DNA of 42,484 nucleotides from Bacteroidetes bacterium GWF2_29_10 (GCA_001768555.1 MEOD01000031.1:1-42484); one strand, 5' to 3'. Shown: positions 1-42,484, counted from the first letter of the stretch. Numbers and translations are program-made. Notes: generated from the sequence alone by a model not told the origin.

Positions 1-1052
1 TAATTTGTACCTGTCCATTTTACATCTGTAGCGAGAGTGGCCGCAACATTAATTACGTTTTTATATGAAGCTGGATACATTGGAATTTCATTCCCATCAT
101 TTCCTGATGCTGAAATAATTATAGCTCCTTTATTTATAGTTGCATAGTTTACAACATCTTGGCCATATTGTCCTCTACCCGCAGAGCTTCCCCATGAACA
201 ATTAATTATTTGACAACCTTTGTCTGCTGCATAAATAATACCTTCGTAAGCGGCAACAAGAATTCCAGTTGAATTAGCCACTTTAACTGGTAATATTTTA
301 GCATTAAACCCTACACTAGCAATACCATTTCCATTATCTGTTTTTGCACCAGCAATACCTGCAACCCATGTTCCATGATCTCCATTAGGAGATGGATTAT
401 TATCTCCATCACCTAAATCCCATCCTCTAAAGTTATCTATATATCCGTCTCCATCATTATCAACTCCATCAATTACATCATTATAGTTATACTTAATATT
501 ATCAGCTAAGTCTGATTGATTAGTAAAATCAATACCCGTATCAATAATTCCTATAACAACATTTGTATCTCCTTTTGAAACATCCCACGCTTGAATAGCT
601 TTAATTAGGTATAAGTAATACTGACTTGCTAATAAAGGATCTGAAGGAATATAAAATGGTTTTGGAATAATTTTCATTTCAACATATTCAAACATGCCTG
701 TTGATTTAAGCATATTTATAATTTTTCGTGTTTCCATAGAACTACTATACTGCAAGTTGTAAATCAAGCTTAAATCAACTAATTTATCTTTTGAAGTATT
801 TGACTTTTCTTGAATAACAGGCTTATGGTTTGGAAACTGACTTTTAATTTCTGTTGCATTTATTTTCTTTAAAACATTATTTAAAGCATTATTTGATTTT
901 TCCTTAATAGAATTTCTATACTCTGGTTTTAGCTTAATTATTAAAGTGTTAATTGCATAATCGTCTTTATCATTCAAACTATTTTGTGAAAATAGAAACA
1001 TTCCGTTAAAAATTATACTTAACGATAACATTATTGAGTAAAATTTATTCAT
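1..1052 (-). CDS. S8 (subtilisin-like) serine peptidase, truncated by window edge
   Basis: Reverse strand from ATG at 1052 reads MNKFYSIMLSLSIIFNGM...; further on ...HGTWVAGIAGAKTDNGNGIASVGFNAKILPVKV...IINCSWGSSAGRGQYGQDVVNYA...ISASGNDG, typical subtilase motifs. No stop inside the window. Confidence 0.9.
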   Translation of the reverse strand, partial: MNKFYSIMLSLSIIFNGMFLFSQNSLNDKDDYAINTLIIKLKPEYRNSIKEKSNNALNNVLKKINATEIKSQFPNHKPVIQEKSNTSKDKLVDLSLIYNLQYSSSMETRKIINMLKSTGMFEYVEMKIIPKPFYIPSDPLLASQYYLYLIKAIQAWDVSKGDTNVVIGIIDTGIDFTNQSDLADNIKYNYNDVIDGVDNDGDGYIDNFRGWDLGDGDNNPSPNGDHGTWVAGIAGAKTDNGNGIASVGFNAKILPVKVANSTGILVAAYEGIIYAADKGCQIINCSWGSSAGRGQYGQDVVNYATINKGAIIISASGNDGNEIPMYPASYKNVINVAATLATDVKWTGTN

Positions 1053-1155
1053 AAAGGTTTAAATTTAAAACATAAAAATACTAAATACAAAGATAAAATA
1101 AAATTTATAATTACTATAATTTTAATAAAAAAGATTTTGGGTGTTTCAATTTTAA

Positions 1156-3879
1156 TTAATGTTTTATAAACTTTTTATTAATTATCTGTTTGTTTAATGA
1201 ACTTTGATTTGCATTTATATTGATTATTGCAATGTATAAGCCTTTTGATAGTTTTGAAATATTTAATTGAATGCTGCTTTCTCCTCTTCCCAATTTTATA
1301 TCAACATTATTAATAGTTCGCCCAGTGATGTCTTTTATTTCAACATTTATTTTAGTATTAGCAAAATCGTTTAAAAAAGAAAACTCTATATATTCTCTTG
1401 CTGGATTGGGATACATATCAAGTAATATAACATCAGGTTCATTTAACATAACTTCTACTACGTCTGAATATCTATAATTTTTATAATAATTCAAATTTTT
1501 TAATCTGTAATATGATAATCCAATATATGGAGTTTTATCAATTAAAGAGTATAATTGAGATGTGCCAATATTTGGTTTACGAAGTAAAGTTCCTACTGAA
1601 TCAAAATCTACTGCATCATAACTTTTTTCCACAGTATAAAACTCGCTAAATAAATCATAAGGGGCTTCCCATTCTACTAGAACCCATTTATTATCTATTG
1701 GTGTAGCCATTATTTCGCATAATCCTATTTTTCTATGAGAAATTGCAGCCTGACATTGAGTATTTATAATAACTACAGTGTGGTTTTCGGCAGTACATCC
1801 ATTAGCATCAGTAATTGTAAGATAATAGTCTCCTGTTTCTTTTACACTTATAGTTTGAGATATTTCTCCTGTACTCCAAGAGTAAGAAGAAGCAACTGTT
1901 GATGATAAAGCAATTGAATCTACGCCATTAATAGAGTCATGTTCGAAATTACCAGGAGTTATATTTGCTACAGGTGCTGAAAATACATTTACTACAATAG
2001 GTGCAGAAAATACAGAGCATCCAACTTTTACAGAATAACTACCACTTGTTTTAACTGTAATTTCTTGTGTTGTTTCTGAGTTTGGAGCCCAGGAATAGAA
2101 AACCCCTGCACTTGCAGTAAGGACAACAGAATCTCCTTCACAAAAAGTAGTAGGTCCATCTGGGGTTATTGTAGCAGCAGCATTTGTTCCGACATTAATA
2201 TACCCAACAGATATTGCAGGTTCACTATATCCATTATTATCATTATAAACAGTAAGAGTAACAGTGTACGTCCCTGGAGAATTATATGTTATTATTGGAT
2301 TTTGAGCAGTAGAAGTATCTGGCGTTCCCCCTTCAAAATTCCAGAACCATTTTGTAGGAGAATTAAGACTTGTGTCAATAAAAGATACAGTTTCTCCTTG
2401 GCAAATGTTTGTGTCAGCTGTTTCAAAACCAGCAACAGGAGCACAAAGAGGTTTAAATACAGTCATAACAAAACCATCATCTTCACCTCCTAAGAAAAAC
2501 GACTGACAACGTCTTTGATAATTGCTTATGGAAGAAAAACCATCGTCTTTACCTCCTAAATACATATTTGTAAAATCAGGAGGAGGACAAATAACTTGAG
2601 CTATATTCCCCATTGTGAATCCGTCTTCTTCGCCTCCAAAGAAAAATGAAGAACAACTAATTTGTAATAATCTTGAAGTAGAGTGACCATCGTTTAGTCC
2701 TCCAAGATACATATCTGTAAACACTGGAGGAGGACATGCTATTTGAGCAATATTTCCTATTGTAAAACCATCCTCTTCTCCTCCAAAGAAAAATGAAGGA
2801 CATTTATTTTGTATTTTAGAATTTTCAGAACTTCCATGACCAATACCTCCATAATACATATCATCAGAAGAAGGCTGTGGGCAACCTAAAACAATATCAG
2901 AACCACTAAAACCATCATCTTCGCCTCCTAAAAAAAATGTAGGACATCTTTCCAACTGTTGATTAGAGCTTCCATATCCATCGGAAATACCACCAAAATA
3001 CATATTGTCTGGAGTAGGAGGATCGCAAATTATACTTAATTTTTCAACATAAAACCCATCTTCTTCTCCTCCCATAAAGAAATTAGGACAACGATAAATA
3101 TTTAATTCTTGTGAAGCAAAACTATTCTCCTCTCCTCCAAAATACATATTGTTTGGAATAGGAGGATCACATAAATATGTAGATGTAATCATATCAAACC
3201 CATTCCCTTCACCACCACCGGCAATAGGGCATATTCTAAGAATAGAATCTACTATAACATACCCACCTCCAGAAGTATTTACAGCTTGTATTTCATATTT
3301 TGCCCAAAGCCCATAACCATAAACAGAACTTAAGTTATAAAACGTTTTTTGTGTAGAATCTGATGATATATTTAATTTTGTTGAGTCAGTAACTCCATCT
3401 TTATTAGCATCCAATAATAATTGATATGTGAAAATTTCGCTACCCATTGTTGGTTTATCCCATTTTATACGTAACACATCATTACAAGTAACAAAAGATG
3501 CATCTCGTCTATTAATAGGAGTAGCTGGCAAAGTTGTAAAAGTTTCTTCATTACCATATGCCGTACCATCGGCATTTATTGCATAAGCTCTAATGTAATA
3601 TAATGTATTAGGAATTAAATTATTTAAATTGCTAACAAAAGCGCCTAAACCTGCACCATCATTAGTGCAATCAACAGATGGATTTGAAGAAGTCCCCCAA
3701 CATACACCTTTTGCTGTAACAGGGGAACCTCCTATGTCTGTAACATCTCCACCAGTAACAACAGAGCTAGTATCAATTAAGGATACTGCATCTGTAGTTA
3801 ATGTAGGTAATTGAGCTTTAATTACTACACTAATTATTAAAAAAATAAATAATATTATATGTTGCTTCCCATTTCGCAT
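1156..3879 (-). CDS. Secreted T9SS protein: fibronectin-like N-terminus, Cys/GG-DGF tandem repeats, PKD domain, C-terminal sorting domain
   Basis: 907 aa ORF; signal peptide; repeated C-x-x-FF-x-GGEEDGF / CPPP-x-x-x-x-MY-x-GG units; PKD-like 'VSFIDTSLNSPTKWFWNFEGGTPDTSTAQNPIITYNSPGTYTVTLTV'; C-term 'MYPNPAREYIEF...LSKGLYIA'. Confidence 0.85.
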   Translation of the reverse strand: MRNGKQHIILFIFLIISVVIKAQLPTLTTDAVSLIDTSSVVTGGDVTDIGGSPVTAKGVCWGTSSNPSVDCTNDGAGLGAFVSNLNNLIPNTLYYIRAYAINADGTAYGNEETFTTLPATPINRRDASFVTCNDVLRIKWDKPTMGSEIFTYQLLLDANKDGVTDSTKLNISSDSTQKTFYNLSSVYGYGLWAKYEIQAVNTSGGGYVIVDSILRICPIAGGGEGNGFDMITSTYLCDPPIPNNMYFGGEENSFASQELNIYRCPNFFMGGEEDGFYVEKLSIICDPPTPDNMYFGGISDGYGSSNQQLERCPTFFLGGEDDGFSGSDIVLGCPQPSSDDMYYGGIGHGSSENSKIQNKCPSFFFGGEEDGFTIGNIAQIACPPPVFTDMYLGGLNDGHSTSRLLQISCSSFFFGGEEDGFTMGNIAQVICPPPDFTNMYLGGKDDGFSSISNYQRRCQSFFLGGEDDGFVMTVFKPLCAPVAGFETADTNICQGETVSFIDTSLNSPTKWFWNFEGGTPDTSTAQNPIITYNSPGTYTVTLTVYNDNNGYSEPAISVGYINVGTNAAATITPDGPTTFCEGDSVVLTASAGVFYSWAPNSETTQEITVKTSGSYSVKVGCSVFSAPIVVNVFSAPVANITPGNFEHDSINGVDSIALSSTVASSYSWSTGEISQTISVKETGDYYLTITDANGCTAENHTVVIINTQCQAAISHRKIGLCEIMATPIDNKWVLVEWEAPYDLFSEFYTVEKSYDAVDFDSVGTLLRKPNIGTSQLYSLIDKTPYIGLSYYRLKNLNYYKNYRYSDVVEVMLNEPDVILLDMYPNPAREYIEFSFLNDFANTKINVEIKDITGRTINNVDIKLGRGESSIQLNISKLSKGLYIAIININANQSSLNKQIINKKFIKH

Positions 3880-3919
3880 AAATTGCTATATAATATGTTG
3901 TTTTACTACAATATTCATT

Positions 3920-6037
3920 TTAAAGTTTAATAAATTTCCATGTAAATAAATTTTTTCTAATATTTTTCTGTTTATTTTCAATGATATTAAATATTAAAAA
4001 ATATGGTCCACTTTCCATTTCTGAAACATCCAAAGAATTATGATTATCTCCTTTTCTAAGATTTACTTTCTCTGACATTAATATTCGGCCTATTACATCA
4101 ACTATTTCTATGTTTAAAATAGTACTATCTGTATCTGAATTAATAAGATAAGTAATTTTATTATCAACAGGATTAGGAAATATATTCCGAACTTTTATGT
4201 TTTTAGGATATATATTAACAGCAATATACCCCACATACTCACTTTTACCATCAAAATCTGTTTGTTTTAATCTATAATATGATGTTCCAAATACTGGTTT
4301 CTTATCATAATATTGATAAAATGACTTATTTTTTTTAGTTCCATTTCCTTTAACAGTAGCTATTATAGTCCAATTTTCATTATCTTTTGTTCTTTCTAAA
4401 GTATAAAAATCATTATTTTCTTCATAAAAAGTTTCCCATTTAGTTAAAACCCATTCATTGTTTATAGGAATACCTGAGAAATAATTAAGATTTATTCCTA
4501 AAGCGGCTTCATTACAAACTCCTCCTATCTTAACTTTTGCTTTCGAAGAGCGCTTAGAACATCCATTTACATCAACCGTTTCCACAAAATATGTTCCAGT
4601 GCTATTTACAACTATTGAGTCTACTGTTTCTCCATTAGGAGACCAGATATATGAAATATTTGTTTCTGTTTTTAAAACTATAGTATTATAATCAAATCCA
4701 TTAGTTGAAATTTGAGGTTTAATATTATTATCCATTAAAACAACGTTAACAGAATCAGCAGGCACATAGCAACCATCAACAGTAACCTTGTAGGTCCCTG
4801 TATTAAAAGCTGTTATAGACTGCGATGTTTGACCTGTTGACCAAGTATATGTGTGCCCCGCAGGAGCAGTTAATTCAACCGAACCACATTCACAAAATGA
4901 AGTAGGACCACTTGCTGTAATCGGATCTGCTGTTTTAAATCCAACTAATATAAAATCCGTTTTTCTAATAGTGTCACTTACTGAATCATTAGAAGCGATA
5001 AGCATAACATCATATAATCCAGAATCGGGATAATTTATAGAAGGATATTTACTTGTTGATGTGTCTGGAACTCCTCCTTCAAAGAACCAAGCGAAATTAG
5101 TATAATCATGCACAGTATATTCTGGAGAGAATCTAACACTTTCTCCCGTACAAACAGAATCTTCAGATGCAATAACATCCAAATCAGGACATGATTGAAA
5201 TAATAACCCTACAACAAAACCATCCTCTCTACCCCCTGCAAAAAAAGTATTGCATGTTAGTTGAATAAACCTATTTGCATTAAATCCATCGCTTTGACCT
5301 CCTTTATATAAATCAGAAAAAGGCGCTTCTGGACAAACAAAAAATATGGTATTACTTGCATTTGCTCCATCATATGTGCCTCCAGCAAACATCGATTGAC
5401 ATCGCTCTTGTATAGAATATGAAACTCCAAATCCATCACTTAAGCTTCCTTTATACATATCTGTAAATATTGGCTCTGGGCAATTAGAAATATTCACACC
5501 AATAGCATCATCTCCTCCATTATTTCCTCCTGCAAACATCAATTGACATCGCTCTTGTATTAAAGAACTGGACGTTTGTCCTATTTCTTTTCCTCCTAAA
5601 AACATATCTAAAAGTTCTATGCATGTTTCTATATGTTCTCCTAAAGCAAACCCATTTTCTTGCCCTCCACTAAACATTCTTATACATAAAGATTGAATAT
5701 ATTTATTTGTATTCTCCCCCATATCTTTTCCTCCTTTGTACATGTTTAAAAATGTTGGTGGAGGACATGGATATTTATAAAAGTTTACATCATGTCCATC
5801 TTTAGTTTTTCCTCCTAAAAACATTGATTGACATCTTATCTGAATTTGTTTCCCTATAGAAGCTTCTAACGATTTGCCCCCTTTATACATTCCCAAAGGA
5901 TTAGGTGATGTGCAAGGGTATTTATATAACAAGCATTCAAACCCACCAACTTGTCCTCCCGTATATTGGGAAAAAAGATTTATGGTATTTGTTAATAAAA
6001 ATAACATTAATATTATATTTTGAATGCCTTTATGCAT
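3920..6037 (-). CDS. Secreted T9SS protein with Cys/GG-DG repeats and PKD-like domain (paralogue of 1156..3879)
   Basis: 705 aa ORF; repeats 'CPPPTFLNMYKGGKDMGENTNKYIQSLCIRMFSGGQENGFA'; C-term 'IFPNPVDNKITY...MESGPYFLIF'. Confidence 0.85.
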   Translation of the reverse strand: MHKGIQNIILMLFLLTNTINLFSQYTGGQVGGFECLLYKYPCTSPNPLGMYKGGKSLEASIGKQIQIRCQSMFLGGKTKDGHDVNFYKYPCPPPTFLNMYKGGKDMGENTNKYIQSLCIRMFSGGQENGFALGEHIETCIELLDMFLGGKEIGQTSSSLIQERCQLMFAGGNNGGDDAIGVNISNCPEPIFTDMYKGSLSDGFGVSYSIQERCQSMFAGGTYDGANASNTIFFVCPEAPFSDLYKGGQSDGFNANRFIQLTCNTFFAGGREDGFVVGLLFQSCPDLDVIASEDSVCTGESVRFSPEYTVHDYTNFAWFFEGGVPDTSTSKYPSINYPDSGLYDVMLIASNDSVSDTIRKTDFILVGFKTADPITASGPTSFCECGSVELTAPAGHTYTWSTGQTSQSITAFNTGTYKVTVDGCYVPADSVNVVLMDNNIKPQISTNGFDYNTIVLKTETNISYIWSPNGETVDSIVVNSTGTYFVETVDVNGCSKRSSKAKVKIGGVCNEAALGINLNYFSGIPINNEWVLTKWETFYEENNDFYTLERTKDNENWTIIATVKGNGTKKNKSFYQYYDKKPVFGTSYYRLKQTDFDGKSEYVGYIAVNIYPKNIKVRNIFPNPVDNKITYLINSDTDSTILNIEIVDVIGRILMSEKVNLRKGDNHNSLDVSEMESGPYFLIFNIIENKQKNIRKNLFTWKFIKL

Positions 6038-6075
6038 TATGTTTTATAATAAGGCTTTATATATAGAAAATCTTA

Positions 6076-7794
6076 CTAAGGAAACGAACGAACTCCTCGT
6101 CCACCAACATTTGCAAGTCTTGTTTGAGTAGTTGTTCCTGCTCCATAACCACCTGAATATGTTTGGTTATTATACCATCCCCAACATACAGTATAAACAC
6201 TATTACAAATAGATGTATTATTATAACTTCTGTCAGAAATACGTGCTTCAGATGCAGCTCTATCCCAAGCCCCTCCTCTAAATTCAATATTCCACCAAAC
6301 TAAACTACACTCACCTCGACCTCCAACAGCGGCCCATGCACCTTGGTAATATGCAGGTCCCCAACCAGCAGAATTATAATCACCAGCCGCAGTCAAAGAT
6401 CCATCTCCATGTATTGTAGATTGAAGTGTATATCCTTGCCTATTTGCAAATTGCCCTCCTGTAACTATCTCCATAACATTTCCCGACATGTCCATTATGC
6501 CATAATATGTAGCCCCTGCAGTAACTCTGGTAGTAGTATCTCTTGCTGCAAAACCTACTCTAAGAGGCCCATTGGCACCCAAAGCTGAACCATAAGCACA
6601 TAACCCATACCCTCTTGATTGCGAAACTTCTGTTGCACTACCAACGGTACCTGTAAGTAACGAACTCTGTGCCTGAGTAATTTGAGTAGTTCCCCATGCA
6701 TATTCTCCTGCAACTTGACCTATAGGACCACGACATGCTTTCTCATATTCGAAATTACTCATAGGTCGAAGTCCAGACCAATCAAGATAAGTAAGCAAAT
6801 CATTCCAAGTAAGATAGTTCATTGCTATATTTTTTCCATCAAGATTACTGTTAAAAGCATCACCCGGAGCTGTTTGTAAGTCACACCCATATATAGCTGG
6901 AGTTTTTGGAGCTGTTGTGGATATACCTGACTGAATTAATTTAACACCATTCCTATTGCTACAAGTTGCTTGCATTGCACAAGCTCCAGACAATCCAGGA
7001 ACTGTATTTGGAAGGATAGAAGTACGAGTGGCTTGTTGATCATAAGTTAGTGTATTTAAAAATTCCACCCATTGATTTTGTGATATTTCATATTTCATAC
7101 AGTAAAAAGCATCATATCCTTTAGGATAAGCAGCTGGAATACTTTGGTCATTACAAGCATATTGGAAAAAATAATTTCCTCCTGTTCCTGTACATATTGA
7201 GGAAGTTAATATCGCATTCTCCGAACTAATCCATTGCGCAGGGATATATCGATTTGAACTGTTATCTCCAATAACAAACGCAGCTTGAGGAACATATACC
7301 ATTTCAATACCAAAAACTTTAAAATTATAATTACCTGCTGCATTAGACAATTTTATTTTAACATAAGTTGCTGTTATTTGACCTGTCCCATCATAAGCTC
7401 TTTGAATAAATATACCCTTTTGATCTGTTACAAGTTTTATCTCCAATGGCAATCCTGAAGCAAAAGAGTCTTGAGCCGTATGCATGTCTCCATGTACCCA
7501 AGGATTAGTTGTCTCACAATTTACAGCAGCAGGATCAACTAATTGTGTTTTTACAAAAATCCATACAGCATCATAATTATTAGGAGCCATGCCTGATACT
7601 CTCCAGCTATTATCCCATGAGAGATTAAAGCTAAGAGATGAGTTTGCAATACCTGGGTTTAAACAGGTTACATTAGTTATCCTTACATTATTTGCGTTAA
7701 TTGTAAAAATAGTTAAAATAAATGCAAATAATAAAAACCTTATTTTTAAAGGCATTTCAATATGTATTTTTTTCATCGTTATATTTTTTTTCAT
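6076..7794 (-). CDS. Secreted SUMF1/formylglycine-generating-enzyme-fold protein
   Basis: 572 aa; signal peptide; 'MKYEISQNQWVEFLNTLTYDQQ', 'LSYLDWSGLRPMSNFEYEKACRG'-type segment, 'YYGIMDMSGNVMEIVTGG', 'FRGGAWDRAASEARISDRS', 'NVGGRGVRSFP'. Start ambiguous (Met-1/7/14). Confidence 0.8.
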   Translation of the reverse strand: MKKNITMKKIHIEMPLKIRFLLFAFILTIFTINANNVRITNVTCLNPGIANSSLSFNLSWDNSWRVSGMAPNNYDAVWIFVKTQLVDPAAVNCETTNPWVHGDMHTAQDSFASGLPLEIKLVTDQKGIFIQRAYDGTGQITATYVKIKLSNAAGNYNFKVFGIEMVYVPQAAFVIGDNSSNRYIPAQWISSENAILTSSICTGTGGNYFFQYACNDQSIPAAYPKGYDAFYCMKYEISQNQWVEFLNTLTYDQQATRTSILPNTVPGLSGACAMQATCSNRNGVKLIQSGISTTAPKTPAIYGCDLQTAPGDAFNSNLDGKNIAMNYLTWNDLLTYLDWSGLRPMSNFEYEKACRGPIGQVAGEYAWGTTQITQAQSSLLTGTVGSATEVSQSRGYGLCAYGSALGANGPLRVGFAARDTTTRVTAGATYYGIMDMSGNVMEIVTGGQFANRQGYTLQSTIHGDGSLTAAGDYNSAGWGPAYYQGAWAAVGGRGECSLVWWNIEFRGGAWDRAASEARISDRSYNNTSICNSVYTVCWGWYNNQTYSGGYGAGTTTQTRLANVGGRGVRSFP

Positions 7795-7820
7795 CGTTTA
7801 TATTCAATAATTATTTTAAA

Positions 7821-9380
7821 TTATCTAACTCCTCTTCCTCCAACATCTGAAAGCCTTTGGTCAACATCATTACCAAAACCATAAGGAGCAACTCCTCCGC
7901 AAAGAACAGAGTTTTGAGAACGATCTGATGTTCTAACTGTGGTATTCGCACTTTTAAAACTACCTCCACGCATTTCCATGTGCCACATGTTACAAGCTCC
8001 AACAACACTTGGAGAAGCTTGCCAATTAGGAATATCTGCTTCTCCTGTTGGAGTAAGAGTTCCATCCCCAATATCCGTTGAAGCTGAAGTTATTTTATAT
8101 CCAAGGCCTCCTGCATTATTTCCTCCACTAACCATTTCCCAAAGATTACCTCCAAGATTTTGAACTCCATAATAGGCTGCTCCAGCAGTAGAACGAGTAG
8201 AAGTACTGGTAGCTGGAAATCCTACTCGAAGAGGACCTTTATCTACAGCTGCTCCATAAGCGCAAAGCCCTTGATTACCTGTGGAGTTTGAAGTCTCAGT
8301 TGCTAAACCCGCATCCGTAAGATCATTACTAACTGCCTGCGTAATAAGGGTACTTCCCCAAATATATTCATTTGCTAATCTCGCTTCCTTACCTCTTGCT
8401 ACTTTTTCAAATTCAAGATTAGTTATTGGTCTAAGACAGGCCCAATCCAAATAAGCCAACAAATCACTCCATTTAAGAAAGTTTGAGGCTATTGATAATC
8501 CATCATTAGCACTATTAAAAGCATCACCTGGAGCTGTAACCAAATCATTGCCATAAAGAGCAGACCTCGTAGGGTTAATACCCTTATCTATTATTTTAAT
8601 GCCATTACGATTAGTACAGTTTGTTACCATAGCACAAACACCTGTAAGTCCAGGATCAGAAGATGGAGCAACTGACGTTCTTGTAGTTTGTTGATCATAA
8701 GTAAGCAAGTTTAAAAATTCTACATATTGTTTTTGTGAAATTTCATATTTCATACAATAAAAAGCATTATAGCCCTTAGGATATGTTGCAGGAATATCAG
8801 CTTGAATTCCTCCTCCAGCAGCACCTCCAATAATCAAATTTTCACTAGCAATATTTAAACTACTAAAAGTATTAGTACTAGCTCCATCTCCAAGATTAAA
8901 AGCTCCAGCAGGAACATAAGCCATTTCTATTCCTACAACAGAAAAATTATACGTACCTGCACCAAGATTCAGAGTTATAGTAGCAGTTGTAGGCTGCACA
9001 GTTCCTGTCCCTGGATTTTCTCTTTTTATAAAAACACCTCTATTATCTGCAACCCTTACAATTTCAAGAGGATATCCTATAGCAAAATCCGTAGAAGCAC
9101 TACTCATAAGAGAATGCTCCCATTTTAAAAGGGATTCACAATTAGGAGTAGTTGTTGGAACATTTTGATATTTTACAATAATCCATATCGCATCCCACAC
9201 ATCATCAGTTCCATTGTTTACATACCAGGAATTATCCCAGGAAATAACAAAACTTATCTGAGGATTAGGCAAGCCTGGGTTTGTGTTTGTTACATTGGAA
9301 ATAGACAAATTATTTCCATATAACGAACTGGCAAATAGCAATATAAAAATTGCTATGACAAAATAGTACTTTTTCAACAT
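7821..9380 (-). CDS. Secreted SUMF1/formylglycine-generating-enzyme-fold protein (paralogue of 6076..7794)
   Basis: 519 aa; 'MKYEISQKQYVEFLNLLTYDQQ', 'LAYLDWACLRPITNLEFEKVARG', 'GVQNLGGNLWEMVSGG', 'MRGGSFKSANTTVRTSDRS'. Confidence 0.8.
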   Translation of the reverse strand: MLKKYYFVIAIFILLFASSLYGNNLSISNVTNTNPGLPNPQISFVISWDNSWYVNNGTDDVWDAIWIIVKYQNVPTTTPNCESLLKWEHSLMSSASTDFAIGYPLEIVRVADNRGVFIKRENPGTGTVQPTTATITLNLGAGTYNFSVVGIEMAYVPAGAFNLGDGASTNTFSSLNIASENLIIGGAAGGGIQADIPATYPKGYNAFYCMKYEISQKQYVEFLNLLTYDQQTTRTSVAPSSDPGLTGVCAMVTNCTNRNGIKIIDKGINPTRSALYGNDLVTAPGDAFNSANDGLSIASNFLKWSDLLAYLDWACLRPITNLEFEKVARGKEARLANEYIWGSTLITQAVSNDLTDAGLATETSNSTGNQGLCAYGAAVDKGPLRVGFPATSTSTRSTAGAAYYGVQNLGGNLWEMVSGGNNAGGLGYKITSASTDIGDGTLTPTGEADIPNWQASPSVVGACNMWHMEMRGGSFKSANTTVRTSDRSQNSVLCGGVAPYGFGNDVDQRLSDVGGRGVR

Positions 9381-9763
9381 AACATAAGTATTGATTTGGT
9401 TAATAATTTACTTTAATTTTACTTAAAAATTTAATAAAAACTTTACACAAAAATAACTATTTTTTTTAACAAAATCAATAGTTCGAAAATAATTACGTAA
9501 TATTCTTTATGTAAACACTATTAATTACTTACGTACATTGAGCAGTAAGCTTACAAAAATCTAAAGAATATGGTAAACCATCACATTGTTATAACACTAA
9601 CATTTATCTAGATTTTCTAAAAAATTTATTAAATGAAAAAACTGGTTGTGTTTAACAGACTTTTTAGCAACAATAATTTCTAAATAATAAACCACCGTTT
9701 TTATAATTTTTACTATTTTTATAACACTTTAATAATCAATCTGTTAAACAAATACATCTAACT

Positions 9764-10112
9764 TGCTAATTTTCATTGCGTTATATGCTATTACTTCGCC
9801 TTTACTTCGCCTTTACTTCGCCTTTACTTCACCCTAATTTCACCCTAAAGTTACCCTAACCCTACTTCATTTACTAAAACACTAATAATAAGCACAATAT
9901 ACAAATATAGCAAAACATAACGCATGCCTGTCTAATTCTATTTTTTGTGTAAACCTATTTTAGGACGAAATAGCTTTATAGTACCTTTTATGTACTGTTA
10001 TAGTACCTTTCATGTACCTTTCATGTACAGTAATAGAATTTTCATACTGAAAATCAAGCATTTACACAATTACCTAAAAATCAATCTCGTACAACCTATT
10101 AAAGTGCCTTTA
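9764..10112. repeat. Dispersed repeat R1, copy 1 (second copy ~36002-36320)
   Basis: Shared blocks: 'ttttcattgcgttatatgctattacttc', 'aaagttaccctaa', 'ataatatacaaatatagcaaaacataacg'-like, 'taaacctattttaggac', 'acaattacct(a/g)aaaa(t/c)caatct'. Contains an 11-bp microrepeat (tacttcgcctt). Confidence 0.8.
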
Positions 10113-10295
10113 ATTACCAATTCGCATGTATGGGTATATAAAAATCCGTGTAAATCCGCGTTGAGTAGCATCTGCGTCATCCACGTTCCATACACTTGGC
10201 AATCCCTTCCCTTCCAAACACCACATTTCAAATCCCAGAGGGATGGCATTATTGTAGAACCACAAGCGTTAGCCAGTGGAACAACACAAACAAAA
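10113..10295. repeat. Dispersed repeat R2, copy 1 (direct repeat with 14891-15092)
   Basis: 'attaccaattcgcatgtatgggtatataaaaatccgtgtaaatccgcgttgagtagcatctgcgtcatcc...ccatacacttggcaat...atttcaaatcccagagggatggcattattgtagaaccac...' matches 14891-15092 almost throughout. Confidence 0.9.
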
Positions 10296-10396
10296 TAAAT
10301 TTCCATCAAATTTGCACTGTCCTGTCAAAAGGCTAAATCCCTACTTATTTTCAATTTGTCACTATCGTATCAGATTGTCGCTGTCTTTTTAAACTT

Positions 10397-10484
10397 GCCC
10401 ATAACGCTACGCAGCTACCCGAAAGTGATGATTTCGTAACACGTCAACCAAACACAAACTTTGATATAGGTGTTGTTATGTGGC
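10397..10484 (-). other. attC-like foldback at 3' end of the STAND NTPase gene
   Basis: Inverted repeat GCCCATAAC (10397-10405) / GTTATGTGGC (10475-10484), 9 bp with one bulged base; contains the stop codon (10476-10478) of the NTPase ORF. Confidence 0.4.
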
Positions 10485-13187
10485 GTTATTTTTCGATAGT
10501 GCGTCTTTCAATTTTTGTCCTAATTCAGTTATTGTTGTCGGAGTCATTACTTTTGAAATATCATTGTCAAAACTAGCAGGATTTTCAATATATGAAATTT
10601 TATTTAATTTATAAATAAATGGATTTTGGTAGTTCTGTGGCATTTCTTCAATTACTTTTTCACAAACCTGTTTGCCAATGTCTCTTCTGTTAATTCTAAT
10701 TGCAATTTCAATGTAATGAGTCAAACCGTCTAACACTAAATTCCGGCAACTTGGTGACAAGGTCATTAGGTCTATATCCTTAACAACATTGAATAGGTGT
10801 CCACCAGGATATTTAAATATTTCTTTAATACGTTCTTTCTGTTCATTATGAAAATTGTCATACTCGGATTTTGATATTTCATTAAACCTAAGTTTGCTTT
10901 TAATTTCATCTCTTTCAGAAACCACCATTATTGATTTATAAGTGGTAAGAATTCCTAATAATTCTAAATAAGTTTCTTGATTTAATTTAGGTTTCGCAGT
11001 GAAAAAATCTTGGATAATTTGAATTGCAAGATATTTAGAGTCTACTGATGAATCAATCCAAGCAGATGTTACATATCTTTCAATATAGATAGGGTCTTTT
11101 TTGAAAATTTGAAAGTAGTCTTGATATAATTTAAGTGCTTTTTGAACTTTGCTTTTATAAGAAATCAAATAAACAGCAAAATTAATAAGAGCTGTTCTTT
11201 TAATATCATATGGAGTTTTTTCTCTATTTAGTATATAGCGATATTTGTTTTCAACCTCAGGTTCCGATTCAATGAGACGACTTGCGTCTGCGTTTTCAAG
11301 TAATGCAATTTCGGTTGGGGCTCCTTTTTCAGTATTTATTAAGTTAAATCTATTTGTAATATTCCCATCAAATTCAGGACCTTTATTTTGATAGTAGATT
11401 TTCATCAACTTATATATTTCGGGCGAATAAACCTTGAAAAAATCCTTGTCTTCAACTATAATAATTTTAAGTTTTATTAATTCATTCAACGAATTTTGAA
11501 ATTCATCCTCTTTGTCCTCTTTACTTAAAATAAATTTAAGATTGCCAAGTAAACCGGACAAATCGTTTTCTTCTACCAATAAACTAATACCTAAAAACAT
11601 ATTTTTAGCATCAGTTGAAAGGTAATCATATATTCTATCGTATAGAAAATTTATCGCCTCTTTTGTTGACTTAATTTCAGTATTTAGAGCATCAGTTAAG
11701 GTCCCTTTTTGGGCAGAAAATATTCCTAATTGAAGAATAAACAAAGGTCTTCCAGAGGTAATTTCAAAAACCTTTTTAACTATATCCTTGTTTTTTAATT
11801 CCTTTTTTAATTGTTCTATGTTGAAAGATGGGGTTTCATTTTTAATCGCCTCTTGTAAAAAAACAATTGATTCTTCCTCTGTTAACTCTTTTGTTTGTAT
11901 CTCTTCTCCTGTAATAAGGGTTGCAGCCCTTGTTGTTAAAACAACTTTATGATGATTTATATCAAGCTGTTTTATGAAAGAAACAATTCTACCTTTCTCA
12001 TCTTTAGTGAACGTTTCAAAGTCATCAATAATTATTAAAAGTTTACCAGAGTATTGAATAATTGGCTCTGTTGCAAACGAGGAATCATTAAAAAGTATTA
12101 GATTTATTTTTGAAACAATTCCTTCCAAAGATGAAATTCCATCTGCAATTGGCTTTATCTTACCTTGATAATAATTGTAGTATCTATCTTTTGCTGATAA
12201 AAAAATTATGTAGTCAAATTGTTTACGTTCTTGATTACATAAAATTTCACAAACTCTTTGAATAGAAGCTGTCTTGCCAACTCCACCGTGTCCCCAAATG
12301 GTAGCAAATACAGAAGCTCTATTTTTCTCCAAAAAATCGGTGACTTTTTTTGTTATTCCTATATCAATATATTTTTTGAAATTATTGTCAAACATATTAA
12401 TGACTGTTCCATTTGCAGATTTTCTCTTTATATTGTCGGTTGAAATTGAAAGTCTTTCAAATTCAACAACCTCTGAAGTAAAAAAAGCTGTTTTAAGAAG
12501 TCTATTAAATTTCGTTCTACCAGTTAACTTTTCTTCTATTGAACAGAATGTATAAAATTCAGATTCACTTTCGATTTTGATGAAAGGCGATAATCTTAAA
12601 TATTCATTATTTTTTGAGTATAAGTATATGTCACCAACATTGAAGGAGCAAATTCCCTTCGGACAAGTCCAAGCAAGGTATGTTGTACCATTGGACTTGT
12701 ATGAAATCCCTCTATAAGCTTCTTGGTCTTCTTTTGTTACTTTTATAATGTCCGCTTCTGCAAATATTATACAAGTTTCAGGCGTTTCAATTATTTCAAA
12801 AAAAGTTTCGAAAAAGTCTAAATAATTTTCTGTATCATCCTCAAACGAAAATCCGTGTCCTATTTTTTCATTTCTAAAGCTAGGGTATTCGTCAATGAAT
12901 TGATTTAATTTCTTTAGTCTTTTTGTTCCAAAGAACTCATTATAGGTATCTAGCTTTCTAATGATTGAAACAATTATTCCAATTGATGGTTTTAAGATAC
13001 AATTTACAACGTATTCTCTTTCGTCAATACTTATTTTTGTCCAGTTTTTATTCCATAAATATGATAGGATATAAATTAATAAAAATTCAAATTTAGATTG
13101 ATAATATACTCTAAGGTCCGATTTTTGTCCATCCGACTTTAAGAAATTAATTTTTCTGTTTATTTGGCTTAGTATATAATTATTCAT
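10476..13187 (-). CDS. STAND/NB-ARC-type NTPase with N-terminal RNxxxxH (HEPN-like) motif; putative antiphage/conflict protein
   Basis: 903 aa; Walker A 'IWGHGGVGKT' (12270-12293), Walker B 'KLLIIIDDFETF', sensor-like 'VVLTTRAAT', 'FDYIIFLSAKDR'; 'FRNEKIGHGF' (R105-H111; 12855-12875); alpha-helical C-terminal region. Confidence 0.8.
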   Translation of the reverse strand: MNNYILSQINRKINFLKSDGQKSDLRVYYQSKFEFLLIYILSYLWNKNWTKISIDEREYVVNCILKPSIGIIVSIIRKLDTYNEFFGTKRLKKLNQFIDEYPSFRNEKIGHGFSFEDDTENYLDFFETFFEIIETPETCIIFAEADIIKVTKEDQEAYRGISYKSNGTTYLAWTCPKGICSFNVGDIYLYSKNNEYLRLSPFIKIESESEFYTFCSIEEKLTGRTKFNRLLKTAFFTSEVVEFERLSISTDNIKRKSANGTVINMFDNNFKKYIDIGITKKVTDFLEKNRASVFATIWGHGGVGKTASIQRVCEILCNQERKQFDYIIFLSAKDRYYNYYQGKIKPIADGISSLEGIVSKINLILFNDSSFATEPIIQYSGKLLIIIDDFETFTKDEKGRIVSFIKQLDINHHKVVLTTRAATLITGEEIQTKELTEEESIVFLQEAIKNETPSFNIEQLKKELKNKDIVKKVFEITSGRPLFILQLGIFSAQKGTLTDALNTEIKSTKEAINFLYDRIYDYLSTDAKNMFLGISLLVEENDLSGLLGNLKFILSKEDKEDEFQNSLNELIKLKIIIVEDKDFFKVYSPEIYKLMKIYYQNKGPEFDGNITNRFNLINTEKGAPTEIALLENADASRLIESEPEVENKYRYILNREKTPYDIKRTALINFAVYLISYKSKVQKALKLYQDYFQIFKKDPIYIERYVTSAWIDSSVDSKYLAIQIIQDFFTAKPKLNQETYLELLGILTTYKSIMVVSERDEIKSKLRFNEISKSEYDNFHNEQKERIKEIFKYPGGHLFNVVKDIDLMTLSPSCRNLVLDGLTHYIEIAIRINRRDIGKQVCEKVIEEMPQNYQNPFIYKLNKISYIENPASFDNDISKVMTPTTITELGQKLKDALSKNNAT

Positions 13188-13217
13188 TGGTCAATTGTTT
13201 TTGTCTGTTTTAAATTT

Positions 13218-13272
13218 GCCCACAACTTGTATATATGTATCACAAAATTAGTCATATACAACTATTTTGGGG
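13218..13272 (-). other. attC-like hairpin between the NTPase and AbiC-like genes
   Basis: GCCCACAACTTGTATATATG ... TCATATACAACTATTTTGGGG: inner stem TTGTATATG/CATATaTACAA, outer stem GCCC(A)/TGGGG, separated by unpaired bases. Confidence 0.4.
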
Positions 13273-13350
13273 TGTATAGGAGCCATAAAATATCCTTTCT
13301 ATTATTTTATAAATCATCAAATGGGCTTTTTTATATTTTAAATACATATC

Positions 13351-13359
13351 GCAAATTTA
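13351..13359 (-). promoter_or_regulatory. Possible Bacteroidota -7 element in leader of the NTPase gene
   Basis: Reverse strand TAAATTTGC fits TAnnTTTG; conserved in the second leader copy. No convincing -33 TTTG at the expected spacing. Confidence 0.3.
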
Positions 13360-13573
13360 CATTTTTATTTTAATTAATCATTTTTATTTATTCAATTTCT
13401 CAGTCTGTTGATAATATCTTATCCCCGTCTTCTAGCATTGGCGGTAACGGTGGCAATATGGTCTGAAAGGGATTGCTGAGAACTTCACTATCAATATGCA
13501 ATGAAATTGATGTGGGTGAAGAGCTTCGCATACCACTAATGCCCTTTTTGGCTATATTGCATGTTAGGCAAAG

Positions 13574-14488
13574 TTAATTTATTTCATCTTCTTCATATGT
13601 CATTGAAAAAAAATCCTTTGGATTATAGTCACCTAAATAACCAGATGGTATATTTTTAATCAATTCATACCTTTCAATGTATTCACTTTCTTTCCACTTT
13701 TTCCCAAATCTAGAAACAATATTAAAAAAGAAGACATAAAGTTCTGGGTTAGATAATTGAGCTCTTAAAATCTTTATGTATTGTTTCTTCTCTTCTATTG
13801 TTAAATATTGGTCGCTATCAATTAATTTAACCGCATTATATAAATTTCGGAAATAGCTACTTAAACTTGTTTGATTTGTTCTTCCAATCTTTTTGGAATC
13901 AAAGTTTTTTGCTTCAAGCAACAATTTGGCAATTTCATTCCCTTGTTTATATCTAGACAGTTTATTATCAGTGAACTTCTCCCAATCTTTATCTATCCCA
14001 TAATAAAACGCTACATAGACAATATCAATGATTTCATCATCGCTTAGTTTTAATTTTAAATCACTTTTGATTTTGTTTACAACACCAAATAATTCAATTA
14101 ATTGAAGTTTGAAAATTACAAAGGCTCTTCTGCCTTCAATTTTATCTTCTTTTCTAGCTGGGTCAATATGCGAAATACTTAATTGCTTTACATTCTCAGT
14201 ATGATAATCAAGCATTTTAAAGAAATTGCTACCCGTTTGACTTTTTTTATTGTCTATGTTTTGCTTAATCAATGTTACTAAAATCAGCAGTGTACTAGTT
14301 ATGGCAAACAATGACCCAATAAATCCACCAAAAAAATCACCAAACTTTGATGCTAAATCAGGGTTAATTTGAAATGAAGTATTATAATACGCTTTATTAA
14401 AAACTGTGAAAAAGAATATTATAAATCCAACTAATCCCAAAAAAGCTACAATTATCCATAAAATTCGAATAGTTCTTATTAATGCCAT
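13574..14488 (-). CDS. Membrane protein resembling putative phage abortive infection protein (putAbiC family)
   Basis: 304 aa; two N-terminal TM helices, 'FGDFFGGFIGSLFAITSTLLILVTLIKQ' then soluble helical domain with 'FFKMLDYHTENV'; architecture and motifs as I recall for the putAbiC family. Confidence 0.6.
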   Translation of the reverse strand: MALIRTIRILWIIVAFLGLVGFIIFFFTVFNKAYYNTSFQINPDLASKFGDFFGGFIGSLFAITSTLLILVTLIKQNIDNKKSQTGSNFFKMLDYHTENVKQLSISHIDPARKEDKIEGRRAFVIFKLQLIELFGVVNKIKSDLKLKLSDDEIIDIVYVAFYYGIDKDWEKFTDNKLSRYKQGNEIAKLLLEAKNFDSKKIGRTNQTSLSSYFRNLYNAVKLIDSDQYLTIEEKKQYIKILRAQLSNPELYVFFFNIVSRFGKKWKESEYIERYELIKNIPSGYLGDYNPKDFFSMTYEEDEIN

Positions 14489-14531
14489 ATTATCATAGTT
14501 TTAAGTGTTGCTAATTGTTTCTTTTAATGTT

Positions 14532-14585
14532 GCCCACAACTTATATATATGTGCCATAAACTTGGTTCTATACAACCATTTGGGC
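14532..14585 (-). other. attC-like hairpin upstream of the AbiC-like gene
   Basis: GCCCACAACTTATATATA ... TATACAACCATTTGGGC: outer stem GCCCA/TGGGC and inner TTATATA/TATACAA-type stem with an intervening unpaired segment. Confidence 0.4.
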
Positions 14586-14646
14586 ATATAGGAACCATCA
14601 TATATTTATTTTTATAAACCATCAATGGACTTTTTAAATACATATC

Positions 14647-14655
14647 GCAAATTTA
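14647..14655 (-). promoter_or_regulatory. Possible Bacteroidota -7 element in leader of the AbiC-like gene
   Basis: Reverse strand TAAATTTGC (TAnnTTTG), same position in the leader repeat as 13351-13359. Confidence 0.3.
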
Positions 14656-14890
14656 CATTTTTATTTTAAGTTAATCATTTTTATTTATTCAATTTCTCAG
14701 TCTGTTGATAATATATCGTCCGTCTTCTAGCATTGGCGGTAACGATGGCGGTATGAGACCATTGCAAAAAGTACATTTTAATAATTTCGTTATTAAATCT
14801 CACTAATTTTTTAGATTTTGCTATTGATTCATCAACAATTTATCACACAATAATAATATGTAGGGGCAATCCCTTGCTGTTGCACACATT

Positions 14891-15092
14891 ATTACCAATT
14901 CCCATGTATAGGTATATAAAAAATCCGTGTAAATCTGCGTTGCGTAGCATCTGCGTCATCCGTGTGCCATACATTCTCGCCACATCTACATCCGTGTTCC
15001 ATACACTTGGCAATCAACACAAATTTCAAATCCCGGAGGGATGGCATTATTGTAGAACCACCTACGTTAGTGGGTGGAACAAAACAAACACA
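14891..15092. repeat. Dispersed repeat R2, copy 2
   Basis: 'attaccaattcccatgtataggtatataaaaaatccgtgtaaatctgcgttgcgtagcatctgcgtcatccgtg...ccatacacttggcaatcaacacaaatttcaaatcccggagggatggcattattgtagaacc...'. Confidence 0.9.
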
Positions 15093-15255
15093 CCGAATTC
15101 CTAGCGCCGAAGGTGCAACATATTCTTTTTTAAATTATAAAAAAATGGTCATACTATTTCAGGCATTTACATAAAAAAAGCAAAATTTATTAAAAAAAAT
15201 TAACAACGAATTATTAATTTTAACGAATTTAGCAAAAATTTAAATATCAATAAAT

Positions 15256-16626
15256 ATGGTTAGATTTTTAATTCTAATTTTAATTGTAATAGCAAGTAAT
15301 ATAAATGCTCAACAAAAAAAATACGATGTAAAAATAACAATAAAAGGCTTTGATAATAAAATGCTATATTTTTACAAGTTTCAAGATTTAATGCCTGAGG
15401 TAATAGACACACTCTTTTCAGATAATAATGGGAATGTATTTATTGACATGCATGGAAAAGATGTTGGAATGTATAGAATAACAGGTATAGACAAAAATAA
15501 ATTTGATTTTATTTTTAATAATGAACCCATTGAAATTAATTCTTCTTATGACAATTTTAATGATAATATAAATGTTATAGCTTCAAAAGAAAATCAAGTG
15601 TATTATGATTTGTTAAAACAGGATAAATTATTTCAAAATAGAATTGATATATTAAATCAGCTACTTTACTACTATCCTAAAAATACAGATTTTTATAAAA
15701 ATATAAAACTAGAATACATAACAGTACAAAACGAAAGAAAAAATTACTTAGCAAAAACAATACAAGATAATAATCAACTGTACGTTGCAAAAATAATACA
15801 AATTAACAATAATCCTTTTTTGGATCCTGAATTAAACCCATTAGAAAGATTAAAACAATCTAAAGAAAAATTTTTAGATAATATAGACTTTTCAGACAAA
15901 AACCTTTATGCATCAAATGGTATTACTAATAAAATTCTATCTTACTTTTCTTTATATAATGAATCAGATTATAAAAAAGATCAGTTGGAAGATTCTTTAT
16001 TAGTTGCTGTAAATAATGTATTTTCTAAGGTTCAGCATAATCAATATGCAATTAATTCTATTGCAAAATATTTTTCTTTTTTATTTGATGATTACGGTTT
16101 TAATAAGATTTTAAAATACATTTACGAATACTATCTTAATGATGATGTTTGTGATGATGTTAAAAGAAAAATAGACACCAAATTAAGATATGAAGCTTTT
16201 AATAAAATGACTACTGGTGTTAAAATTGAAGATTTTTCATTTGTAGACATCAATGGTAATAATTATAAGTTTTCTGAAACTAAATATGATTTTAACTTAA
16301 TCTTATTCTGGTCGTCAGAATGTTCTCACTGCAATAAATTAATAGATGAATTAAAAAAAATATACTCTTCTCAAAAAGAAAAAGAATTTGAAATTGTAGC
16401 AATTAGTTTGGATTTGTCTCAAAAAAACTACAAAAAATTTATAAAGGATAAAGATATAAAATGGATTAATTATGTCGATTTCAAAGGGTGGGATAATGAA
16501 TTAGCTAAGAAATTTTACATTTATAGCACTCCTTCAATGTATATAGTCAATAAAGAAGGAATTATTATAGCAAAAACTAATAAAATAGAAGATATAAAAA
16601 ATATAATAAAAACTGAGAATCATTAA
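15256..16626 (+). CDS. Secreted thioredoxin-like (TlpA/AhpC-TSA type) protein
   Basis: 456 aa; signal peptide; 'FNLILFWSSECSHCNKLIDELKKIY' CxxC motif; 'FYIYSTPSMYIVNKEG' cis-Pro region. Confidence 0.85.
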   Translation: MVRFLILILIVIASNINAQQKKYDVKITIKGFDNKMLYFYKFQDLMPEVIDTLFSDNNGNVFIDMHGKDVGMYRITGIDKNKFDFIFNNEPIEINSSYDNFNDNINVIASKENQVYYDLLKQDKLFQNRIDILNQLLYYYPKNTDFYKNIKLEYITVQNERKNYLAKTIQDNNQLYVAKIIQINNNPFLDPELNPLERLKQSKEKFLDNIDFSDKNLYASNGITNKILSYFSLYNESDYKKDQLEDSLLVAVNNVFSKVQHNQYAINSIAKYFSFLFDDYGFNKILKYIYEYYLNDDVCDDVKRKIDTKLRYEAFNKMTTGVKIEDFSFVDINGNNYKFSETKYDFNLILFWSSECSHCNKLIDELKKIYSSQKEKEFEIVAISLDLSQKNYKKFIKDKDIKWINYVDFKGWDNELAKKFYIYSTPSMYIVNKEGIIIAKTNKIEDIKNIIKTENH

Positions 16627-17802
16627 TCAATTATTATTATCCCGTTTTTCTAAAATAAAAGTTGATAAAGCTAATAACATCCATGCTTGCGACCAACGCA
16701 TAAAAGATATTTTGTTTTTCCCTAATCTGTTAATTTTATAATAGAAGTATCCTTTTTTATCCTGCATATTATCAATCGTCCAATCAGCTATTTTTCGAGC
16801 AAATAGTAAATATTTTTCATTATACATTTTATGGGTTGCAAATGTAATTATCCCCTGAGATTGATTATGAATATCAACAGGATATTCTTTTGGTATTCGC
16901 CATAAAGACTTGCCTTCTTGATTAAATTGATTATTGTAATAAAAATCTAAACCTTTTACTATAGATTCTTTATATTTATTTTCATCTATTTCTGTAAGTT
17001 TAATAATATTTGAAATAGAATTTAGAACAAATCCTTGATGAAAATCTATCTGTTTTTTTTCTGTTTTTTTTTGCAAATTATAATCATAAAACCACACTCC
17101 ATTTTCCTTTTGCATACTAACAACACTATTAACTAGTTCATCTATCAAATTCAAATTATCTGTATTATTAGTTATTTTATATACTATTGCAAGGATTTCT
17201 GCTCCTAATAAAGACGCATTATAACAACAATTTTTATAATCTTTCGTGTATGCTATGCATTTCCCGTTATAAAACTTATTAATTGGCAAATCCTTAATAA
17301 TAAAATCTGCTGAAGAAATTATAATCTCTTTAGCACTTTCTGAACCCGTAATAGTAAAATACTCATATATCCCTTGAATTACAAAACTAGTGACAACTGC
17401 TGATGGAGCATAAGCTGGAAGACTATTAGAAATACTTACCCAATCAAAATTATATCCCCAAGCAGCACCACTATATCCTTCAGATTTTAAAGATTTAATG
17501 ATTTCGAATAGCTTATGAGATTGTTCTAAATAATGATTATCATTAAATTGTTTGTATAGTTTACAATAAGCTGAAAGAAGAAGTCCGATTCCTTTAGGAT
17601 TATATTCCTTATGAACTCCTATTAAAGGCCTTATGTTAAAAGCATTTCGTTTTTGGATTTGAGTAAAAACTGCAGGAATAACATTACCTTTTAATATTTT
17701 AAATAATGGAGAATTTAAGCTATCATAGGGATCATAACCTTTAAATTCTTCTCTTTCTATATAAGATGAAAGTGTATTAATTGCATTTTTAATTGTATCC
17801 AT
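16627..17802 (-). CDS. Alpha/alpha-toroid (six-hairpin glycosidase-like) protein, function unknown
   Basis: 391 aa; 'YNASLLGAEILAIVYKIT', 'VVSMQKENGVWFYDYN', 'IDFHQGFVLNSISNII', 'DIHNQSQGIITF' repeat-helix motifs. Confidence 0.55.
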   Translation of the reverse strand: MDTIKNAINTLSSYIEREEFKGYDPYDSLNSPLFKILKGNVIPAVFTQIQKRNAFNIRPLIGVHKEYNPKGIGLLLSAYCKLYKQFNDNHYLEQSHKLFEIIKSLKSEGYSGAAWGYNFDWVSISNSLPAYAPSAVVTSFVIQGIYEYFTITGSESAKEIIISSADFIIKDLPINKFYNGKCIAYTKDYKNCCYNASLLGAEILAIVYKITNNTDNLNLIDELVNSVVSMQKENGVWFYDYNLQKKTEKKQIDFHQGFVLNSISNIIKLTEIDENKYKESIVKGLDFYYNNQFNQEGKSLWRIPKEYPVDIHNQSQGIITFATHKMYNEKYLLFARKIADWTIDNMQDKKGYFYYKINRLGKNKISFMRWSQAWMLLALSTFILEKRDNNN

Positions 17803-18044
17803 TTTTTATAATTAATATTGTTTAATCAAAATTTAACCAAATAAGTAAGATTTAACCTCTTTTTATAAAATTATACAAAAAATAATAAAAATATCAAATA
17901 ATTAATTATTCCCATATTAATATTCCAAAAATAGATAATAATAAGTATTTTTATAAAAACCTACAAATATATAAAAAATTAAAATATTCCGATCTTTACA
18001 CGATTTATTATTACAATGTTCTAAAATTATTATTTTAATTTTAT

Positions 18045-18788
18045 TTATAAATTTTTAAATTTCCATATTCTTGCGGAAATCCAATTTGATTTTTTGGATA
18101 TATAATTAGATGGTTTATTGGCTGTCCACTTTCTCGGATTTGGCAAACATGCAACAATAAGACTCGCTTCTTTTTTATTTAAATCAGATGCATTTTTTTT
18201 GAAATATTCCATAGAGGCAGCTTCAGCTCCATATAATCCTCTACCCATTTCTATAACATTCAAGTAAACTTCCATTATTCTTTCTTTACTCCAAATTAGC
18301 TCAATTAATGTTGTAAAATATACTTCAAGACCTTTTCTCAGCCATGACCTACCCTGCCATAAAAATACGTTTTTAGCTGTCTGTTGAGATATTGTGCTTG
18401 CTCCTTTTATCGTCTTATGTTTTTTGTTCTGCTTATATACTTTTTGTATTGATTCAAAATCAAATCCATAATGCTCTTTAAATTTTTGATCTTCAGATGC
18501 AATAACAGCACCCACAATGTTAGGAGATATCTTATCTAAAGGCACCCATTTTTTATTAATTTGCTCTCCATCTTCAACATTTCTAATTACCATTAACGGT
18601 GTTATTGGAGGGTTAACAAAACGAAATAATATAACTGACGATATAGATATTATTAAAAATATAAATAACCCTTTTTTTATATATTTTAGAATCATTAAAA
18701 CATATGTTTTAGTTTTACTATTTGATGTTTTTGTCTTTTTAGTTTTTTCTTTCTTCCCACCCTGCTGCTTTTTACTTAAAGTTTGCAT
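18045..18788 (-). CDS. mtgA: Monofunctional biosynthetic peptidoglycan transglycosylase
   Basis: 247 aa; GT51 motifs 'VIASEDQKFKEHYGFDFESI', 'GASTISQQTAKNVFLWQGRSWLRKGLEVYFT', 'KERIMEVYLNVIEMGRGLYGAEAAS'. Confidence 0.92.
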   Translation of the reverse strand: MQTLSKKQQGGKKEKTKKTKTSNSKTKTYVLMILKYIKKGLFIFLIISISSVILFRFVNPPITPLMVIRNVEDGEQINKKWVPLDKISPNIVGAVIASEDQKFKEHYGFDFESIQKVYKQNKKHKTIKGASTISQQTAKNVFLWQGRSWLRKGLEVYFTTLIELIWSKERIMEVYLNVIEMGRGLYGAEAASMEYFKKNASDLNKKEASLIVACLPNPRKWTANKPSNYISKKSNWISARIWKFKNL

Positions 18789-18972
18789 TTGTTCTATTTA
18801 TGCTTAATAATTTTTTCGACAAAATTAATGGTAATTTTTTAATGAAATTAATATTCAATACAAAAAAACAATATTAACAACACGTTATCTTTAATTAGCA
18901 AAATATTTTTTAATAATTGCTTGTTTATTAATTCTATTTATTAATATTGCAAAGAGAATACATCAAATTATT

Positions 18973-19515
18973 ATGAAATATTTTTTATTAAAATTATTTA
19001 GGTTAAACAAATATAAAGGCTCGCCTCCTGAAATAATAGAAATAGACAAACCTATTAAAGTTCTGGGCGTTAGCAAACGAACTAATAAAAAAACCGTTCT
19101 TAAAGATGTTGCCGAGCTAAGTGATAGATATAAAAACGCAAAAAGTAAAAAATTAATTAAATATAAAAAAGAACCTTGGGCTTTCGTTGTTATAAGCAAA
19201 AATTTTGACAAAAAAGATAGTTGGGATTATATTATTGGTGACGTTGTTGCTAATGAAAGTAATTTTGACAATGATTTGACCTATTTTGAAATACCACCTT
19301 CAAATTATGCAATATTTAAAATAACTTTTTCTAGTCGTTTAAACTTAAGAGATAATATAAGTAGCACTAAAAACTACTTTTATAAAAAATGGTTGCCTTA
19401 TTCTAGTTATCGACATGATGACTCAGCTTTATCTGATTTTGAACTTCATGATATAAGATGCCTTGACAAAAAAAATCCCGAAATAGAACTATGGTTTCCA
19501 ATTGCAACTTATTAA
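18973..19515 (+). CDS. GyrI-like/AraC effector-binding-like small protein
   Basis: 180 aa; 'PIKVLGVSKRTNKK', 'YFEIPPSNYAIFKI', 'KKWLPYSSYRHDD...FELHDIR...EIELWFPI' as in GyrI-like domains. Confidence 0.6.
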   Translation: MKYFLLKLFRLNKYKGSPPEIIEIDKPIKVLGVSKRTNKKTVLKDVAELSDRYKNAKSKKLIKYKKEPWAFVVISKNFDKKDSWDYIIGDVVANESNFDNDLTYFEIPPSNYAIFKITFSSRLNLRDNISSTKNYFYKKWLPYSSYRHDDSALSDFELHDIRCLDKKNPEIELWFPIATY

Positions 19516-19516
19516 A

Positions 19517-21499
19517 ATGAAGCTATCAATAATAATAGTTAGCTATAATATTAAGTTCTTTTTAGAACAGTGTTTGAATAGTGTTTTTGATGCTATTAAA
19601 GATATTGAAACAGAAATTATTGTTGTTGATAATAATTCAGTTGATGGCTCGGTAAATATTGTTAAAGAAAAATTCCCTCAGGTTACTCTTATTGCAAATA
19701 ACGAAAACGTTGGGTTTTCTAAAGCAAATAATCAAGGCATTAGAATATCTAAAGGAGAGTATGTGCTCCTTTTAAACCCAGATACAATCGTAAAAAATGA
19801 TACATTTAGTAAATGTATTGACTTTATGGATTCTAATGTCGACGCAGGAAGTGTTGGAGTTAAAATGTTTGATGGTAGCGGAAGATATTTGCATGAATCA
19901 AAAAGAGGACTACCAAGTCCATGGGTTTCATTATGCAAAATATCTGGTATTGCAAGAATTTTTCCAAAATCACCAAAGTTTAATGGATACTACTTAGGAC
20001 ACTTGGATAATAACAAAATACATAAAGTAGATGTATTATCGGGTGCTTTTATGATGTTACGCAAAAGTGTTCTTGACAAAATAGGATTGCTTGATGAAAG
20101 TTTCTTTATGTACGGGGAGGATATTGATCTATCATACCGAGTAACTAATGCAGGTTATAGTAATTACTATTTTCCTGAAACGCAAATAATACATTACAAA
20201 GGTGAAAGCACTAAAAAAGCTTCTTTTAATTATGTTAAACATTTTTATAATGCAATGCTTATTTTCAACAAAAAGCATTTCGCTAATCGTAATACGTTCT
20301 TTTTTGACAGCCTAATTAAAATGTCTATTTTATTAAGAGCCTTCTTTGCTATTGCTAATAGATTCATTAATAGAATTATACTTCCATTAACTGATATTTT
20401 GTTAATTTATCTTGGAATGTACTTGATAAAGGAATATTGGGAAGAAAACATCAAGTATATCGAAGGAGGACATTACCCTCCTCAACTGATTAACATTATT
20501 TTGCCTGGATGTATTATAATTTGGCTATTGTCTTTATTTATAAATGGGGCTTACATAAAACCATTAAAAATAAGCAAAACAATAAAAGGGGTATTTTGGG
20601 GTAGCATAATTATAATGCTAACATACTCTTTTTTAAATGAGTCATTACGTTTTTCACGCGCAATAATAATATTAAGCTGTTTATGGACTCTTATTGCTAT
20701 TCTTCTTTCTCGATTCCTATTTCATTTTTTGGGGCTTTTCAATATCGTTATAGAAATGAGAAAAAACAATAAAATATTTATAATTGGCGACAAAGAAGAA
20801 TCTTTAAGAATATCATCATTATTAAAACAAATAGGATATAATTACTCATACATAGCTTCTGCTTTTGAATTAATTGGTGACGATATAAAAGGAAACATTA
20901 ACAATAAAGTTGTATTATCAAAAATCAATGAAATAATTAAAATATATGACATCAACCTAATTATTTTTTGCATAAAAAACTTTCAGCATGATGAAATAAT
21001 AAAGTTAATGGAAAATATTGAAAATAAAACCATTGAATTTAAAATAGCTCCTAAAGATGAGGATTTATTGATTGGTAGCAATAATGTTAACATTATTAAA
21101 GACCTATTTGTTATTGAGATAAACTCTATAACAAATAGTGAAAATAAGGTTTACAAAAGAGCTTTTGATTTATGCTTTTCTTTTATTATCATTCTGCTTT
21201 CCCCATTATTAATGTTAATATTTAAGCAAAAAATATATTTCGTAATCAATATTTGGAAAATACTTATTGGAAAAATTTCTTTTGTATCATATAACTCCAA
21301 TTACGAGAAGGACTCATTCCTCCCTAAAATTAAAAAAGGAGTATTATTTACAACAGATGCAGTTAATGAGTTATTTCTTAACAAAGAAATAACCAAAAAT
21401 CTAAACTTACTTTACGCTAGAAATTATAAAGTCCAAATAGATTTATTTATTGTTTATAAAAACTTCTTAAAACTAGATAGACCTCTAAATCTAAAATAA
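19517..21499 (+). CDS. GT2 glycosyltransferase fused to a degenerate polyprenyl-phosphate sugar-transferase-like region
   Basis: 'MKLSIIIVSYNIKFFLEQCLNSV...EIIVVDNNSVDGS', 'LLNPDTIV', 'FFMYGEDIDLSYRV'; C-term 'KRAFDLCFSFIIILLSPLLML...NIWKILIGKISFVSYN...LNLLYARNYKVQIDLFIVYKNF'. Confidence 0.85.
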   Translation: MKLSIIIVSYNIKFFLEQCLNSVFDAIKDIETEIIVVDNNSVDGSVNIVKEKFPQVTLIANNENVGFSKANNQGIRISKGEYVLLLNPDTIVKNDTFSKCIDFMDSNVDAGSVGVKMFDGSGRYLHESKRGLPSPWVSLCKISGIARIFPKSPKFNGYYLGHLDNNKIHKVDVLSGAFMMLRKSVLDKIGLLDESFFMYGEDIDLSYRVTNAGYSNYYFPETQIIHYKGESTKKASFNYVKHFYNAMLIFNKKHFANRNTFFFDSLIKMSILLRAFFAIANRFINRIILPLTDILLIYLGMYLIKEYWEENIKYIEGGHYPPQLINIILPGCIIIWLLSLFINGAYIKPLKISKTIKGVFWGSIIIMLTYSFLNESLRFSRAIIILSCLWTLIAILLSRFLFHFLGLFNIVIEMRKNNKIFIIGDKEESLRISSLLKQIGYNYSYIASAFELIGDDIKGNINNKVVLSKINEIIKIYDINLIIFCIKNFQHDEIIKLMENIENKTIEFKIAPKDEDLLIGSNNVNIIKDLFVIEINSITNSENKVYKRAFDLCFSFIIILLSPLLMLIFKQKIYFVINIWKILIGKISFVSYNSNYEKDSFLPKIKKGVLFTTDAVNELFLNKEITKNLNLLYARNYKVQIDLFIVYKNFLKLDRPLNLK

Positions 21500-21517
21500 C
21501 TATTATAAAGAAACTTT

Positions 21518-23089
21518 ATGGGAAATATCACCAAATATATCTTTTCATTCTTTTTTATGCCTGTAATGTTTCTTTTTGTGAAAGGATACATTTTTAACAC
21601 AGAAGATCATGGAGAAGTATTATTGCCAATTTACAAACTAATGTCTCCAGAGTTATACAGTAATGACTACTTCGTTGCAGAGTATATAAAGAATAGTTTT
21701 ACTATAAGGTTTTATTATGATTATTTACTTTACTTCTCTTCTTTCTTAGTTCCTTTAGAAATAGCATGCTTTTTATTTACAATAATTTCAATTGGCATTA
21801 GTTCTTTTTATATATACTCAATTACAGAATTATTAAAGGGCAAGAATATCAGTTTGTTTCTAAGCCCTATACTAGTTCTTGTTATATTTTATAGTTTTAC
21901 AATAGGAGGAAATTTTATTCAATACAATTATTTTTTACCAAGTAGTCTGTCTAAAGCATTTTTGATTGCAGGCATTTACTATTATTTAAAACAATCACTC
22001 TCTAAAAGTGCAATAATTACAGGAATCGCAGCTCTATTCCATCCTTTAGCTGCATTACAAGTATTTATAATAATATGCTTGATGCAGATAATAAAGAAAT
22101 TCTACACTAGAACTTCTTTCAAACCATTATTAAAATTTATATTATTTTTTACATTAATATCATCATTTATATATATCCCTTTATATATAAATAGCTTATC
22201 ACAAACACAATATCCATTTAATTTAGATAATTATTATAATATTTTATACAACTTCAGACTGCCTCATCATTTCAACCCATTATTATTCTCATTAAAAAGC
22301 TATTTCAAATTTATTATCCTTCTAACTATTTCAATATATGCACTAAGTACAATAAAAACAAAGTTCTTATCTGAAATAACATTGTTTATAATTATTATAG
22401 CTCTGGGAATGCTCTTTTATACTATCACATTTAGCACATTATCTATAAAATACATCGGAATAACTCAATGGTTTAAAACATCTATATGGATAACAATGTT
22501 TTGCGCAATTATATTAGCTGTCAAAGCAGAATTAATATATCATAAAATATCACAAAGAATCAGATTATTTAGAATGAATCAGAATGCAGTAATGTTGCTT
22601 ATATTTATTATACCTTTTATACTTATTTCGTTTATTTTCAATATCATTGGTAACGAAAATTTTAATAAAAGATATTATATAAACAACTTATACAAAAAAG
22701 AAAACATTCACTTAATGCACTATTGGATTAGCAAAAATACTGATGTAAATGATGTATTTATTACATTCCCTTCCGATTTCTCATTCCAACCTGAAGCAAA
22801 AAGAGCTCTAATATCTGGATATAAGGCAATATTAATTCACAACAAAACATTTATTCCTAAATGGTATGACTCTTATAAAAGTGTTTTTAATACTCCAATG
22901 TCCTCAATAAACAGCACAAACGTTTTAATTCAATCTGACTTAAACTATCATAAATATTTAATAATAAATCAATACTCTCAAAAGTACAAAATCAATTATA
23001 TACTATTTGATGCCTCAAAGACAGACTACAAGCCAAAAACTAAAAACATTGCATTCCAAGCAGGACAATACATTCTTGAAAAAATATAA
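21518..23089 (+). CDS. Polytopic membrane protein (possible GT-C-like), envelope glycan related
   Basis: 523 aa, many TM segments, soluble C-term; immediately downstream of the GT2 gene. Confidence 0.6.
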   Translation: MGNITKYIFSFFFMPVMFLFVKGYIFNTEDHGEVLLPIYKLMSPELYSNDYFVAEYIKNSFTIRFYYDYLLYFSSFLVPLEIACFLFTIISIGISSFYIYSITELLKGKNISLFLSPILVLVIFYSFTIGGNFIQYNYFLPSSLSKAFLIAGIYYYLKQSLSKSAIITGIAALFHPLAALQVFIIICLMQIIKKFYTRTSFKPLLKFILFFTLISSFIYIPLYINSLSQTQYPFNLDNYYNILYNFRLPHHFNPLLFSLKSYFKFIILLTISIYALSTIKTKFLSEITLFIIIIALGMLFYTITFSTLSIKYIGITQWFKTSIWITMFCAIILAVKAELIYHKISQRIRLFRMNQNAVMLLIFIIPFILISFIFNIIGNENFNKRYYINNLYKKENIHLMHYWISKNTDVNDVFITFPSDFSFQPEAKRALISGYKAILIHNKTFIPKWYDSYKSVFNTPMSSINSTNVLIQSDLNYHKYLIINQYSQKYKINYILFDASKTDYKPKTKNIAFQAGQYILEKI

Positions 23090-23131
23090 TAATCAAATAA
23101 ATACTACCTAAATTAAGTATTTATTTATTAC

Positions 23132-23529
23132 TTATACCTAAACGCTATCATAATACCCACAATAATTAAATATCCTAAACACCGTAGGTGTGAAATTATT
23201 GTAGCAAAACAAATAACGCAAACACATTAAACCCAGATTAGTCATTAGAAAAAACATAATAGAACAATTGATGGCGTCTCATGTTCTTCTATCACCCAGA
23301 TGTCAGAAGGGATTTTAGTGTCGCCCTTTCAGGGCTTGGATTTGGGAGATGCATGCTTGCCACCCGCTTCGCAGGTGGTTACTATTGTTTCGCTCCTTCG
23401 GAGCTATTAATTTGAATTTGTTATTATCAAAAAATCCTAATGACTAATTTGGGTTAAACACCGTAGGTGTGGCATTATCCCTTTATACAACAATCTAAAT
23501 CACAAACTTGATAACAATTTAGTATTATA
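23132..23529. repeat. Dispersed repeat R4, copy 1, interrupted by MITE-A at 23231-23453
   Basis: 'ttatacctaaacgctatcataata(c/a)ccacaataattaaatatcctaaacacc(gta)ggtgtgaaattattgtagcaaaacaaataacgcaa' and 'acaccgtaggtgtggcattatccctttatacaacaatctaaatcacaaacttgata' match 30105-30477. Confidence 0.9.
23231..23453 (-). mobile_element. MITE-A copy 1 (223 bp, ~18-bp TIRs, TTAA on both sides)
   Basis: TTAA(23227-23230)|ACCCAGATTAGTCATTAG...CTAATGACTAATTTGGG|TTAA(23454-23457); reverse complement nearly identical to 35704-35926. Confidence 0.88.
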
Positions 23530-23570
23530 CCTAAACGCCATCAATTATATTTTTTCTAATGACTAATTTG
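23525..23570. repeat. Composite fragment: left end of R4 fused to an end of MITE-A
   Basis: 'ttatacctaaacgccatca' (R4 left end) followed by 'attatattttttctaatgactaatttg' (cf. MITE-A end 'attatgttttttctaatgacgaatctggg'). Confidence 0.6.
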
Positions 23571-23608
23571 CTTTTGAAATGGAGTTAATTGTTAAAATCT
23601 TGATTACA

Positions 23609-24511
23609 TCAAATTGATTTTATCCTTCTTTTAACCAAAACATTCAAATTTTTCTTCTTAATAGAATAAATCAAATTTTCGCCATCAATTGTTGGCTCTC
23701 CATCATAATGAATTGCTCCTGATGTTTCTCTTACAATTTCTAAATTACTTGTAAGGTATGTTTCAACATGCTTTGACTTATGAATAGTCTTATTAAAGAG
23801 CCTTATTGCAAGAGGAATAACATTAAAAATATTAACCTTTCTTATAACTACTACATTCATTAAGCCATCATTAATTTTTGACATAGGAGAGATAAATACA
23901 TTATTACCATACTGGTTTGCATTAGCAACAGTAATTAGAAATGCCGACCTATCAATCGTTTTATCTGATAATTTTATTTGATAACCTTGTTTTTTATAAC
24001 TAAAAAACTCTTTAATAACCATTTTGGTATATGTTTTTAAACCTCTGCTTTTATTCTTGGCAAACAAACTTCCTATATGCGCATCAAAACCTACTCCAGA
24101 AGTGCAGAAAAAACTTTTACTATTTACTTCACATGTATCTATTGCTTCTATTCGCCATTTCTTTTCAAATATAAAATCCACAGCTTTAATGTAATTCATA
24201 GGAATTTGTAGGTGCCTTGCAAGGCCATTCCCAGAACCTATAGGAATAATTCCTAACACATGCTGTGTCCCCTCTATTGACTTAGATACCATATTAACCG
24301 TACCATCTCCTCCTATTGCAACAACAATAGTTTTGATATCTTCGCTTAGCTCTTTTTGTATTTTAGCTATTATATCTTCATCTGCATTTGTCCAATATAT
24401 TATTTTGTAATTATATTTACAATCAAACAAAATATCAATTAATTGAATTATTGAATCCTTTGATTTAGTTCCAGCATTGGGATTTACAACGAATAGATAA
24501 TTAAATGTCAT
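23609..24511 (-). CDS. Diacylglycerol/lipid kinase family protein (YegS/BmrU-like)
   Basis: 300 aa; 'VVAIGGDGTVNMV', 'LGIIPIGSGNGLARHL', 'DGLMNVVVI', 'IHYDGEPT'. Confidence 0.92.
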   Translation of the reverse strand: MTFNYLFVVNPNAGTKSKDSIIQLIDILFDCKYNYKIIYWTNADEDIIAKIQKELSEDIKTIVVAIGGDGTVNMVSKSIEGTQHVLGIIPIGSGNGLARHLQIPMNYIKAVDFIFEKKWRIEAIDTCEVNSKSFFCTSGVGFDAHIGSLFAKNKSRGLKTYTKMVIKEFFSYKKQGYQIKLSDKTIDRSAFLITVANANQYGNNVFISPMSKINDGLMNVVVIRKVNIFNVIPLAIRLFNKTIHKSKHVETYLTSNLEIVRETSGAIHYDGEPTIDGENLIYSIKKKNLNVLVKRRIKSI

Positions 24512-24548
24512 TATGTTGTTTGATTTAAAAAAGACTGTAAAATTAACT

Positions 24549-25763
24549 TTATTTTCTAAATAAGGTGTTATTTATATTTTCTAATGCTTTTTTCAATAAT
24601 TCTTGACTACAAGCTACATTAATTCTTTGAAAACCATTTCCTTCTTTCCCAAACATACTTCCATAGTCTAATGCAATTTTTGATTCATTTATTAATATTT
24701 TATTTATTTCTGTTTCCTCTTTATTTAAATTTCTAAAGTCAAGCCATGCTAAATATGTGGCCTCTGGCTTCACTAAATGTATTTCTGGCATATTCAATTT
24801 TAAAAAACTATCTAAATAAAGCATATTTGACTCTATATATGCTATCAAATCTTTTAGCCATAAATCGCCTTTTTCATAAACAACACTTTGAATTTCTGTC
24901 GCAAAAATATTGGGCCATTCAATGCCACATTTATTTAAATGTGATCTAAAAATTTCTCTCTTCTTACTATCTGCAATTATAACATTACTAATATGCAAAC
25001 CTGCCATATTAAAACTCTTACTCGGAGATATACATGTGGCTGAATTTAAAATATTGGCAGTATCTATACCAATATAAGGCAAGTGCTTATTATCAAACAA
25101 AACCAAGTCCGAATGAACCTCATCAGATATGACAAAAATATTATGCTTATTGCAAATATAACTTAAAGTTGTCAACTCTTCCTTTTCCCAAACTCTACCA
25201 ACTGGATTATGTGGAGAACATAAAATCATCATTACTGGATTTTCTTCCTCTATGATTTTATTCAAATGATCAAAATCTATATTATACCTTCCATTATTAT
25301 ATCGTAATGGATTATTAACAACTTTCCTATTATTATTCAAAATAGAATTAAAAAATGGATAATAAACAGGCTGTTGCACTATTATGCCATCTCCTTCTTT
25401 TGTAAATGACTGTATTAGCATGTTAAGTGATGTAACCGTACCTGGAGTATAACTAATCCAATCATTATTGATAATTGTGGAATGCCTTTTATAATACCAT
25501 TTAACAATCGAATTGTAATACTTTTCCAAACAAGCTGAATAACCAAAAATACCTTTATTTGCAATATCTAATATTGATTCTTTAACACACTCAGGTGACT
25601 CAAAATCCATATCGGCAACCCACATAGGCAGCAAATCATCTCCTTTAAATATCATATCAACTAAGTCCCACTTAACACTATTAGTGCCTTTCCTATAAGT
25701 CGTTTTATCAAAATTTGTTACCATATGTAATAAGTTATTTAATAAGATAACAAAAGTATTCAT
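24549..25763 (-). CDS. MalY/PatB-type PLP-dependent aminotransferase / cystathionine beta-lyase (start probably 25724)
   Basis: 'LPMWVADMDFESP', 'MMILCSPHNPVGRVW', 'ISDEVHSDLVLF', 'CISPSKSFNMAGL'. Met-14 'MVTNFDKTTYRKGTNSVKWD' is the more typical start. Confidence 0.9.
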   Translation of the reverse strand: MNTFVILLNNLLHMVTNFDKTTYRKGTNSVKWDLVDMIFKGDDLLPMWVADMDFESPECVKESILDIANKGIFGYSACLEKYYNSIVKWYYKRHSTIINNDWISYTPGTVTSLNMLIQSFTKEGDGIIVQQPVYYPFFNSILNNNRKVVNNPLRYNNGRYNIDFDHLNKIIEEENPVMMILCSPHNPVGRVWEKEELTTLSYICNKHNIFVISDEVHSDLVLFDNKHLPYIGIDTANILNSATCISPSKSFNMAGLHISNVIIADSKKREIFRSHLNKCGIEWPNIFATEIQSVVYEKGDLWLKDLIAYIESNMLYLDSFLKLNMPEIHLVKPEATYLAWLDFRNLNKEETEINKILINESKIALDYGSMFGKEGNGFQRINVACSQELLKKALENINNTLFRK

Positions 25764-25845
25764 TTTTTATTGAGTGTCCCCAATATTTTAAAATGTAAAC
25801 ATCCATAAAATATTGCTTATTATTTTCATCAAAAAAAGTATAAAA

Positions 25846-26793
25846 TTATAAAGGTAATTTTAGTTGTTCTTGTGTTTGATTATTTGATTCAATACTATTA
25901 ACTTTACGATTAAGTTCTATTTGATTCCCATTAAAATCAACGGGAATTGCTCCTTTTTTTATTAATAACTTATTTGCTACTTTTTCGTCTGCTTCTGGGT
26001 TTCTTACAAATATTCTTCTATTCCTTTTTAAACCATCAATAGCTCCTGACCATGTCCCTCCCTTTTCTCCAGATTCGGCAATATAGATTTCCTCAGATAA
26101 GCCATATATTATTGGATTACGTGCAATTGCTAATTCGGATTTCCATGTCGCTTTAGCCGGAAATGTACTTAATACTAAAACATCGCCATTTACTATTTGC
26201 TTGTAATATGCTTTAAATCCAACTGAAAAAGTACTAATCCCTTGAGGTAGAACAATAATACTTTGACCTGAATACTTAATCGCAGAATCTAATGCTTGCT
26301 TATCAACTCCTTTTGCAAAACCGCTAACTACAACTTTTTTATCCAAGCTTGCTAATTTTGAAATGTTATCAGTAAATTCTAAGGACCTTTCAGAAGCATT
26401 TCTTGACCCGACAATAGCTATAGATTGTTTATTTAATATTTTATTATTGCCTTTAACATATAGCAATGATGGAGAATGAGAAGTCTTTAGATTTGACTTT
26501 AATGTTTTGGAATAATCAGGTGATGTTATTGAAATTAATTCATAACCATCATTATACAATGATTCAGCTAAAAACGCATTATTTGGAAGATCTGCTTTTG
26601 CTTGCACTAAATCATTTATTTGATTATCATCTAAATTATAAATTGTTCTCCAGTCTTGTTTATTTAATTGAAAAAACTCTTCTGGTGACAATTTATTTTC
26701 ATGATAAAAGTTAACAATAAGACTGTTTATTTTTAAGTATCCCCATCTTGGCAAATGAGCAATAGCAATCCAATAAGAAGCATCTTTATTCAT
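25846..26793 (-). CDS. Divergent DprA/Smf-like (SLOG-fold) protein
   Basis: 315 aa; 'SIAIVGSRNASERSLEF', 'VVSGFAKGVDKQALDSAI', 'IIVLPQGISTF', 'GEKGGTWSGAIDGLKRNRRIFVR'. ATGA overlap with the upstream RecQ stop. Confidence 0.88.
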   Translation of the reverse strand: MNKDASYWIAIAHLPRWGYLKINSLIVNFYHENKLSPEEFFQLNKQDWRTIYNLDDNQINDLVQAKADLPNNAFLAESLYNDGYELISITSPDYSKTLKSNLKTSHSPSLLYVKGNNKILNKQSIAIVGSRNASERSLEFTDNISKLASLDKKVVVSGFAKGVDKQALDSAIKYSGQSIIVLPQGISTFSVGFKAYYKQIVNGDVLVLSTFPAKATWKSELAIARNPIIYGLSEEIYIAESGEKGGTWSGAIDGLKRNRRIFVRNPEADEKVANKLLIKKGAIPVDFNGNQIELNRKVNSIESNNQTQEQLKLPL

Positions 26794-28796
26794 AATACAT
26801 CTCCTTTTACTGTTTTTGCAATTATTAATGGAGCTATTTTGGCTGCTCCTAAATTAGTTAAGTGCTTGCCTATTTCTTTTATTGTTGCTCCACTATCAAT
26901 TATGTCATCAATCAATAAAATACTTTTTCCCTTTATTTCATCTGGAACTTTAAATAAAAAAGCATTTTTTACATTATCTGTTTTTAAATATTTATTTTCT
27001 AATATCCTCTGTTCTTGTGTTTGTTTTATCTTTATCAAATCATGTGATATTGGAAATTTTAATACCTGAGAAATTTTTATTGCAAAATTTTTAACAAGAT
27101 CCCCTGATTTTGTTGATGGCACATATAATATGATGTCAAATACTTCTTGACCAAACTTCTTTCTGAATGCCTGCAATGTTAGTTTAAGCAAAAAGTCAGG
27201 ATAATCCCCCGCATTTCCATATTTACTACGATGTATTGCATCTCCTACATTCGGAAATCCATAATATGATGCAGCAATACCATTAATCAAATTTGTTTTT
27301 ACTGCCTCAACATCCAGTTTTGGAAAATAGTTTTCACGAAATGCCTGCAATCTTTCTTGCCACTCTGAAGATGTTTCCACTATGATTTTCTTTAATCCTG
27401 TATTATCACAATTGTTAAATTCGGTTATAGAGTTATCTCCTAAATAATCACATAAAAACTTCATTCTGGATTGGTCTGTCTCTACATACTCAATCATTTT
27501 ATCCAAATCATTATGCTTGATATTTCTTAATTCTTCAAATATTTCGGAATCTAATTGTGGGGCATTTGTTTTAAGTTCGTACTTATTTTTACTGTTTTTT
27601 AAAATAATCTTTTGGTCTAATAAATCTGCTATTATTATTTCAATAGGTGTTTGCTTACAATTCATTTTCCTTGTAATATCTCTTAACCCTAACATTTCTG
27701 TTTTAAGCAAATCTATAACTTTTTCATATTTAGAAACAGGAGGCCTTCCTCCTTCAATAAAAGCTTCTGGAAGTTTTCTGTCCTCTGGATTATAAAAAAG
27801 TATAATATAAGCAGCTTTCCCATCTCGACCTGCCCTACCTATTTCTTGATAATAATGAATGGGCGACTGAGGTATCTGCGTATGAATAATAAAGCGAATA
27901 TCTGGCTTGTCAATACCCATACCTAGAGCATTTGTTGAAACAACACATTTCCAATCATTATTAATCAAGCCATTTTCTATTGATATCCTTGATTCAGAAT
28001 CAAGCCCAGCATTATAACCTATTGATTTTATATTCAAATGTGTAAACCACCTACAATATATTTCAGTATCAACTCGCGTCCCTGTATATAATAAACCAGA
28101 ACCTCCTATTTTTTCTATATTTTTACCAAGCCATATCAATTTCTCATCTTCCGAATTTACTTTGACAACAAACAATCGAAGATTATTTCTCAATAAACTG
28201 CCTCTAATAACAGTTAGATTTCCTCTCATTTGTCTTGCTATGTCTAACTCTACTTTATTTGTTGCCGTAGCTGTAGTAGCTAATATAGGCAAATCATTCG
28301 GTAACAGGTTAACTAAATTAATAATCCGACGAAATGACGGTCTAAAATCATGTCCCCAAACAGAAATACAATGAGCCTCATCAATAACAAGCATTGATAA
28401 ATTGATTAGTCGTGTTGCTTCAATCCATTCTGTATTTTCTTGTCTCTCTGGAGCAATATATAGGATTTTTATTTCTCCTTTCTTTGCCTCATTTATAATT
28501 TGAGCGTTTTCTTCTTGTGTTTGCTCACTATTAATACACTTTGCAGAAATGCCAAGCGAGTTAAGTTTTTTCACCTGATCTCTCATTAATGCTATTAAAG
28601 GGGAGAAAACAACTGTTGTCCCTTCGAATATAATTGCAGGAAACTGAAAACACAATGATTTTCCAAAACCCGTTTTTTCAATAAGTAATACTCTCTCTTT
28701 GTTTAGTAATTTTTCAATAGTTTCCCATTGTTCATCATAGAAACTATCTATTTTAAATGAAGTGCTTAATAATATTTCAGCCTCTTGTCGTGTCAT
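26790..28796 (-). CDS. RecQ-family helicase with C-terminal phosphoribosyltransferase domain
   Basis: 668 aa; 'LIEKTGFGKSLCFQFPAI', 'VIDEAHCISVWGHDFRPSF', 'TATATNKV', 'YYQEIGRAGRDG'; C-term PRTase motif 'SILLIDDIIDSGATIKEIG'. Confidence 0.92.
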   Translation of the reverse strand: MTRQEAEILLSTSFKIDSFYDEQWETIEKLLNKERVLLIEKTGFGKSLCFQFPAIIFEGTTVVFSPLIALMRDQVKKLNSLGISAKCINSEQTQEENAQIINEAKKGEIKILYIAPERQENTEWIEATRLINLSMLVIDEAHCISVWGHDFRPSFRRIINLVNLLPNDLPILATTATATNKVELDIARQMRGNLTVIRGSLLRNNLRLFVVKVNSEDEKLIWLGKNIEKIGGSGLLYTGTRVDTEIYCRWFTHLNIKSIGYNAGLDSESRISIENGLINNDWKCVVSTNALGMGIDKPDIRFIIHTQIPQSPIHYYQEIGRAGRDGKAAYIILFYNPEDRKLPEAFIEGGRPPVSKYEKVIDLLKTEMLGLRDITRKMNCKQTPIEIIIADLLDQKIILKNSKNKYELKTNAPQLDSEIFEELRNIKHNDLDKMIEYVETDQSRMKFLCDYLGDNSITEFNNCDNTGLKKIIVETSSEWQERLQAFRENYFPKLDVEAVKTNLINGIAASYYGFPNVGDAIHRSKYGNAGDYPDFLLKLTLQAFRKKFGQEVFDIILYVPSTKSGDLVKNFAIKISQVLKFPISHDLIKIKQTQEQRILENKYLKTDNVKNAFLFKVPDEIKGKSILLIDDIIDSGATIKEIGKHLTNLGAAKIAPLIIAKTVKGDVL

Positions 28797-28863
28797 TATT
28801 ACATGAATATTAAATTGCTCGTGTTAACACTAGAAAACTATTCCTTCCAGAGATAATGAAATT

Positions 28864-29754
28864 CTATTCTACTGTTTCCTCTGGCGTTTCTTCAGCCTTT
28901 TTGCGTTTTAAATCTATTCCCAATCTCAAAAAAATTATTTTTTCAGATTGATATTTATATGGTTCCAGTAATTTGAACTGCGACATGAAAAAATTCATTC
29001 CAAAATCAATAGAATAACTATTCGCAAAAAATAACTTTAAGCCTCCTCCTGCAAATATTCCAGTGCCAATCCCTCCTTGTTGTATATTATAATATTTATC
29101 TTCAGGGTTGAAAATATCAAAAACATATCCTCCTATATCTATCTGGTTTTTCTTTACTTTTACATTATTTAAATTAATTCCCCCTTCTATAAATGGTCTT
29201 ACCCTTTCATTACCTAAAAGCATTTGCAATCCAATATTAAAATTCATCCTATCTTCTTCACCTGCAATTGTAGCCTGATAAATATTATCCAAATTAATGT
29301 AAGATATACTCCTATTTTTTAACACATCTATCGTAAACACATCTACTGTTTTTAGCTTCGAAACATTAAAATCCCCAAACAAACTAATATATTCACTTAA
29401 AAAATATCTTATATTAAATCCATAGCTCATTACATTATTATACCTCATGTTTTGAGGTAATTCTGCTACTTCAAAATCATAACCGCCAAACACATCCTCT
29501 TTTAATGTTTGATAATTATTGTTATAATAAACATCGTCTGGATTATACGAAACACTATTTTGATTTATAACATTATCTATTGAGTTACGACCACTCCCAT
29601 TATAAAAATTTGCATTATATTTATCAGGAAAGTAATAGCCCATATTGACAGCGAAGTTCCATCCTTTTCCTGAAACTACTTGCGCATCCGATGAGATAAA
29701 TAATAGTAAAAAGGAAATAAATAAAAAGTATATTTTAGTTTTTCTTTGCAACAT
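28864..29754 (-). CDS. Outer-membrane beta-barrel protein (start adjusted to Met-14 of the listed ORF)
   Basis: Signal peptide 'MLQRKTKIYFLFISFLLLFISSDAQ', alternating aromatic/hydrophobic strands, 'RPFIEGGINLNNV...'; acidic C-term tail. Confidence 0.7.
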   Translation of the reverse strand: MLQRKTKIYFLFISFLLLFISSDAQVVSGKGWNFAVNMGYYFPDKYNANFYNGSGRNSIDNVINQNSVSYNPDDVYYNNNYQTLKEDVFGGYDFEVAELPQNMRYNNVMSYGFNIRYFLSEYISLFGDFNVSKLKTVDVFTIDVLKNRSISYINLDNIYQATIAGEEDRMNFNIGLQMLLGNERVRPFIEGGINLNNVKVKKNQIDIGGYVFDIFNPEDKYYNIQQGGIGTGIFAGGGLKLFFANSYSIDFGMNFFMSQFKLLEPYKYQSEKIIFLRLGIDLKRKKAEETPEETVE

Positions 29755-29944
29755 TAGATTTCGCTCTGTGTCTGTATAATGTGTATATTGCAAAGAATCC
29801 TCCAGCCAATATTAGCATTAATTCGCTCCCCTGCAATGGAATAGATAATGCGTCATCTGGATTAGGAGGAGGCGGTGGTGCAAATAAAAAGCTAAAACCA
29901 ATAAAATTGAGGAAAAGTAGTAATAGTATTTTTTTCAAATCCAT
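29735..29944 (-). CDS. Small PID-CTERM-like sorting-signal protein
   Basis: 69 aa; signal peptide, Pro-rich 'APPPPPNPDDALSIPLQG', single TM 'SELMLILAGGFFAIYTLY', basic tail 'RHRAKSNVAKKN'. Confidence 0.6.
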   Translation of the reverse strand: MDLKKILLLLFLNFIGFSFLFAPPPPPNPDDALSIPLQGSELMLILAGGFFAIYTLYRHRAKSNVAKKN

Positions 29945-30104
29945 ATTAAATAGTGATTTAATTTTAGCAAATATACTTATTGTTATTAAAATAACAACTT
30001 TTTTTTTAAAATATTTATTTTTATTATTATTAATTCAATTACCCTCTTCCTCTTCTGACGCTTCGCAATCAAAATATAATAAAGACTTTTATGCCAATTC
30101 CTCC

Positions 30105-30477
30105 TTATACCTAAACGCTATCATAATAACCACAATAATTAAATATCCTAAACACCATAGGTGTGAAATTATTATAGCAAAACAAATAACGCAAAAAAAT
30201 TAAACACCAGAGGTGTGAAATTATTGTAGCAAAAAAAATAACGCAAAAAAATTAAACACCAGAGGTGTGAAATTATTGTAGCAAAAAAATAACGCAAAAA
30301 AATTAAACACCAAAGGTGTGAAATTATTGTAGCAAAAAAATAACGCAAAAAAATTAAACACCAGAGGTGTGAAATTATTGTAGCAAAAAAAATACGCAAA
30401 AAAATTAAACACCGGAGGTGTGGCATTATCCCTTTATACAACAATCTAAATTACAAACTTGATAGCAATTTGGTATA
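30105..30477. repeat. Dispersed repeat R4, copy 2, with imperfect terminal inverted repeats and internal tandem array
   Basis: Left end TTATACCTAAACGCTATCA; reverse complement of right end TTATACCAAATTGCTATCA (16/19 match). Confidence 0.8.
30150..30425. repeat. Tandem array of a 51/52-bp unit (6 copies) with ACACC-NNN-GGTGT hairpin
   Basis: Unit starts (aaacacc) at 30150, 30202, 30254, 30305, 30356, 30407; unit 'aaacaccagaggtgtgaaattattgtagcaaaaaaaataacgcaaaaaaatt'. Confidence 0.95.
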
Positions 30478-30500
30478 AATTTACATTTTCAAAATAATCC

Positions 30501-31001
30501 CTAAATCAGTATCCTTTTTAAAATATCATTTTTACTGAAAGCATTAGATGCGTTCAAAGAGTCTTGAGTAGTGTAATTTATTATATACATAGTTTTATCT
30601 TTCGGAGACACAAATAATGTTGAATATACAAAAAAGTCATTATTCTTGTAAAATAGTGTATAATTTTCTTTTACTTTTTTTATGCTATATAATTTTATAG
30701 GATTTTCTAACTGCTTAAAATTATTTACAATAGAATCCATTGTAGAATTCAAAACAATTCCAATGTATATATTATATGTTTTACTTGAAATGTATTTATT
30801 TAGAGGTATTTGTGACCGTATTCCATTTATTGTTTGATTATATTGGTAAACAACATTTTTTGTTATCTTCTTTTGTAATTCATTATTGCTTAGTTGAAAC
30901 TCCTCATCATTACCAAACTTAACAATAGACTTATTCGTGCAAGCAAACATTGTAATTACAAGCAAACAAATATTTATTATTCTTATAAAATGATGCCTCA
31001 T
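30501..31001 (-). CDS. Hypothetical lipoprotein (start adjusted to Met-13 of the listed ORF)
   Basis: 'MRHHFIRIINICLLVITMFACTNKS' lipobox-like sequence. Confidence 0.6.
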   Translation of the reverse strand: MRHHFIRIINICLLVITMFACTNKSIVKFGNDEEFQLSNNELQKKITKNVVYQYNQTINGIRSQIPLNKYISSKTYNIYIGIVLNSTMDSIVNNFKQLENPIKLYSIKKVKENYTLFYKNNDFFVYSTLFVSPKDKTMYIINYTTQDSLNASNAFSKNDILKRILI

Positions 31002-31021
31002 TTTTTTTATTTTTTTTGCAT

Positions 31022-31056
31022 AAAAAAAAGGGAGCATAAAGCCCCCTATTTTTTTA
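31022..31056 (-). terminator. Rho-independent-type terminator downstream of TRL-like gene
   Basis: 'aaaaaaaagggagcataaagccccctattttttt': AGGGaGC-ATAAA-GCcCCCT stem with one mismatch; T-run on the reverse strand. Confidence 0.6.
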
Positions 31057-31073
31057 TATTATAATAATACAAA

Positions 31074-31355
31074 TTATTCCCCTGTTACAATAGTTTTGTA
31101 TGTAACAATAATATTTAATAAGCTAGTCTTTTGAAGATCAACTGTTGATATTTTTGTAATGTTACCAGCCTTTGCTGCTTTTTGAATAGAAGCATCTGCA
31201 TTAAAGAAAAGAATGCCTAAATAACCAGTTGCAGTTGCAGTTCCAACTTTACTTCCAACTGTATTACTTGTTGCACATACAGGTAATGTTAAAGAACATG
31301 AGCTTAATAATGCAATACCTACAAATAGTAGAAAAAAGTTTCTTAATTTTTTCAT
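31074..31355 (-). CDS. TRL-like family lipoprotein
   Basis: 93 aa; 'LLSSCSLTLPVCATSNTVGSKVGTATATGYLGILFFNADASIQKAAKAGNITKISTVDLQ' matches TRL-family pattern. Confidence 0.8.
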   Translation of the reverse strand: MKKLRNFFLLFVGIALLSSCSLTLPVCATSNTVGSKVGTATATGYLGILFFNADASIQKAAKAGNITKISTVDLQKTSLLNIIVTYKTIVTGE

Positions 31356-31853
31356 AAATTTTATTTTTAGTTAATTAATAAAGTGCAAATGTATAATAAA
31401 TTTATTATTTCATCATAAAAATTTTCATTTTTCATCTCACACAAACGTATAAATATGTATGTTTTATGGTTTTTATTTTTCGTTTAATGTATAAAAAGTG
31501 ACATTCTTAAATTACATAATATGCTTATGATAAAATAAAAAAAAGAGAAAATTAAAAAGGATAATTCATATATCTTCTTACCTAAAAGATATTTGTATTC
31601 TGGTTTAATAGCCTGTAAATTAATTACATAATTATTTGTTATTTATTGTTTTTAGCAATAAAAAATAATTAACAATAAAAATTATCTCTAATAATCATTA
31701 TATTTTTTATAAATTCGCAAGCTAAAATATTTTTAATTTAAAATAACGCTAACAAACCTATGTAATGATTTTAAATTTAAAACTTTTATTATAGAAAATA
31801 ATAAATGATTTAATTTGGAGTTTTTTAATTTGGTTTTAAATATTACTAAATAT

Positions 31854-34800
31854 ATGATAAAAAAATATCAGAATTTTAACAACATTGTAGGATGGTTTGT
31901 GTTTCTTATTGCATCTTCTGTTTATTTATTGACAATTGAGCCATCCGCAAGTTTTTGGGATTGTGGCGAATATATAGCTACATCATATAAATTACAAGTA
32001 GGGCACCCTCCTGGAGCTCCTACATTTCAATTAATATCTCGATTGTTTACAATTTTTGCTTTTGACAATTTACAAAAGGTTTCTGTTCTAGTAAACTCTA
32101 TGTCTGCTTTAGCTAGTGGATTTACAATTTTGTTCCTGTTTTGGTCAATTACAGCTATTGCTAAAAAAATTATTTTGAAAAATGAAAACGACTACACATT
32201 AAGCAATATTATGGCTGTAATGGGTGCTGGTATTGTTGGAGGATTAGCTTATACATTTAGCGATACTGCTTGGTTTTCTGCAGAAGAAGGTGAAGTATAT
32301 GCTTTATCATCATTCTTTACTGCAATAGTATTTTGGGCTATTTTAAAATGGGAAAGTATTGTTGATAATGATAAATACGCTGACAGATGGATTGTTTTTA
32401 TTGCTTTCTTAATGGGATTATCTGTAGGAGTCCATTTACTTAACTTATTAACAATTCCTGCTATTTCTTACGTATACTATTTCAAAAAATACAAACCTAC
32501 TCGCAAAGGATTTATTATTACAGGAATGCTTTCTCTAGTAATTCTCGTTTTGGTTCAAAATATAATTATTCCTAAAATACCATCATTCCTTGCTGATTTT
32601 GAAGTATTTTTTGTTAATGTATTTAGTTTACCTTTTAATTCTGGAACTATTATTTTCTTCTCATTACTTATTGGTGCTATTCTTTTTGGAATACATCAAT
32701 CTATTCGCAGACAAAATCACATTCTAAACTTATCAATGATGAGTTTGGTTGCTATTTTAATTGGATATTCAACTTTTGCAATTTTAGTAATAAGATCTCA
32801 AGCCGATACTCCTATTAACGAAAATGAACCAAAAAATGCTGTTAGTCTTTTATCATACTTAAATCGTGAACAATATGGTGATTGGCCTATTTTGTATGGA
32901 CAATACTATAATGCTCCTCTTGACCCTACAAACCCTTATAAGGATGGAAATCCTGTATATGGAAAAGACGAAGCATCAGGTAAATATATTGTAATTGATT
33001 CCCGGAAATCATCTATTCCTAACTATGACAAAAGATTTTGCACTTTTTTCCCTCGCATGTGGAGCCAACAAAAAAATCATATAAGTGGTTATAAAAGTTG
33101 GGGCAAAATTGAAGGAATACCAATGCAAATGGGAAATGGAGAAGTTGACAACTTACCTACATTCTCTGAAAATTTAAGATTCTTCTTTAGATATCAATTA
33201 GGACATATGTATTTCAGATATTTTATGTGGAACTTCTCTGGACGACAAAATGATACTCAAGGTCATGGCGGAATAAGAGAAGGAAACTGGATTACAGGAA
33301 TACAATTTATTGATGAAATGCGCTTAGGACCTCAATCAAAACTCCCCGAAGCTGAAGCTAATAATAAAGGTAAAAACAAATATTATATGTTCCCTCTTAT
33401 TCTAGGGATAATCGGTTTGATATATAATTATACAAAGAAAAAGGATTATTTCTTTATCGTTTTTCTTTTGTTTATTATGACTGGAATAGCTATTAATATG
33501 TACCTTAACCCTGTACCTTTTCAACCTCGCGAAAGAGATTATGCCTATGTAGGTTCATTTTATGCTTTCGCAATATGGATTGGACTTGGAGTGCTTGCTC
33601 TGTATGATTATATAGGGAAAAGAGTTAATGGAAACATAAGAGCAATAGGGATAACATCTTTATGTTTATTCACAGTACCTTACATTATGGCTAAAGAAAA
33701 CTGGAATGACCATGATCGATCTAATAGATACACTGTTATTGACTTCGCAACTAATTATCTGGAAACATGTGATAAAAATGGAATTATATTTACAAACGGA
33801 GATAATGACACTTTCCCTCTTTGGTATGCTCAAGAAGTTGAAGGAGTCAGAACTGACGTTCGTGTAATAAATCTTAGCTTATTCAATACCGATTGGTATA
33901 TTAATCAAAAAAGAAAAAAAGCATATGATTCTAATCCTGTGGAATTTTCTCTAACTCCAGACAAATATTTACAAGGAAAAAATGATGTTGTTTTCTTTTA
34001 TGAAAGAGATCAATTCAAAAACGACACAGTTCCTGTTAGCGACATTATCAAATTTATTGCCAGCTCTAATCCTGATACAAAAATTATGAGAGGCGACCAA
34101 ACTTATGCTTATGTACCTACTCGTAATTTTAGAATTCCTGTCGATTCTTTTGCTGTATTTAATAATGGGATATTAAATCCTAAAGATTTAATTAAAATAA
34201 ATCCTCTATACAATAAAGAAGGAAAAGTAATTGCTTATGACACTACATATAATAAAATAGTAAACAACATTGATTGGGCGTTCCCTGGCAATATGCTAAT
34301 GAAAAACTCTTTACTTGTTTTAGACTTACTAAGTAGCAATAATTGGAAAAGGCCTATTTATTTTGCAACTACTACTGGCTCTGAAGGGTATTTGGGTTTG
34401 ACTGATTATTTTATGGCAGAAGGATTAGCATACAAATTAGTTCCTATTTATAATAAAACTGTTAGTCAAGGTGACATAGGCCTTGTAAATACAGAAAAAA
34501 TGTATGATAACCTTATGAACAAGTATAAATGGGGGAATATGAATAGAACTGATGTTTATCTTGACGAAACTAATATGCGAATGACTATGAACTTTAGACT
34601 ATTATTCGGACGACTTGCAAACGAATTAGTTAACGAAGGAAAAAAAGAAAAAGCAATTAAGGTTCTTGATAAATGCATTGAAATTATGCCTAATGATGCT
34701 ATACCTTATAACTATTTTATGCTTTCATTAGTAGAAGCGTATTATAGAGCTGATGCTTTTGAAAAAGGAAATGCTTTAAATAATAAACTAGCTGATATTT

Positions 34801-34985
34801 ACGAAAAAGAAATCGTTTATTTCAAACAATTCAATGGAGAATATCAACAAAGTGTTCAGGAAGATTTGCAAAGATCTTTTGCCGTGCTTGCTCAATTAGG
34901 ACGATTAGCTAATGGCTACAATCAAACTAAATTAGGGAAAGAATTAGACGATAGATTAAATAAATATTATACTGGAAAAAGATAA
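31854..34985 (+). CDS. DUF2723 / GT117-type protein O-glycosyltransferase-like membrane protein
   Basis: 'PSASFWDCGEYIATSYKLQVGHPPGAPTFQLISRLF', 'FSDTAWFSAEEGEVYALSSFFTA', 'PRERDYAYVGSFYAF', 'NGDNDTFPLWYAQEVEGVRTDVRVINLSLFNTDWYI'. Met at 31854 preferred over 31815. Confidence 0.92.
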   Translation: MIKKYQNFNNIVGWFVFLIASSVYLLTIEPSASFWDCGEYIATSYKLQVGHPPGAPTFQLISRLFTIFAFDNLQKVSVLVNSMSALASGFTILFLFWSITAIAKKIILKNENDYTLSNIMAVMGAGIVGGLAYTFSDTAWFSAEEGEVYALSSFFTAIVFWAILKWESIVDNDKYADRWIVFIAFLMGLSVGVHLLNLLTIPAISYVYYFKKYKPTRKGFIITGMLSLVILVLVQNIIIPKIPSFLADFEVFFVNVFSLPFNSGTIIFFSLLIGAILFGIHQSIRRQNHILNLSMMSLVAILIGYSTFAILVIRSQADTPINENEPKNAVSLLSYLNREQYGDWPILYGQYYNAPLDPTNPYKDGNPVYGKDEASGKYIVIDSRKSSIPNYDKRFCTFFPRMWSQQKNHISGYKSWGKIEGIPMQMGNGEVDNLPTFSENLRFFFRYQLGHMYFRYFMWNFSGRQNDTQGHGGIREGNWITGIQFIDEMRLGPQSKLPEAEANNKGKNKYYMFPLILGIIGLIYNYTKKKDYFFIVFLLFIMTGIAINMYLNPVPFQPRERDYAYVGSFYAFAIWIGLGVLALYDYIGKRVNGNIRAIGITSLCLFTVPYIMAKENWNDHDRSNRYTVIDFATNYLETCDKNGIIFTNGDNDTFPLWYAQEVEGVRTDVRVINLSLFNTDWYINQKRKKAYDSNPVEFSLTPDKYLQGKNDVVFFYERDQFKNDTVPVSDIIKFIASSNPDTKIMRGDQTYAYVPTRNFRIPVDSFAVFNNGILNPKDLIKINPLYNKEGKVIAYDTTYNKIVNNIDWAFPGNMLMKNSLLVLDLLSSNNWKRPIYFATTTGSEGYLGLTDYFMAEGLAYKLVPIYNKTVSQGDIGLVNTEKMYDNLMNKYKWGNMNRTDVYLDETNMRMTMNFRLLFGRLANELVNEGKKEKAIKVLDKCIEIMPNDAIPYNYFMLSLVEAYYRADAFEKGNALNNKLADIYEKEIVYFKQFNGEYQQSVQEDLQRSFAVLAQLGRLANGYNQTKLGKELDDRLNKYYTGKR

Positions 34986-35005
34986 AAATAAAAATATTAC
35001 CTAAT

Positions 35006-35044
35006 AAAAAAGAGTTTGTAAAATTTATTTACAAACTCTTTTTT
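35006..35044. terminator. Bidirectional-type intrinsic terminator after the DUF2723 gene
   Basis: AAAAAAGAGTTTGTAAA (35006-35022) - attta - TTTACAAACTCTTTTTT (35028-35044): perfect 17-bp stem, A/T flanks. Confidence 0.85.
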
Positions 35045-35056
35045 ATATGAACAGAA

Positions 35057-35713
35057 ATGTATTTAATTAAAATGGGATACTACATTAAAATGCCTAAAAT
35101 AATAAAAGAGCTAACAGGTAGATACGTATTCTGTAATGTCCCTAACGTCCACGAAAAAACAATATACTTAACATTCGACGATGGCCCAACTGAAAATATA
35201 ACTCAGTGGATACTTGAAAAACTAAACCATTATGATATTAAAGCCACATTCTTTTGCATAGGTAAAAATGTAAAAGAACTGCCTAATATTTACCAAAAAA
35301 TATTAGACAATAATCATGCTACAGGTAACCATACTAACAATCACCTTAATGGATTTAAAACTCCTTTTAAACTATATCACGAAAATATTAAAGAAGCAGA
35401 ACAAGTTATTAAATCAAGCTTATTTAGGCCTCCTTATGGAAGAATAAAGCCAACATACTCATACCGTATCCGTAAAGAATACTCTATAATACTTTGGTCT
35501 CTACTAAGCATGGACTATAAGCAAAATTTGAACACCCAAAAATCTTTAGATTTATTAACTAAAAATTTAGAACCAGGAAGTATTATAGTTTTTCACGATA
35601 GCTTAAAAGCCGAAAATAATATGAAAATAATGCTCCCTCAATTCATAGAATACGCTCTAAAAAATGACTTTAAATTCGAAATTTTAAAACACGAAATTTT
35701 TAACCCAAATTAG
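35057..35713 (+). CDS. Polysaccharide deacetylase (NodB-type)
   Basis: 218 aa; 'IYLTFDDGPTENITQWIL', 'ATFFCIGKNV', 'NHTNNHLNG', 'FRPPYGRI', 'IVFHDSLKA'. Final codons and TAG stop lie in MITE-A sequence. Confidence 0.92.
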   Translation: MYLIKMGYYIKMPKIIKELTGRYVFCNVPNVHEKTIYLTFDDGPTENITQWILEKLNHYDIKATFFCIGKNVKELPNIYQKILDNNHATGNHTNNHLNGFKTPFKLYHENIKEAEQVIKSSLFRPPYGRIKPTYSYRIRKEYSIILWSLLSMDYKQNLNTQKSLDLLTKNLEPGSIIVFHDSLKAENNMKIMLPQFIEYALKNDFKFEILKHEIFNPN

Positions 35714-35926
35714 TCATTAGGATTTTTTTGATAATAACAAATTCAAATTAATAGCTCCGAAGGAGCGACACAATAGTAACCACCTGCGAAGCGGGTGGTA
35801 AGCATGCATCTCCCAAATCCAAGCCCTAAAAGGGCGACACTAAAATCCCTTCTGACATCAGGGTGATAGAAGAACATGAGACGCCATCAATTGTTCTATT
35901 ATGTTTTTTCTAATGACGAATCTGGG
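35704..35926 (+). mobile_element. MITE-A copy 2 (223 bp, TIRs, TTAA on both sides)
   Basis: TTAA(35700-35703)|CCCAAATTAGTCATTAG...CTAATGACGAATCTGGG|TTAA(35927-35930); internal hairpins GCTCC-GAA-GGAGC, CCACCTGC-GAA-GCGGGTGG, GCCCT-AAA-AGGGC. Confidence 0.88.
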
Positions 35927-36001
35927 TTAAATATTTCTCCACATTATTACTAATTATCAAAACGCTATAAATCAATGAATTATGCAATTTAAGCAAAACT
36001 C

Positions 36002-36320
36002 GCTGATTTTCATTGCGTTATATGCTATTACTTCACCTTTACTTCGCCCTAAAGTTACCCTAAACCTACTTCGTTTACTAAAATACTGACAATAAGCATA
36101 ATATACAAATATAGCAAAACATAACGTAGTAGAGACAAGGCACGCCCTGTCTCAAACGCATGACCTGTCTAAGACTATTTTTCTGTAAACCTATTTTAGG
36201 ACTAAATATCTTTATGACACTTTTTAGGTTCTTCTATAAACATTTTTGATTGACAATCAATCGTTTGCACAATTACCTGAAAACCAATCTAGTATAACCT
36301 ATTAGAGTACCTTTAGAGTA
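36002..36320. repeat. Dispersed repeat R1, copy 2
   Basis: See 9764-10112. Confidence 0.8.
36132..36153. repeat. Imperfect palindrome GAGACAAGGCACGCCCTGTCTC
   Basis: GAGACA-a-GGC-ac-GCC-c-TGTCTC; present in R1 copy 2 and absent at the equivalent place of copy 1. Confidence 0.6.
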
Positions 36321-36509
36321 CATTTACTGTACATTAACAGTACCCTTAATGTATCCCAAAGCTACTTTATTTTATAACATATTACAAATCAATTAAATAT
36401 TCAATATCATTAAATTTCTTGCTAAAAAATATTAAAAAATACTTGCATAATAAAAATTTATATTATAAATTTGTTATGACTTTCAATTATAAATTTAACT
36501 ATAAAAGTT

Positions 36510-36707
36510 ATGAAAAAACTAATAATATTCCTATATATTATTGCTTTTTTACATATAAGCAATAATATTTATTCTATTAATTATCTGCAACAACCTCAAA
36601 AAAAGAAAACACAAAAGACTGAAAACCAACAATATAAAATAATTATTGTCAAAACGCATGTAGGGGCATATCAATATACTCATCCAAATCTCATAGGGAT
36701 GACATGA
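36510..36707 (+). pseudogene. Short signal-peptide ORF ending in dispersed repeat R2-like sequence; possible gene remnant
   Basis: 'MKKLIIFLYIIAFLHISNNIYS...' then 'YTHPNLIGMT' encoded by the repeat 'catccaaatctcatagggatgacatgattgtagaatc'. Confidence 0.35.
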
Positions 36708-36751
36708 TTGTAGAATCTTAAAGATAAATTATAAACTAAAATTAATATATT

Positions 36752-39700
36752 ATGAAAAAGTTTTATTCATTATTAAAAGCAATTACATTTACAATGTTTG
36801 CTTTATTGTCATTTCAAACAATATTTGCTCAGCAACAAGGTGATTGGGAATGGCTAATATCAGCTGGAGCAGGAGGGCATGATTGGGGACGTAGCATGGT
36901 CAGAGACAACAATGATAATATATTTGTTACTGGTGTATTTACCCACACTGTAGTATTCGGAAAAGACACAAACGGTGTTAATGTCTCACTAACAAGTATT
37001 CCCTCTACTCCTGAAAGATTTATTGCTAAATACAACAACATCGGACAATGCCTATGGGCAAAGTCCGTTTGCAGAATTACATCTAAAAATGGAGACAAAG
37101 TTGGAAGTATTGATGTTGATACTCTCGGAAACGTTTTTGTGGGGGGAATATCTTATGGAAATATTGTTACAGATGATACTACATTAACTAATACAAATGG
37201 AGCGGATTTCTTTATTGCTTCTCTTGATAAAAACAACGGAAATTTAAACTGGGTAAGACGAGGTGGTAGCGATAACATAATTATTAATGATACAACCACA
37301 CTACTAAATCATGCTTATTGCAATTCTGTTTGTGCTGATGGCATCGGAGGTGTTTATGCTATTGGAAATTTTATGAGAGAAATGGATATTGACATTGCAA
37401 ATAATAACACAATGCACGTAACAGGAAACCAAACCATAAACACTAGCGGACAACTTATAAGTTCGGTGTTTATATTACACTATAATGACGCAGGTAATAT
37501 GCAATGGGAAAGTATTTTAAAAGGAAACACTGGTTACGGAATAGTAGGATATAGTATAAAAAAGGATAATTCTGGGAGTAATGTTTTCGTTTACGGAAAT
37601 TTTGAAGGTCAACAATATGTAATAGACAACTTTAACGACACTTTAGATTCTATATACCCTACTGTAGGTGTATATTCTGATATATTTTTACTGCAATATA
37701 CTGCCAATGGCAATTACGTTAAAAAACTAATTGCTGGCGGATATTCAAGGCAATCGGCTAGTGAATTATCCATTGATAATGATAATAGCATTTTCATTTC
37801 TGGTTCTTTTAATTATTCTGTAGCAATTAATGGGGACTCTGTCAATTCAATGGGAACTAATGATATATTCTTTGCAAAAATTGATTTTGATTTTAATATA
37901 GACTGGGTTAAATATATTCAGGGAGAAGGTGATGATTGCTCAAATCATATTGTTACTAATGATGAGAACGTATTCCTGACTGGATATTTTAGTGACCTTG
38001 TTTATTTCTCTGCTACAGATGTTACTGATAATGATAGTTTAAGAGATATTTTCATCGCTTGGTATGATAAAGATAACGGGGATTTTGTTTTTGCTCTTCA
38101 AGCTGGGGGCTCTGGTGTTGATGAAGGATGGTCCCTCGCTGTTGATAATTGTGAAAATATTTATGTTACAGGTTTTTTCACTGATACTGCCTCTTTTGAG
38201 GATACTACTCTTACCTCTAATATTTACAAACAAGCATTTATTGGAAAATATAATACTCGTTCCATGGACTTTGTGCCTGATGACACAATATGCCCATATA
38301 CCACCTTAACTCTGCGAGCAAACCTTGCAGAAGGATATCATGTACTTAGCTGGAGCAATGACAGCATAAACGTTGACTCAATAATAGTGTCTCCTTCTGT
38401 TACCACCACATATACTCTTACCGTTAGTGAGGGCTCCTGTTTTGTTACTGACCAAGCCATTATTACCATTAAAGAAGTAAGTACTCTTACCTGGGAAGGC
38501 GATACAACCAACCAGTTTGGAGAAATAACAACAACATCTTATATTCACAGTCAAACTCCTAATAATTCTGCTTTTATTGTTACTCTCAACCCTGACAATG
38601 ACTGGTTTATTGCAGAAAACTGGACATGTGACATTCTTCCCGATTCCACCTGGGATATAGTCATTCCAAGCAATCCTATTGGAGGCGATACAGTGTTCCC
38701 TGTTGTTGACCGCTCTTCACAAACAAATACGTTTATAGCACAATGCAAAAACATAACTATAGAAGATGGAGCAATACTTACAATCACTAACAACGACACA
38801 ATAGATATACAAGAAAATCCAAAATGGAATGATGCTTCAATCCTTCGAGTATATGGTGACTGGAATAATCAAAACACCACAGAGCTAGCTCTTGGAGAAG
38901 GTGAAGTTAGCTTTAGAGGTGATTCCTCTTTCCAAAACATTTATGGACCAAACCGTTGGGGAAATCTTGAAATGCGAAACGACTCAGGACTTATTATTGA
39001 CACAACATATATGCAAAATCTTACAGGCATATTCTACCAAACAAAAGGCACCCTGCACACCAATGGAAAACTTACTCTAGTATCCGACCACAATAAAACA
39101 GCCCTTATTGATGCAGGAAACAGAGACGGTAGTCCTGTTACTGACAACAATATTGAAGGAGAAGTTACTGTTCAAAGATTTGTTTTTAGGTCAACACTAT
39201 TACCAAATATGGATGAAGTGCATTATATGGGATGCCCAATGAAAGATTTTCTATATAGGGAATATGCTGATGCGTTTAATCATACTGTAACTCCAGGAAG
39301 TTGGGGAGTTATGGTATTCCAACATCAATATTTTGGCTATCCTTTTGATGCTTATTTTAATATTAGTCATGAAAATAGACAAGAAGCATATACTTATGAT
39401 TATGCAGACCCTCCTTACTCTCTTGCTGAACGCTTGTCATTAAACGCTTGGGGAGTTCCTCGTGACACAATAATGCCTCCACTATTAGGTATTGCTATTA
39501 ATTTTTATGGACAAGACACAGGAGTTCCATTTCAATTTACAGGCGAAATAAATAACTTTACCGAATACTCAATGAATTGGAGCCATACTGAAAAAACAGA
39601 TACTAATTACACTGAAAGCCATGAGGGCTGGATGCTTTTTGGCAATCCTTATCCATGCCCTATTGATTGGCAACAAGTTGATAGCACAGATAGAGCAGGC

Positions 39701-40837
39701 TTTGATAATGCTGTCTACTTTTGGGATCCATACATGGATACCTTACACTCTCAAGGTTCTGAATGGACTAATATATATGGTTGTTATAGATTTTGGGTTA
39801 ATCCTGTAATAGGAACTGGAGCTTATGTAGAACATCCCGAAGATATTGGACCTCCTCAACCAGGAGATACTGCTAGTTGGTATTCTTTTGATGATGTTAG
39901 TACTGTAATCCCATCTATGCAAGGAGTACTTTTGAGAGTAAGTGACTCTTTAGGCATTACTAGACCAAATGTGCCTATAACCATTCGTTCAAGTGCAAAA
40001 GTAAGAAATCTTAGCCCTCGTCCTTATTCGGATAATAGGCATTTTTATAAAAGCATTGTTAATGTAAAAAAAATACGAATAGAAGCTATTGCTACTGATT
40101 CTTTTGTTGATGGACTTTTAGTTTACTCCAATGAAGATGCTACAACAGGATTTGACAAGCAATATGATGCCTTTAAGTTTATGAACTCTGTTATCAACTT
40201 CCCAAATATATATGTAATTGGCTCCGACAGTACTAAAATGGCAATTAACGCTATGCCAGAAGAAGAAATGAACACTATCAACGTAGGCTTCACTGCTCAC
40301 AAAGAAGGAATTTACCAAATAAGGCGACGCAATCTAGAAAATTATCCCGCAGAGGTTGGCCTCGAAGTAATAGATAGAGAAACTAATGACACCACTTATT
40401 TGCTGCGTAACAGTGAAAAATTTGCTTTTAATTATTCATCCATTAAAGAAAGAAAGTTTACCATTAATATCGTGAAAGATACGGAAAATAATGAGTCTAT
40501 ATATTATGCAATTGACACGATTAATGATAATTTCAAATCAAAAGAAAAACTTAAGCAAAAACTGCTTAACCCCACAATGAAATGCTATCCAAACCCTACG
40601 TCACAAACCATTAATATAGAATACGAACTTGCAAGCACAAATTACTTATTAGATAATCCTATTGATGCACGCCTTGAAGTTTACAACAATTATGGAACTT
40701 TAGTGCAACAAATTTTTAATGAAAAACAATATGCTGGCAAAAAATATTATAAATTAGACCTCGAAAATAATGGCATGTATATCATTCGCCTAACTTTAGA
40801 TAATAAAACTTATAAACAAATAATTATAAAACAATAA
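36752..40837 (+). CDS. Large secreted T9SS protein with SBBP/beta-propeller-type repeats
   Basis: 1361 aa; signal peptide; 'AGGSGVDEGWSLAVDNCENIYVTGFF'-type repeats; C-term 'CYPNPTSQTINIEY...NNGMYIIRLTLDNKTYKQIIIKQ'. Confidence 0.88.
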   Translation: MKKFYSLLKAITFTMFALLSFQTIFAQQQGDWEWLISAGAGGHDWGRSMVRDNNDNIFVTGVFTHTVVFGKDTNGVNVSLTSIPSTPERFIAKYNNIGQCLWAKSVCRITSKNGDKVGSIDVDTLGNVFVGGISYGNIVTDDTTLTNTNGADFFIASLDKNNGNLNWVRRGGSDNIIINDTTTLLNHAYCNSVCADGIGGVYAIGNFMREMDIDIANNNTMHVTGNQTINTSGQLISSVFILHYNDAGNMQWESILKGNTGYGIVGYSIKKDNSGSNVFVYGNFEGQQYVIDNFNDTLDSIYPTVGVYSDIFLLQYTANGNYVKKLIAGGYSRQSASELSIDNDNSIFISGSFNYSVAINGDSVNSMGTNDIFFAKIDFDFNIDWVKYIQGEGDDCSNHIVTNDENVFLTGYFSDLVYFSATDVTDNDSLRDIFIAWYDKDNGDFVFALQAGGSGVDEGWSLAVDNCENIYVTGFFTDTASFEDTTLTSNIYKQAFIGKYNTRSMDFVPDDTICPYTTLTLRANLAEGYHVLSWSNDSINVDSIIVSPSVTTTYTLTVSEGSCFVTDQAIITIKEVSTLTWEGDTTNQFGEITTTSYIHSQTPNNSAFIVTLNPDNDWFIAENWTCDILPDSTWDIVIPSNPIGGDTVFPVVDRSSQTNTFIAQCKNITIEDGAILTITNNDTIDIQENPKWNDASILRVYGDWNNQNTTELALGEGEVSFRGDSSFQNIYGPNRWGNLEMRNDSGLIIDTTYMQNLTGIFYQTKGTLHTNGKLTLVSDHNKTALIDAGNRDGSPVTDNNIEGEVTVQRFVFRSTLLPNMDEVHYMGCPMKDFLYREYADAFNHTVTPGSWGVMVFQHQYFGYPFDAYFNISHENRQEAYTYDYADPPYSLAERLSLNAWGVPRDTIMPPLLGIAINFYGQDTGVPFQFTGEINNFTEYSMNWSHTEKTDTNYTESHEGWMLFGNPYPCPIDWQQVDSTDRAGFDNAVYFWDPYMDTLHSQGSEWTNIYGCYRFWVNPVIGTGAYVEHPEDIGPPQPGDTASWYSFDDVSTVIPSMQGVLLRVSDSLGITRPNVPITIRSSAKVRNLSPRPYSDNRHFYKSIVNVKKIRIEAIATDSFVDGLLVYSNEDATTGFDKQYDAFKFMNSVINFPNIYVIGSDSTKMAINAMPEEEMNTINVGFTAHKEGIYQIRRRNLENYPAEVGLEVIDRETNDTTYLLRNSEKFAFNYSSIKERKFTINIVKDTENNESIYYAIDTINDNFKSKEKLKQKLLNPTMKCYPNPTSQTINIEYELASTNYLLDNPIDARLEVYNNYGTLVQQIFNEKQYAGKKYYKLDLENNGMYIIRLTLDNKTYKQIIIKQ

Positions 40838-40841
40838 AATT

Positions 40842-42484
40842 ATGAAAACATTAAATATTTATAAATCCCCCTCATTTGGGGTGTTCACAGGGCATAATAG
40901 CAAATCCCCCTCCGATGGGATGTTCACAGGGCGTAATAGCAAATTCCCCTCCGATGGAGGGGTGTCCGAAGGACGGGGTGGTTCTTTCGGTGGCTCTCAC
41001 ATTGGTTCTCTCTTTAAATTACTAGCTCTCCTTATTATCCTATTTCTCTCAATACCCTCTTATGCTCAAACAAACTTCCAATGGGAATGGTTTGCCACTG
41101 GAGGAAAATATTGCGGTATGGGTTCTGAAATTAAAGATATTGTATGCGACGATTCTGGCAATGTTTATGGTATAGGGACAAGTACTGGGAATCAAATTTT
41201 TGGCTCAGACACTATAAAATCTTTAGGAAATGATGACATTATTATCCTTAAATATGATTCTTCGGGTAATGTTAAATGGGGAAAATTATTAGGAGGAGCT
41301 TCTTGGGAACAAGGTTATTCCATTGTTCTTGATAAACAAGGAAATATTTTTATTTGCGGAGGATTTCACGATAGTACATATATTGATAATATAAAGCTTA
41401 AGAGCAATGGTTGGTATGATGTGTTTTTTGCAAAATTAAATAATGCAGGAGAAACAATATGGGCAAAAAATTATGGCTCAGCAAGCCAAGACAGAGGTGT
41501 TAAATTAGCTATAGATTCGCAAGATAACATTTACATGCTTGGCTATGCTTATTGTGTTAGTGGCTCAACATCCATTACTATTGATAATAATACAGCCAGT
41601 CTCCAATGTGGAGAAATGTTTTTAGCTAAATTTAATGCAACAGGCATATGCCTTTGGAACAAAAGAGTTGGTGGGACTGGAATGGAAAATGTAGTACAAA
41701 CTGTCCAATTATTTAACGATAGCTTAATATATGTAGCTGGATTATATGAAAAAAACTTTACACTGGGTAATTATTCTTTTAAAACAAGTAATTATTTAAG
41801 CAACGCTTTTTTTTCAGTATTTAGAGATAATGGTACATTAAAATTTGCTAAAGCTATGGGTAATGAAAATTCTTATGAGTGGTTTACAGGATTAGATTTT
41901 GATAAGAAAGGAAATATGAATTTTTCAGTAAAAGTTAATAGCGAATCTTTAACTATTAATGATAGTTTATATGCAAATAACTCAAATGGAACCAAATCTG
42001 TTTTATTCGTTTTTGATAGCCTTTATAATATTATAGAACATTATACAACTACAAACATTATTGCAGGTAAATTTACTTTTGATGATGATTATAATATTAT
42101 AAGTGCAGGGAGCGTAGGTCAAAATCCTATTATAGTTTGGAATGATACTATTATAAAAACAGACCCTAATGTTGATAGATACATATTAAAACAAAACTCT
42201 GAAGGGAAAATACTAACAAGCTATCTTGTTTCTAGTAATAATCTCTATTTGGATATGACAAAAATCCTTTACAATAATGGAAATATCTATATGTGTGGCA
42301 ATTTAAATATAGGAACAGCTGCAAAGCCATGGTTTTTAGATTTAGACACTAATCACATCACAGATGTTGGTTGGTTTATTACTAAAATAAAGCAAATTGA
42401 CTCCACTACAGTAGGAATTGATAATGGAAAATTAACAATGGAGAATAGAGAATTAACAGTTTTTCCAAATCCTGCAAATGATAA
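40842..42484 (+). CDS. Secreted T9SS beta-propeller-type protein, truncated by window end; N-terminus contains an in-frame DNA repeat
   Basis: Not in ORF track because it runs off the window. MKTLNIYKSPSFGVFTGHNSKSPSDGMFTGRNSKFPSDGGVSEGRGGSFGGSHIGSLFKLLALLIILFLSIPSYAQTNFQWEWFATGG...; same frame reaches 'LTVFPNPAND' at the window end. Confidence 0.85.
   Translation, partial: MKTLNIYKSPSFGVFTGHNSKSPSDGMFTGRNSKFPSDGGVSEGRGGSFGGSHIGSLFKLLALLIILFLSIPSYAQTNFQWEWFATGGKYCGMGSEIKDIVCDDSGNVYGIGTSTGNQIFGSDTIKSLGNDDIIILKYDSSGNVKWGKLLGGASWEQGYSIVLDKQGNIFICGGFHDSTYIDNIKLKSNGWYDVFFAKLNNAGETIWAKNYGSASQDRGVKLAIDSQDNIYMLGYAYCVSGSTSITIDNNTASLQCGEMFLAKFNATGICLWNKRVGGTGMENVVQTVQLFNDSLIYVAGLYEKNFTLGNYSFKTSNYLSNAFFSVFRDNGTLKFAKAMGNENSYEWFTGLDFDKKGNMNFSVKVNSESLTINDSLYANNSNGTKSVLFVFDSLYNIIEHYTTTNIIAGKFTFDDDYNIISAGSVGQNPIIVWNDTIIKTDPNVDRYILKQNSEGKILTSYLVSSNNLYLDMTKILYNNGNIYMCGNLNIGTAAKPWFLDLDTNHITDVGWFITKIKQIDSTTVGIDNGKLTMENRELTVFPNPAND
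40863..40984. repeat. 39-bp repeat (two full units plus a diverged third with CCCCTCC-GAT-GGAGGGG and GTCC-GAA-GGAC hairpins)
   Basis: Units at 40863, 40902, 40941: 'aaatccccctc(attt/cgat)ggg(g/a)tgttcacagggc(a/g)taatagc'. Confidence 0.9.

Follow-up and report, generated by a model that had tools for sequence, protein, structure and literature searches.

The locus described here is very probably a degraded member of an integron system found across the Bacteroidota, a reading that rests on sequence comparison throughout. It lies on the minus strand of the window (the whole 42,484-nt stretch of DNA that was analysed), and its features are collected in Table 1. In intact copies of the system, a tyrosine recombinase would cut out cassettes as circles and insert them at attI (TATAWAYDA|GTTR), recognising attC as a folded single strand, a hairpin of ~135 nt formed by R''-L'' and L'-R'. 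Crossover would fall after the G of GTT, so that the rest of R' would belong to the following cassette and match that cassette's own 3' R'', and transcription of the cassettes would start from a promoter in the stretch that separates the recombinase gene from attI. In the window, the recombinase gene appears to have lost all but its last ~8 codons to deletion, and the head is duplicated, each copy now preceding one cassette. It is from the reuse of boundaries that we infer circularisation and integration by the recombinase.

Table 1. Features of the decayed locus, in window coordinates.
Feature	Position	Strand	Basis
Flanking dispersed repeat, copy 2	14891..15099		
Probable attC L' arm leftover, CATACCGCC ATC|GTT, before head 1	14747..14755	-	by eye
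Truncated integron head 1: GTTACCGCC boundary, promoter-like box, integrase 3'-end remnant, attI to G|TT	14541..14743	-	
Head 1, promoter-like box TAAATTTG	14655-14648	-	
Head 1, integrase remnant, degenerate copy of the final codons	14635-14612	-	
attI-type site C, ACATATATATAA|GTTGTGGGC, entry boundary of cassette 1	14532..14552	-	attI consensus
Cassette 1 gene, putAbiC-domain protein, 304 aa	13574..14488	-	Pfam PF16872, E 4e-22
attC of cassette 1, R'' GCCTAAC ... R' GTTACCGC	13441..13569	-	model R1, 44.4 bits, E 4.9e-9
Truncated integron head 2, duplicate of head 1	13227..13448	-	sequence comparison, BLAST
Head 2, promoter-like box	13359-13352	-	
Head 2, integrase remnant, ending in KSPFDDL and the stop	13332-13307	-	
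attI-type site B, ATACATATATACAA|GTTGTGGGC, entry boundary of cassette 2	13218..13240	-	attI consensus
Cassette 2 gene, STAND (NB-ARC) NTPase, 903 aa	10476..13187	-	Pfam PF00931, E 2e-8
attC of cassette 2, shortened	10397..10484	-	model R1, 20.5 bits, E 0.003
Boundary A, start of a third cassette GTTATGGGCAAG..., remainder lost	10373..10405	-	motif match
Flanking dispersed repeat, copy 1, beginning at 10301	10113..10301		

An earlier note on this DNA had described three boundary motifs on the minus strand, starting at 14540 (C), 13226 (B) and 10405 (A), and all three are exactly as it gave them. In the whole 2.8-Mb assembly the compound form GTTRTGGGCAA...ACAAT occurs three times, always on the minus strand and always at this locus. 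A point absent from that note is that the ~200-250 bp before B and before C are a single duplicated module with blocks of 80-100% identity. The two heads are 82% identical over 245 columns, and the module begins at the cassette-type boundary GTTACCGCC (14743 and 13448). BLAST with the head module matched integrase 3' ends in several genomes; with head 2 it matched, in contig G485:C38 of genome G485, an integrase end and then attI in the same order (87% and 77%). Neither of the pairings that the note had put forward for 14532-14585 and 13218-13272 is an attC site, both boundaries being of the attI type and lying behind integrase remnants. Its third pairing, at boundary A, was recovered to the nucleotide by covariance model R1, made from attC sites with the window sequence excluded, and the GCCTAAC (13569-13563) that it had singled out as attC-like belongs, as the R'' box, to a genuine attC that follows immediately upon the putAbiC stop.

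These two sites are the only model R1 matches in the genome, and both bear marks of decay, which also count to some extent against the integron reading. The attC of cassette 2, which overlaps the NTPase stop, is ~48 nt short (R''-R' ~79 nt versus ~127 usually), in neither cassette does R'' still match the box at its own 5' end, and folding is only moderate (z of -1.2 and -0.9 on the cassette strand, -2.65 on the opposite strand of the first site). Before head 1, the putative L' arm leftover resembles by eye the 3' arm found in L238 (...CATACCGCCAACC|GTT) and other complete attC sites; the covariance model gave no match there. The profile of the recombinase family described below found nothing in this genome. 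Its PF00589 proteins number just two and are, by score or by grouping, XerD and XerC; since the assembly is 92% complete, an integrase elsewhere could have been missed. With two attC sites and no integrase in that assembly, the locus fits the definition of a CALIN (at least two attC, no integrase), but stands apart in its new type of attC and in the integrase-end relics that remain. We regard it as a decayed integron that is probably no longer mobile by itself. The 190-bp direct repeats on either side were considered as an insertion footprint and rejected, because 22 copies or parts of this repeat occur in the genome. As for the cargo, both genes may have a defence role; PADLOC gave a weak match of the cassette 1 protein to AbiP (7e-8) and none for the STAND NTPase. 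The putAbiC homologues in four other genomes were not flanked by attC, which counts against the integron reading.

Beyond this genome, a stricter form of the motif, GTTRTGGGCAARTKTAAAAA, was found in 88 stretches of 257 Gb of genome contigs, almost all of them Bacteroidota MAGs. Some 4 would be expected by chance, assuming even base composition, so that the boundary motif is not a chance word. In contigs with the motif, it is followed by a gene and then by its reverse complement GCCCATAAC, usually with the next motif copy 117-119 bp on. When pairs of sites with similar sequence over the 100 or more bp downstream were compared, the upstream sequences were unrelated in 231 of 239, the likeness starting right after the box; this is how mobile cassettes with exact 5' ends look. 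Genome-wide, copies of the motif coincide with gene edges, as the earlier note had expected. Relatives also hold the other things it had asked for, namely different genes between identical boundaries and a tyrosine recombinase adjoining such arrays. Its main proposal, that these are the noncanonical edges of cassettes in a mobile system for capturing genes, with the integrase absent here, is supported and has survived the refutation tests that it set itself. What did not stand is the idea of one conserved word as the signature of the system: GTTATGGGC does mark a cassette boundary, but it is one of 78 different R boxes among 155 attC sites and no consensus. The RTG inside GTTRTGGGC might also begin a conserved leader peptide (MGKFKK...), and many cassettes do keep that frame open. 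Since the A-rich motif behind R' is found after boxes lacking RTG as well, a DNA-level motif is likelier. A search of IMG/VR with the motif pattern returned one match only, so that by this pattern the motif is not a phage-borne feature.

The cassettes of related loci are co-oriented and each ends in an attC hairpin of ~135 nt. Among the 27 loci with enough sequence, there were 20 in which the 9-nt box of the first cassette recurred 0.2-3 kb downstream as its exact reverse complement, where boxes of other loci would give 0.39; in most of these loci the next GTTR lay 126-128 nt from this R''. Scanning 1.1 Mb for the L stem only yielded 155 attC sites, as opposed to none in shuffled sequence, with an R''-R' spacing of 127 ± 1 in 136 of them and an orientation within loci of 124:0. 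In cassettes bounded by two sites, all six variable R positions were complementary to the cassette's own 5' end in 53 of 75, while none of 73 matched a different box of the next cassette. Because the sites were chosen by their L stem, this R-box matching is independent evidence; R-box covariation in alignment A2 is not, its sites having been picked by the R box. The main ORF shared its strand with the attC in 65 cassettes and ran opposite to it in 4. Across 35 aligned sites the L stem was 89.9% paired with compensation at 18 of 18 pairs, and its covariation score was 0.802, compared with 0.182 ± 0.018 for shuffled sequences and 0.08-0.14 for slid partners. One-sided G-T changes were almost absent from all L-stem pairs but one, which suggests that the stem is selected as a DNA rather than an RNA hairpin. 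By pairing and covariation the sites are imperfect palindromes with R and L boxes, as canonical attC sites are, and the family's cassettes resemble those of integrons in joining a gene to a 3' attC hairpin, in one orientation and with variable cargo. An Rfam search gave no attC-type match, only a DUF805 RNA inside one cassette array.

The recombinase of the relatives is a tyrosine recombinase of ~350-390 aa, whose gene ends shortly before the first array boundary. It lacks the ~41-residue domain specific to IntI: when motif-bearing genomes were searched with TIGR02249, many held proteins matching profile positions 2-180 and 238-315 without 181-237, scoring below the profile cut-off. Of 32 family members, 26 have 58-59 residues between KDR and HxLRH and three have 73 (the rest not being measurable), as against 100 in all 19 measurable canonical IntI of the same phylum. 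An additional domain around patch III has been held to be a defining and necessary feature of IntI (PMC9668308, citing Messier and Roy 2001), and the family, having none, falls outside canonical IntI. An AlphaFold2 model (mean pLDDT 81) had VchIntIA (2a3v, E 6e-17) and then XerA as its best structural matches, and predicts an extra N-terminal domain, an extension of ~90 aa. In a tree rooted on XerC/D, the family and IntI were sister groups; the branching order was lost once IS91-linked and XerA-like recombinases were added, and we do not claim this sisterhood, which was supported with Xer as the sole outgroup. The XerA-like and IS91-linked enzymes are kin in sequence (KDR-HxLRH spacing 58-59 in most, 66 in one), but they have no N-terminal extension, and attI/attC arrays were not seen with them.

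As in integrons, this recombinase lies adjacent to attI, the window keeping only the gene's 3' end. An attI followed the integrase gene at 61 of 107 loci (38 of them non-redundant), in most at a distance of 85-110 bp from the stop codon; the consensus of the 38 can also be written TATAAACAA|GTTA, and the nucleotides following GTTR vary among loci. The Bacteroidota -7 promoter box TANNTTTG was present in 18 of the 38 spacers between integrase and attI (1.75 expected), in most of these ~90 bp before attI, and this stretch may therefore serve as a promoter.

With a profile built from 16 aligned sequences, the recombinase family was found in 151 of 295 Bacteroidia genomes (51%), and model R1 found attC in 97 of 119 (82%) as well as in other classes of the phylum. 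The recombinase was present in 64 of 96 attC-bearing genomes and in 1 of the 20 attC-negative genomes listed (p 2e-7). Cultured carriers include plasmids of Chryseobacterium sp. SNU WT5 and C. oryzae. The cargo is mixed, comprising DRT/AbiP2-type reverse transcriptases, restriction enzymes, GmrSD, Schlafen-type helicases, aminoglycoside adenylyltransferases, LinB-like and transpeptidase domains and many unknowns. These figures bear on the strongest rival reading, in which ordinary IntI placed the cassettes and the consensus merely drifted, leaving canonical integron remnants. Canonical IntI does occur in 89 of 296 genomes of the phylum, TIGR02249 matches the new recombinases, if in two pieces, and IntI1 demonstrably takes one such cassette, blaVEB, at attI1. 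Yet hardly any Bacteroidia genome has a full TIGR02249 match despite the wide occurrence of attC there, the linked recombinase is the shorter one, which heads arrays even where the same genome also holds canonical IntI (in other classes, too, the inspected arrays that show a head carry it rather than canonical IntI), and only 6 of 155 R boxes fit the canonical GTTRRRY. We consider this reading improbable.

Relatives of the rAID arrays of gut Bacteroidales, rather than integrons, are a somewhat less probable identity still. On Bacteroides and Parabacteroides plasmids, arrays of SMI1/KNR4, Imm26 and Tdi1 genes have homologous recombinases (36-39% identity) at their head. These arrays resemble the rAID clusters, reportedly described by Ross et al. 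in 2019 as recombinase-associated immunity-gene arrays of Bacteroidales. They share with the present system a related recombinase upstream of co-directional genes and repeated intergenic sequences, and are its nearest prior art, which lowers our claim to novelty. However, R1-type attC was not found in them, their intergenic sites resemble the short palindrome AACNNCTAAACGNNGTT, and their cargo is immunity genes, which do not dominate the arrays studied here. Least likely of all is the chance recurrence of a promoter or leader module duplicated along with two defence genes, with no recombination site: heads so nearly identical might do no more than drive expression, but this idea is largely refuted by the homology of the heads to integrase ends and the independent attC model match at 5e-9, and the same anatomy recurs in about half of Bacteroidia genomes.

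With class 1 and chromosomal integrons the system shares a tyrosine recombinase, an adjacent attI, co-oriented single-gene cassettes, the R''-L''/L'-R' hairpin and G|TT. It differs in a recombinase that lacks the IntI additional domain and has the N-terminal extension, in a cassette-specific R box (GTTRNNNNN), in an attC of nearly constant length and in an integrase gene that lies upstream of the array and points in the same direction.

With class 1 integrons the system also shares the blaVEB cassette. A fragment of a family recombinase is present on plasmids of Klebsiella and Aeromonas, IncC among them, and ends just under 100 nt before GTTAGCGGT and blaVEB-3; in class 1 integrons ~1 kb of blaVEB homology starts at the same GTTAGCGGT G|TT. 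The matches thus begin at one boundary both behind attI1 and behind a Bacteroidota-type integrase end. At its 3' end the blaVEB cassette has an R1-type attC (E 2e-11), and the R'' of this site, ACCGCTAAC, matches the start of the same cassette. In Acinetobacter, tet(X3) is preceded by a family recombinase, an attI-like palindrome and GTTATGTGC. Compared in blocks of ten, tet(X2) and tet(X3) are identical at 10/10 positions from GTTATGTGC on and at 1-4/10 before it, and the Bacteroides tet(X2) lies between two R1-type attC sites with a matching R'', GCACATAAC. Judged by these alignments, blaVEB and tet(X), in environments that carry the system's boundary and attC, prove to be cassettes of this type that keep exact GTT boundaries from one context to the next, and so offer natural examples of a single cassette preceded by unrelated sequences. 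We found no source tying either environment to a Bacteroidota integron. The 135-bp 'repeated elements' reported around blaVEB (PMC3668210) have the length of an attC but are not claimed as such, the plasmid locus searched having no such direct repeat.

In the Bacteroidetes, only integrases without cassettes, and then one complete integron, in Salinibacter, had been reported (IntegronFinder 2.0, PMC9024848), and the taxon-specific attC models cover 11 taxa, none of them Bacteroidota (PMC8352920). We found no prior description of the system in the open PMC literature, to which the search was confined. On balance, though with distinctly less confidence than for the locus itself, we favour a separate, phylum-wide Bacteroidota integron lineage, in which an integrase lacking the IntI domain would use folded attC sites and cassette-specific R''/R' pairing would set identity. 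Detectors built on GTTRRRY and the IntI domain would miss such a lineage, and it may be the source pool of the blaVEB, tet(X) and perhaps aadS found in class 1 integrons and on Acinetobacter and enterobacterial plasmids. If this is correct, cassette capture would be common in the Bacteroidota, to judge by the shares of sampled Bacteroidia with the recombinase and with attC. The rule that ties integron recombination to the IntI additional domain could then be put to a direct test, and for two resistance genes of clinical importance there would be a concrete source and route.

Judged from its sequence context, the extended-spectrum β-lactamase gene blaVEB is a Bacteroidota-type cassette. On Klebsiella and Aeromonas plasmids it lies downstream of a truncated member of the family of tyrosine recombinases that head Bacteroidota integron arrays, and in class 1 integrons its cassette has the identical G|TT start and an attC of the type described by R1, our covariance model of the ~135-nt hairpin. 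By the same kind of evidence tet(X2) and tet(X3) are cassettes of this type; the recombinase fragment 5' of tet(X3) in Acinetobacter belongs to the family, and attC also lies 3' of aadS in a Bacteroides plasmid. In Bacteroides and Parabacteroides plasmids, homologous recombinases stand at the head of immunity-gene arrays (SMI1/KNR4, Imm26 and Tdi1); with their short palindromic intergenic site (AACNNCTAAACGNNGTT), these arrays resemble the recombinase-associated immunity-gene arrays (rAID) of gut Bacteroidales (Ross et al. 2019).

DUF805 RNA was found inside a cassette array, and by eye similar leaders follow several GTTATGGGC boundaries (L147, L154 and L159); the RNA may thus be a leader carried on cassettes. 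A short reading frame starts at the RTG within each GTTRTGGGC box of the window (MGKFKKTATI*, MGKFKTDKNN* and MGNIKRNN*) and reads MGKFKKRHNGMTQTREPP... at other loci, possibly a leader peptide or merely a conserved A-rich DNA motif behind R'. The integron relic is flanked on either side by a dispersed repeat, of which the genome holds 22 copies or parts. About 4 kb from the relic, outside any cassette, the window encodes a small-molecule-binding protein resembling Cass2/GyrI (Pfam 'integron-associated effector binding').

Features discussed (L numbers, loci in other genomes or plasmids)
Feature	Locus	Position
blaVEB	L288 (NZ_CP084417.1)	3001-4760
blaVEB	L292	2500-3578
blaVEB	L294	
tet(X2)/tet(X3)	L301	3070-5116
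tet(X2)/tet(X3)	L304	2312-3836
Immunity-gene array	L291	2947-6785
Immunity-gene array	L323	5944-13037
DUF805 RNA (Rfam RF03081)	L236	3200-3267
Short frames	window	10405, 13226, 14540
Cass2/GyrI-like gene	window	18973-19515
Dispersed repeat	window	10113-10301, 14891-15099

The family recombinases carry an N-terminal alpha/beta domain (residues 1-90 of A1, an alignment of 16 sequences; signature WSxxxKxWYIP), whereas both IntI and Xer lack it, and its candidate role is perhaps the recognition of attC.
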